From Candidatus Stoquefichus sp. (GTDB lineage Bacteria; Bacillota_I; Bacilli_A; Erysipelotrichales; Coprobacillaceae), in contig JAETUM010000046.1 of the NCBI GenBank assembly GCA_021768625.1, positions 1 through 36,999 of the forward strand: 36,999 nt of DNA, read 5' to 3'. A program made the position numbers and the translations under genes. This document shows positions 1 through 36,999 of this stretch, piece after piece (position 1 is the first letter of the stretch; the number at the start of each line of letters is the position of its first letter). Below the pieces are notes generated by a model that had not been told where the DNA came from, searched no databases, and saw only the letters and a list, made by a program, of their open reading frames with translations.

Positions 1-7
1 AAAAAAA

Positions 8-54
8 CGAGATAGCAAGTAATTTTTATTTGGTTAGAATAAAGTTCTATCTCG
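8..54. repeat. Inverted repeat at the window edge
   Basis: CGAGATAG at 8-15 is repeated as its exact reverse complement at 47-54 with 31 nt between. It may belong to the 3' part of a transcription unit that lies outside the window. No gene is recognisable in bases 1-213. The function is unknown and an 8-bp arm could occur by chance. Confidence 0.3.
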
Positions 55-117
55 CAGTCTCATTATACAATATATTTTAGAAAAAGAAAAGAGTATTGAA
101 CTTTGTCAACACTCTGG

Positions 118-152
118 CAAGATGATATTTAATCATCTTGTTTTCTTTTTTT
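118..152 (+). terminator. Rho-independent terminator
   Basis: A perfect 9-bp stem (CAAGATGAT 118-126 / ATCATCTTG 132-140) with a 5-nt loop is followed by a T-rich tract. A second hairpin (about 90-115, one A-C mismatch) lies just upstream. They probably end transcription of a gene located left of the window. Confidence 0.75.
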
Positions 153-234
153 GTAAAAACTTATAAACCATCATTTTTTTTGATAAAATACATTTTATAA
201 AATTTGAAGAATATTGGAAAGGAATGAAATAAGT

Positions 235-1011
235 ATGAGTAAAAAGTTTTTCTTTTTTGATATAGATGGAACATTGGCAGTAGGAACCCCTGGAGATCAA
301 TATATTCCTGAAAGCACAAAGTATACACTCAAAAAGTTAGAAGAAAATGGACATTTTATTGCGATAGCTACAGGAAGAAGTTATGCTATGGCATATCAAT
401 ATATGCAAGAACTAGGATTTGAAAATATGGTTAGTGATGGTGGAAACGGGATAACGATTCATAATCAATTAATTGAAATAAAGCCATTAGATTATAATAA
501 GTGTATTGCTTTAATAGATGAATGTAAGGAAAAAGGTTATATTTGGGCCTTTTCTCCAGATAATGAAACAAGAAGATTAGCACCAGATGATCGTTTCTTT
601 GACTTTACACATGATGTTTATATGGATACAGTTGTTCAAAAAGGTTTGGATCCAAGAGATTATGAGCAGATTTTTAAAGTTTATGTTGCATGTTATGCTC
701 CTGAGGAAGAGGCATTAGAAACATTAAAAGAGTTACCTTGGTGTCGTTTTCATAAAGAATACTTATTTGTTGAGCCAGGGGATAAGTCAGTAGGGATTAA
801 GGCTATGGTTGATTATTTTCATGGAGATTATAAAGATGTTGTTGTCTTTGGTGATGAGAAAAATGATTTAAGTATGTTTTGTGATGAATGGACATCTATT
901 GCAATGGGAAATGCAATAAGTGAATTAAAAGAAAAGGCAACATATGTCACAACAGATGTTGAAGATGATGGAATATATAATGCTTGTAAACACTTTGGAT
1001 GGGTAGATTAA
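235..1011 (+). CDS. Cof-type HAD-superfamily hydrolase (sugar/nucleotide phosphatase)
   Basis: This is a cytoplasmic phosphatase of the HAD IIB (Cof) subfamily, which typically dephosphorylates sugar phosphates or nucleotides. Motif I is FFDIDGTL near the N-terminus, with the two aspartates (nucleophile and acid/base). Motif II is ATGRS, and motif IV is VFGDEKNDLSMF. The Lys of motif III is probably in the KSVGIK stretch. The length, about 258 aa, is normal for the family. A TTG at 214 is in frame, but the ATG at 235 is preferred: GGAAAGGA lies 11 bases or so before it and the protein then starts MSKKFFFFDIDG, as homologues do. The next gene starts two bases after the stop, so the two HAD genes are co-transcribed. 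The substrate cannot be read from sequence. Confidence 0.9.
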   Translation: MSKKFFFFDIDGTLAVGTPGDQYIPESTKYTLKKLEENGHFIAIATGRSYAMAYQYMQELGFENMVSDGGNGITIHNQLIEIKPLDYNKCIALIDECKEKGYIWAFSPDNETRRLAPDDRFFDFTHDVYMDTVVQKGLDPRDYEQIFKVYVACYAPEEEALETLKELPWCRFHKEYLFVEPGDKSVGIKAMVDYFHGDYKDVVVFGDEKNDLSMFCDEWTSIAMGNAISELKEKATYVTTDVEDDGIYNACKHFGWVD

Positions 1012-1012
1012 T

Positions 1013-1803
1013 ATGGATAAGAAGATTATATTTTTTGATGTAGATGGCACATTGTATGCTCCAGGACAAGAGGGAATAAGTGAGAAAGTTAAAAATGCAA
1101 TAATTCAAACAAGAGATAAAGGACACTTATGCTTTATAGCAAGTGGTAGACCAGATGCTTTTATATCTCAATATATAAAAGAAATGGGATTTGATGGTTA
1201 TGTTTTAGCAAATGGTGCTCATATTAAATATAGAAATAAGGATTTAAAGGTGAGATATATTGACTATAACTGTCTTAAAGAAATAATAGATAAATTGAAG
1301 AAAAAGAATATTGAGTATGTATTTGAAACACCAACATATTCTTATATAGATAAAAAACAAGAAAAGTTACTTCATTTTTATTCAAAATGTAATATAGATT
1401 TCTGTCATTTTTGTTATGAATTTGATGAAGATGAAGTTATGCATAAAACAGTAAAAATTGAAGTTTGGGTCAATAATGAAGATGAGTTAAAGTATGTTCA
1501 ATCATGTCATGATAGTTTTATCTATGAATTACACCCTGATCATCATAGTATGGAAATCTATACTAAAGATGTTTCAAAAGCAATAGGAATATTAGATGTT
1601 TTAAACTTGTTGGATATTTCTGTGGAGAATAGTTTATGTTTTGGCGATGGTACTAATGATGTTGAGATGTTTGAAACAGTTGGACATTCAATAGCAATGG
1701 GAAATGCAATAGATGTTATTAAAAAAAAGCAGATGAAATATGTTTGAGTGTTCAAGAAGATGGTGTAGCATATAAATTAAAGGAACTATTTGATTTAAAA
1801 TAG
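1013..1803 (+). CDS. Cof-type HAD hydrolase, C-terminus reached only by a -1 frameshift
   Basis: This is a second HAD IIB phosphatase, with FFDVDGTL (motif I), ASGRP (motif II) and CFGDGTNDVEMF (motif IV). The zero frame ends early at TGA 1745-1747 after ...AIDVIKKKQMKYV. The -1 frame continues from the same place as KADEICLSVQEDGVAYKLKE and ends at TAG 1801-1803, which is the expected HAD C-terminal region. The switch happens at an 8-A run (about 1721-1729) that contains A AAA AAG in the correct phase for -1 slippage. Either this is recoding or transcript slippage, or one A is missing by mutation or sequencing error. It begins two bases after the preceding HAD gene and is probably in the same operon. 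Confidence 0.75.
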
Positions 1804-1810
1804 TTCCTTT
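1779..1810. terminator. Bidirectional terminator between convergent genes
   Basis: AAAGGAACTA (1779-1788) pairs perfectly with TAGTTCCTTT (1801-1810) around a 12-nt AT-rich loop. It lies exactly between the HAD gene and the convergent phosphoglycerol transferase gene and overlaps the extended HAD stop codon. Confidence 0.7.
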
Positions 1811-3269
1811 ACTCTTTTTCAATTAATTTTCTTTGATAATAAATATCAGTTTTTAATAATTCTTTATTAATATAGTTAAGACCATATTTTTCTAGTATAG
1901 TTCTTTTTTGAGAAAAAAGATTTGTTCCAATACCAAGGTTATCTCCATCAATCTTTGCTCCAATAGATGCCAAAATTGTAGGATACATATCAACGACATT
2001 AAATAAACGATTTTTTGTGTTTTGAGTTGTTACAATAGGATTAATAATACAATTATAGGGAGTACGGGTATATTGAGAATCTATATTTGTAAAAAGTTGT
2101 GAAGTCATACTTTTATGATCTCCTGTTATAACAATAGTTGTATCTTTATAAAAGTCTTGTTTTTGTAACCATTGTACAAATTCATAAACTTGGTGAGATT
2201 GACAAGCTATCACATTTTTATATTGTTCAGAATATTTGTTTGAACATTGATGACATACGTAGCCATTTGGAGTATGTGGATCAATAGTCATAATTTCTAT
2301 GGAAAAGTGATCATTTTTCTGCGAAATATTATGAATTTCTTTTTTTGCAATATCAAATAGCTTCTCATCTTCATATCCCCAAAAAACATGATAATCTTGA
2401 GGAATATATCCAACCTCAATAGCTTTATTATAATCCATAATCTTATAATTGCCATGTTGTTGGTAGTAATTAGAAAGCCCAGCAAAATGAGCATCAGATC
2501 CCATAATAACTTCTTGATAGTAGCCTTCTTTTTCTAAAACCTCACCGAGTGAGTAAACACCAGGTAAAAATAATGAATCACTATCATAAGTTTTATTTTC
2601 AATAGATAATGAAGAGGTAATTCCAGAGGTTTGTGCAATGACAGAAGCAGTTGTCCATTGTGTTCCTTCTAAAGTTAATGCTCCACCAAGTTTTTCGGTG
2701 TTAGAAAAATGTGTATGTTTTAAAGCAAGTTGTTCTAATTCGGGCATTAAGGACTTTTCAAAGCATCCACCATTTTCTTTAGAAAGGTATGATGATTCTA
2801 TTGATTCTAGGTATATATGTATAAGATTATGTTTATTTTTTTGAAAAGATATGTTAGTACTTTGTGGGTTAGTATAATTTGCTTTATAAAAATCAGATAG
2901 TTCTGCTTTATTGGCAAAATAAACAATAATATTAAGCTTGAAACATACAAAGATTAATGAAAGAACAAGAGTTAGAATACAAAAGTGATGATAATAAGGT
3001 TTTAAACTCTTTTTGTTTTTTCTTATCTTCTGAATAAAATTTATACCTTGTGATACAAGCAAAGTAGATAACAATGATAAAGGTATAATTTTTATTATAT
3101 AATCATAGATAATACCAGTATCAACATTTGAAGAAGAGAACTTCATATGAAAGATAATTTGATTGATAGATGGAAATGAAAAAGTGCTTTCAACCCATAA
3201 TAATGAAAAAAACAATAAAAAACTTAAAAATAGAAAAATACGCATCAATATTATTTTCTTTTTTGTCAT
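1809..3269 (-). CDS. MdoB/LtaS-like phosphoglycerol transferase (alkaline phosphatase superfamily membrane enzyme)
   Basis: This predicted polytopic membrane enzyme transfers phosphoglycerol or phosphoethanolamine groups from lipid donors to an envelope glycan (LTA synthase / OpgB-like). The first 120 residues hold about three hydrophobic segments. The extracellular sulfatase fold follows, with HIYLESIE, a Thr-containing TLEGTQWTTAS block that aligns with the MdoB-type nucleophile region, SDAHFAGL, MTIDPHTP and TGDHKS (metal ligands D/H). At 486 aa it is shorter than typical LtaS (about 650), with fewer TM helices. The ATG at 3269 is chosen over 3293 because GAGGTG sits 6-7 bases before it. 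It is monocistronic and convergent with the HAD genes. The acceptor glycan is unknown. Confidence 0.85.
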   Translation of the reverse strand: MTKKKIILMRIFLFLSFLLFFSLLWVESTFSFPSINQIIFHMKFSSSNVDTGIIYDYIIKIIPLSLLSTLLVSQGINFIQKIRKNKKSLKPYYHHFCILTLVLSLIFVCFKLNIIVYFANKAELSDFYKANYTNPQSTNISFQKNKHNLIHIYLESIESSYLSKENGGCFEKSLMPELEQLALKHTHFSNTEKLGGALTLEGTQWTTASVIAQTSGITSSLSIENKTYDSDSLFLPGVYSLGEVLEKEGYYQEVIMGSDAHFAGLSNYYQQHGNYKIMDYNKAIEVGYIPQDYHVFWGYEDEKLFDIAKKEIHNISQKNDHFSIEIMTIDPHTPNGYVCHQCSNKYSEQYKNVIACQSHQVYEFVQWLQKQDFYKDTTIVITGDHKSMTSQLFTNIDSQYTRTPYNCIINPIVTTQNTKNRLFNVVDMYPTILASIGAKIDGDNLGIGTNLFSQKRTILEKYGLNYINKELLKTDIYYQRKLIEKE

Positions 3270-3336
3270 ACTTAACACCTCAATAGTTATCATACAAAAG
3301 AGTTATGAAATTTATGAGAAAAAATATGAAAGAAAT

Positions 3337-3369
3337 TCTAAAAAAACCTGTAAAATTTATTACAGGTTT
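3337..3369 (-). terminator. Terminator of the oxidoreductase/RpiR operon
   Basis: On the minus strand the 10-bp stem AAACCTGTAA/TTACAGGTTT (arms 3344-3353 and 3360-3369, 6-nt loop) is followed by a run of seven T. It sits about 40 bp after the stop of the minus-strand oxidoreductase. Confidence 0.8.
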
Positions 3370-3411
3370 ACTTATTTTATAAGTAGTCTATCATTAGTAT
3401 GTTCTATAAAA

Positions 3412-4386
3412 CTAATCATTATCAAATACAATTCCTTGTTGATCTCTTCCCTTTTTCATAACTCTAGATATTTCTAAAGAAAGTTTTAACATTGCTTGTT
3501 GTTTTTGATAGTCTTTTTCTTTAATCATTCTTATAAATTCTTTAAATTCATATGATAAACGATGAACATCTTCAAAGTTTTTCGTTTCAATAATTCCATC
3601 ATTATAATGAATAGTATATGAAATCATTTGACTTAATGGTGTATTAATAACAATACATGCTTGATCTCCTTGAATTGTATTCATTACAGGCGCTTTACAA
3701 TCTTTTGCTGCAATAGCAATAGCTTTAAAAGAACCATAATCAAGAGTCATAATACCAGACGTGTCAATGCTTTTATCAATGTTTGCATGATATTGATTGT
3801 TAAGAGGTGCTCCAAATAGTCCTATTAATGCACTAATATTATATACATTGAGATCCATTAAAGCTCCACCTGATTTATGATAATCAAAAGCAGGTAAAAT
3901 ATTTCCCTCTTTAAATGCATTATATCTTGAAGAGTATTGAGAATGGTTAAATGAAACTATTTTTATATTTCCAACTTTTTGAATATCTTCTTTTAAAGAT
4001 AGAAATGATGGTAAATAGTGAATATTCATTGCTTCAAAAATCATAAGTTTTTTTTCATCAGCAAGTCTGATTAATTCTTCTAGTTCTTTAGGATGAGAGG
4101 TTATTGGTTTTTCAATAATAACATGTTTTCCTGCTTTTAATGCTTTTTTAGAAAAGCTATAGTGAAGATGATTTGGTAAAGCACAATAAATTGTATCAAT
4201 ATCACTCTTTAACATTTCCTCATAGTCATAATATGTTCCTGTGAGCTGATATTCTTTTACTAAGTTTTCGGTTTCTTCTTGAGTTTGCTTTGTTCCTAAT
4301 ATATATGTTTCGTCAACATCAAATTCATGATATGTTCTCATAACATCTTTCACAATCATTCCAGTTCCTAATATTCCTAATTTCAT
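3412..4386 (-). CDS. Gfo/Idh/MocA-family NAD(P)-dependent oxidoreductase
   Basis: A 324-aa protein with an N-terminal Rossmann fold (GILGTGMIV dinucleotide motif at residues 4-12), the family motif EKPIT around residue 95 with its catalytic-type Lys, and a C-terminal alpha/beta domain containing GGALMDLNVYN. Members reduce or oxidise sugars, inositols or biliverdin-like substrates; the substrate here is not evident. It lies 13 bp downstream of an RpiR-type regulator on the same strand with a strong AGGAGG site, so the regulator and enzyme form a two-gene operon. RpiR partners usually sense sugar phosphates, which makes a sugar or amino-sugar derivative the most likely substrate (inference). 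Confidence 0.9.
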   Translation of the reverse strand: MKLGILGTGMIVKDVMRTYHEFDVDETYILGTKQTQEETENLVKEYQLTGTYYDYEEMLKSDIDTIYCALPNHLHYSFSKKALKAGKHVIIEKPITSHPKELEELIRLADEKKLMIFEAMNIHYLPSFLSLKEDIQKVGNIKIVSFNHSQYSSRYNAFKEGNILPAFDYHKSGGALMDLNVYNISALIGLFGAPLNNQYHANIDKSIDTSGIMTLDYGSFKAIAIAAKDCKAPVMNTIQGDQACIVINTPLSQMISYTIHYNDGIIETKNFEDVHRLSYEFKEFIRMIKEKDYQKQQAMLKLSLEISRVMKKGRDQQGIVFDND

Positions 4387-4399
4387 TGAAACTCCTCCT

Positions 4400-5203
4400 T
4401 TATTTTAGTGTATGTCGATGTTTTGTATAATCTTTAGCATAGATAAGAGAATAGATAATGCTCAGTATATAATGAAATGTCAATTGTGAATAAAAAGTAG
4501 CAATCTTTTGGTCATCTTCCTTATCTGGAATGAGTAGTTGATGATCACAATATTTATATAATATAGAGTTTTTATGAGCAGTTATTGCTATTGTTTGACA
4601 ATGTTTCTTTTTGAGTGTTTGTAAACAAGCTTTGTATGTATAATGATTACCTGAATAACTAAGAAACAATGCACAATCATTGCTAGTTACATTATAACTC
4701 ATAGGGATTTCTTCATAGTTTTCTGTGGCTAAAATAGGATAATAATTAATCTTCATTAACTTATTCATAAAAGTCATCGCAGTAATCTTAGAATCTCCTA
4801 TAGCATATATAAATAAACGCTTTGATTGAATTAAAGTATTAACGATCTTTTCAAGAGAAGGTATGTCTAATTGAGAGTTAATAAGATCTATACTTTCCTT
4901 ATATAAACTTCCTATATTATTAATAATTTCTGATATTGACTCCTGTTGATAAAAAGGAGCACTAAAATCAATAGACTGGTGAATATATTTTTGTGATTCT
5001 ATTTCTTTTATAAATGCAAATTTAAAGTCTTTAAATCCTTTATACCCTAATTTTCTACATATCCTAATAATTGTTGCATTAGATGTATAAGTTTCTTGTG
5101 CTAAATCTTGAATAGACATATAAATAATTTTCTCTGGGTTATTTTGAATATAGTTTATAACGTTTTGTTGAGAATCAGTAAATTGTATATCTTGAAAGTT
5201 CAT
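4400..5203 (-). CDS. RpiR/MurR-family transcriptional regulator (HTH + SIS domain)
   Basis: A 267-aa regulator. The N-terminal 75 residues form the HTH_6 domain (TSNATIIRICRKLGYKGFKDFK). Residues of roughly 110-235 form a SIS phosphosugar-binding domain (LFIYAIGDSKITA, LFLSYSGNHYT). This family controls sugar-phosphate and amino-sugar genes. It is the first gene of an operon with the Gfo/Idh oxidoreductase and is transcribed away from the HdeD/radical SAM operon. The shared 315-bp upstream region contains five TGTCTA-type inverted repeats that are good candidate operators for it or for another regulator. Confidence 0.88.
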   Translation of the reverse strand: MNFQDIQFTDSQQNVINYIQNNPEKIIYMSIQDLAQETYTSNATIIRICRKLGYKGFKDFKFAFIKEIESQKYIHQSIDFSAPFYQQESISEIINNIGSLYKESIDLINSQLDIPSLEKIVNTLIQSKRLFIYAIGDSKITAMTFMNKLMKINYYPILATENYEEIPMSYNVTSNDCALFLSYSGNHYTYKACLQTLKKKHCQTIAITAHKNSILYKYCDHQLLIPDKEDDQKIATFYSQLTFHYILSIIYSLIYAKDYTKHRHTLK

Positions 5204-5261
5204 AGAATCACCTCATCATTATTATAACAAAAAAGAAGGTATAACGAACAAAGATTTTTAT

Positions 5262-5473
5262 CTTTAGACATTAAGCTTTATTTGAGGGATAGAGGATTCA
5301 TTTTTTTGTCAAATAGACAAATCTTATTATGGTGTCTAGACATACTTAGACTTAATGTCTAAGAAATAGACATTATTAGAGGATTTGTCTATTTTATATT
5401 TAAAAAATAGAAATACAATAAAAGCATACAAAGTTCTATGAAAGTTAAGACATAAAATAAAAATATGTCTTAA
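5262..5473. promoter_or_regulatory. Cluster of TGTCTA/TAGACA inverted repeats (candidate operator array)
   Basis: The 315-bp gap between the RpiR gene and the HdeD-like gene holds no gene but many copies of the half-site TGTCTA/TAGACA. Inverted pairs: TTTGTC/GACAAA 5305-5321 (5-nt spacer); the palindrome TGTCTAGACA 5333-5342; TTAGAC/GTCTAA 5346-5362 (5-nt spacer); AAATAGACA/TGTCTATTT 5364-5394 (13-nt spacer); TTAAGACATA/TATGTCTTAA 5445-5473 (9-nt spacer, perfect 10-bp arms). A further single TTTAGACATTAA lies at 5262-5273. The arrangement resembles multiple binding sites for a dimeric regulator controlling both divergent units. Which protein binds is not known. Confidence 0.65.
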
Positions 5474-5527
5474 TAAAATATCTTTGTATTTAGGAATAAG
5501 ATAACTAAATGAAAGGAGATGATTGTT

Positions 5528-6091
5528 TTGAAGAGAACTCAGATAGCTCAGTATGGATATGTCCTTATAGCAATTACATTTTATGTGTTGGGAATGATTT
5601 ATATGATATTACCTCAAATATCTTGTTTCTCATTTGATATATTAAGTGGGATTATTCTTATTGTTTACGGTATTATCAAAATTATTGGGTACTTTTCTAA
5701 TGATTTATACTGCCTTGCCTTTCAACATGATCTTGCAAGTGGTTTGTTCCTTATAGCATTGGGAATCATTACCTTGGGATACAATCATAAAATTCAAGAC
5801 TATGCATCGATTGGATTAGGTGGATTAATTTTATTAGATAGTTTACTAAAAATTCAAACATCTGGAGATGCAAAAAGATTTGGCTTAAAAAATTGGTATT
5901 GTATTTTAGGACTTTCTCTTATAGCTGGAGTGTTTGGCTTTTTGACAATTATGTGTACATTTCAAAAAGAAATACCAATTCGATATGTTATAGGATGTGC
6001 ATTATTATCTGAAGGGCTCATGAGTCATTATCTTATTTATTATACAGTAAAAAAAGAAAAACGTTTATTGCCTTATAAAGATAATCAGTAG
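5528..6091 (+). CDS. HdeD-like (DUF308) integral membrane protein
   Basis: A small, very hydrophobic protein (about 188 aa) with roughly six transmembrane segments, arranged in repeated pairs and with the short charged C-terminus seen in HdeD/DUF308 proteins. HdeD is linked to acid resistance in enterobacteria; the role in Bacillota is not established. An ATG at 5519 immediately abuts the AAAGGAG ribosome site (5512-5518) and leaves no spacer, so the in-frame TTG at 5528 (9-base spacer) is the more credible start. It is the first gene of an operon with the radical SAM protein (20 bp downstream) and the DegV protein. Confidence 0.75.
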   Translation: MKRTQIAQYGYVLIAITFYVLGMIYMILPQISCFSFDILSGIILIVYGIIKIIGYFSNDLYCLAFQHDLASGLFLIALGIITLGYNHKIQDYASIGLGGLILLDSLLKIQTSGDAKRFGLKNWYCILGLSLIAGVFGFLTIMCTFQKEIPIRYVIGCALLSEGLMSHYLIYYTVKKEKRLLPYKDNQ

Positions 6092-6110
6092 AAAGAAGGA
6101 GGAAATGATT

Positions 6111-7445
6111 ATGAATGTATCAACAACTTTAAAAAAACTAGGGCTAGAACAGACTTTTAATTATTTATATAAAGATCCTGAGAAAAACATGTTAAAATTA
6201 ATGGATTGGGCAGATAAGTTTGCAGGTGGTGAATTTATAAATCAACGTCTTATTGTTAGAGAAGCAATGACGAATCCAGAACACCCATATTATAATTTTA
6301 TTAGGCATATCATTAGAGATGTTGATCCCCATGTTATGAAAACAAGCGTAGTTAATTTCTTTGTTAATTCTGTGTTAGTAGGATGGCCAAAACAAGAGGA
6401 ACTTCGTAAAAAATATAATTGTAATATTCCTTGGACAATCTTATTAGATCCTACTTCAGCTTGTAATTTACATTGTACTGGATGTTGGGCAGCAGAATAT
6501 GGAAACAGATTGAATTTAAGTTATGAGGAAATTGATAGTATTATTCAACAAGGAAAAGAATTAGGGGTTTATATGTATATTTATACTGGAGGAGAACCAT
6601 TAGTACGTAAAGAAGATTTAATACGTATTTGTGAAAAACATAATGACTGTATTTTCTTATGTTTTACAAATGCAACATTAATTGATGAAGATTTTGCTAA
6701 TGATATGCTTCGTGTAGGAAATTTTATACCAGCTATTTCTTTAGAGGGATTTGAAACTGCAACAGATGGTAGACGTGGTAGTGGAGTCTATAACAAAGTT
6801 ATAAAGGCTATAGAATTATTACGTCAGAAAAAATTAATCTTTGGAATTTCATCTTGTTATACAAGTGCAAACTTTGAATCAATAACTTCAGAGGAGTATT
6901 ATGATTCTTTAATAGATTTAGGTGCTTATTTTATTTGGTATTTTCATTATATGCCAGTGGGAAATGATGCATCTCCAGAATTAATGCCTACTCCTCAGCA
7001 ACGTGCAGAAACTTATCATCGTATTCGTAAATATCGTTCAACAAAACCTTTGTTTGCGATGGACTTTCAAAATGATGCTGAATATGTAGGAGGATGTATT
7101 GCAGGAGGACGTAGATATTTTCATATTAATGCTAATGGTGATATAGATCCATGTGTTTTCATTCATTATTCTGATTCAAATATTAGAGAAAAGACAATAC
7201 TTGAGGCATTACAATCTCCAATGATGATGGCTTATCATGAGGGGCAACCATTCAATGAAAATATGTTACAACCATGCCCAATGTTGGAAAATCCTGATAA
7301 ATTAAGAAGCATGGTTACGAAAGCAGGGGCATATTCAACAGATTTGCAATCACCTGAATCTGTAGAGCATTTATGTTCAAAATGTGACAAATATGCAAGG
7401 TGTTGGAAACCTACAGCTGATGAACTATGGCAAAAACATAAATAA
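6111..7445 (+). CDS. Radical SAM protein with SPASM-like C-terminal cluster domain
   Basis: A 444-aa radical S-adenosylmethionine enzyme. The canonical CNLHCTGC (CxxxCxxC) 4Fe-4S motif lies near residue 120, followed by the SAM-contact TGGEPL. The C-terminal third has further cysteines in a SPASM-like pattern: CIAGG, NGDIDPC, QPCPM and CSKCDKYARC, suggesting one or two auxiliary clusters. About 115 residues precede the radical SAM core, an extension not found in the simplest members. The ATG at 6111 is chosen because AAGGAGG (6097-6102) is 8 bases away; the ATG at 6105 is only 2 away. No small peptide substrate gene is visible beside it, so it may act on a lipid, protein or metabolite rather than on a RiPP precursor. 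Confidence 0.88.
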   Translation: MNVSTTLKKLGLEQTFNYLYKDPEKNMLKLMDWADKFAGGEFINQRLIVREAMTNPEHPYYNFIRHIIRDVDPHVMKTSVVNFFVNSVLVGWPKQEELRKKYNCNIPWTILLDPTSACNLHCTGCWAAEYGNRLNLSYEEIDSIIQQGKELGVYMYIYTGGEPLVRKEDLIRICEKHNDCIFLCFTNATLIDEDFANDMLRVGNFIPAISLEGFETATDGRRGSGVYNKVIKAIELLRQKKLIFGISSCYTSANFESITSEEYYDSLIDLGAYFIWYFHYMPVGNDASPELMPTPQQRAETYHRIRKYRSTKPLFAMDFQNDAEYVGGCIAGGRRYFHINANGDIDPCVFIHYSDSNIREKTILEALQSPMMMAYHEGQPFNENMLQPCPMLENPDKLRSMVTKAGAYSTDLQSPESVEHLCSKCDKYARCWKPTADELWQKHK

Positions 7446-7463
7446 AATAATGAGGTGAGAAAG

Positions 7464-8327
7464 TTGGCAATGAAAACAGCAATTGTAACTGATAGTAACA
7501 GTGGAATTTTTGAGGAAGAAGCAAAAAAATTAGGTATTTATAGTATATCAATGCCTATTATCATAGAAGAAAAGACATACTTTGAGGGAAAAGATTTATC
7601 TTATAAAGATTTTTATCAATCTCTTATAGAAAATAAGAAGGTTTCTACTAGTCAACCTTCATTAGGGGATGTCATTGATACTTGGGATCATTTATTATCA
7701 TTAGGATATGAAGATATTGTTTATATTCCTATGTCAAGTGAGTTGAGTGGTTCTTACTATACAGCCTATATGCTGGCAAGTCATTATGATGGAAAAGTCC
7801 AAGTTGTTGATAATCACCGTATTTCGGTCACACTTAAACAATCTGTTTTAAATGCGAAAAAGTTAGCTGAAAGTGGGTGTTCTGCTTTTGAAATAAAGCG
7901 AATATTAGAGGAGAATACTTATGAATCTATTATTTATGTTGGAGTAGAGACCTTAGAATATTTAAAGAAAAGTGGACGTGTAACTGCAGCAGGTGCAGCT
8001 ATTGGATCTATCCTACATATTAAACCACTTCTTGTTATTAAGGGTGGCAAACTAGATGCTTATGCAAAGGTAAAAGGAACAAAAAAGTGTAAAAAAACGT
8101 TATTAGAAGCAGTTAAAAAGGATGTTGAAAGATTCCATGAAAATGGAAATGAAATAAGTATTGGTGTGGCAAGCAGTTTTCTTAGTCCAGAAGAAGATAA
8201 AGAATGGATGGATATGGTTCAAAAAGCTTTTCCAGAAGAAGATATATTTTATAATCCTCTCACATTGAGTATTGGATCTCATGTAGGACCTGGAGCTTTT
8301 GGAATAGGAATAAGTAAAAAAATTTAA
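7464..8327 (+). CDS. DegV-family fatty-acid-binding protein (FakB-like)
   Basis: A 287-aa DegV protein with AIVTDSNSG at the N-terminus, the family signature VSTSQPS around residue 60, MSSELSGSY, and a C-terminal domain ending in SIGSHVGPGAFGIG. DegV/FakB proteins bind a fatty acid and present it to the FakA kinase; fakA is not in the window. GTG 7455, TTG 7464 and ATG 7470 are all in frame. GAGG at 7452-7455 is optimally spaced for TTG 7464, which I use; ATG 7470 is the alternative. It follows the radical SAM gene by about 20 bp, which hints at a lipid-related role for the operon. Confidence 0.88.
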   Translation: MAMKTAIVTDSNSGIFEEEAKKLGIYSISMPIIIEEKTYFEGKDLSYKDFYQSLIENKKVSTSQPSLGDVIDTWDHLLSLGYEDIVYIPMSSELSGSYYTAYMLASHYDGKVQVVDNHRISVTLKQSVLNAKKLAESGCSAFEIKRILEENTYESIIYVGVETLEYLKKSGRVTAAGAAIGSILHIKPLLVIKGGKLDAYAKVKGTKKCKKTLLEAVKKDVERFHENGNEISIGVASSFLSPEEDKEWMDMVQKAFPEEDIFYNPLTLSIGSHVGPGAFGIGISKKI

Positions 8328-8352
8328 AAAACATTACTATTTTGTAATGTTT
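8328..8352. terminator. Terminator between DegV and TetR genes
   Basis: The 9-bp stem AAACATTAC (8329-8337) / GTAATGTTT (8344-8352) has a 6-nt loop. On the minus strand it is followed by six T, so it is strongest for the TetR gene, but it probably also serves the convergent DegV operon. Confidence 0.7.
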
Positions 8353-8366
8353 CACAAGAATTGTTT

Positions 8367-8918
8367 TTACATTGTTGCCCTAATAAAGGCTCGATCACTT
8401 GAACCTGCAAATAAACTTGAAATACGAGAAAATGCTTCAGCAATATCATAATTCATATCTTCATCTAACCAGTCTAAAGCAATACCAACTAATGCGCTTT
8501 TATAAAATCGTATAAGTAATTCTTTATCATGTGGATATATTGGTAAATCTTCAGTAAGAATACTCACATATTTATCAACAAAATATAAAGTCATTCGATC
8601 TAAACTGTTTAAAAAAATATCACGATGTAAGGAATGATATATATTAAGAATGGCTTTTTTTCTTGAAAGGCTATTTTGAATGATAGGGGTCATACAATCA
8701 CCTATTGAATTAAATTCATTATGACTTTTAATGATATTATCTGCTTCTTGCTTTATGACACGTTCTAATAATTCGGGGATATCTTGGAAATGATAATAAA
8801 ATGTGTTTCGATTAACATGGCATCGTTCGATAATATTTTTAACAGTTATCTTATTGTATGGTTTTTCTTCTAGCAGTTCCCAAAAACAATCTATAATAGC
8901 CATTTCAGTACGATTCAT
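8367..8918 (-). CDS. TetR/AcrR-family transcriptional regulator
   Basis: A 183-aa protein with an N-terminal TetR helix-turn-helix (ITVKNIIERCHVNRNTFYYHF, with the typical TFYYHF recognition helix end) and a C-terminal all-helical ligand domain of the TetR_C type. Two in-frame starts exist. The ATG at 8918 has AGGAGG 11 bases before it and gives MNRTEMAIID; the ATG at 8927 has practically no spacer. It diverges from the LPG-synthase-like membrane gene. A TAGA-GTT-TCTA palindrome in the shared promoter region is a likely operator, suggesting autoregulation and control of the neighbour. Confidence 0.9.
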   Translation of the reverse strand: MNRTEMAIIDCFWELLEEKPYNKITVKNIIERCHVNRNTFYYHFQDIPELLERVIKQEADNIIKSHNEFNSIGDCMTPIIQNSLSRKKAILNIYHSLHRDIFLNSLDRMTLYFVDKYVSILTEDLPIYPHDKELLIRFYKSALVGIALDWLDEDMNYDIAEAFSRISSLFAGSSDRAFIRATM

Positions 8919-8940
8919 TTTTATCATTCCCTCCTAATTA

Positions 8941-8981
8941 TTGACATAATTTTATCATGAATCTAGAGTTTCTACAAGATT
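8941..8981. promoter_or_regulatory. Divergent promoters with candidate TetR operator
   Basis: On the plus strand TTGACA (8941-8946) is followed after 17 nt by TAGAGT (8964-8969). On the minus strand TTGTAG, 17 nt and TAAAAT form a promoter for the TetR gene. The interrupted palindrome AATC-TAGA-GTT-TCTA-CAA-GATT (8960-8981) lies across both, so a bound repressor could block both directions. Confidence 0.55.
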
Positions 8982-9058
8982 TTATGTTTGTTAATAAAGT
9001 ATTGAGTGAGAGGTGAGCTATCTTGAATAAACAAAAATGAAGTAAGATATTATTACAT

Positions 9059-10051
9059 TTGATTTCAATTATATTTCTACTATCTTTAATATATTTTGTA
9101 TTTCATAGAGATTATCAAGAAATTATAAAATGTGTAAGTCAAATATCAATTTTAGAATTCTTTTATATTTTAGTAATGGGGATAGGTTATGTATTATTGG
9201 ATTCAGCATCCTATTACATAATGATTGTATTTCAATTTCCAAATTTAAAGTTCAAGCAAGCTATGAAGGTCACACTTCTTGGGGTATTTGCAAATATTTC
9301 AACATTTCATGCTGGGACAGTGCCTATACAAAGTTATTATCTTTATCGGCAAGGAATTGGAGTTGGGACTGGAATAGGAACAATGATTTTAGAATGTGTA
9401 TTTCATAAATTAGCTGTCTTTATTTATGCAATGTTTGTAATTGTAATGCATATCAATTGGCTTAGAGATACCGTTCCAGAACTTATGAAGTATATTTATT
9501 TAGGAATTGTTATAAATGCATCTATTATTTTTATTTTGTTATTATTGTGTACATGGAAAAAAGTTCAGAATATTTTATTAATAATTATTAATAAGTTACC
9601 TGATAATGAGAAATGGCATGAAAGAAAAGTAGACTGGACAGCGAACCTAGAAGCATTATATAGTGAATCAAAAAGAATATTGAAAGATCGAAAATGCTGC
9701 TGGTATGTGATTGCTACAAATTTACTTAAATTATTTTGGGTTTTCTCAATTCCATTCGTTTCTATGCACATATTAGGTTATACATCTTTATCTTTTAAAC
9801 AAACACAAATTTTATCTTCAATGATGTTTTTGATTATTGGTGTACTTCCAAATGTAGCAGGTGTTGGGCCAACTGAAGTTGCATTTCTAATGTTATTTTC
9901 GCCATATATAGGATATATTGCTGCGTCATCATCACTTGTTTTATATAGAGTGGCAGATTATTTTTGCCCTTTTATAATGAGCGTATTTGTATTTATAAAA
10001 GAGAAAAATAATCTAATGTATGATTTAAAAGAAAAGAAGTTAAGCAAATAG
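9059..10051 (+). CDS. LPG-synthase TM-region-like (UPF0104) membrane protein, 5' end disrupted by an in-frame TGA
   Basis: A predicted polytopic membrane protein with about 7-8 segments, of the lysylphosphatidylglycerol synthase TM-region/flippase-like family (GVFANISTFHAGTVPIQSYYL and GVLPNVAGVGPTEV are family-type blocks). The open frame begins at TTG 9059 with no ribosome site. Upstream, GAGGTGAG (9010-9017) is ideally spaced before TTG 9023, which reads MNKQK, then TGA at 9038, then SKILLHLISIIF in the same frame. The natural start is therefore probably 9023, with a nonsense codon at position 6. The gene may be inactive, may be restarted internally, or may be read through. metK follows 49 bp later. 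Confidence 0.75.
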   Translation: MISIIFLLSLIYFVFHRDYQEIIKCVSQISILEFFYILVMGIGYVLLDSASYYIMIVFQFPNLKFKQAMKVTLLGVFANISTFHAGTVPIQSYYLYRQGIGVGTGIGTMILECVFHKLAVFIYAMFVIVMHINWLRDTVPELMKYIYLGIVINASIIFILLLLCTWKKVQNILLIIINKLPDNEKWHERKVDWTANLEALYSESKRILKDRKCCWYVIATNLLKLFWVFSIPFVSMHILGYTSLSFKQTQILSSMMFLIIGVLPNVAGVGPTEVAFLMLFSPYIGYIAASSSLVLYRVADYFCPFIMSVFVFIKEKNNLMYDLKEKKLSK

Positions 10052-10100
10052 AGATATTATAAATATAATGAAAAAGTGTAAAATTTAAGGAGGTATTAAA

Positions 10101-11279
10101 ATGAGTAAAAAAATATTCACATCTGAATCTGTAACTGAAGGACATCCTGATAAAATATGTGATCAAATTAGCGATGCTATTTTAGATGAAATACTGAAAA
10201 AGGATCCTATGGCACATGTTGCTTGTGAGACAGTAACAACAACAGGAATGATATTAGTTATGGGAGAAATAACAACAAATTGCTATGTTGATATTCCTAA
10301 AATAGCAAGAAATGTAGTATTAGATATTGGATACAATTGTTCAGATTTTGGTTTTGATGGACATACATGTAATGTTTTAACAGCTATTGATGAACAGTCA
10401 CCCGATATAGCGATGGGAGTTAATAATGCTTTAGAAACAAGAAATAGTAATGAAAATGAAAATGGTGCAGGAGATCAAGGGATGATGTTTGGCTATGCTT
10501 GTGATGAAACAAAAGAATTTATGCCCTTGCCTATTATGCTATCACATAAACTTTGTAAACAATTAACAGAGGTTAGAAAGAATAACACATTACCATATCT
10601 TAGACCAGATGGAAAAAGTCAAGTTAGTGTAGAGTATGAAAATGATGAAGTAAAAAGAATTGACAGTATTATTATTTCTACCCAGCATTCTGATAGAGTT
10701 AGTATAGAACAGATTCGTAAAGATATCATTGAAGATGTTATTCATAAAGTTGTTCCATTGGAACTTATGGATAAAAACACAAAGATTTTTGTAAATCCTA
10801 CAGGAAGATTTGTTATAGGGGGTCCTCAAGGAGATAGTGGATTAACGGGACGAAAAATAATTGTTGATACTTATGGAGGTATGGCTAGACATGGTGGAGG
10901 AGCTTTTTCGGGAAAAGATCCAACAAAGGTTGATCGTTCTGCTGCATATGCTGCAAGATGGATTGCAAAAAACATTGTTGCAGCTGGTTTAGCAAAGAAA
11001 TGTGAAATACAAATTGCTTATGCAATAGGGGTGGCAGAACCAGTAAGTATAAATATAGATACCTTTAATACAAGTTCTTATACAGAGGAACAATTAATAG
11101 AAATTATTCATCAAGTATTTGATTTACGTCCAACTGCTATTATAAATACTTTGAATTTATGTCGACCAATTTATCGTCAAATTGCAGCATATGGGCATTT
11201 TGGTAGAGAAGATATTGATGTACCATGGGAAAAAACAGATAGAATAGATGAAATTTTAAGGGTTGCCGAAAGTTTATAA
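10101..11279 (+). CDS. metK: S-adenosylmethionine synthetase
   Basis: This is methionine adenosyltransferase, which makes SAM from methionine and ATP in the cytosol. The 392-aa protein is full length and has all the landmarks: [17 protein letters not shown] at the N-terminus, the ATP-binding [12 protein letters not shown] near residue 115 and the phosphate loop [19 protein letters not shown] near residue 260. AAGGAGG lies 7 bases before the ATG. No SAM riboswitch is visible in the 49-bp gap, so expression probably depends on an upstream promoter or a short one in that gap. Its SAM product is the cofactor of the radical SAM enzyme nearby, but SAM synthesis is universal and that link need not be functional. 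Confidence 0.98.
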
Positions 11280-11344
11280 TATAAATTATTAGTTTAATTA
11301 AAAATATAATAGAAGGGAAAAGGGATTATAGCCTTTAAATGAAA

Positions 11345-11379
11345 AGCACTTAGATTCTTATGAAGTCTAAGTGCTATTT
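11345..11379. terminator. Bidirectional terminator between metK and the mupG-like gene
   Basis: A perfect 10-bp stem, AGCACTTAGA (11345-11354) / TCTAAGTGCT (11366-11375), has an 11-nt loop, AAAA before and ATTTT after. It sits between convergent genes. Confidence 0.8.
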
Positions 11380-11406
11380 TCATATAATAAATAATTTTAT
11401 TAAAAT

Positions 11407-12561
11407 TTATTTGATAATTTTAAAATGTTGACCAGGTTTAATAAAGTCTAATAACATTAATTCTTCAGGTCTAACTGTAGCAACTAAGTTACGTTCACCA
11501 TCATTAGGAATCTCAGTTAAAACAATTTCTAATTCTCCACGATAATGTGCTAAGTTATCATTAACAACTAAGACATCTCCTCTTGTAAAGAACTTTTTAC
11601 CTGGATCACGGTAAGGAATTGATTGTGATTTCAATTCTTTATTCATACTTTCAGATTCTACATATAAATCTTGTACACTCTTCTTTTCTTTGAATTTAAT
11701 TCTTGGGAATGAAGATCTTAACATAAATGATGAATGATCATAACGATCCCAATGAGGTCCAAAGTCATACATGATAAGTTTTTCATTATCAGTGATTTCT
11801 GCAACTTCATCAACTTTAATTTCTAATGCTTGATAATTAATTTTTGATAAAGCTTCTAGTTCAGCTTCAGTAGCAGGATAATTTCCAACTAAAATATCAT
11901 CAACATCACCAGTTGCTAATAAATAACGAGCTTGTAAATCTATTGGTAATCCTCTCATGATTTCTACAGTTGGTAAACCACAGAATACTTGCCAAGGACC
12001 AATTGTGTTATCATTATTACTAGAAACAAAAGCAGCAGTATGTAAATTAAGTTCTTTCCAATATCTATTAAAATCTTGGAATAAATCAAAATCAAGACCA
12101 GTATAACGTTCTGGGAAAAAGTTGTGGCACATAATCATTTGATCTTTGTTTCCACCTTGATTAATTAATAATTCTACGCCAGCATCCATACTTGCATTAA
12201 ATTCAATTTTAATGTTATATGGGTTACGAGTAAGTTGTATATCACCTTGAGTTCCAAAGTTACCATCCATTCTAATAATATCTAGTCCCAAATCAGCAAA
12301 AGGTTTAAGGTTATCAGGTGTAGCTCCAATAATTTCAAAAACTGCAGGATTTGTATCTGCGGCTACTTCAAATCCTAATTCATGAGCCTTTGCCATGAAT
12401 TCTTTAAATTGAACCATATAAGATTCTCTTTCTTCCTCTGGAATAGATAAGAAACAAGTGAAAATTCTGCTAAATCCCAAACTAGCAGCTTTTTCCATAT
12501 AAGCGTATACCTCTTCCATAGGTGTTTTATCAGGGTATACAGAAATACCAAGTTTATGCAT
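11407..12561 (-). CDS. MupG-family TIM-barrel protein (DUF871), probable 6-phospho-N-acetylmuramidase
   Basis: A 384-aa protein of the DUF871 family: a beta/alpha barrel of about 235 residues (LGISVYPDKTPMEEV at the start, FEVAADTNPAVFE, LDIIRMDGNFG, CHNFFPERYTGLD) and a small C-terminal beta domain. The characterised member, MupG of Staphylococcus aureus, hydrolyses MurNAc-6-phosphate-GlcNAc during cell-wall recycling. Length matches the family. AAAGGAGG precedes the ATG by about 9 bases. It is monocistronic, with no murQ, PTS or regulator beside it, so the recycling role is inferred from family alone. Confidence 0.85.
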   Translation of the reverse strand: MHKLGISVYPDKTPMEEVYAYMEKAASLGFSRIFTCFLSIPEEERESYMVQFKEFMAKAHELGFEVAADTNPAVFEIIGATPDNLKPFADLGLDIIRMDGNFGTQGDIQLTRNPYNIKIEFNASMDAGVELLINQGGNKDQMIMCHNFFPERYTGLDFDLFQDFNRYWKELNLHTAAFVSSNNDNTIGPWQVFCGLPTVEIMRGLPIDLQARYLLATGDVDDILVGNYPATEAELEALSKINYQALEIKVDEVAEITDNEKLIMYDFGPHWDRYDHSSFMLRSSFPRIKFKEKKSVQDLYVESESMNKELKSQSIPYRDPGKKFFTRGDVLVVNDNLAHYRGELEIVLTEIPNDGERNLVATVRPEELMLLDFIKPGQHFKIIK

Positions 12562-12666
12562 TTTCGTTTTCCTCCTTTAATAAACTCATATATTCATATT
12601 ATAGCAGTTTTTATAATATTATTTAAGACAAAAAAATATTTTCTATAAATTTTATTAGATTTGTAC

Positions 12667-12672
12667 TATAAT
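12667..12672 (+). promoter_or_regulatory. Candidate -10 element for the TagO-like gene
   Basis: TATAAT lies 24 bp before the ATG of the TagO-like gene, followed by GAGAGGAG. The corresponding -35 region (TATAAA) is poor, so only the -10 is supported. The rest of the 134-bp divergent gap shows no clear operator. Confidence 0.4.
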
Positions 12673-12695
12673 ACTAAAAAGAGAGGAGTGTTCAT

Positions 12696-14393
12696 ATGAG
12701 CTTAGAAATATGTTTATCGTTTGTTGTTACATTTCTCATAAGTTTAGCTCTTGTTCCTATTGTAGGAAAAATTTCAAAAAAACTTGGTATTATTGCTCAT
12801 GTTAATAATCGAACAATACATAAGGGAATTATTGCACGAACAGGTGGATACGCTATATATATTGCATTTTTAATAGGAGCAATGATTTTCCTAAAGACAG
12901 ACACACAAATTAATTCTATGCTTATTGGTGGATTTATTATATTTTTAACTGGATTTTATGATGATATTCATGATCTTTCTCCTAAATTTAAGATGTTAGG
13001 ACAAGTGATTGCAGCATTGATTGTTATATTTTATGGAGATATATCTTTAAAAGGATTCACTCTTCCATTTTTGCCATCACAAATTTCTTATATTATAGCA
13101 ATTATTATTACAATTGGATGGATTGTTGGTATTAGTAATGCAGTGAATTTGATTGATGGATTAGATGGTTTATGTGGGGGTATTTCTATTATCGTTTTAG
13201 TGACTATTTCATTGACATCACTCACATATGGGAGAACGGATATTTCTTCATTATCTTTATTATTAGCTGGGGCTATAAGTGGATTTTTGGTATATAACTT
13301 TCATCCTGCATCTATCTTTTTAGGTGATTGTGGAGCATTGTTTATTGGTTATATGATTGCAGTTATTTCCTTATTGGGATTTGGTTATAAGAGTTCATCT
13401 TTCTTTACTTTAGGGGCACCTATTGTTGTATTGATGGTACCTATTATGGATACATTAATTGCAATTATTAGACGTAAAGTTCATCACAAAAGTTTTAGTG
13501 AAGCAGATCGTAATCATTTGCATCATAAATTGATGTTTTCTTTAGAATTAGGACAAACAAAAAGTGTACTTATTTTATATGGTTCGACTATCTTATTTTC
13601 ATTATGTTCTTACTTATATTTATATGATAGAATTGCAGCAACGATTTTGTTTCTTACATTAATGTTACTATTTGAAATATTTGTTGAGGCAACAAATATG
13701 ATAGATCGTAAGTATAAACCAATATTAACGATTGCAAATATTTTTATTAAGAGTGAGTATTTACCTTCTATTAAAGATACAAAACCATATCGAAAAATTG
13801 CACATAAGGCAAAGAAACAATATGCGATTATTTTAGTTTTATTATTAGGAATAGTTTTTTCTTTGATTTTTATTATTAATAATGATAATGAAAAAGAAGT
13901 AAAATATGATAATAAAGTTGTTTATGAGGAATCAAAGAATGAAACAAAGATTATGGAAGATATATATAATCAGTTAAAAGTAGCTGTTAATAATGATAAT
14001 AGAGCAGATATTGGGCAATTAGTAGGAGCATACTTTATTTGTGATTATTATACTTTATCAAATAAAAGTATTAATCAAATTGGAGGAATAGATTATTTCT
14101 ATAATAATAAAAAGGATAACTTTAAAACATATGCTCAAGATGATTATTATAAAGTTGCAAATGAATATATAAATAATCATACAAATACTCAAGAAGTCAT
14201 AAATTATGAAATATTATCATATGATAAATCAACAAAAGCATTAAAGGGATTAGAGGATTATAGTTATTATGATTTAAAGATTAAACTTCATTTTAATGAA
14301 ATGAATTCAATTATTGAGTCAGATGAAATCACAACAACTGTAACTCTTATAGAAAAAGATCAAAAGTTTAGTGTTATAGCTATAGAAGAGTAA
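12696..14393 (+). CDS. TagO/WecA-like undecaprenyl-phosphate GlcNAc-1-phosphate transferase with extra C-terminal domain
   Basis: The enzyme loads GlcNAc-1-P (or a related amino sugar) on undecaprenyl phosphate to start teichoic acid or surface polysaccharide synthesis. The first 340 residues are the MraY/WecA-like polytopic core, with FYDDIHDLSPKFKML (aspartate-rich loop), NLIDGLDGLCGG, FLGDCGALFIGY and the DRNHLHHKL histidine motif. Unusually, the protein continues to 565 aa: an additional TM helix near residues 375-395 (AIILVLLLGIVFSLIFII) is followed by about 170 residues, apparently outside the cell, rich in D/N/Y/K and resembling no catalytic domain I recognise. It has its own terminator and is monocistronic. 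Confidence 0.9.
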   Translation: MSLEICLSFVVTFLISLALVPIVGKISKKLGIIAHVNNRTIHKGIIARTGGYAIYIAFLIGAMIFLKTDTQINSMLIGGFIIFLTGFYDDIHDLSPKFKMLGQVIAALIVIFYGDISLKGFTLPFLPSQISYIIAIIITIGWIVGISNAVNLIDGLDGLCGGISIIVLVTISLTSLTYGRTDISSLSLLLAGAISGFLVYNFHPASIFLGDCGALFIGYMIAVISLLGFGYKSSSFFTLGAPIVVLMVPIMDTLIAIIRRKVHHKSFSEADRNHLHHKLMFSLELGQTKSVLILYGSTILFSLCSYLYLYDRIAATILFLTLMLLFEIFVEATNMIDRKYKPILTIANIFIKSEYLPSIKDTKPYRKIAHKAKKQYAIILVLLLGIVFSLIFIINNDNEKEVKYDNKVVYEESKNETKIMEDIYNQLKVAVNNDNRADIGQLVGAYFICDYYTLSNKSINQIGGIDYFYNNKKDNFKTYAQDDYYKVANEYINNHTNTQEVINYEILSYDKSTKALKGLEDYSYYDLKIKLHFNEMNSIIESDEITTTVTLIEKDQKFSVIAIEE

Positions 14394-14418
14394 AGGAATT
14401 CCAAAAGAATTCCTTTTT
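14392..14418 (+). terminator. Terminator of the TagO-like gene
   Basis: AAAGGAATTC (14392-14401) pairs perfectly with GAATTCCTTT (14407-14416) around a 5-nt loop, and runs into TTTTT. It overlaps the stop codon. Confidence 0.8.
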
Positions 14419-14475
14419 ACATTTTAAGAAAATATATACAATAGATATAAAAATGTTATATACTAAAAAAGTAAA

Positions 14476-14660
14476 AGTTTATCATATTTGTTGGTTGAAA
14501 TATTTCATTAAACTGGAATTAGGTGAAAATCCTAAGCTGTCCCGCAGCCGTAAGAGGGAGTTAATGCAAAATGTCACTGAGAAATTGGGAAGACGCAAAG
14601 ACGTTGAACTTGAGCCGGAATACTTGCCAACATCTAAGAATACACTTTACGGAGTATAAA
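14476..14660 (+). promoter_or_regulatory. Cobalamin (AdoCbl) riboswitch
   Basis: The conserved cobalamin riboswitch core is visible in order: GGTGAAAATCC (14522 on), AAGCTGTCCCGCAGCCGTAA, GTCACTG (14573 on), TTGGGAAGACGC and the B12 box GAGCCGGAATACTTGCC (14612-14628). Downstream lie small stems (ACTTTA/TAAAGT 14644-14662; a T-rich stem at 14683-14699), so the expression platform could be transcriptional, but I cannot settle it. A 68-codon open frame through this region (14453-14659) is not a gene. The riboswitch precedes the surface barrel / DUF4430 / ECF-S operon and implies repression by intracellular cobalamin. Confidence 0.93.
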
Positions 14661-14730
14661 GTAGTTCTCGTATAAAAGAGAGAAGAAGACTGTCTTTTTA
14701 GCGGACCTACCAAATAAGGGAGGAAAGAAA

Positions 14731-15939
14731 ATGAAGAGAATTTTTACAAGTTTAGTTGTATGTTTTTTAACTGTTTTTTTAACAGTATCAAATGCGTTTG
14801 CTATAACATATGATACAAAAAAAATAGACGATGCTTATGAAAAGATTGTAGAATATTATCAGAATCATAAGACATTAGAAAGTCCTGATGAAATCATTGC
14901 TGTTGAGGTATTGGGACTAGAGGTTGAATCAGGATATCAAATACCTGATTTAGAATCACAAGACTTTGAAACATTATCAGTTGGGGATTTAACAAAGTCA
15001 ATTATTGCGTTTACATTAATTGGAAAGGATCCAAAAAATATTCAAGGAAAAAATCTTGTGGAATTATTAGAGAGTTATGTTAATGAAGATGGAACAATTA
15101 AAAATAGTTCAGGACATGGAGATGTGATTTGGACATTATTTGCATTAGAAACAATTTCATCAGACAAAGTGACAAGTGTTGCAGATCAATTGGTTAAGAC
15201 AAGTGTTGATGGTGGATATGGATATACATATGGTGGTGTTAGTTATGCTAGCCCAGATACAACAGGATGGGCTATTGAAGCTTTAACAGTAGCTGGAAAT
15301 GAAAGATATGCAAAGAGTATTCAAGATGCTAAAGATTATTTGGCTACCAAAACTGATGGTAATGCAGGATATAGATTTGATGAATATAGTAGTGCAAATG
15401 GAGATACACAATCTTGTGTTTTAGAAGGATTATTTGTTAATGATAAAAATGCTGTTATAAATGGGGAATATGATAATGGAAATGTTAATCCAATTGATGT
15501 TTTATTGTCATATCAATTAGAAGACGGTTCATTTAAATCTGAAGTTTATGATGGTTGGACACCAACAGGAGAGTATGCATTTAATGCTTATACAACAATG
15601 GAAGCAGCAAGATGTTTAGGTGCATATAAATTAGGAAGTTTTGTTTATAAAGCTAAAGCGGCTTATGATTCTTTTGAAATGAAAGAACCTGTTCATGAAG
15701 AAGAACAAAAACCACAAACTCCAAATCAAGAAGATAAGACAAAACCTGTTGTTAAAACAGAAAATGAAAAACCAGTTGTAAAGAATGAAACTCAAGAGAA
15801 GAAAAATGAAACAACTTCTCATCAAGCAAAGGTTGTAAAAACAGGAGATAGTAATGATGCAACACAATTTATATTGATGTTGATGCTTTCTGGTGGATTA
15901 TTCTTAGGATTAAAGAAGAGAAATGAAGAAAATTATTAA
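14731..15939 (+). CDS. Secreted, wall-sorted alpha-barrel (prenyltransferase/terpene-cyclase-like) protein, candidate corrinoid-binding alpha domain
   Basis: A 402-aa exported protein. A signal peptide covers residues 1-25 (KR, hydrophobic core, AFA before ITYDTKK). Residues of about 30-310 form repeated helical units with signatures of the alpha6-alpha6 barrel family, such as GGYGYTYGGVSYASPDTTGW, TQSCVLEGL and YQLEDGSF. A K/E/P/Q-rich linker follows, then VVKTGD, a hydrophobic stretch and KKRNEE, which is a variant LPxTG-type sorting signal. This fold is that of the N-terminal domain of animal intrinsic factor and transcobalamin. Its position directly under a cobalamin riboswitch makes a corrinoid-binding role likely; enzymatic terpene cyclisation is unlikely for a wall protein. 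The next gene starts inside its last 17 bases. Confidence 0.82.
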   Translation: MKRIFTSLVVCFLTVFLTVSNAFAITYDTKKIDDAYEKIVEYYQNHKTLESPDEIIAVEVLGLEVESGYQIPDLESQDFETLSVGDLTKSIIAFTLIGKDPKNIQGKNLVELLESYVNEDGTIKNSSGHGDVIWTLFALETISSDKVTSVADQLVKTSVDGGYGYTYGGVSYASPDTTGWAIEALTVAGNERYAKSIQDAKDYLATKTDGNAGYRFDEYSSANGDTQSCVLEGLFVNDKNAVINGEYDNGNVNPIDVLLSYQLEDGSFKSEVYDGWTPTGEYAFNAYTTMEAARCLGAYKLGSFVYKAKAAYDSFEMKEPVHEEEQKPQTPNQEDKTKPVVKTENEKPVVKNETQEKKNETTSHQAKVVKTGDSNDATQFILMLMLSGGLFLGLKKRNEENY

Positions 15940-16660
15940 TTTATTATCAAAAATGGATAAAACAAAAAGAATTGTAATATTATTTATTACAATTTCTTTT
16001 GTTTCTATTATAGGTATATCGTGCTATCGTTCTATAAATAAAAATCAACCAGTAGAGCAAGATATTGTTATTAATGATTCTTATAAAGATGAATCAATAA
16101 ATAATGATGATTCTTCTCAAGAAGAAGTCAAAAAGGATACTGAAAAGAAAGATCCAGATCAAGAAAAGCAAGTTATTGAAAAAGAGAATAACTCTCAAAC
16201 TCAGAAAAAAACAGAAAACAAGAAACAAAATAATAATGATGTAAAGACAAGTCATTCCCAAGAAGTTAATAAAAAGAATGAGACAAATAAAGAGGAAAAT
16301 AAAGAGCCACAAGAGAAACCAGATAACCAAACAAAACCACCTGTAGTAGTTGATTCTATTCAAATAAAAGTAGAAGGTATGGGACAAACTATGATGAGTG
16401 GAAAATTAGAAATAGATGAAAATAGTACAGCATTAAGTGTTTTAAAGACTTTGGCATCAAACAATAATGTGCGTATATTAACATCAGGTTTTGGATCTAT
16501 GACCTATGTAAGAGGTATAGGCGATTTAGTTGAGAAAGAACATGGTAATGGATCAGGATGGATGTATAAGGTTAATGGAACGTCTCCAAATATAGCTGCA
16601 GGAGGTTGTTCTTTAAAAAATGGAGATTCTGTTGTTTGGTATTATGTGTATAGTGATTAG
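15923..16660 (+). CDS. Membrane-tethered DUF4430 (transcobalamin C-terminal-like) protein
   Basis: A 245-aa surface protein. Residues 16-35 form one hydrophobic membrane segment after KMDKTKR. Residues of about 38-140 are a charged, low-complexity spacer rich in K, E, N, Q and D that could cross the peptidoglycan. Residues 145-245 are a DUF4430 domain (LSVLKTLASNN, the diagnostic NGSGWMYKVNG, GDSVVWYYV). DUF4430 is related to the beta domain that closes over cobalamin in intrinsic factor and transcobalamin. A Cys at residue 34 (GISC) does not fit a good lipobox, so a TM anchor is more likely. It overlaps the barrel gene by 17 bp, which suggests translational coupling and joint action. Confidence 0.85.
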   Translation: MKKIINLLSKMDKTKRIVILFITISFVSIIGISCYRSINKNQPVEQDIVINDSYKDESINNDDSSQEEVKKDTEKKDPDQEKQVIEKENNSQTQKKTENKKQNNNDVKTSHSQEVNKKNETNKEENKEPQEKPDNQTKPPVVVDSIQIKVEGMGQTMMSGKLEIDENSTALSVLKTLASNNNVRILTSGFGSMTYVRGIGDLVEKEHGNGSGWMYKVNGTSPNIAAGGCSLKNGDSVVWYYVYSD

Positions 16661-16662
16661 AT

Positions 16663-17181
16663 ATGAGTAAAGTTAAGATGATTAGTTTGATAGGAATATT
16701 AGCTGCGGTTAATATTGCTTCTCGTATGGGATTACAGGCATTACCTAATATTAAGCCTGTCACATCTATTATTATTATTTCAGTTATGATTTTTGGATTG
16801 TCTTTTGGGGTTAAATTGACAATTGTTACAACTATTGTATCAAATATATTTTTGGGTATGGGAATATGGACTTTTTTTCAAATATTAGCATGGATCGTGA
16901 TTTGTTTGTTGACACAAATTGTTGTGGATTTTTATCGTAAAATAAAGAAAGAACCTCATCTTATTGTTATGGCATGTTTTTCTTTTTTGATGGGGTATGT
17001 TTTTGGACTTATTGTTTCTTTAGAACAATTGATGATAGGTGGTCCAGGATTGTTTTTAACATATTATACTGCTGGTTTTGTTTTTGATACATTGCATGCT
17101 ATTGGAAATTTCTTTTTCTATCTTATTTGTGCACCTATTTTGACAAAGATATTTATAAATGAGAAGCAAAAATTTATATAA
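16663..17181 (+). CDS. ECF transporter S component, probable cobalamin/corrinoid specificity
   Basis: A 172-aa integral membrane protein with about five or six helices, in the pattern of ECF substrate-binding (S) components: short N-terminus, ILAAVNIASRMG in helix 1, and a loop with GGPGLFLTYYTAGFVFDTLHA. It starts two bases after the DUF4430 gene, so it belongs to the cobalamin-riboswitch operon. Corrinoid specificity, as in the CbrT type, is inferred from that location. The energising EcfA/A'/T module is not in the window, as expected for a group II system with a shared module. In the model the two surface proteins hand corrinoid to this component. Confidence 0.85.
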   Translation: MSKVKMISLIGILAAVNIASRMGLQALPNIKPVTSIIIISVMIFGLSFGVKLTIVTTIVSNIFLGMGIWTFFQILAWIVICLLTQIVVDFYRKIKKEPHLIVMACFSFLMGYVFGLIVSLEQLMIGGPGLFLTYYTAGFVFDTLHAIGNFFFYLICAPILTKIFINEKQKFI

Positions 17182-17267
17182 AATAAAAAAAGATTGTATT
17201 TTTTAATTCATTGTGTTATTATAGCAATGCTTATGTATAAAAAATTTAAAGAAAAGGAGGTATCATA

Positions 17268-17489
17268 ATGATTTTAAATGCATTATTAATGATTGTTTCG
17301 GTTGCTCTTATTATTGTATGCCTATTACAAAGTGGAAAATCTGATGGTATTGTCAATGCGTTGACAGGACAAAGTTCCAATCTTTTTGCTCATCAAAAAG
17401 AAAGAGGAGCTGATTTGATACTTTCTAGGATTACAGTAGGACTTGGAATTGCATTCTTTGTTCTTGCTATATTAATTAGAATGGGTTAA
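17268..17489 (+). CDS. secG: Preprotein translocase subunit SecG
   Basis: A 73-aa protein with two TM segments (about residues 2-20 and 50-71) and the characteristic central loop GQSSNLFAHQKERGADLILSR. SecG supports the SecYE translocon. It is the first gene of the secG-rnr-smpB-ssrA arrangement common in Bacillota. AAGGAGG lies 7 bases before the ATG. A terminator-like hairpin separates it from rnr, so the two may be only partly co-transcribed. Confidence 0.95.
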   Translation: MILNALLMIVSVALIIVCLLQSGKSDGIVNALTGQSSNLFAHQKERGADLILSRITVGLGIAFFVLAILIRMG

Positions 17490-17494
17490 TAAAT

Positions 17495-17523
17495 AATAGG
17501 GCACAAATATGTGTCCTATTTTT
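17495..17523 (+). terminator. Terminator or attenuator between secG and rnr
   Basis: An 11-bp stem (AATAGGGCACA 17495-17505 / TGTGTCCTATT 17510-17520, one G-U pair) has a 4-nt loop and ends in a run of T. rnr starts 33 bp later. Confidence 0.75.
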
Positions 17524-17555
17524 AATTTTGGATATACTAAAAAGGAGGTGAAATC

Positions 17556-19766
17556 ATGAGAGAAGATATTTTAAAGATATTAGAGGATCAAACATTTACA
17601 CATAGGAAGATAGACGAATTGGCACAATATTTTCATATGACAAGTACGCAAGATTATATAAGCTTTATCAAATTGATGAACAGCCTAGAAGATGAAGGAC
17701 TTATCATTCGTAATAAAATTAATGAGTATTATTTAATCAATCAATTACAATATTATAGTGGAATGATTGAAATGAATAAAAGAGGTTTTGCATTTGTGAA
17801 GGTGGATGAAGAAAGAGAATTTTATATTCACGAAACCAATATGAAAGATGCTTATGATAAAGATATAGTTTTGTTAGAAAAAATTCCATCTCAAGGAGCA
17901 AGAGAAGAAGGAAGAGTTGTTCGTGTTTTAAAACGTGGGCAATTACGTTATGTAGGTGAAGTCAAAAAAGGAAAAAGAGATTATTATATACAAGTAGATG
18001 ATATTAAGTTTCCTAAACCTATTTTTGTGGATCATGCTCATATGCATGGAGCTGTCTTAGGTCATAAAGTTGTTGTTGAGATAAAGACTTTTAAACCACA
18101 AATAAAGGGAGATATTGTTAAAATTATTGGGCATAAAAATGATCCTGGTATTGATATTTTATCTATAGTTCATGCTCATGATGTGGATATTGAATTTCCT
18201 CAAGATGTTTATGAACAGATAGAAACAATTCAAGATCAAATTGATCCTGAAGATATTTGTCATAGAGTTGATTTAAGAAATGAAGTTATAGTGACTATAG
18301 ATGGTGATGATGCTAAGGATTTAGATGATGCTATTTCTTTAAAGAAAATGGATAATGGAAATTATCAATTAGGAGTCCATATTGCAGATGTGTCTTATTA
18401 TATAAAGGAAGGTTCACCTTTAGATAAAGAGGCTATCAAAAGAGGAACATCTATTTATTTAGTAGATAGAGTTATTCCTATGTTACCTCATAAATTATCT
18501 AACGGTATTTGTTCGTTGAATCCGCATGTTGATAGATATACGATTAGTTGTATGATGGAAATTGATAATCGTGGAAATGTTGTTAATCATGATATTATTC
18601 CATCAGTTATTCATTCATCATATCGTATGACATACAATAATGTGAATAAAATATTAGATGGAGATAAAATTGTTCAAGAGGAATATAGAGATGTTGTTGA
18701 TTTGTTCTTTTTAATGCAAGAACTTGCAAGTTTGTTAAGACAAAAACGTGATGCAAAAGGAGCTATTGATTTTGATGTCAATGAAGCAAAAGTCCTTGTA
18801 GATAAAAAAGGAAAGGCAATAGATGTTGTATTACGTACAAGAGGGAATTCTGATAAGATTATTGAAGAATTTATGTTATGTGCTAATGAAACGGTTGCAG
18901 AACATTTTAAATGGTTAGAGTTACCATTTATCTATCGTATTCATGAACATCCAAAACTAAAGAAGTTACAACAATTTGTTTCAATTGTTAAACCTTTAGG
19001 ATATACGATAAAAGGTTCTTTGGAAAATGTTTATCCAAATGAGTTGAGTTCTATTATAGAAGCCTCAAAAAATACAGAAGAACATACGATTATTGCAACA
19101 CTTTTATTACGATGTATGCAAAAGGCTAGATATGATGAACAGTGTTTAGGTCACTTTGGGCTAGCAGATGAGTATTATACACATTTTACATCACCAATAC
19201 GTCGTTATCCTGATTTATTGGTTCATAGATTGATTCGTACATATCTCTTTGAACAAAAAATGGATAGTATTTCTCATTATCAAGAGGTAATTCCTTATTT
19301 AGCTGAGCAATCTTCTAATAGGGAAAGAGAATCTATTGATATTGAAAGAGAAGTTACTGATATGAAAATGGCAGAATATATGTCTTATCATATTGGTGAA
19401 GAGTTTGAAGGTATGATTTCATCTATTACACAATTTGGATTTTTTGTGGAATTGGAGAATACAATAGATGGATTAGTTCATATGAATGAACTGAAAGATG
19501 ATTATTATCATTATGATGAAAAGAATCTGATATTAGTTGGAGAAATGACTGGAAAAACATATAAGTTATCAGATAAGGTAAAAGTAAGAGTTATTTCTTG
19601 TGATAAAAAGGAAGGAACAATTGATTTTGAACTAGTTGGACAAAAGTCAAGAATAAAAAACAAGAAAACAATTCATATAAATGACAAAAAATTAAAGACA
19701 AATCATAAGAAAAAGGGTAAAATAAATAAGTCAAGAAGACAAAGAAAGTTTATTAGAAAAAGATAA
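17556..19766 (+). CDS. rnr: Ribonuclease R
   Basis: A processive 3'-5' exoribonuclease of 736 aa in the family's normal order: N-terminal winged-helix region (1-65), OB/cold-shock domains, the RNB catalytic domain (from about 245) with the aspartate cluster [16 protein letters not shown], the nucleotide-binding [17 protein letters not shown] near residue 550, an S1 domain from about 620 ([15 protein letters not shown]) and a basic tail rich in K and R. RNase R degrades structured RNA and works with SmpB/tmRNA in trans-translation quality control. smpB begins 13 bp after it. Confidence 0.97.
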
Positions 19767-19779
19767 GGCGGTGATATGT

Positions 19780-20226
19780 ATGAAAATTGTTTCTCAAAAT
19801 AAAAAGGCTTATCATGATTATTTTATATTAGATACTTATGAAGCAGGTATTGAATTAAAAGGAACAGAAATTAAGTCTGTGCGAAAAGGAAGTACAAACT
19901 TAAAAGATGCTTTTATTCGTATAAAAAATGATGAAGCATATATAGAGAACATGCATATTGCTCTTTATGAACAAGGAAATCGTTTTAATCATGAACCACT
20001 TCGTACAAGAAAACTTCTTTTGCACAAAAAACAAATAAAAAAATTACAAAAAGAAGTCAAAGAAAATGGTTTAACAATTGTACCTACGAAACTATATTTT
20101 AATACATCAAAGTTAAAAATAGAAATTGCTTTAGCGCGTGGGAAAAAATTGTATGATAAACGACAAGATTTAAAAGCTAAAGATGCAAAAAGAGATGTAG
20201 AAAGAGCATTGAAAAATGCTTACTAA
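19780..20226 (+). CDS. smpB: SsrA-binding protein SmpB
   Basis: A 148-aa protein with the signatures [39 protein letters not shown]-like [13 protein letters not shown] and the C-terminal [19 protein letters not shown]. It binds tmRNA and delivers it to stalled ribosomes. The frame opens at GTG 19771, but the ATG at 19780, preceded by GGCGGTGA, gives the family's usual MKIVSQNKK start. It is followed directly by the tmRNA gene. Confidence 0.96.
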
Positions 20227-20227
20227 T

Positions 20228-20581
20228 GGGGGCGTCTTGGATTCGACAGGGGTTAGTTTGAATAGAATTGCAGCCGTAGGCATACGTTAAATGCAACAAA
20301 AAATATCTGGAAACAGACAACAATTATCTTTCGCTTGCTAGTCGACGTTAGACTTTAGCGAATATCAGCCTTTAAGATACCTATGCTTAAAGAACTGGTA
20401 ACATATTTTATAGGTTAAGGATATGTAGCGTCTGGATACATATCTCGAAAAATAACAGAATCGCTAAGTGAAAGACTGCTTGTGGATCGTAGCTTAGTTA
20501 AATTCATTCGACAAGATAAGCTGTAGAAGTTCTATATGGGACGACTTTTGGACGCGGGTTCGATTCCCGCCGCCTCCACCA
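20228..20581 (+). ncRNA. ssrA: Transfer-messenger RNA (tmRNA)
   Basis: The 5' end GGGGGCG (20228-20234) pairs with CGCCTCC near the 3' end, which is followed by A and an encoded CCA ending at 20581. The tRNA-like domain has GGATTCGACAGGGG at the 5' side and the T-arm CGGGTTCGATTCCCG at the 3' side. The length, 354 nt, is standard. The tag frame is not obvious. The most likely reading frame ends ...GNRQQLSFAC at TAG 20339-20341, which lies in the helix after the tag as in other tmRNAs; another frame ends at TAG about 12 nt further on. It directly follows smpB. No second copy of the 3' end, as an att repeat would give, was seen in the window. Confidence 0.96.
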
Positions 20582-20595
20582 AATGAAATGTATAG

Positions 20596-20756
20596 TTTGG
20601 ATGTCATTGTAAAAAATACTGATTTATTTAAATAAAATCACAATTTCATACCAAATTTAAAAAAGACCATTTACCATGGATATCATCAAAAACAGATAGA
20701 TGCCATGCATGATATATGGTCTTTTTTTATTAATAGTTCACCCAATTTGGATGTCA
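20596..20756. repeat. Hairpin element flanked by 11-bp direct repeats, downstream of tmRNA
   Basis: TTTGGATGTCA occurs at 20596-20606 and again at 20746-20756. Between them AAAAAAGACCAT (20659-20670) pairs with ATGGTCTTTTTTT (20716-20728), with an inner stem ATATCAT/ATGATAT (20680-20686 / 20709-20715) and outer arms CCAAATT/AATTTGG (20651-20657 / 20744-20750). The hairpin with its T-run can terminate ssrA transcription. The surrounding repeats look like a small non-autonomous element or scar. The open frames here are short and unconvincing. Confidence 0.5.
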
Positions 20757-21017
20757 ATAATTTTTAAAATGATTGTTATTGATAGAGATGAATTGTATAA
20801 TAAATTTAATAGAAATAGAAAGATAAATTACAAGTTTTTTATAAAAATAATAAAGAAGTTTTTAAATAATCTAGATTGTTTTTTCATTAAATGATATCAT
20901 TCTTTCACAAATAAATAGTAATATGTAAATGATACGATAAGTAGCATAAATGTAAAGCTACATTGCTTTAAATAATTGTTTCTAAATAGTATATTAAATC
21001 TGTTAGGAGGAAAATTT

Positions 21018-21440
21018 ATGAAATTAAATGAAAAGATAAAAGAATATAGAAAAATATTTAATTTATCACAAGAACAACTTGCAGAAAATATGGGAGTTTC
21101 TAGGCAAGCTATTACCAAGTGGGAAAATGATGAAGGACTGCCAGAAATAGGGAACCTAAAATTGTTATCAAAACTTATGGGTATTTCTATTGATTATCTT
21201 TTAGATGAGAGTAAAAGGTTAGAATATCCTATGAAAAGAAGATGTTTGAGATGTAATGTTGAAATGATAGAAGATTTTGATGTTAAAGTTGAAGGAGCAG
21301 GCTATGGAATTAAAATAACTCAACAAGGTTTATTTAAAGATAATTTAGGAAAAGTACAATGTGCGATATGTCCAGAATGTGGATATATGGAAACTTATAT
21401 CGAAGATACAAACAAAGTAAAAAAAACATTGAAAAAGTAA
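21018..21440 (+). CDS. XRE-family HTH regulator with C-terminal zinc-ribbon
   Basis: A 140-aa protein with an N-terminal HTH_3 domain (residues 5-62; LSQEQLAENMGVSRQAITKWE is a textbook match). The C-terminal half carries CLRC (76-79) and CAICPEC (115-121), likely a Zn-binding ribbon. The ATG at 21018 follows TTAGGAGG by 7 bases; the frame is open further upstream, but without a ribosome site. It stands alone behind the tmRNA. Regulators of this build are frequent in accessory regions; the target is unknown. Confidence 0.85.
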   Translation: MKLNEKIKEYRKIFNLSQEQLAENMGVSRQAITKWENDEGLPEIGNLKLLSKLMGISIDYLLDESKRLEYPMKRRCLRCNVEMIEDFDVKVEGAGYGIKITQQGLFKDNLGKVQCAICPECGYMETYIEDTNKVKKTLKK

Positions 21441-21987
21441 TTAAAATTACAATTTATAGTGATATGTCATTTTTTGTTAGATAAAATAGTTTGTTTGCCT
21501 GTTATTAATATGATAGAGTTATTGGAAAAAATTAACATTGTAAATGTAATTGTGTATTATGCTTAGACCAGTGTTATATAAGTATAATTGTGCACTTTGA
21601 TGTAAAAAACGTGTATAAATTTCAAATGAAAAGGTTAGGATATTATGAACCTATTTTTTGAACAAAATATGCAAGATCTATTATAGGTCTTGTTTTTTCT
21701 TTGAAAAAATTTCTTATATTGATCTGGGCTCATGTAGTTATGAGCATTATGAAATATGAAAGGATTGGATATAGTAATATTAGTTATATAGTTTTACTAT
21801 GGCGAAAATGAAATACTCTTCATTTAAGATGTTCCTGTAGTTTGCTAATACTTATGTAATAGCTATATGCATTTTTTTATGAGGAGTGGACAAACTATAA
21901 ATGTCATTGAAAATGTTAATACCATTTGTTACAATTTATTCAACATATATTTGCTAATCTTTCACAGTAAATTAAGGAGGTATGATT
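21441..21987. other. Intergenic region with a terminator and no recognisable gene
   Basis: About 545 bp without a convincing gene. It contains one good Rho-independent terminator on the plus strand: CAAGATCT (21672-21679) / AGGTCTTG (21685-21692), followed by six T. It also holds a small GCTCAT/ATGAGC hairpin (21728-21745) and a long-range TAGTTTG/CAAACTA pair (21838-21844 / 21891-21897). Short broken frames only. It may be decayed mobile DNA. Confidence 0.5.
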
Positions 21988-23160
21988 ATGGATTTTTATA
22001 AAGAGGCATTGACATTGCGTGAGGAAACTGTTTCTCATCGACGCTGGTTGCACAGTAACGCAGAAGTAGGACTTCATATGCCAAAAGCACAAAAATATGT
22101 TATGGATCAGTTAAAAAAATATGGATTGGATCCACATCCCTGTGGTCATGGAGTAACTGCAGAGTTAGGGCGAGAAGGAAATAAAACAATTTTACTTAGA
22201 GCGGATATGGATGCATTACCTATGGCAGAGGAAAGTGGTGAGAGCTTTTCCTGTCCAACTGGCACAGAGGCTCATACCTGTGGTCATGATTTCCATACAG
22301 CCATGTTACTAACAGCAGCAAAAATGCTCAAAGAAAATGAATCTATGTTGGCTGGCAAGGTTCGATTTATGTTTCAAACTGCTGAAGAAACCTTTGAGGG
22401 AGCAAAAGATATGTTAGCAAATGGAATACTAGAAGGGGTGGATGCAGCACTAGCTTATCATGTTGGCTCTGGCAGGATGCCTGTAGGTTTATTCATGTAT
22501 AATAGTGGTGGACCCATGATGTACTCTGTAGATGGTTTTAGAATTACGATTCATGGACGAGGTGCCCATGGTGCTTATCCACATAGTTCCATCGATCCAA
22601 TTAATATTGGTGTCCATATTTACCTAGCTTTAGAATCACTGATTGCTAGGGAAGCAGATCCTGGCAAAGCTTGTGTATTGACTATTGGTAATTTTTCTGC
22701 TGGTTCAGCACCTAACATAATCCCTGATACAGCTATTCTTCAAGGAACTTTACGTACTAATGATAATACCAGTCGTGAAAAACTAGTACGAAGGCTGAAA
22801 GAGGTTGTTTACAAAACCACAGAGGTATTTGGAGGATTGGCAGAAGTTGAGATGATTTCTGAGGTGCCTATACTAGTATGCGATTCCGTGATGACAAACG
22901 AGATGGTAAGTTATATGGAAGAATTACCAATTCCTGGTTTGACTCCTGTTCCTGATACGACAGCCAGTGCTTCTGAAGATTTTGCAACTATTGCGGAAAA
23001 AGTCCCTAGTGTATTTATGTATCTTTCGGCTGGATATATGGATGAGCGTGGTGATGCTCCTGCACATAATCCAAAAGTTCAATTCAATGAGGATGTTTGT
23101 CCAATTGGTTCTGCTTGCTTAGCACACTGTGCAGTTCGTTGGTTGGAAGAGCATCAATAA
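21988..23160 (+). CDS. M20 (M20D) family amidohydrolase/carboxypeptidase
   Basis: A 390-aa zinc-dependent hydrolase of N-acyl amino acids, aminobenzoyl or small peptide substrates. The metal ligands fit the M20D pattern: CGHDFH (Cys98, His100), TAEETFEGA (Glu133/134), AYHVGS (His158) and AHNPKVQF near the C-terminus. A dimerisation domain begins near residue 180 (HGRGAHGAYPHSS). The ATG at 21988 is 7 bases after AAGGAGG; the ATG at 21982 is 1 base after. The base composition is visibly less AT-rich than its neighbours, with more GGC, GCC and CTG codons, and it lies between the tmRNA and insertion-sequence debris, so recent transfer is likely. Confidence 0.92.
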   Translation: MDFYKEALTLREETVSHRRWLHSNAEVGLHMPKAQKYVMDQLKKYGLDPHPCGHGVTAELGREGNKTILLRADMDALPMAEESGESFSCPTGTEAHTCGHDFHTAMLLTAAKMLKENESMLAGKVRFMFQTAEETFEGAKDMLANGILEGVDAALAYHVGSGRMPVGLFMYNSGGPMMYSVDGFRITIHGRGAHGAYPHSSIDPINIGVHIYLALESLIAREADPGKACVLTIGNFSAGSAPNIIPDTAILQGTLRTNDNTSREKLVRRLKEVVYKTTEVFGGLAEVEMISEVPILVCDSVMTNEMVSYMEELPIPGLTPVPDTTASASEDFATIAEKVPSVFMYLSAGYMDERGDAPAHNPKVQFNEDVCPIGSACLAHCAVRWLEEHQ

Positions 23161-23438
23161 ATAAAGCAAAGGCGTTATAATAACATAAATATAAAGTGAA
23201 AGTTTCTCATTAAAAAAGACAATGAAATGTAGTGAACCCCAAAAGTGGGACTAAAATTGAATATCTATGATAAGGCTTGAACTCTTGCTTGTAAAGGAGT
23301 TAAGCCTTTTAATTATAAAAGAAAACCATGAGTTATGCGCATGGTCTAAAAAAGCTTTAAGCAATGGTAAGAAAAACCTCCAATGATATAATAAAAGTGG
23401 CTGGCAACCACAAAATAGAAATCAAAGGAGGTATCTCA
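23161..23438. mobile_element. IS3-type terminal sequence followed by IS200/IS605 left end
   Basis: GTGAACCCCAAAAGTGGGAC (23232-23251) looks like the terminal repeat of an IS3-family (IS150-group) element, followed by the AAGGCTTGAACTC... region common inside such ends. ACCATG/CATGGT (23325-23330 / 23340-23345) is a short imperfect hairpin of the sort recognised at IS200/IS605 left ends, and AAAGGAGG at 23425-23432 is the transposase ribosome site. The IS200 element therefore appears inserted into an older IS3 copy. Confidence 0.55.
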
Positions 23439-23854
23439 ATGAGAGATGATAATACATTATCACATACAATTGCAAATATCATATAATGATTATACCAAAA
23501 TATCGAAGAATGGTGATATACAGTAAGTTACAAAAAGATATAGGGATAATATTAAGAACAGTAGCAGAAAGAAAACTAGGAGTAGTTATACATGAAGCAG
23601 AGGCATGTCCAGATCATATACATATGCTTATAACAATCTCACCAAAATATAGTGTATCAGCATTTATGGGATATTTGAAAAGTAAGTCAACACTGATGAT
23701 ATTTGATAGACATGCAAATATGAAATATAAATATGGAAATAGAAAGTTATGGGCAAAAGGATATTACTGTGTGACAGTAGGACATAATGAAGAAGCGGTC
23801 AAGAAATATATAAGAAATCAATTACAGGAGAGAAAATCAAATAAGTGGTTATGA
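23439..23854 (+). pseudogene. IS200/IS605 TnpA (Y1 HUH transposase), broken at both ends
   Basis: The N-terminus, MRDDNTLSHTIANII, starts at ATG 23439 with AAAGGAGG before it but stops at TAA after 15 codons. The rest (HIMIIPKYRRMVIYSKLQKD...) continues in another frame from about 23480. A 7-bp deletion between AATATC repeats explains the break. The HUH motif DHIHML and the catalytic Tyr in AVKKYIRNQ are present. The C-terminus ends abruptly at KSNKWL, shorter than usual, where the IS3 fragment begins. No tnpB is present. It is almost certainly inactive. Confidence 0.85.
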
Positions 23855-23855
23855 T

Positions 23856-24092
23856 TCTTTCTTCGTTATGATATCGTATATATTCTTCCATTGCCTCTTT
23901 TAATTGTTGTAATGTTTCAAACTCATATTCATGCCCATAAAACATTTCATTCTTCATTTTTTCAAAAAAGTTTTCCATAACTCCATTATCATAACAGTTT
24001 CCTTTTCTTGACATTGATTGCAGAATTCCTTTTTTGATATTTCTTAGAGAAGTTAAAATATTATAGTAAACTTCATCAAATGATATAAACAA
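23856..24092 (-). pseudogene. IS3-family transposase OrfB C-terminal fragment
   Basis: On the minus strand about 70 codons read ILQSMSRKGNCYDN followed by VMENFFEKMKNEMFYG, the hallmark catalytic-glutamate end of the DDE domain of IS150-group OrfB. The N-terminal two thirds are missing. The last 30 or so residues are replaced by sequence from the adjacent IS200 element. It is a dead remnant. Confidence 0.85.
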
Positions 24093-24146
24093 TGTTTGAT
24101 TTTTAAAATATCAGCCAATAAGAAGTGTTTTTATTAATATATATTA

Positions 24147-25004
24147 TTAGAAATCATAATAGTTATCAATTTTATTGATTAAATCAATATATTTATGCTT
24201 GTCTTTTTTGAGTAATGTCATATAGAAAGTAACATGAGCTTCATCATCTATAAAAGGAATAAGAATTCTATTATCCATTTTTCCCTCTCTTTTAATAGAA
24301 AGATTAGATGTGAAAGAAGGCAATGTTGATGCTTTGACTATTTCTGTAAATGTACTACGTTCATTTTGAAATAAAAACTTTGTATTTGGCATTGTTCTAA
24401 TATGCATATCGTGCCAAAAGCCTATATTTGAATATAAAAGCATAGTTTCACCATCTAATTCATGGAAAGAAACTTCTTTTTTATCTTTTAAATAATGCAT
24501 TGGTGGAATAGATAAATAAAGATCTTCTTCAATATAAGGAATACATAAAATATCTTTATCATTGACTTCAAATGGAGTAATGACAAAATGATAATCTTTA
24601 TTTTTGAGTGATGGAATCAGATTATCTTGATTAATGATTTCAGATTGTACCTCTATATGGGGATATAATTCTTTTAGAATAGGTTCTATATCCCATAATG
24701 GTGCAGGGGCACATGCTGCTATAGAAATAGATTTTGATGATTGATCAAAACTTTGAACATCTTGAATCATAGAATAAACATTTTTAATAATTTCTTTAGC
24801 GTATTCAACAACTAGTTCACCATTTTTATTAAGAATAACTTTGTTTTTATAATGATCAAATAATTGTACGTTTAAATCTTCTTCTAATTTTTGCATGGAA
24901 CGACTTAAAGCAGGTTGAGAAATTAATAATTTTTCAGCAGCTTTAGATATTGTTTTATTTTCTGCAATACAAATAAGTTGTTCTAATTGATTAAATTCTA
25001 CCAT
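24147..25004 (-). CDS. LysR-family transcriptional regulator
   Basis: A 285-aa regulator. The N-terminal winged helix includes NKTISKAAEKLLISQPALSRSMQKLEEDL (typical LysR recognition region), followed by the two-lobed effector domain. The ATG at 25004 is chosen over 25025 because GGAGGTG precedes it by about 6 bases. It diverges from the flavodoxin-like / hydrolase / SDR / AKR operon, separated by about 100 bp, and most likely controls it. The effector is unknown. Confidence 0.92.
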   Translation of the reverse strand: MVEFNQLEQLICIAENKTISKAAEKLLISQPALSRSMQKLEEDLNVQLFDHYKNKVILNKNGELVVEYAKEIIKNVYSMIQDVQSFDQSSKSISIAACAPAPLWDIEPILKELYPHIEVQSEIINQDNLIPSLKNKDYHFVITPFEVNDKDILCIPYIEEDLYLSIPPMHYLKDKKEVSFHELDGETMLLYSNIGFWHDMHIRTMPNTKFLFQNERSTFTEIVKASTLPSFTSNLSIKREGKMDNRILIPFIDDEAHVTFYMTLLKKDKHKYIDLINKIDNYYDF

Positions 25005-25111
25005 AAATACACCTCCACTATGCATTTATATTATAGCATAATTCTTTATTAGTATTGTACAAATTTATAACAAAAAAATAAAATGTAAATATAGAAAGAG
25101 GAGTGAAAGAA

Positions 25112-25528
25112 ATGAGTATTTTATTTATTAATGGTAGCCCAAACAAAAGTGGAAATACTGTTGCTTTAGCAACAAAGTTATTAAAAGGAAAAGAGTTTCA
25201 AACATTACATCTTGTTGATTATAAAATTTATAGTTATGGACAAGAATTTGAAGATGATCAATTTGAAGATGTTGTGGAAACTATGAGTCAGGCTGATACA
25301 ATTGTTATTGGGTCACCACTATATTGGCATAGCATGTCTGGAGCAATTAGAAATGTGTTAGATCGTTTTTATGGAAATGTGAATGAAAGCTTATTAAAGG
25401 GAAAAGACATGTACTTTGTATTTCAAGGATTTGCTCCAACAAAAGAACAATTGAATGCTGGAGAGTATACTATGAAGAGATTTGCTAGTTTATATGGAAT
25501 GAACTATAAAGGTATGATTAGTCAATAG
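25112..25528 (+). CDS. Flavodoxin-like NAD(P)H-dependent FMN oxidoreductase
   Basis: A 138-aa flavodoxin-fold protein: LFINGSPNKSGNT (phosphate-binding loop) at the N-terminus, then VIGSPLYWHSMSGAIRNVLDRF, a flavin-contact motif of NADPH-dependent FMN reductases. It is short for the family (usually 170-200). The ATG at 25112 has GAGGAG 8 bases upstream; GTG at 25103 is the weaker alternative. It is the first gene of a four-gene operon divergent from LysR, likely used in reductive detoxification or quinone reduction (inference). Confidence 0.87.
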   Translation: MSILFINGSPNKSGNTVALATKLLKGKEFQTLHLVDYKIYSYGQEFEDDQFEDVVETMSQADTIVIGSPLYWHSMSGAIRNVLDRFYGNVNESLLKGKDMYFVFQGFAPTKEQLNAGEYTMKRFASLYGMNYKGMISQ

Positions 25529-25537
25529 GGAGAAGAG

Positions 25538-26539
25538 ATGATGTATAAAGATAGGAGAACAAAATCATATAAAGGTAATCAATATGGTTTGGTTTATAAA
25601 AATGCAATTAAGGAAAACAAGGAAGGTAAAGTTAATATTCATCCAATAACTTATGAATTAAACGGAATAAAAGTTGCTGCAAATATTTATACACCAGCAT
25701 TTTATAATGAAAATAAGAATTATTCCGCAGTTGTCATAGCACATCCCAATGGGGCAGTTAAAGAACAGGCAGCAGGATTATACGCTGAAAAATTAGCAGA
25801 AAACGGATATATAACAATAGTTGCTGATGCTATGTATACGGGAGAAAGTGGTGGAGAGCCACGTAATCAAGATATTCCATATTATAGAATAGAAGATATA
25901 AGAGGAATGATAGATGTTATTTCAGTTTATCCTGGAGTTAATCATTCACATATTTATGCTTTAGGAATATGTGGAGGAGGTGGATATACTTTATCAGCTG
26001 CTCAGATGGATAAGAGAATACAGAAGGTTGCAACTGTTTCTATGTTTAATACAGGGTCAGTTAGAAGAGAAGGATTTCAAAATAGTCAAGCAAATACTAT
26101 TTTAGAAAGGCTTCATGATATAGCACAAATAAGACAAAAAGAAATACAGTCTGGTGATTTGACTTATAATGCTAATATGTCAGATATGGATCCTGAGGTT
26201 GGGCATCATTTACCAATTGTTATGTATAGAGAAGGATATGAATATTATGTTGAAACTCATGCTCATCCGCATTCACAATCACGATTTTTACAAAGAAATT
26301 TAATGGATCTCATGGTTTATGATCCAATACAATTTATGTATCTTATTGATCAACCATTATTGATGATTGTAGGAAGTGACGCTGATACACAATATATGAG
26401 TGAAGATGCTTTTCAATTAGCAATTGGTACTAAAAATAAAGAATTGTATTATATTCAAGGAGCAACACATGTTCAAACATATTATGTTCCTTCTATTGTT
26501 GATGAAGCTATTCATAAACTTGTTGAATTTTATAAATAA
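25538..26539 (+). CDS. Alpha/beta hydrolase of the dienelactone hydrolase type
   Basis: A 333-aa alpha/beta hydrolase. The nucleophile elbow is GICGGG, so Cys replaces Ser, as in dienelactone hydrolase. The acid lies in VGSDADT and the His in GATHVQTYY near the C-terminus. AHPNGAVKEQAAG would form the oxyanion region. Starts at ATG 25538 or ATG 25541 after GGGAGAAG. It follows the flavodoxin-like gene by 9 bp and precedes an SDR. The substrate is unknown. Confidence 0.87.
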   Translation: MMYKDRRTKSYKGNQYGLVYKNAIKENKEGKVNIHPITYELNGIKVAANIYTPAFYNENKNYSAVVIAHPNGAVKEQAAGLYAEKLAENGYITIVADAMYTGESGGEPRNQDIPYYRIEDIRGMIDVISVYPGVNHSHIYALGICGGGGYTLSAAQMDKRIQKVATVSMFNTGSVRREGFQNSQANTILERLHDIAQIRQKEIQSGDLTYNANMSDMDPEVGHHLPIVMYREGYEYYVETHAHPHSQSRFLQRNLMDLMVYDPIQFMYLIDQPLLMIVGSDADTQYMSEDAFQLAIGTKNKELYYIQGATHVQTYYVPSIVDEAIHKLVEFYK

Positions 26540-26563
26540 TATATAAAAAGGAGAAAAGAAGAT

Positions 26564-27394
26564 ATGAAAACATGGTTAATTACAGGATGTTCTAGTGGGA
26601 TTGGTGCTGGAATAGCAAAAGCAGTATTAAAAAGTGGAGATCAAGCGATTGTCACAGCGAGAAACAAAGAAAAAGTTATGGATATTGTTAAGGATTATCC
26701 AAATACAGCTTTAGCTGTATCGTTAGATGTATGTGATGGAGAAAGTATTCAAAATGCAATGAAAGAAGCAAATGAAAAATTTGGAACTATTGATGTATTA
26801 GTTAATAATGCAGGATATGGATATAGAGCAGCTATAGAAGAAGGAGAAATCGAAGCAGTTCAAAAATTATATCAAACAAATTTATTTGGACCAATTGAAC
26901 TTATAAAAGCAGTTTTACCTGGAATGAGAGCTCAAAAATCAGGATTCATTTTGAATGTAACATCTATTGCAGCAGCAAGATCGGCTATTGGTTCAGGATA
27001 TTACGCATCAAGTAAAGCTGCCTTAGAATTATTAACAAATGGTTTGATGAAAGAATTAAAACCATTAGGAATTACAGCAATGGTTGTACAGCCTGGAGCA
27101 TTTAGAACAAGGTTTTATGATGGCGAATCATTACAGGGAACACAATCTGCCATAGGAGATTATGAAAACACAGTTGGAAAAACAAGACCAGGAAACTTTG
27201 AAAATAAACATCAACAAGCTGGTGATCCAGATAAAGCAGGAGAAGTTATTGTTAATGTGCTTAAGGGAGATAAATATCCAGAAATATTGACTTTAGGAGC
27301 TGCTGCAGTTGATGCGGTTAAGACAACATTAGAAGAAAAAATCAAAGAATTAGAAGAATGGAGAGAGATTTCTGCTTCTTGTGATTATGAATAA
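26564..27394 (+). CDS. Short-chain dehydrogenase/reductase (SDR)
   Basis: A 276-aa classical SDR: TGCSSGIGAGIA (cofactor loop) at residues 7-18, NNAGYG at about 85, and the catalytic Ser and YxxxK in NVTSIAAARS...GYYASSKAAL. The length and C-terminal extension resemble the oxidoreductase subgroup that acts on ketones or steroid-like substrates, but substrate calls are unreliable. Third gene of the LysR-divergent operon, with AAAGGAG before the ATG. Confidence 0.92.
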   Translation: MKTWLITGCSSGIGAGIAKAVLKSGDQAIVTARNKEKVMDIVKDYPNTALAVSLDVCDGESIQNAMKEANEKFGTIDVLVNNAGYGYRAAIEEGEIEAVQKLYQTNLFGPIELIKAVLPGMRAQKSGFILNVTSIAAARSAIGSGYYASSKAALELLTNGLMKELKPLGITAMVVQPGAFRTRFYDGESLQGTQSAIGDYENTVGKTRPGNFENKHQQAGDPDKAGEVIVNVLKGDKYPEILTLGAAAVDAVKTTLEEKIKELEEWREISASCDYE

Positions 27395-27443
27395 AGAAGA
27401 TTGATTTATTTTAATATAAAGAATAAGAATAAAGGAGAAGAAA

Positions 27444-28424
27444 ATGAAACAAGTAAGATTAGGAAAAACAGATATGTATGTCAAACCAGTAGGATTAGGA
27501 TGTATGGGATTATCTCATGCAAGTGGAACACCAACACCAAAAGAAGAGGCTATAAAAATATTAAGAGCAGCTTATGAAATGGGATATAACTTTTTTGATA
27601 CAGCTGAATGTTATACAGGTATTAATCCTGATGGAAGTATCAGCTATAATGAAGAAATTGTTGGAGAAGCCATTAAGCCTTTCAGAGATAAAGTCATTTT
27701 ATGTACAAAGTTTGGTGTAACACATAAAGGAGATCATCTAGAATTGGATAGTACACCAGAAAAAATTAGAGCATCTATTGAGGGATCATTAAAAAAACTT
27801 CAAACAGATTATATAGATATCTATTATCAACATAGAATTGATCCAAATGTAGAGCCAGAAGTTGTAGCTGGAGTAATGAAAGAGTTAATAGAAGAAGGAA
27901 AAATCAAGGCATGGGGTATATCGGAAACAACAGAAGAGTACTTAAGAAGAGCACATGCAGTATGTCCAGTTACAGTTATAGAAAATAGATATTCAATGAT
28001 GGCAAGATGGCATGAAACAATTTTTCCAGCATGTGAAGAATTAGGAGTGACATATGTTGCTTTTTCACCAATGGCTAATGGGGCATTATCAGGAGCATAT
28101 AAATCAAAGGCAGACTTTGGAAATGGCGACCAAGACTTTAGACCAAATATGCCACAATATAGTGAAGAGGGAATAAAAAAGACAAATGAGATAGTCAAAT
28201 TCTTAGAAGAACTTGCAAAGAAACATAATGCAACAACAGCTCAAATTTCATTAGCATGGATGATTCATAAAAAGGATTTTATTATTCCAATACCAGGATC
28301 AAGAAAAGTAGAAAGGTTACAACAAAACTTTAATGCAGGAAAGATAGAATTAAGTAAAGAAGAAATACAAATGATAGATGATAAATTAGATACTATGACA
28401 TTTGATGTATTTGGTGGTCATTAA
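27444..28424 (+). CDS. Aldo/keto reductase
   Basis: A 326-aa TIM-barrel aldo/keto reductase. The catalytic set is visible: Asp and Tyr in FFDTAECYTG, Lys in LCTKFG and His in YYQHRID. The NADPH-binding tail IPGSRKVERLQQNF lies near the C-terminus. It closes the four-gene oxidoreductase operon and is followed by a strong terminator. AAAGGAG lies about 8 bases before the ATG. Confidence 0.95.
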   Translation: MKQVRLGKTDMYVKPVGLGCMGLSHASGTPTPKEEAIKILRAAYEMGYNFFDTAECYTGINPDGSISYNEEIVGEAIKPFRDKVILCTKFGVTHKGDHLELDSTPEKIRASIEGSLKKLQTDYIDIYYQHRIDPNVEPEVVAGVMKELIEEGKIKAWGISETTEEYLRRAHAVCPVTVIENRYSMMARWHETIFPACEELGVTYVAFSPMANGALSGAYKSKADFGNGDQDFRPNMPQYSEEGIKKTNEIVKFLEELAKKHNATTAQISLAWMIHKKDFIIPIPGSRKVERLQQNFNAGKIELSKEEIQMIDDKLDTMTFDVFGGH

Positions 28425-28437
28425 TAAAATATGATTG

Positions 28438-28471
28438 AAAAGATTAAGGTGTAGATGCCTTAATCTTTTTT
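28438..28471 (+). terminator. Terminator of the oxidoreductase operon
   Basis: A 12-bp perfect stem, AAAAGATTAAGG (28438-28449) / CCTTAATCTTTT (28458-28469), has an 8-nt loop and continues into T. Confidence 0.88.
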
Positions 28472-28556
28472 ATGTTTATAAGGATATATCTTATATTGCT
28501 TAATAGAAATGATAATTATATAATAAATAAAAGGTGAAGGGATAAATTGTTATAAA

Positions 28557-29150
28557 ATGCCACAAATTATATGGAAAGGTATTATAAGAAGTGAGGATGA
28601 ATTTCCTATTGCTGATATACCTAAGAAAGCTAAAAAATTAGATAGTGAAGAAAATATGAAAAAAATGCAAATAAAAGCTTTGCCTTTTATAATACCATCA
28701 ATTTTTATTTGTTTTATATGTATGTTTGTAAAGACTGTTTTAGCAAGTGAAAAAGTTATTCATATAGGATATTTGTTTATAGGGGTCATAATAGGTTTTT
28801 TACTCATTATTGTTCATGAGTTATTACATGCTATTGCTTTTCCCAAAGAGGCTACAGTATATATAGGAATCATGCCTAAAAGCTTAACTGCAGTTGCTTT
28901 ATCTTCAAGCCCGGTCAAAAGAAACAGATTTATATTTTTAAGTATTCTACCTATTATTTTAGGAATTATTCCATTGGTCGTATTTTGTATGAATAGCTAT
29001 TATTTAAAAGAAATAAATGGAATCATGTTTGGTATGGCTATCATGGGTATGACAAGTGTTTATCCAGATATTTATAATATATTTTTAGTTTTAAAAACAG
29101 TACCTAAAAATACTATTTTCAAAATAGTAAGTATGATACAATGTATTTGA
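28557..29150 (+). CDS. DUF3267 membrane metalloprotease-like protein
   Basis: A 197-aa membrane protein with the DUF3267 hallmark HELLHAI (HExxH) near residue 88, inside the second of about four TM segments, followed by MPKSLTAVALSSSP. It is probably an intramembrane or membrane-bound zinc protease relative; no substrate is known. The ribosome site is poor, with GAAGGG about 15 bases from the ATG. The C-terminus may be frameshifted: adding one T in the TTTT run at 29116-29119 would continue as FQNSKYDTMYLKRRN to TAA 29174-29176, which looks more like other DUF3267 endings than the present ...MIQCI followed by TGA. Confidence 0.8.
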   Translation: MPQIIWKGIIRSEDEFPIADIPKKAKKLDSEENMKKMQIKALPFIIPSIFICFICMFVKTVLASEKVIHIGYLFIGVIIGFLLIIVHELLHAIAFPKEATVYIGIMPKSLTAVALSSSPVKRNRFIFLSILPIILGIIPLVVFCMNSYYLKEINGIMFGMAIMGMTSVYPDIYNIFLVLKTVPKNTIFKIVSMIQCI

Positions 29151-29201
29151 AAAGAAGAAATTGTAGTTTAAATTAACTTATAGATAAAGAGAGGGAATAT
29201 T

Positions 29202-29540
29202 ATGCCTAGTCCAAAAATGATGACATTATTAATTTGTGTAGGTTGTTTGGTATCAGCGTTTGATGTTTTAAGTTTATATGAATTAAGTTATATGCAAATA
29301 TCTGCTATGTTAAGTTTTGTTGTTTTGTTTATTTGTATTATATTTTTTTATGATCATTTATTTTCGTGTGTTTGGGGTTGCATAACAGCAATAGTTGTAT
29401 TTATACCAGCCTTTTTAGCTCTTTTTGAACAAACTACAAATTATAAGGCTGTTGCTATTGATGGGATTCTTTCATTAGTTTTATTGGTTTTCTTTGGTTT
29501 AAGACTATTAAAAAAAATAAAATTAAGAAAATTAAATTAA
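29202..29540 (+). CDS. Small four-helix membrane protein, function unknown
   Basis: A 112-aa, strongly hydrophobic protein with about four TM helices (near residues 5-25, 30-50, 55-73 and 85-103) and a basic C-terminus KKIKLRKLN. GAGAGGG lies 8 bases upstream of the ATG. I do not recognise a family. It follows the DUF3267 gene and could be co-transcribed with it. Confidence 0.65.
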   Translation: MPSPKMMTLLICVGCLVSAFDVLSLYELSYMQISAMLSFVVLFICIIFFYDHLFSCVWGCITAIVVFIPAFLALFEQTTNYKAVAIDGILSLVLLVFFGLRLLKKIKLRKLN

Positions 29541-29562
29541 TGTATCTTTCGTTGAAAAATAT

Positions 29563-29590
29563 TTGACTAAGACAAATATGGAAATATTAT
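29563..29590 (+). promoter_or_regulatory. Candidate promoter upstream of the secreted-protein gene
   Basis: TTGACT (29563-29568), 16 nt, then TATTAT (29585-29590), about 70 bp before the ATG of the frameshifted secreted protein. Confidence 0.45.
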
Positions 29591-29662
29591 AAATACTAAA
29601 ACGTGAATAAAGAAAGTATGAATTTATCTTTTTGAAAAAATTGTTATAGAAAGAGGAATAAT

Positions 29663-30471
29663 ATGAAAAAGATAAATAAGCAAGTAAATAGTATTGTTAA
29701 ATTAGTTCTTTCGTTTTGTATGTTGCTGTTGTTAATTCCGATTACTAATATAAATGCAATTGATGATGATCGATTGATAAAGAATTAGAAGTTGCTATTA
29801 TTTCAGGGGATGGAACAGCAGAAAATCCATATGTGGTAGATTATGATAAGGCTCCACATTTTAAAGAATATATGGATGAATTAGATGATAAAGTTATGGC
29901 TTCTTTGCATGGTGAAGTTCCATTAACTAGAGGAGTTTTAGACGGTGTTTTATCGGGAACAAAACATACTAATCAATCAAAAGGTGGATCTTGGGTTTAT
30001 AAGAGTAATGCACCTTCAGTTAGTGTAAATGGAAATATTTGGATGAAGGCTATTACTTATCAATCAAAAGCTGATACAAAAGCAGTTTATAATTTAAAGA
30101 ATGATACATACCAATGGAATAAAGTGAAAGAAATTGGTAGTGCGATAACATCCAAGCCAGCTAGTGATGCATATGATTTGATTATTAAAACTGGTATTGC
30201 TGGAACAACAGCAACTGCACTATTAAGAGCAATCGGAAAAATAAATTCAGTATTTACTGCAATAACAATTCTTCAATTTATTAATGATTATTTGGTTTTA
30301 AGTAGATATAGAACTGCAGCAAATAAAGGATATGGAATGGTACATGCTACTTACAATACATCATATAATGGTAGTTGGTATAGCCATACTTTAGAAGATA
30401 CATGGACAACGGCTAATACTGTTTACGAACCAGGTTCATTTTATGGTAAGGGAACTTATAAATCATTTTAA
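29663..30471 (+). pseudogene. Secreted hypothetical protein with a frameshift after the signal peptide
   Basis: ATG 29663 (AGAGG upstream) opens a signal peptide MKKINKQVNS...LVLSFCMLLLLIP, then NINAIDDDR, and meets TAG at 29786-29788. One missing base near 29771-29775 separates it from the continuing frame IDKELEVAIISGDGTAENPY, which runs to TAA 30469-30471. The mature part has about 235 residues, with a hydrophobic AGTTATALLRAIG stretch and a C-terminal WYSHTLEDTW region. The opening GDGTAENPYVV is a phrase common at the start of Gram-positive surface repeats. I do not recognise the family. It could be a true pseudogene or a sequencing error. Confidence 0.7.
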
Positions 30472-30474
30472 AGG

Positions 30475-30497
30475 TTATATAGTTAGCTATATTTTTT
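30475..30497 (+). terminator. Short hairpin terminator
   Basis: ATATAG / CTATAT with a TTAG loop is followed by a run of T, just after the secreted-protein stop. The remaining stretch to 30735 holds only a 24-codon ATG frame (about 30553-30627) with no ribosome site and nothing else I can identify. Confidence 0.5.
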
Positions 30498-30735
30498 AAA
30501 TTAATTAAGCACTTTCTTTATATATATATTATCATTTCATTTGATAAATTATGATGAACAAAAGTATTGCTTCAAGTCAAAAAAATGGTGCTTTAAATAA
30601 ATGTGGAGTTTTACCACAAAAGTTTTAAATTAATAGTGGAACGATTTAACCCTGCTTTCATTCATGAATATTAATTTTACATACTGAAATTTTTAAGATA
30701 CAATAAAATATATGAATAGAAATGGAGATTGAAAT

Positions 30736-31557
30736 ATGAGTATTAAAATGATAGCTGTAGATATGGATGGAACTTTTTTAAATAGTGAATCAAAGTATAA
30801 TATCGAAAGGTTTAAAAAAATTTATTCTCACTTCAAACAAAGACATATTCAGTTTGTTGTTGCAAGTGGAAATCCATATAGACAATTACAAGGTTTTTTT
30901 GAACAACAAAAAGATGAACTTATATTTGTGGCTGAAAATGGAGGTTATATTGTTGATAAGGGTCAAGAGATTTATGAGGCTTATATTGAGGATCTTGATT
31001 CACAAATTATTATTAATACTTTAAAAAATATGCCAGATATATTATGTTGGGTATGTACTAAAGATCAATCTTATACTTTAGATACTATATCAGATTATTA
31101 CTATGAGATGTTTTTACCTTATTTTCCAGGTGTCAAAAAGATACAAGATTTTTCATTAATAAAAGATAAACTTGTTAAATTTGCTTTATACTTACCTTTA
31201 AAAAATGTAGAACAAGTTATTCATGATTTAAAAGAAAAAGTAAGTTCAAACATATGTATTGTAGATAGTGGACATTATTGTGTTGATTTAATTCCTAATC
31301 ATGTGAATAAAGGTGAAGCAATGAAGAAACTTATGACAATATATCATTTAAAAAAAGATGAAGTGATGGCATTTGGTGATGCTTATAATGATGAAGCAAT
31401 GTTAAAGGTTGTTCAATATGGATATGCTATGAATAATGCGAAAGATGAATTTAAAGATATGTTTGATTATATTGCTCCAAGTCATGATGAAGAAGGTGTA
31501 TTAGAGGTTATTGAGAATTATCTTTTAACAGGACAATTTTTAAATATGAAAAGATAG
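30736..31557 (+). CDS. Cof-type HAD-superfamily hydrolase
   Basis: A 273-aa third HAD IIB phosphatase: AVDMDGTFLN (motif I), VASGNP (motif II, with Asn in place of Arg), NHVNKGEAMKKL (motif III Lys) and AFGDAYNDEAML (motif IV). Monocistronic with its own terminator. It is not adjacent to the other two HAD genes and is not a close copy of them. Confidence 0.92.
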   Translation: MSIKMIAVDMDGTFLNSESKYNIERFKKIYSHFKQRHIQFVVASGNPYRQLQGFFEQQKDELIFVAENGGYIVDKGQEIYEAYIEDLDSQIIINTLKNMPDILCWVCTKDQSYTLDTISDYYYEMFLPYFPGVKKIQDFSLIKDKLVKFALYLPLKNVEQVIHDLKEKVSSNICIVDSGHYCVDLIPNHVNKGEAMKKLMTIYHLKKDEVMAFGDAYNDEAMLKVVQYGYAMNNAKDEFKDMFDYIAPSHDEEGVLEVIENYLLTGQFLNMKR

Positions 31558-31574
31558 ATTATTCTATCTTTTTT
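31549..31574 (+). terminator. Terminator of the HAD gene
   Basis: AAAAGATAGA (31549-31558) pairs with TCTATCTTTT (31563-31572) around a 4-nt loop, continuing in T. The hairpin overlaps the stop codon. Confidence 0.85.
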
Positions 31575-31595
31575 GATATACATAATTTTAATTGA

Positions 31596-31624
31596 TTGAC
31601 AATAAAATTTATGTGTTTTAACAT
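31596..31624 (+). promoter_or_regulatory. Sigma-A-type promoter for the C45 hydrolase operon
   Basis: A perfect TTGACA (31596-31601), exactly 17 nt, then TAACAT (31619-31624). The start codon is at 31663. Confidence 0.75.
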
Positions 31625-31640
31625 GAAGAAGAGGAAGGCC

Positions 31641-31659
31641 TTGCTCAGAAAAGGAGCAA
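31641..31659 (+). promoter_or_regulatory. Hairpin enclosing the ribosome binding site
   Basis: TTGCTC (31641-31646) pairs with GAGCAA (31654-31659). The AAGGAG ribosome site (31651-31656) lies partly in the 3' arm, so the hairpin could limit translation of the C45 hydrolase gene. Confidence 0.35.
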
Positions 31660-31662
31660 AAA

Positions 31663-32670
31663 ATGTATCATTCAAGATTTAAAAATAGTCATTATAAAGC
31701 TGGGTATCATTATGGGCAAATGTTATTGAAAAACAATAAAAGAATTGATAAGAATCAAACTTTTGTTATTTCAGAAGAGAGAAAAGCATTTGCCAAAAAG
31801 TGTTTACCCTATTATCAAGAATTTTATCCAGAAATATTAGAAGAAATAAAGGGTATAGCAGAAGGTCAAAATATTTCTTACGAAGATATGTATACTTTTT
31901 TATTGAGTATGTATTGTTTTGAATTTAATAATAAATGCACTTGCTTTGCATTTTCAACAGAAAATGAAATTATCTTAGGAAGAAATAGCGACTTTTTAGT
32001 TGCGTTAGAACAGCTATATATGAATTGTTTGTATAGTTTAGATGATGTCTATGCTTTTAATGGAAATACAACAGCGTTTATTGAGATGGAAGATGGTGTT
32101 AATGAATATGGTTTAGCGGTTGGACTAACCTTTGTATATCCGTATATTATTCAACCAGGATTGAATGCAGGAATGTTGGTTAGATATTTGTTAGAAAAAT
32201 GTCAAACAACAGACGAGGCAATTGTTTGTTTAAAAAGATTGCCTATTGCATCATCTCAAACATTGACAATCGCTGATAAACAAGGACATATTATTATTGT
32301 GGAATGTAATTGTGAACATGTTATTGTTATTGATCCAAATGAAAATGAAAACTTTGTAGTTACTACTAATCATTTTCGTTCTCAACAATTAAAGAAATAT
32401 ATAAATATGAATATTGATGATTGGAAATCTCATATAAGATACGATGTCGCATATCATGCACTAAAAAATAATTCGCAATTGTATTCTCTTGAATTTGCTA
32501 AAGATATTTTAACAGGAAAGTATGGCTTTATGTGCCAATATGATAGAAAAACTGGGGCAGATACTGTATGGTCAGTGGTTTATGATATAAAGAATAAGAA
32601 AATATGGAGGGTAGAAGGAAATCCTTCAAGAAAAGAATATAAAGAGGATCAAAGGTTTAAGTGGAGGTAG
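31663..32670 (+). CDS. C45-family (acyl-CoA:6-APA acyltransferase-like) Ntn hydrolase
   Basis: A 335-aa protein of the C45 / linear amide C-N hydrolase group, which acts on amide bonds after autocatalytic exposure of an N-terminal Cys. The candidate nucleophile is Cys92 in KCTCFAF. ILGRNSDF is the family motif next to it, and VNEYGLAVGLTF and VVTTNHF are typical later blocks. Related enzymes cleave N-acyl amino acids, penicillins or bile-acid amides; the substrate here is unknown. It is the first gene of a compact operon; the epimerase gene starts one base after its stop. Confidence 0.87.
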   Translation: MYHSRFKNSHYKAGYHYGQMLLKNNKRIDKNQTFVISEERKAFAKKCLPYYQEFYPEILEEIKGIAEGQNISYEDMYTFLLSMYCFEFNNKCTCFAFSTENEIILGRNSDFLVALEQLYMNCLYSLDDVYAFNGNTTAFIEMEDGVNEYGLAVGLTFVYPYIIQPGLNAGMLVRYLLEKCQTTDEAIVCLKRLPIASSQTLTIADKQGHIIIVECNCEHVIVIDPNENENFVVTTNHFRSQQLKKYINMNIDDWKSHIRYDVAYHALKNNSQLYSLEFAKDILTGKYGFMCQYDRKTGADTVWSVVYDIKNKKIWRVEGNPSRKEYKEDQRFKWR

Positions 32671-32671
32671 T

Positions 32672-33571
32672 ATGGAAAGGGTATTGGTTACTGGTGGAAC
32701 TGTTTTTGTAAGTCGTTTTATTGCTCAATATTTTAAGGATAAAGGTTATGAGGTTTATGTATTGAATAGAAACACAAGGAAACAAATAGAGGGTGTGCAT
32801 TTAATATGTGCTAATCGAAATGATTTGAATAATCAATTAAAGTCATATAATTTTGATAAGATTATTGATGTATGTGCATATAACCAAAAAGATATCAAAA
32901 ATTTATTAGATGCTTTAAATGAAGTTAAAGATTATATCTTTATTAGCTCATCAGCAGTTTATCCAGAAACAAATATTCAGCCTTTTCATGAAGAACAAGA
33001 AATTGGAGAAAATAGTATTTGGGGAAAATATGGTATTGATAAAGTTCAAGCAGAACAATATTTACAATCTCATTGTCCACAAGCTTATATTTTAAGACCA
33101 CCCTATTTATATGGGCCAATGCAGAATTTATATAGAGAACCATTTGTATTTGATTGTGCTTTAAATAAGAGACCATTTTATATACCCAAAGATGGTAAAA
33201 TGAAATTTCAATTTTTTCATGTTGAAGATTTATGTAAAGTTATTGAAGCGATATGGGAAACTCATCCTCAAGAACATATCTTTAATGTTGGGAATGAAGA
33301 ACCTATTGATATTAATACATTTGTAGAAATATGTTATAGAGTGGTTAATCAACCCCTCAAAACAATTCATGTTTATAATCATGAAAATCAAAGAGATTAT
33401 TTTAGTTTTCATGAATATGAATATATTCTAGACATCACAAAACAAAAAATGTTATTACCAAAGACTAAAGATTTAGAAAAAGGATTCAAGGAATCATTTC
33501 AGTGGTATATCCAACATGAAAATGATGTTAAAAAGAAAGATTATATTCAGTATATAGATAAACATTTTTAA
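32672..33571 (+). CDS. NAD-dependent epimerase/dehydratase (extended SDR)
   Basis: A 299-aa extended SDR with the cofactor motif VTGGTVFVSRFIA (TGGTxF variant of TGxxGxxG), SSSAVYPET and the catalytic YGIDK (YxxxK). It probably acts on a nucleotide sugar, but the substrate is not clear. Its start is practically coupled to the preceding C45 gene, with the ribosome site GGAGG in that gene's last codons. Confidence 0.88.
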   Translation: MERVLVTGGTVFVSRFIAQYFKDKGYEVYVLNRNTRKQIEGVHLICANRNDLNNQLKSYNFDKIIDVCAYNQKDIKNLLDALNEVKDYIFISSSAVYPETNIQPFHEEQEIGENSIWGKYGIDKVQAEQYLQSHCPQAYILRPPYLYGPMQNLYREPFVFDCALNKRPFYIPKDGKMKFQFFHVEDLCKVIEAIWETHPQEHIFNVGNEEPIDINTFVEICYRVVNQPLKTIHVYNHENQRDYFSFHEYEYILDITKQKMLLPKTKDLEKGFKESFQWYIQHENDVKKKDYIQYIDKHF

Positions 33572-33583
33572 CAGGAGGAAAGA

Positions 33584-34150
33584 ATGGAAATATTAGATAT
33601 TGTAGATGAAAATGGAAATCCAACAGGAAAAACTATAGAAAGAGAACTCGCTCATCAACAAGGCATATTACATCGTACAGCACATGTATGGATTGTAAGA
33701 AATAAAGAGGGAGTTACACAAATATTATTACAAAAAAGAAGTGATATAAAAGATTCTTTTCCATCTTGTTATGATATTTCAAGTGCAGGACATATTCCTG
33801 CGGGTGTAGACTTTATTCCATCAGCTATTCGTGAATTAAAAGAGGAGTTAGGATATTGTGCTAAGGAAGAGGAACTTATTTATTGTGGAACAAGAAGATT
33901 TGAATTTAAGGGAATATTTCATGACAAACCTTTCTATGATAATCAAGTAAGTCATGTTTATATATTATGGTTGGATCAAGATGAAGAAGCTTTTTCGTTG
34001 CAAAAAGAAGAAGTATCTCAGGTGAAGTGGTTTGATTTTGATGATTGTATAAATAAAGTCAAACATAATCTCATTCATCATTGTATTTATTTAGAAGAAT
34101 TAGAAATAGTAGAGAAAGGAATAAGAATATATGATAAAGGAAATCATTAA
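33584..34150 (+). CDS. Nudix hydrolase (IPP isomerase-like subgroup)
   Basis: A 188-aa Nudix protein of the subgroup starting EILDIVDENGNPTG and with the RTAHVWIV strand. The Nudix box is GHIPAGVDFIPSAIRELKEELGY: the REUxEE core (Arg83, Glu84, Glu87, Glu88) is complete, but the first Glu of Gx5E is Val75. These proteins remove oxidised or surplus nucleoside diphosphate compounds. AGGAGG lies upstream of the ATG. It overlaps the next gene by 20 bp. Confidence 0.88.
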   Translation: MEILDIVDENGNPTGKTIERELAHQQGILHRTAHVWIVRNKEGVTQILLQKRSDIKDSFPSCYDISSAGHIPAGVDFIPSAIRELKEELGYCAKEEELIYCGTRRFEFKGIFHDKPFYDNQVSHVYILWLDQDEEAFSLQKEEVSQVKWFDFDDCINKVKHNLIHHCIYLEELEIVEKGIRIYDKGNH

Positions 34151-34544
34151 GGATCAATTTGTATTAAGTCAAAAGTCAAAACCTGCAACAAAAGATGATT
34201 TATATATCATTCAGGATTTATTAGATACAATCCAAGAATATGATAATCATTGTGTTGGAATAGCTGCTAATATGATTGGAGAGTTAAAGACAATTATGGT
34301 TGTTAATGATGAGGGACATTATATTGTTATTGTTAATCCAGTTATCTTAAAAAAATCAGGTAAACTTTATGAAACAAATGAAGGTTGCTTATGTCATATA
34401 GGAGTAAAAACAACAAAAAGATATGAAAAAATAAAGATTGAATTTTTAGATGAAAATTTAAAAAAGAAGATAAAGACATTTACTGGTTTTACAGCACAAA
34501 TTATTCAACATGAAATGGATCATTTTGAAGGAATACTTGTTTAA
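34131..34544 (+). CDS. Peptide deformylase-like protein
   Basis: A 137-aa protein of the deformylase family. The metal site is present: Cys86 in EGCLC (normally EGCLS) and HEMDH (His127, Glu128, His131). Motif I reads GIAANM, so Met48 replaces the oxyanion-stabilising Gln of GxGxAAxQ. It probably is not the housekeeping deformylase, which should be elsewhere. The start codon lies inside the Nudix gene, 20 bp before its end, so translation is coupled. Fourth gene of the C45/SDR/Nudix operon. Confidence 0.85.
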   Translation: MIKEIIKDQFVLSQKSKPATKDDLYIIQDLLDTIQEYDNHCVGIAANMIGELKTIMVVNDEGHYIVIVNPVILKKSGKLYETNEGCLCHIGVKTTKRYEKIKIEFLDENLKKKIKTFTGFTAQIIQHEMDHFEGILV

Positions 34545-34555
34545 GTAAGAGATGG

Positions 34556-34584
34556 TTGACATAATGTGGTCAAGAGCGTAATAT
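34556..34584 (+). promoter_or_regulatory. Promoter of the T-box leader
   Basis: TTGACA (34556-34561), 17 nt, TAATAT (34579-34584): a near-consensus sigma-A promoter just after the deformylase-like gene. Transcription would start near 34591, at the beginning of the leader. Confidence 0.8.
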
Positions 34585-34590
34585 ATAAAT

Positions 34591-34826
34591 AATCAAAAAA
34601 CGTTGATAGAGACAGTAGAATAAAAAATGAAAATCATAGCGATCCAATGATAGTGAAAGGTTGGAATGAGTAGTTTTTATTTGAATATCACTCTTGAGTT
34701 GTTATCTGAAATAGCAGTAAGATAAACCGGATTTCTCCGTTATCAGAATAGTATATGATGGTATGCGAAACAGGTGGTATAATGATGGTTAAACTTTCAT
34801 CCTCGTTTTGGATGGAAGTTTTTTTC
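34591..34826 (+). promoter_or_regulatory. T-box leader with terminator, candidate isoleucine (AUC) specifier
   Basis: In order the leader shows the specifier-loop pair AGTA (34614-34617) and GAA (34683-34685) flanked by AATAAAAA/TTTTTATT, a Stem-III-like GATAAACCGG...CCGTTATC (about 34721-34744), a T-box-like AGGTGGTA (34772-34779), and a terminator with 11-bp stem AACTTTCATCC (34792-34802) / GGATGGAAGTT (34810-34820), loop TCGTTTT, ending in eight T. The CCTCGTTTTGG terminator crown is typical of T-boxes. Following GAA, the bases TATCA place AUC (Ile) at 34687-34689; UAU (Tyr) is the alternative. The T-box core departs from the CCGCG consensus, so the antiterminator is uncertain. Confidence 0.75.
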
Positions 34827-34858
34827 TCATATCCGTTTTTTGAGAGAGGAGGAGAAAA

Positions 34859-35245
34859 ATGAACGAAACAATTAAAAAATTAATTCAACAAGCAGATTTA
34901 GCAATCAAGGAGGAACGATTTGATGATTTAATGTCATTTTATAGTGATGATGCAGTTCTTGTTGTTAAACCTGGGTTAGAAGCTAAGGGGAAGGAAAACA
35001 TTAAAAAAGCATTTATTAAAATTGCAGAGTATTTTAAAAATAGTGTTGTTCCAACTCAAGGGAAAATGATGATGATTGAAGCTGGAGATACAGTTCTTGT
35101 ATTATCTCAAACATTATTAGATTCTGATAATAAAGAAGAATCAGAGTATAGTATGGATAGAAGAGCAACCTATGTTTATAAGAAAGTTGATGGACAGTGG
35201 TTATGTGTTATTGATAATTCATATGGAACAACATTATTAGATTAA
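34859..35245 (+). CDS. NTF2/SnoaL-like protein (DUF4440-type)
   Basis: A 128-aa protein with an NTF2-like cone fold pattern: an N-terminal helix with [24 protein letters not shown], then [12 protein letters not shown], a middle helix, and strands ending with [21 protein letters not shown], the typical DUF4440/SnoaL ending. Function in this group is mixed (small-molecule binding, isomerases, stress proteins) and cannot be assigned. GAGAGGAGGAG lies before the ATG. It is the only gene between the T-box leader and the next terminator, so it is the apparent target of amino-acid-responsive control, which is unexpected. Confidence 0.85.
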
Positions 35246-35273
35246 CATGTTATTTTTTATAACATGTTTTTTT
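35244..35273 (+). terminator. Terminator of the T-box-controlled gene
   Basis: AACATGTTAT (35244-35253) / ATAACATGTT (35259-35268), perfect 10-bp stem followed by T's, beginning inside the stop codon. Confidence 0.85.
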
Positions 35274-35314
35274 ATATATGATATAATAAAAAAAGATTAT
35301 AAAGGAGATAGAAT

Positions 35315-35518
35315 ATGTACCAATATAAATATGAAAAAATAAGTGTGCAAGTATCTGGGCTAGGTATTACTGAATATAAAACCAAAAATTATAAACAAAA
35401 GATTGAACAGCAAGCAAAAGAAGGTTGGAGATATGTAGGATATATTCCAACATTGCAAAGAGGCAATGGCTATATTGAAGAAATGGATTTAATTTTTGAA
35501 AAAGAAATAGTGGGATAA
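35315..35518 (+). CDS. DUF4177 small protein
   Basis: A 67-aa protein with the DUF4177 pattern: YQYKYEKISV at the start, a helix with KIEQQAKEGWRYVGYIP and a final strand MDLIFEKE. These small alpha/beta proteins have no known function. AAAGGAG lies about 8 bases before the ATG. The SRAP gene starts six bases after its stop, so they are probably co-transcribed. Confidence 0.85.
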   Translation: MYQYKYEKISVQVSGLGITEYKTKNYKQKIEQQAKEGWRYVGYIPTLQRGNGYIEEMDLIFEKEIVG

Positions 35519-35523
35519 GAAAA

Positions 35524-36063
35524 ATGTGTGGACAGTATTATTGTGATTCATCAACGTTTTCTTTTTTAGAAGATAAGGAAGTTAAAATGTCTCCAGGACA
35601 AGATATCCCTGTATTACTTTATTTTAATAATAAAATAGTGATGACAAAACTTAAGTGGGGCTATTCTTCATCAATGAAAAATAAATTAATTATTAATGCA
35701 AGATGTGAAACGTTATTTGATAAAAAGATTTTTCAAAATGATATTCAAAAAAGACGATGTATTATACCAGCTAAAGGATTTTATCAAAAAGATGCAAAGC
35801 AACATCGTATTAGTTTTGAATCACATGATCATCAAACAATATATATGGCTGGAATTTATCGTGAAAAGGAGAAAGAGATAGTTATTATTACAACACAAGC
35901 TAATTATATTATGCAACCTGTTCATGATAGAATGCCTTTAATCATACCTAAGGATAAGATTTATCAGTGGTTAAATGAAAAAGAAGAATATAAAAATTTA
36001 CTGAGTTATCAAACAAATAATTTAGAAATTGTATCAGGATACTTACAACAATCATTATTTTAA
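35524..36063 (+). CDS. SRAP (YedK/HMCES-like) protein with substituted catalytic Glu
   Basis: A 179-aa SOS-response-associated peptidase-like protein. The family binds abasic sites in single-stranded DNA through Cys2 after Met removal. Here MCGQYY supplies Cys2, Asn59 lies in NARCET, and His134 in PVHDRMP. The strand RRCIIPAKGFYQKD corresponds to RCxxPADGFYEW, and Gln88 stands where the catalytic Glu normally is. The protein is also shorter than YedK (222 aa). There is no obvious ribosome site besides the G-poor AAGAAAA, so translation may be coupled to the DUF4177 gene. Confidence 0.88.
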   Translation: MCGQYYCDSSTFSFLEDKEVKMSPGQDIPVLLYFNNKIVMTKLKWGYSSSMKNKLIINARCETLFDKKIFQNDIQKRRCIIPAKGFYQKDAKQHRISFESHDHQTIYMAGIYREKEKEIVIITTQANYIMQPVHDRMPLIIPKDKIYQWLNEKEEYKNLLSYQTNNLEIVSGYLQQSLF

Positions 36064-36105
36064 AGGATGCATATAATATATTGGTGATATAATGGTCCAT
36101 CCTTT
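36062..36105 (+). repeat. Inverted repeat around the start of the following gene
   Basis: AAAGGATG (36062-36069) and CATCCTTT (36098-36105) are exact complements. The loop of 28 nt includes the GGTGAT ribosome site and ATG at 36092. It may be the end of the SRAP transcript or a translation-control stem; it has no T-run. Confidence 0.35.
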
Positions 36106-36376
36106 AGCCTTAGATGGTTTGGCAGTTTTGTTAGTTGCACCTTTAACAGAAAGTTTAACACCAGATGAACAATCAATTTTAGGAGCATTTCTCAATGTTT
36201 TAGGAGATTTATTATCATTAAATAGTGCATATATTTCATATGTTCAATCTCAAGATAATTCTCAAAGTGACAGTGATAACAACGAAAACAATAATAATGA
36301 ATATGAAATAATTCAAAAAAGTATTGAAAAAATACAAGATGAATTGGAAAAAATAAAACAAGATAAACAAAAATAG
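36092..36376 (+). CDS. Small hypothetical protein with hydrophobic N-terminus and coiled-coil tail
   Basis: A 94-aa protein. Residues 1-50 are hydrophobic (LDGLAVLLVAPLTESL, FLNVLGDLLSLNSAYISY) and may be membrane-associated. Residues 52-70 are a polar S/D/N/Q tract, and 71-94 a K/E/I helix with coiled-coil character (IQKSIEKIQDELEKIK). I recognise no named family. GGTGAT sits 5-6 bases before the ATG. It precedes the Bcp gene by 19 bp and is probably co-transcribed. Confidence 0.65.
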   Translation: MVHPLALDGLAVLLVAPLTESLTPDEQSILGAFLNVLGDLLSLNSAYISYVQSQDNSQSDSDNNENNNNEYEIIQKSIEKIQDELEKIKQDKQK

Positions 36377-36395
36377 AAATAAGGAGAGAAGAAAT

Positions 36396-36848
36396 ATGTT
36401 AGAAGTAGGAACAAAAGCACCAGATTTTCAATTAATGAATCAGGAAGGAAAAGAAGTCACTTTAAGTGAGTATAGAGGGAAAAAAGTTATTTTATATTTT
36501 TATCCAAGAGATAATACACCTGGATGTACAACACAAGCTTGTGGATTTGCAGAATTATATCCTCAAATTCAAGAAAAAGGAGCAATAGTGTTAGGTGTGA
36601 GTAAAGATAGTGTAGCATCTCATCAAAAATTTAAAGAAAAGTATCAGCTACCTTTCACACTTATATCTGATCCAGATTTACAGGCTATACAAGCATATGA
36701 TGTTTGGAAGGAAAAAAATATGTATGGTAAAAAAGTTATGGGTGTTGTGAGAACAACTTATTTAATTGATGAAGATGGTGTGATTATAAAAGCTTTTGAT
36801 AAAGTGAAGGCAGCAAATAACCCACAACAAATGCTAGATGAAATTTAA
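36396..36848 (+). CDS. bcp: Thioredoxin-dependent thiol peroxidase (Bcp-type peroxiredoxin)
   Basis: A 150-aa peroxiredoxin reducing hydrogen peroxide and organic hydroperoxides. YPRDNTPGCTTQACGF contains the peroxidatic Cys44 and the resolving Cys49 in the same helix, the atypical 2-Cys Bcp arrangement, and VVRTTYLIDEDG lies near the C-terminus. Length fits exactly. AAGGAGAG precedes the ATG by about 8 bases. Confidence 0.95.
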   Translation: MLEVGTKAPDFQLMNQEGKEVTLSEYRGKKVILYFYPRDNTPGCTTQACGFAELYPQIQEKGAIVLGVSKDSVASHQKFKEKYQLPFTLISDPDLQAIQAYDVWKEKNMYGKKVMGVVRTTYLIDEDGVIIKAFDKVKAANNPQQMLDEI

Positions 36849-36857
36849 AAAAGAGGC

Positions 36858-36999
36858 TGTAACGAAATAACTTTTTAGGAAGTTTGATTTTGATATGATA
36901 ACTTCCTAGTAGACAGTGTAAATAATTAAACACTGATACGGGAGGTTTTTATATTGGGAAGAAAAAGTCAATATTCAAAAGAATTAAAAATAGAAATAT
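36858..36999 (+). mobile_element. Left end of an IS3-family-like insertion sequence (runs off the window)
   Basis: After Bcp, TGTAACGAAATAAC (from about 36858) looks like an IS end. It is followed by a 9-bp inverted repeat, TAGGAAGTT/AACTTCCTA (36876-36884 / 36900-36908), an AGTGT/ACACT stem, GGGAGG and the first codons of a transposase. The exact boundary and right end are unknown. Confidence 0.6.
36954..36999 (+). CDS. Transposase OrfA N-terminus (partial)
   Basis: TTG 36954, with GGGAGG about 7-9 bases upstream, opens MGRKSQYSKELKIEI, which continues past the window. The basic start plus YSKELKIEIV-type sequence matches the helix-turn-helix OrfA of IS3/IS150-group elements. Only 15 codons are visible. 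Confidence 0.65.
   Translation, partial: MGRKSQYSKELKIEI

Follow-up and report, generated by a model that had tools for sequence, protein, structure and literature searches.

Organization of the locus

The window analysed here, a whole stretch of 36,999 nucleotides from Candidatus Stoquefichus sp., holds a cobalamin riboswitch followed by three tightly packed genes, of which genes 1 and 2 overlap by 17 bp and genes 2 and 3 are 2 bp apart, as given by the ORF coordinates. A preliminary description had named just such a riboswitch with three overlapping or abutting genes, encoding a secreted barrel protein, a membrane-anchored protein with a long charged spacer and a terminal DUF4430 domain, and an ECF S component, and our profile searches confirmed this layout. 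The features are as follows.

14392..14416, + strand: hairpin resembling a terminator, which ends the gene upstream and sets the operon apart (pattern scan, consensus match only)
14475..14645, + strand: cobalamin riboswitch aptamer RF00174 (95.3 bits, E 1e-22, full-length 1-189, gathering score 31.5)
14731..15939, + strand: gene 1, secreted alpha/alpha toroid protein, 402 aa (signal peptide, toroid, linker, sorting-like tail)
14803..15696, + strand: toroid domain, 12 main helices (AlphaFold2 pLDDT 92.4, pTM 0.92)
15835..15849, + strand: VKTGD sorting-like motif, followed by a hydrophobic stretch and a KKR tail (TIGR01167, 19.9 bits against a cut-off of 15.9; tails of homologues)
15923..16660, + strand: gene 2, membrane-anchored DUF4430 protein, 245 aa (ORF; PF14478 match)
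15971..16024, + strand: N-terminal hydrophobic anchor, no canonical lipobox (sequence)
16031..16345, + strand: charged low-complexity spacer, 105 residues, rich in K/E/N/Q/D (sequence composition)
16424..16645, + strand: DUF4430 (transcobalamin-like SLBB beta-grasp) domain (PF14478, E 6e-18, residues 168-241)
16663..17181, + strand: gene 3, ECF transporter S component of the CbrT family, 172 aa (profile match to 6fnp_A, CbrT)

In the 2.92 Mb genome, the aptamer at 14475-14645 is the one copy of RF00174 found by genome search, and the single PF14478 copy is that in gene 2. Moreover, the toroid and DUF4430 lie in different frames as two ORFs, each present once in the genome. When the segment 14475-14745 was examined for an expression platform, its fold was not better than that of shuffles (z 0.89), and we therefore make no claim about the mechanism of the riboswitch.

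The toroid protein

While no Pfam domain passed the threshold for the toroid of the gene 1 product, and its sequence gave only a weak terpenoid-cyclase similarity, its AlphaFold2 model is an alpha/alpha toroid, which bears out the barrel proposed earlier. Among the best 50 fold matches listed, the nearest to this model is squalene-hopene cyclase (SHC; Z 22.2), and sugar epimerases also score high; transcobalamin and intrinsic factor (TC/IF) are absent from these 50, which is uninformative in either direction, and by fold the toroid matches TC/IF with a Foldseek E of 8e-4. As a profile, the toroid matches SHC at E 8e-16, with QW-like repeats common to both, and its sequence search of the PDB gave terpene cyclases and prenyltransferases only, with no TC/IF match. 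Likewise, PF01122, the animal alpha domain, found no match in the gene 1 protein (E up to 1) or in any of the 9 aligned toroid members (E up to 0.1). As modelled, the toroid is of the alpha-domain fold class of TC/IF, without membership of the PF01122 family. Separately, a conserved ligand rim on the toroid found no support, as the N-termini of the inner helices are no more conserved than the rest (0.51 vs 0.52, with 182 of 288 circular shifts scoring as high).

The tail had been described as sorting-like, and this holds insofar as it exceeds the cut-off of the LPXTG-anchor model TIGR01167, though it lies below that of the Gram_pos_anchor model, is not LPXTG and has a glycine in VKTGD that is not conserved, the motif drifting to TSD, TDD or TFD among toroid homologues. 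Three of these homologues have neither tail nor anchor, and a homologue from L. curvatus exceeds the Gram_pos_anchor cut-off. There are two sortase genes in the genome. Judged from its sequence, the gene 1 protein may be a candidate wall-anchored protein, with a sorting motif that is VKTGD-like.

The DUF4430 protein

Structural comparison of the DUF4430 model (16355-16657) gave haptocorrin (PDB ID: 4kki) with a Z of 15.3 and a rmsd of 2.2 Å over 98 residues, followed by TC (Z 13.9) and IF (Z 13.6), with the best unrelated fold at Z 8.7. Overall, the beta domains of the three animal carriers superpose with Z 13.4-15.3 and rmsd 2.2-2.5 Å for 96-99 of the 101 residues, and the profile search recovered haptocorrin (TC1) at E 1e-4 and TC2 at E 2e-3. 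The kinship with the beta domain of intrinsic factor and transcobalamin, noted in the preliminary description, was borne out in this way, and the DUF4430 domain is, on its model, of the transcobalamin/intrinsic-factor beta-domain fold.

The S component and the vitamin B12 economy of the host

In Pfam, the gene 3 protein taken alone scores 20.9 bits, which is under the cut-off. Its family profile, built from the protein and 25 homologues, is unambiguous, as it matches CbrT (6fnp_A) at E 6.5e-27 along profile positions 2-155 of 159, and by this profile the gene 3 product is an S component of the CbrT family. CbrT itself binds Cbl with a Kd of 9 nM, and ECF-CbrT transports Cbl (PMC5997447). Two CbiQ/EcfT-family genes are present in the host genome, and the operon itself carries no ECF module.

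MetH and other B12-domain proteins are encoded in the genome, while family searches of it found neither FecCD (BtuC) nor CbiC, and the gene 1-3 operon is therefore its sole recognisable B12 importer. The host, a gut bacterium, seems unable to make vitamin B12, as judged from the CbiC family alone. That the operon is a B12 uptake system we regard as very likely, and a cobalamin-repressible system for scavenging B12 or corrinoids is the best explanation of it.

Related loci in other genomes

Toroid homologues were found in 27 of the 196 genomes of the order, and 26 of these lie within 5 kb of DUF4430; at the remaining one, the contig ends. A narrower toroid alignment, as used in the search for related loci, gave 8 loci. 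DUF4430 is placed no more than 3 kb from a cobalamin riboswitch in 39 of the 43 genomes carrying both, so that, against the earlier reservation that homologues might be found mostly away from cobalamin genes, we observed the opposite. The toroid stands directly behind metF-metH in six loci. In the seven loci lacking a cobalamin riboswitch, none was found at E up to 1, and metF-metH precede the operon in five loci without one. The operons of type B relatives include EcfT- and EcfAA'-like genes, and CbiO/CbiQ-like genes occur in these operons and in that of L. curvatus.

More conspicuously, toroid and DUF4430 are joined in single chains, in both domain orders and at equivalent places in other Bacilli. 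DUF4430-toroid lipoproteins, the toroid part of which is homologous with a probability of 97.7 (E 2e-12), are encoded just 3' of a cobalamin riboswitch, with a second DUF4430, a CbrT-like S component or both immediately downstream. In lactobacilli, toroid-DUF5776-DUF4430 chains adjoin ECF/CbrT-like S genes or cobS; in L. brevis, cobS and a histidine phosphatase gene are the neighbours of the single-chain relative. Because natural fusions occur in equivalent operons, they support the toroid and DUF4430 being one functional unit. Also, the divergence of the toroid tracks that of DUF4430 over and above S (partial Mantel 0.52-0.56, p 2e-4), while the value for toroid and S given DUF4430 is 0.17-0.20 only. 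In the DUF4430 tree, gene 2 clusters with type A and B operons, apart from the fusion and toroid-less ones, and an origin of the split form by recent breakage of a fusion is accordingly without support.

The association of toroid and DUF4430 does not run in both directions, since operons with DUF4430 and S also occur without a toroid (e.g., L066, L068, L069, L149, and L150). DUF4430 can therefore work without the toroid, and as a second free DUF4430 is frequent in fusion operons, it may also serve another function next to CbrT. Moreover, a beta-propeller protein of the BamB/PQQ-like kind occupies the slot of the toroid in seven genomes; by sequence, these propellers gave no match to BtuG.

A putative split clamp and its alternatives

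Our preferred reading, which we hold to be probable with a good measure of doubt, is a split transcobalamin-like B12 clamp that feeds ECF-CbrT. When B12 is scarce, the riboswitch would let the operon be made, the toroid and DUF4430 would act as the two halves of one corrinoid clamp on separate proteins, and this clamp would hand B12 to the CbrT-family S component. There is a precedent in human TC, as TC-alpha and TC-beta, when present as separate polypeptides, come together only with Cbl (PMC5599065). The preliminary description had advanced such a clamp under B12 control, and the part that stands is the uptake of B12 (seen in the riboswitch, the S component of the CbrT family, the metF-metH context, and no BtuC in the genome), the pairing of a toroid with a TC beta fold, and the natural fusions. 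A clamp in the strict sense fits less well, as the toroid-less operons and the seven propeller genomes count against it, and so do terpene cyclases as the nearest relatives of the toroid (among the matches listed) with PF01122 finding no match, and the lack of raised conservation on the rim of the toroid, a possible ligand site. More tentatively, and with less confidence than in the clamp itself, we can imagine the toroid fixed on the wall and the beta domain on its membrane tether, such that B12 joins the halves, the tether then serving to bring the loaded clamp through the wall to CbrT, which would merge carrier and receptor in one device.

Alternatively, B12 might be passed on without being sandwiched. 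The toroid (elsewhere the propeller) would then bind corrinoids at the surface independently, and DUF4430 would serve the CbrT S component from outside the cytoplasm, as its partner or lid. Besides the toroid-less operons and the unrelated propeller that can fill the slot, this draws on BtuG2, a surface beta-propeller of Bacteroides that binds B12 alone (PMC6977713), and on TC-beta, which binds CNCbl by itself (PMC5599065). Further, a protein list of Lacticaseibacillus rhamnosus names an "additional lipoprotein component of putative cobalamin ECF transporter" and puts a DUF4430 gene beside rtpR (PMC9963975), and we infer that the two are identical. The single chains in both orders in equivalent operons speak against it, however, as does the correlated divergence of toroid and DUF4430, and we give this alternative a serious but minority chance.

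With or without a clamp, the ligand need not be cobalamin itself and could also be a corrinoid precursor or analogue, such as cobinamide or another cobamide. CbrT takes cobinamide as well (PMC5997447), haptocorrin, which DUF4430 resembles most closely in structure, binds it more tightly than TC does (PMC5599065), and the cobS and histidine phosphatase genes of L. brevis point the same way. Still, the operon has a cobalamin-class riboswitch and is linked to metH in relatives, while sequence does not separate the substrates, and we think this rather unlikely. Least credible, and in our view very improbable, is that the toroid has an enzymatic role, either like that of terpene cyclases or on carbohydrates, and is only a regulon neighbour. 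Although squalene-hopene cyclases are its closest relatives by sequence and fold and sugar epimerases score high by fold (among the matches listed), the catalytic DxDD motif is missing from all 29 toroid homologues checked, these homologues are confined to B12 loci, and in relatives the toroid is fused to DUF4430.

Gut Bacillota here have a compact B12-switched system that combines a CbrT-family transporter with relatives of the animal B12 carriers. If binding is as tight as in the human carriers, it could matter for gut B12 competition.

Comparison with known systems

Like intrinsic factor, transcobalamin, and haptocorrin of animals, the system has the beta domain fold and a toroid fold for the other half, and ligand-dependent assembly is known for the separated halves of TC. 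Here, in contrast, there are two chains, which are membrane or surface anchored, the toroid is not specifically related to PF01122, and the binding role is predicted. With squalene-hopene cyclases and the beta toroids of protein prenyltransferases, the gene 1 protein has the toroid fold in common and also repeats of the QW-like type (E 8e-16; Z 22), whereas it lacks DxDD, is secreted, and lies in a B12 operon.

ECF-CbrT of Lactobacillus delbrueckii (PMC5997447; PDB ID: 6FNP) has the same S family and likewise an operon of the group II style, in which no ECF module is included. The gene order of its cluster is nrdJ-cbrS-cbrT-pduO, and in vitro ECF-CbrT suffices for transport (PMC5997447), while two extra surface proteins and a riboswitch are found here. 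BtuG and BtuH of Bacteroides (PMC6143338, PMC8941943) similarly capture B12 at the surface ahead of a membrane transporter, as is predicted here, and the propeller versions of the operon resemble BtuG in fold class; the folds and families differ, however, and the envelope here is Gram-positive. These known surface corrinoid binders are from Bacteroides, and surface capture in Gram-positive gut bacteria is largely unexplored experimentally.

Closest of all are the bacterial SLBB/toroid transcobalamin-like B12 scavengers predicted by Burroughs et al. in 2007 (PMC1796856), by which the novelty implied in the preliminary description was overstated. Common to both are the DUF4430 beta-grasp, a toroid partner, the surface location, the predicted B12 scavenging, and no B12 synthesis, and operons with ECF-type transport genes as well as beta-propeller partners are named there too (PMC1796856). 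CbiO/CbiQ-like genes, a general and not a strict feature of those systems, are not in the gene 1-3 operon, which has the S component only, and toroid fusion, a common and not a strict one, is replaced by separate proteins with separate anchors. Also different here are the CbrT-family S component, the cobalamin riboswitch and metF-metH links, and the lack of an ECF module in the operon. What is new, then, is the split form, the links to CbrT, riboswitch, and metH, and the beta-propeller in the toroid's slot.

Organization of the cobalamin operon

In the window, a cobalamin riboswitch precedes by 85 bases three genes separated by a 17 bp overlap and a 2 bp gap:

14475-14645, cobalamin riboswitch (RF00174, 95.3 bits)
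14731-15939, + strand, gene 1, toroid protein (402 aa)
15923-16660, + strand, gene 2, DUF4430 protein (245 aa)
16663-17181, + strand, gene 3, ECF transporter S component (172 aa)

Both the riboswitch and the overlapping or abutting genes for a barrel protein, a membrane-anchored DUF4430 protein and an ECF S component had been read from the sequence in a preliminary description, and both were confirmed. The riboswitch is the sole RF00174 copy in the 2.92 Mb genome, and gene 2 carries the sole DUF4430 domain. Gene 1 encodes a signal peptide, a terpenoid-cyclase-like repeat region, a spacer, and a tail of VKTGD, a hydrophobic stretch and KKR, while gene 2 encodes a single N-terminal hydrophobic anchor, a charged 105-residue spacer and one DUF4430 domain (E 6e-18). 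The Pfam match of gene 3 to ECF S components is weak.

Upstream (12696-14393) lies a gene for a WecA/MraY-like sugar-phosphate transferase with an unusual additional C-terminal part of ~200 residues, and downstream (17268-20581) are secG, rnr, smpB and tmRNA. As same-size genes or tmRNA also follow the operon in several related loci from other genomes (L036, L037, L038, L042, and L056), its insertion site is old.

Structural homologs of the two surface proteins

For structure modelling, each window protein was aligned with eight homologues. The DUF4430 model (pLDDT 93) resembles foremost haptocorrin (Z 15.3, rmsd of 2.2 Å, 98 of 101 residues), bovine transcobalamin (TC; Z 13.9) and intrinsic factor (IF; Z 13.6), followed by 3u7z, a bacterial structure of unknown function (Z 12.7), after which the list drops to 8.7. 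Moreover, the family profile matches transcobalamin-1 (E 1e-4) and transcobalamin-2 (E 2e-3) by sequence. The gene 1 model is a twelve-helix α/α toroid (pLDDT 92.4), nearest to squalene-hopene cyclases by both sequence (E 8e-16) and fold (Z 22.2, rmsd of 2.9 over 249), and Foldseek also finds TC and IF (E 8e-4). The DxDD motif of the cyclases is absent from all 29 toroid homologues, and the protein gives no match to the animal α domain, PF01122. Because of these matches and the PF01122 miss, the DUF4430 half is, by sequence and predicted fold, the domain of the animal carriers, and the modelled toroid half has only the fold class in common with them. The proposed kinship with the TC/IF β domain is thereby upheld; that of the barrel with the α half holds for its architecture, but not at the level of family.

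Tandem DUF4430 proteins also exist, with three domains (L128 4558-5592; L121 3999-5894) or, in Collinsella, four (L160 1561-5355). Three human faecal contigs deposited as phages (MT835727.1, MT839226.1, and MT837027.1) encode DUF4430 ~33-37% identical to that of the window, as either genuine phage cargo or mis-binned bacterial DNA. A 4.7 kb Vescimonas fastidiosa gene (L159 3212-7912) encodes a surface protein that is cadherin-like and includes a toroid-like region, at no evident B12 locus; the toroid family at large may have other ligands.

Transporter and cobalamin economy

A profile made from the gene 3 protein together with 25 homologues matches CbrT (6FNP chain A) over nearly its full length (E 6.5e-27), with the second-best match at E 0.2. 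ECF-CbrT is a proven importer of cobalamin and cobinamide (PMC5997447). The genome contains no FecCD-family permease, and therefore no BtuC, and no CbiC, so that corrin synthesis is not complete; it does encode a MetH plus other B12-domain proteins, and two EcfT-family genes outside the operon. From these observations, we infer a cell that uses and imports B12, with the window operon as its sole recognisable importer.

Distribution and gene neighbourhood

Among 196 genomes of the order, DUF4430 occurs in 69, the riboswitch in 71 and the toroid in 27. The expected co-occurrence under cobalamin riboswitches was found: DUF4430 lies within 3 kb of the riboswitch in 39 of the 43 genomes having both, and 26 of the 27 toroid genomes have the toroid no more than 5 kb from DUF4430, the last being on a contig that ends just behind the toroid, which there follows metH. 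In the window's family, type A loci (toroid-DUF4430-S, as in the window) number 20, plus two with divergent toroids (hhalign E 3.5e-7), and type B loci (DUF4430-EcfT-EcfAA'-S-toroid) number five. No riboswitch was detected, even at E up to 1, in type A loci L032, L033, L034, L052 and L057; in these, and in the cut locus L148, the toroid directly follows metF, a probable MetH activation gene, and metH. L039 has a riboswitch plus upstream corrinoid-methyltransferase-type genes (RACo, URO-D).

Seven type B genomes have, at the position of the toroid, a surface β-propeller (PQQ/BamB-like) with a similar TGD tail, in some joined by N-terminal DUF4430-like and Ig-like domains:

L077, 1916-4279, slot β-propeller
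L078, 2289-4646, slot β-propeller
L089, 3973-6339, slot β-propeller
L079, L080, L081 and L082, slot β-propellers

Such propellers may be Gram-positive analogues of BtuG.

Elsewhere in the class, other families have a lipoprotein that combines DUF4430 and toroid in a single polypeptide. Its gene directly precedes that of a second DUF4430 and/or a CbrT-like S and has a cobalamin riboswitch just ahead. The toroid part of this lipoprotein is homologous to that of the window (hhalign 97.7 %, E 2e-12). The split form recurs in Latilactobacillus curvatus (toroid-DUF4430-EcfT-EcfAA'-S), where the anchor signal exceeds the Pfam cut-off. Lactobacilli also have single toroid-DUF5776-DUF4430 chains with the domain order of IF, whose toroid part gives a tblastn E of ~1e-11 and weak profile matches, and which adjoin an ECF/CbrT-like set in Lentilactobacillus kefiri and cobS in Levilactobacillus brevis. 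In both species, a plasmid-borne fucose-binding lectin gene lies between this gene and a second DUF4430 gene. Lactobacillaceae plasmids (L156-L158) carry B12 capture genes (toroid, DUF4430, ECF, cobS), near transposase or recombinase genes on two of them.

A possible clamp or relay

Fusion of two proteins is classic evidence for joint action as one unit, and since the toroid and DUF4430 are fused in both orders in equivalent operons, they would appear to form one. Moreover, their divergence correlates when S is allowed for (partial r 0.52-0.56, p 2e-4), the toroid-S value given DUF4430 being 0.17-0.20, which fits a direct partnership, although S is conserved too strongly to be more than a blunt control. 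By analogy, the operon looks like nature's version of an experiment in which human TC-α and TC-β, as separate proteins, assembled only with cobalamin present, TC-β also binding cobalamin by itself (PMC5599065). On the inferred geometry, a tether of 105 residues could bring the DUF4430 domain to a putatively wall-bound toroid and then back to CbrT at the membrane.

The main rival is a relay, in which separate binders pass B12 on without sandwiching it. A strict clamp is disfavoured by DUF4430-S pairs lacking a toroid and by the propeller in the toroid's slot, both of which speak for the relay, and also by the second free DUF4430 that accompanies the fusions and by the toroid rim, which gave a negative result when examined for conservation. 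Of the original proposal of two halves of one clamp, the joint action is favoured by the fusions, and the clamp stays the likelier reading, although a strict form of it is called into question. Neither clamp nor relay accounts well for homologous pairs with no visible anchor on either protein (L052, L057, and L059). Here, the toroid proteins have extra C-terminal repeat (Ig/FN3-like) domains and no sorting tail, and the DUF4430 partner has a signal peptide; by sequence, these are possibly a released two-piece B12 binder.

Comparison with known systems

B12 scavengers of the toroid/TC-like SLBB kind are already known as a prediction. Burroughs et al. 2007 (PMC1796856) defined the domain (DUF4430) as a transcobalamin-like clade of SLBB domains, and described bacterial fusions to α/α toroids, on either side, and to β-propellers. 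They also noted wall anchors, CbiO/CbiQ-like genes in the operons and a lack of B12 synthesis in the hosts, predicted that B12 is scavenged, and suggested a transfer to animals. For Lacticaseibacillus rhamnosus, one study reports DUF4430 encoded next to rtpR, and its protein list includes an entry named 'additional lipoprotein component of putative cobalamin ECF transporter' (PMC9963975). In the open-licence literature searched, the split form, the links of CbrT, riboswitch and metF-metH to the toroid, and the propeller swap are unreported. Whereas the toroid is commonly fused to SLBB in the bacterial systems of Burroughs et al., the window has toroid and DUF4430 on separate proteins. Compared with the animal carriers (IF, TC, and haptocorrin), the DUF4430 half is alike by sequence and fold, but the toroid half by fold class only.
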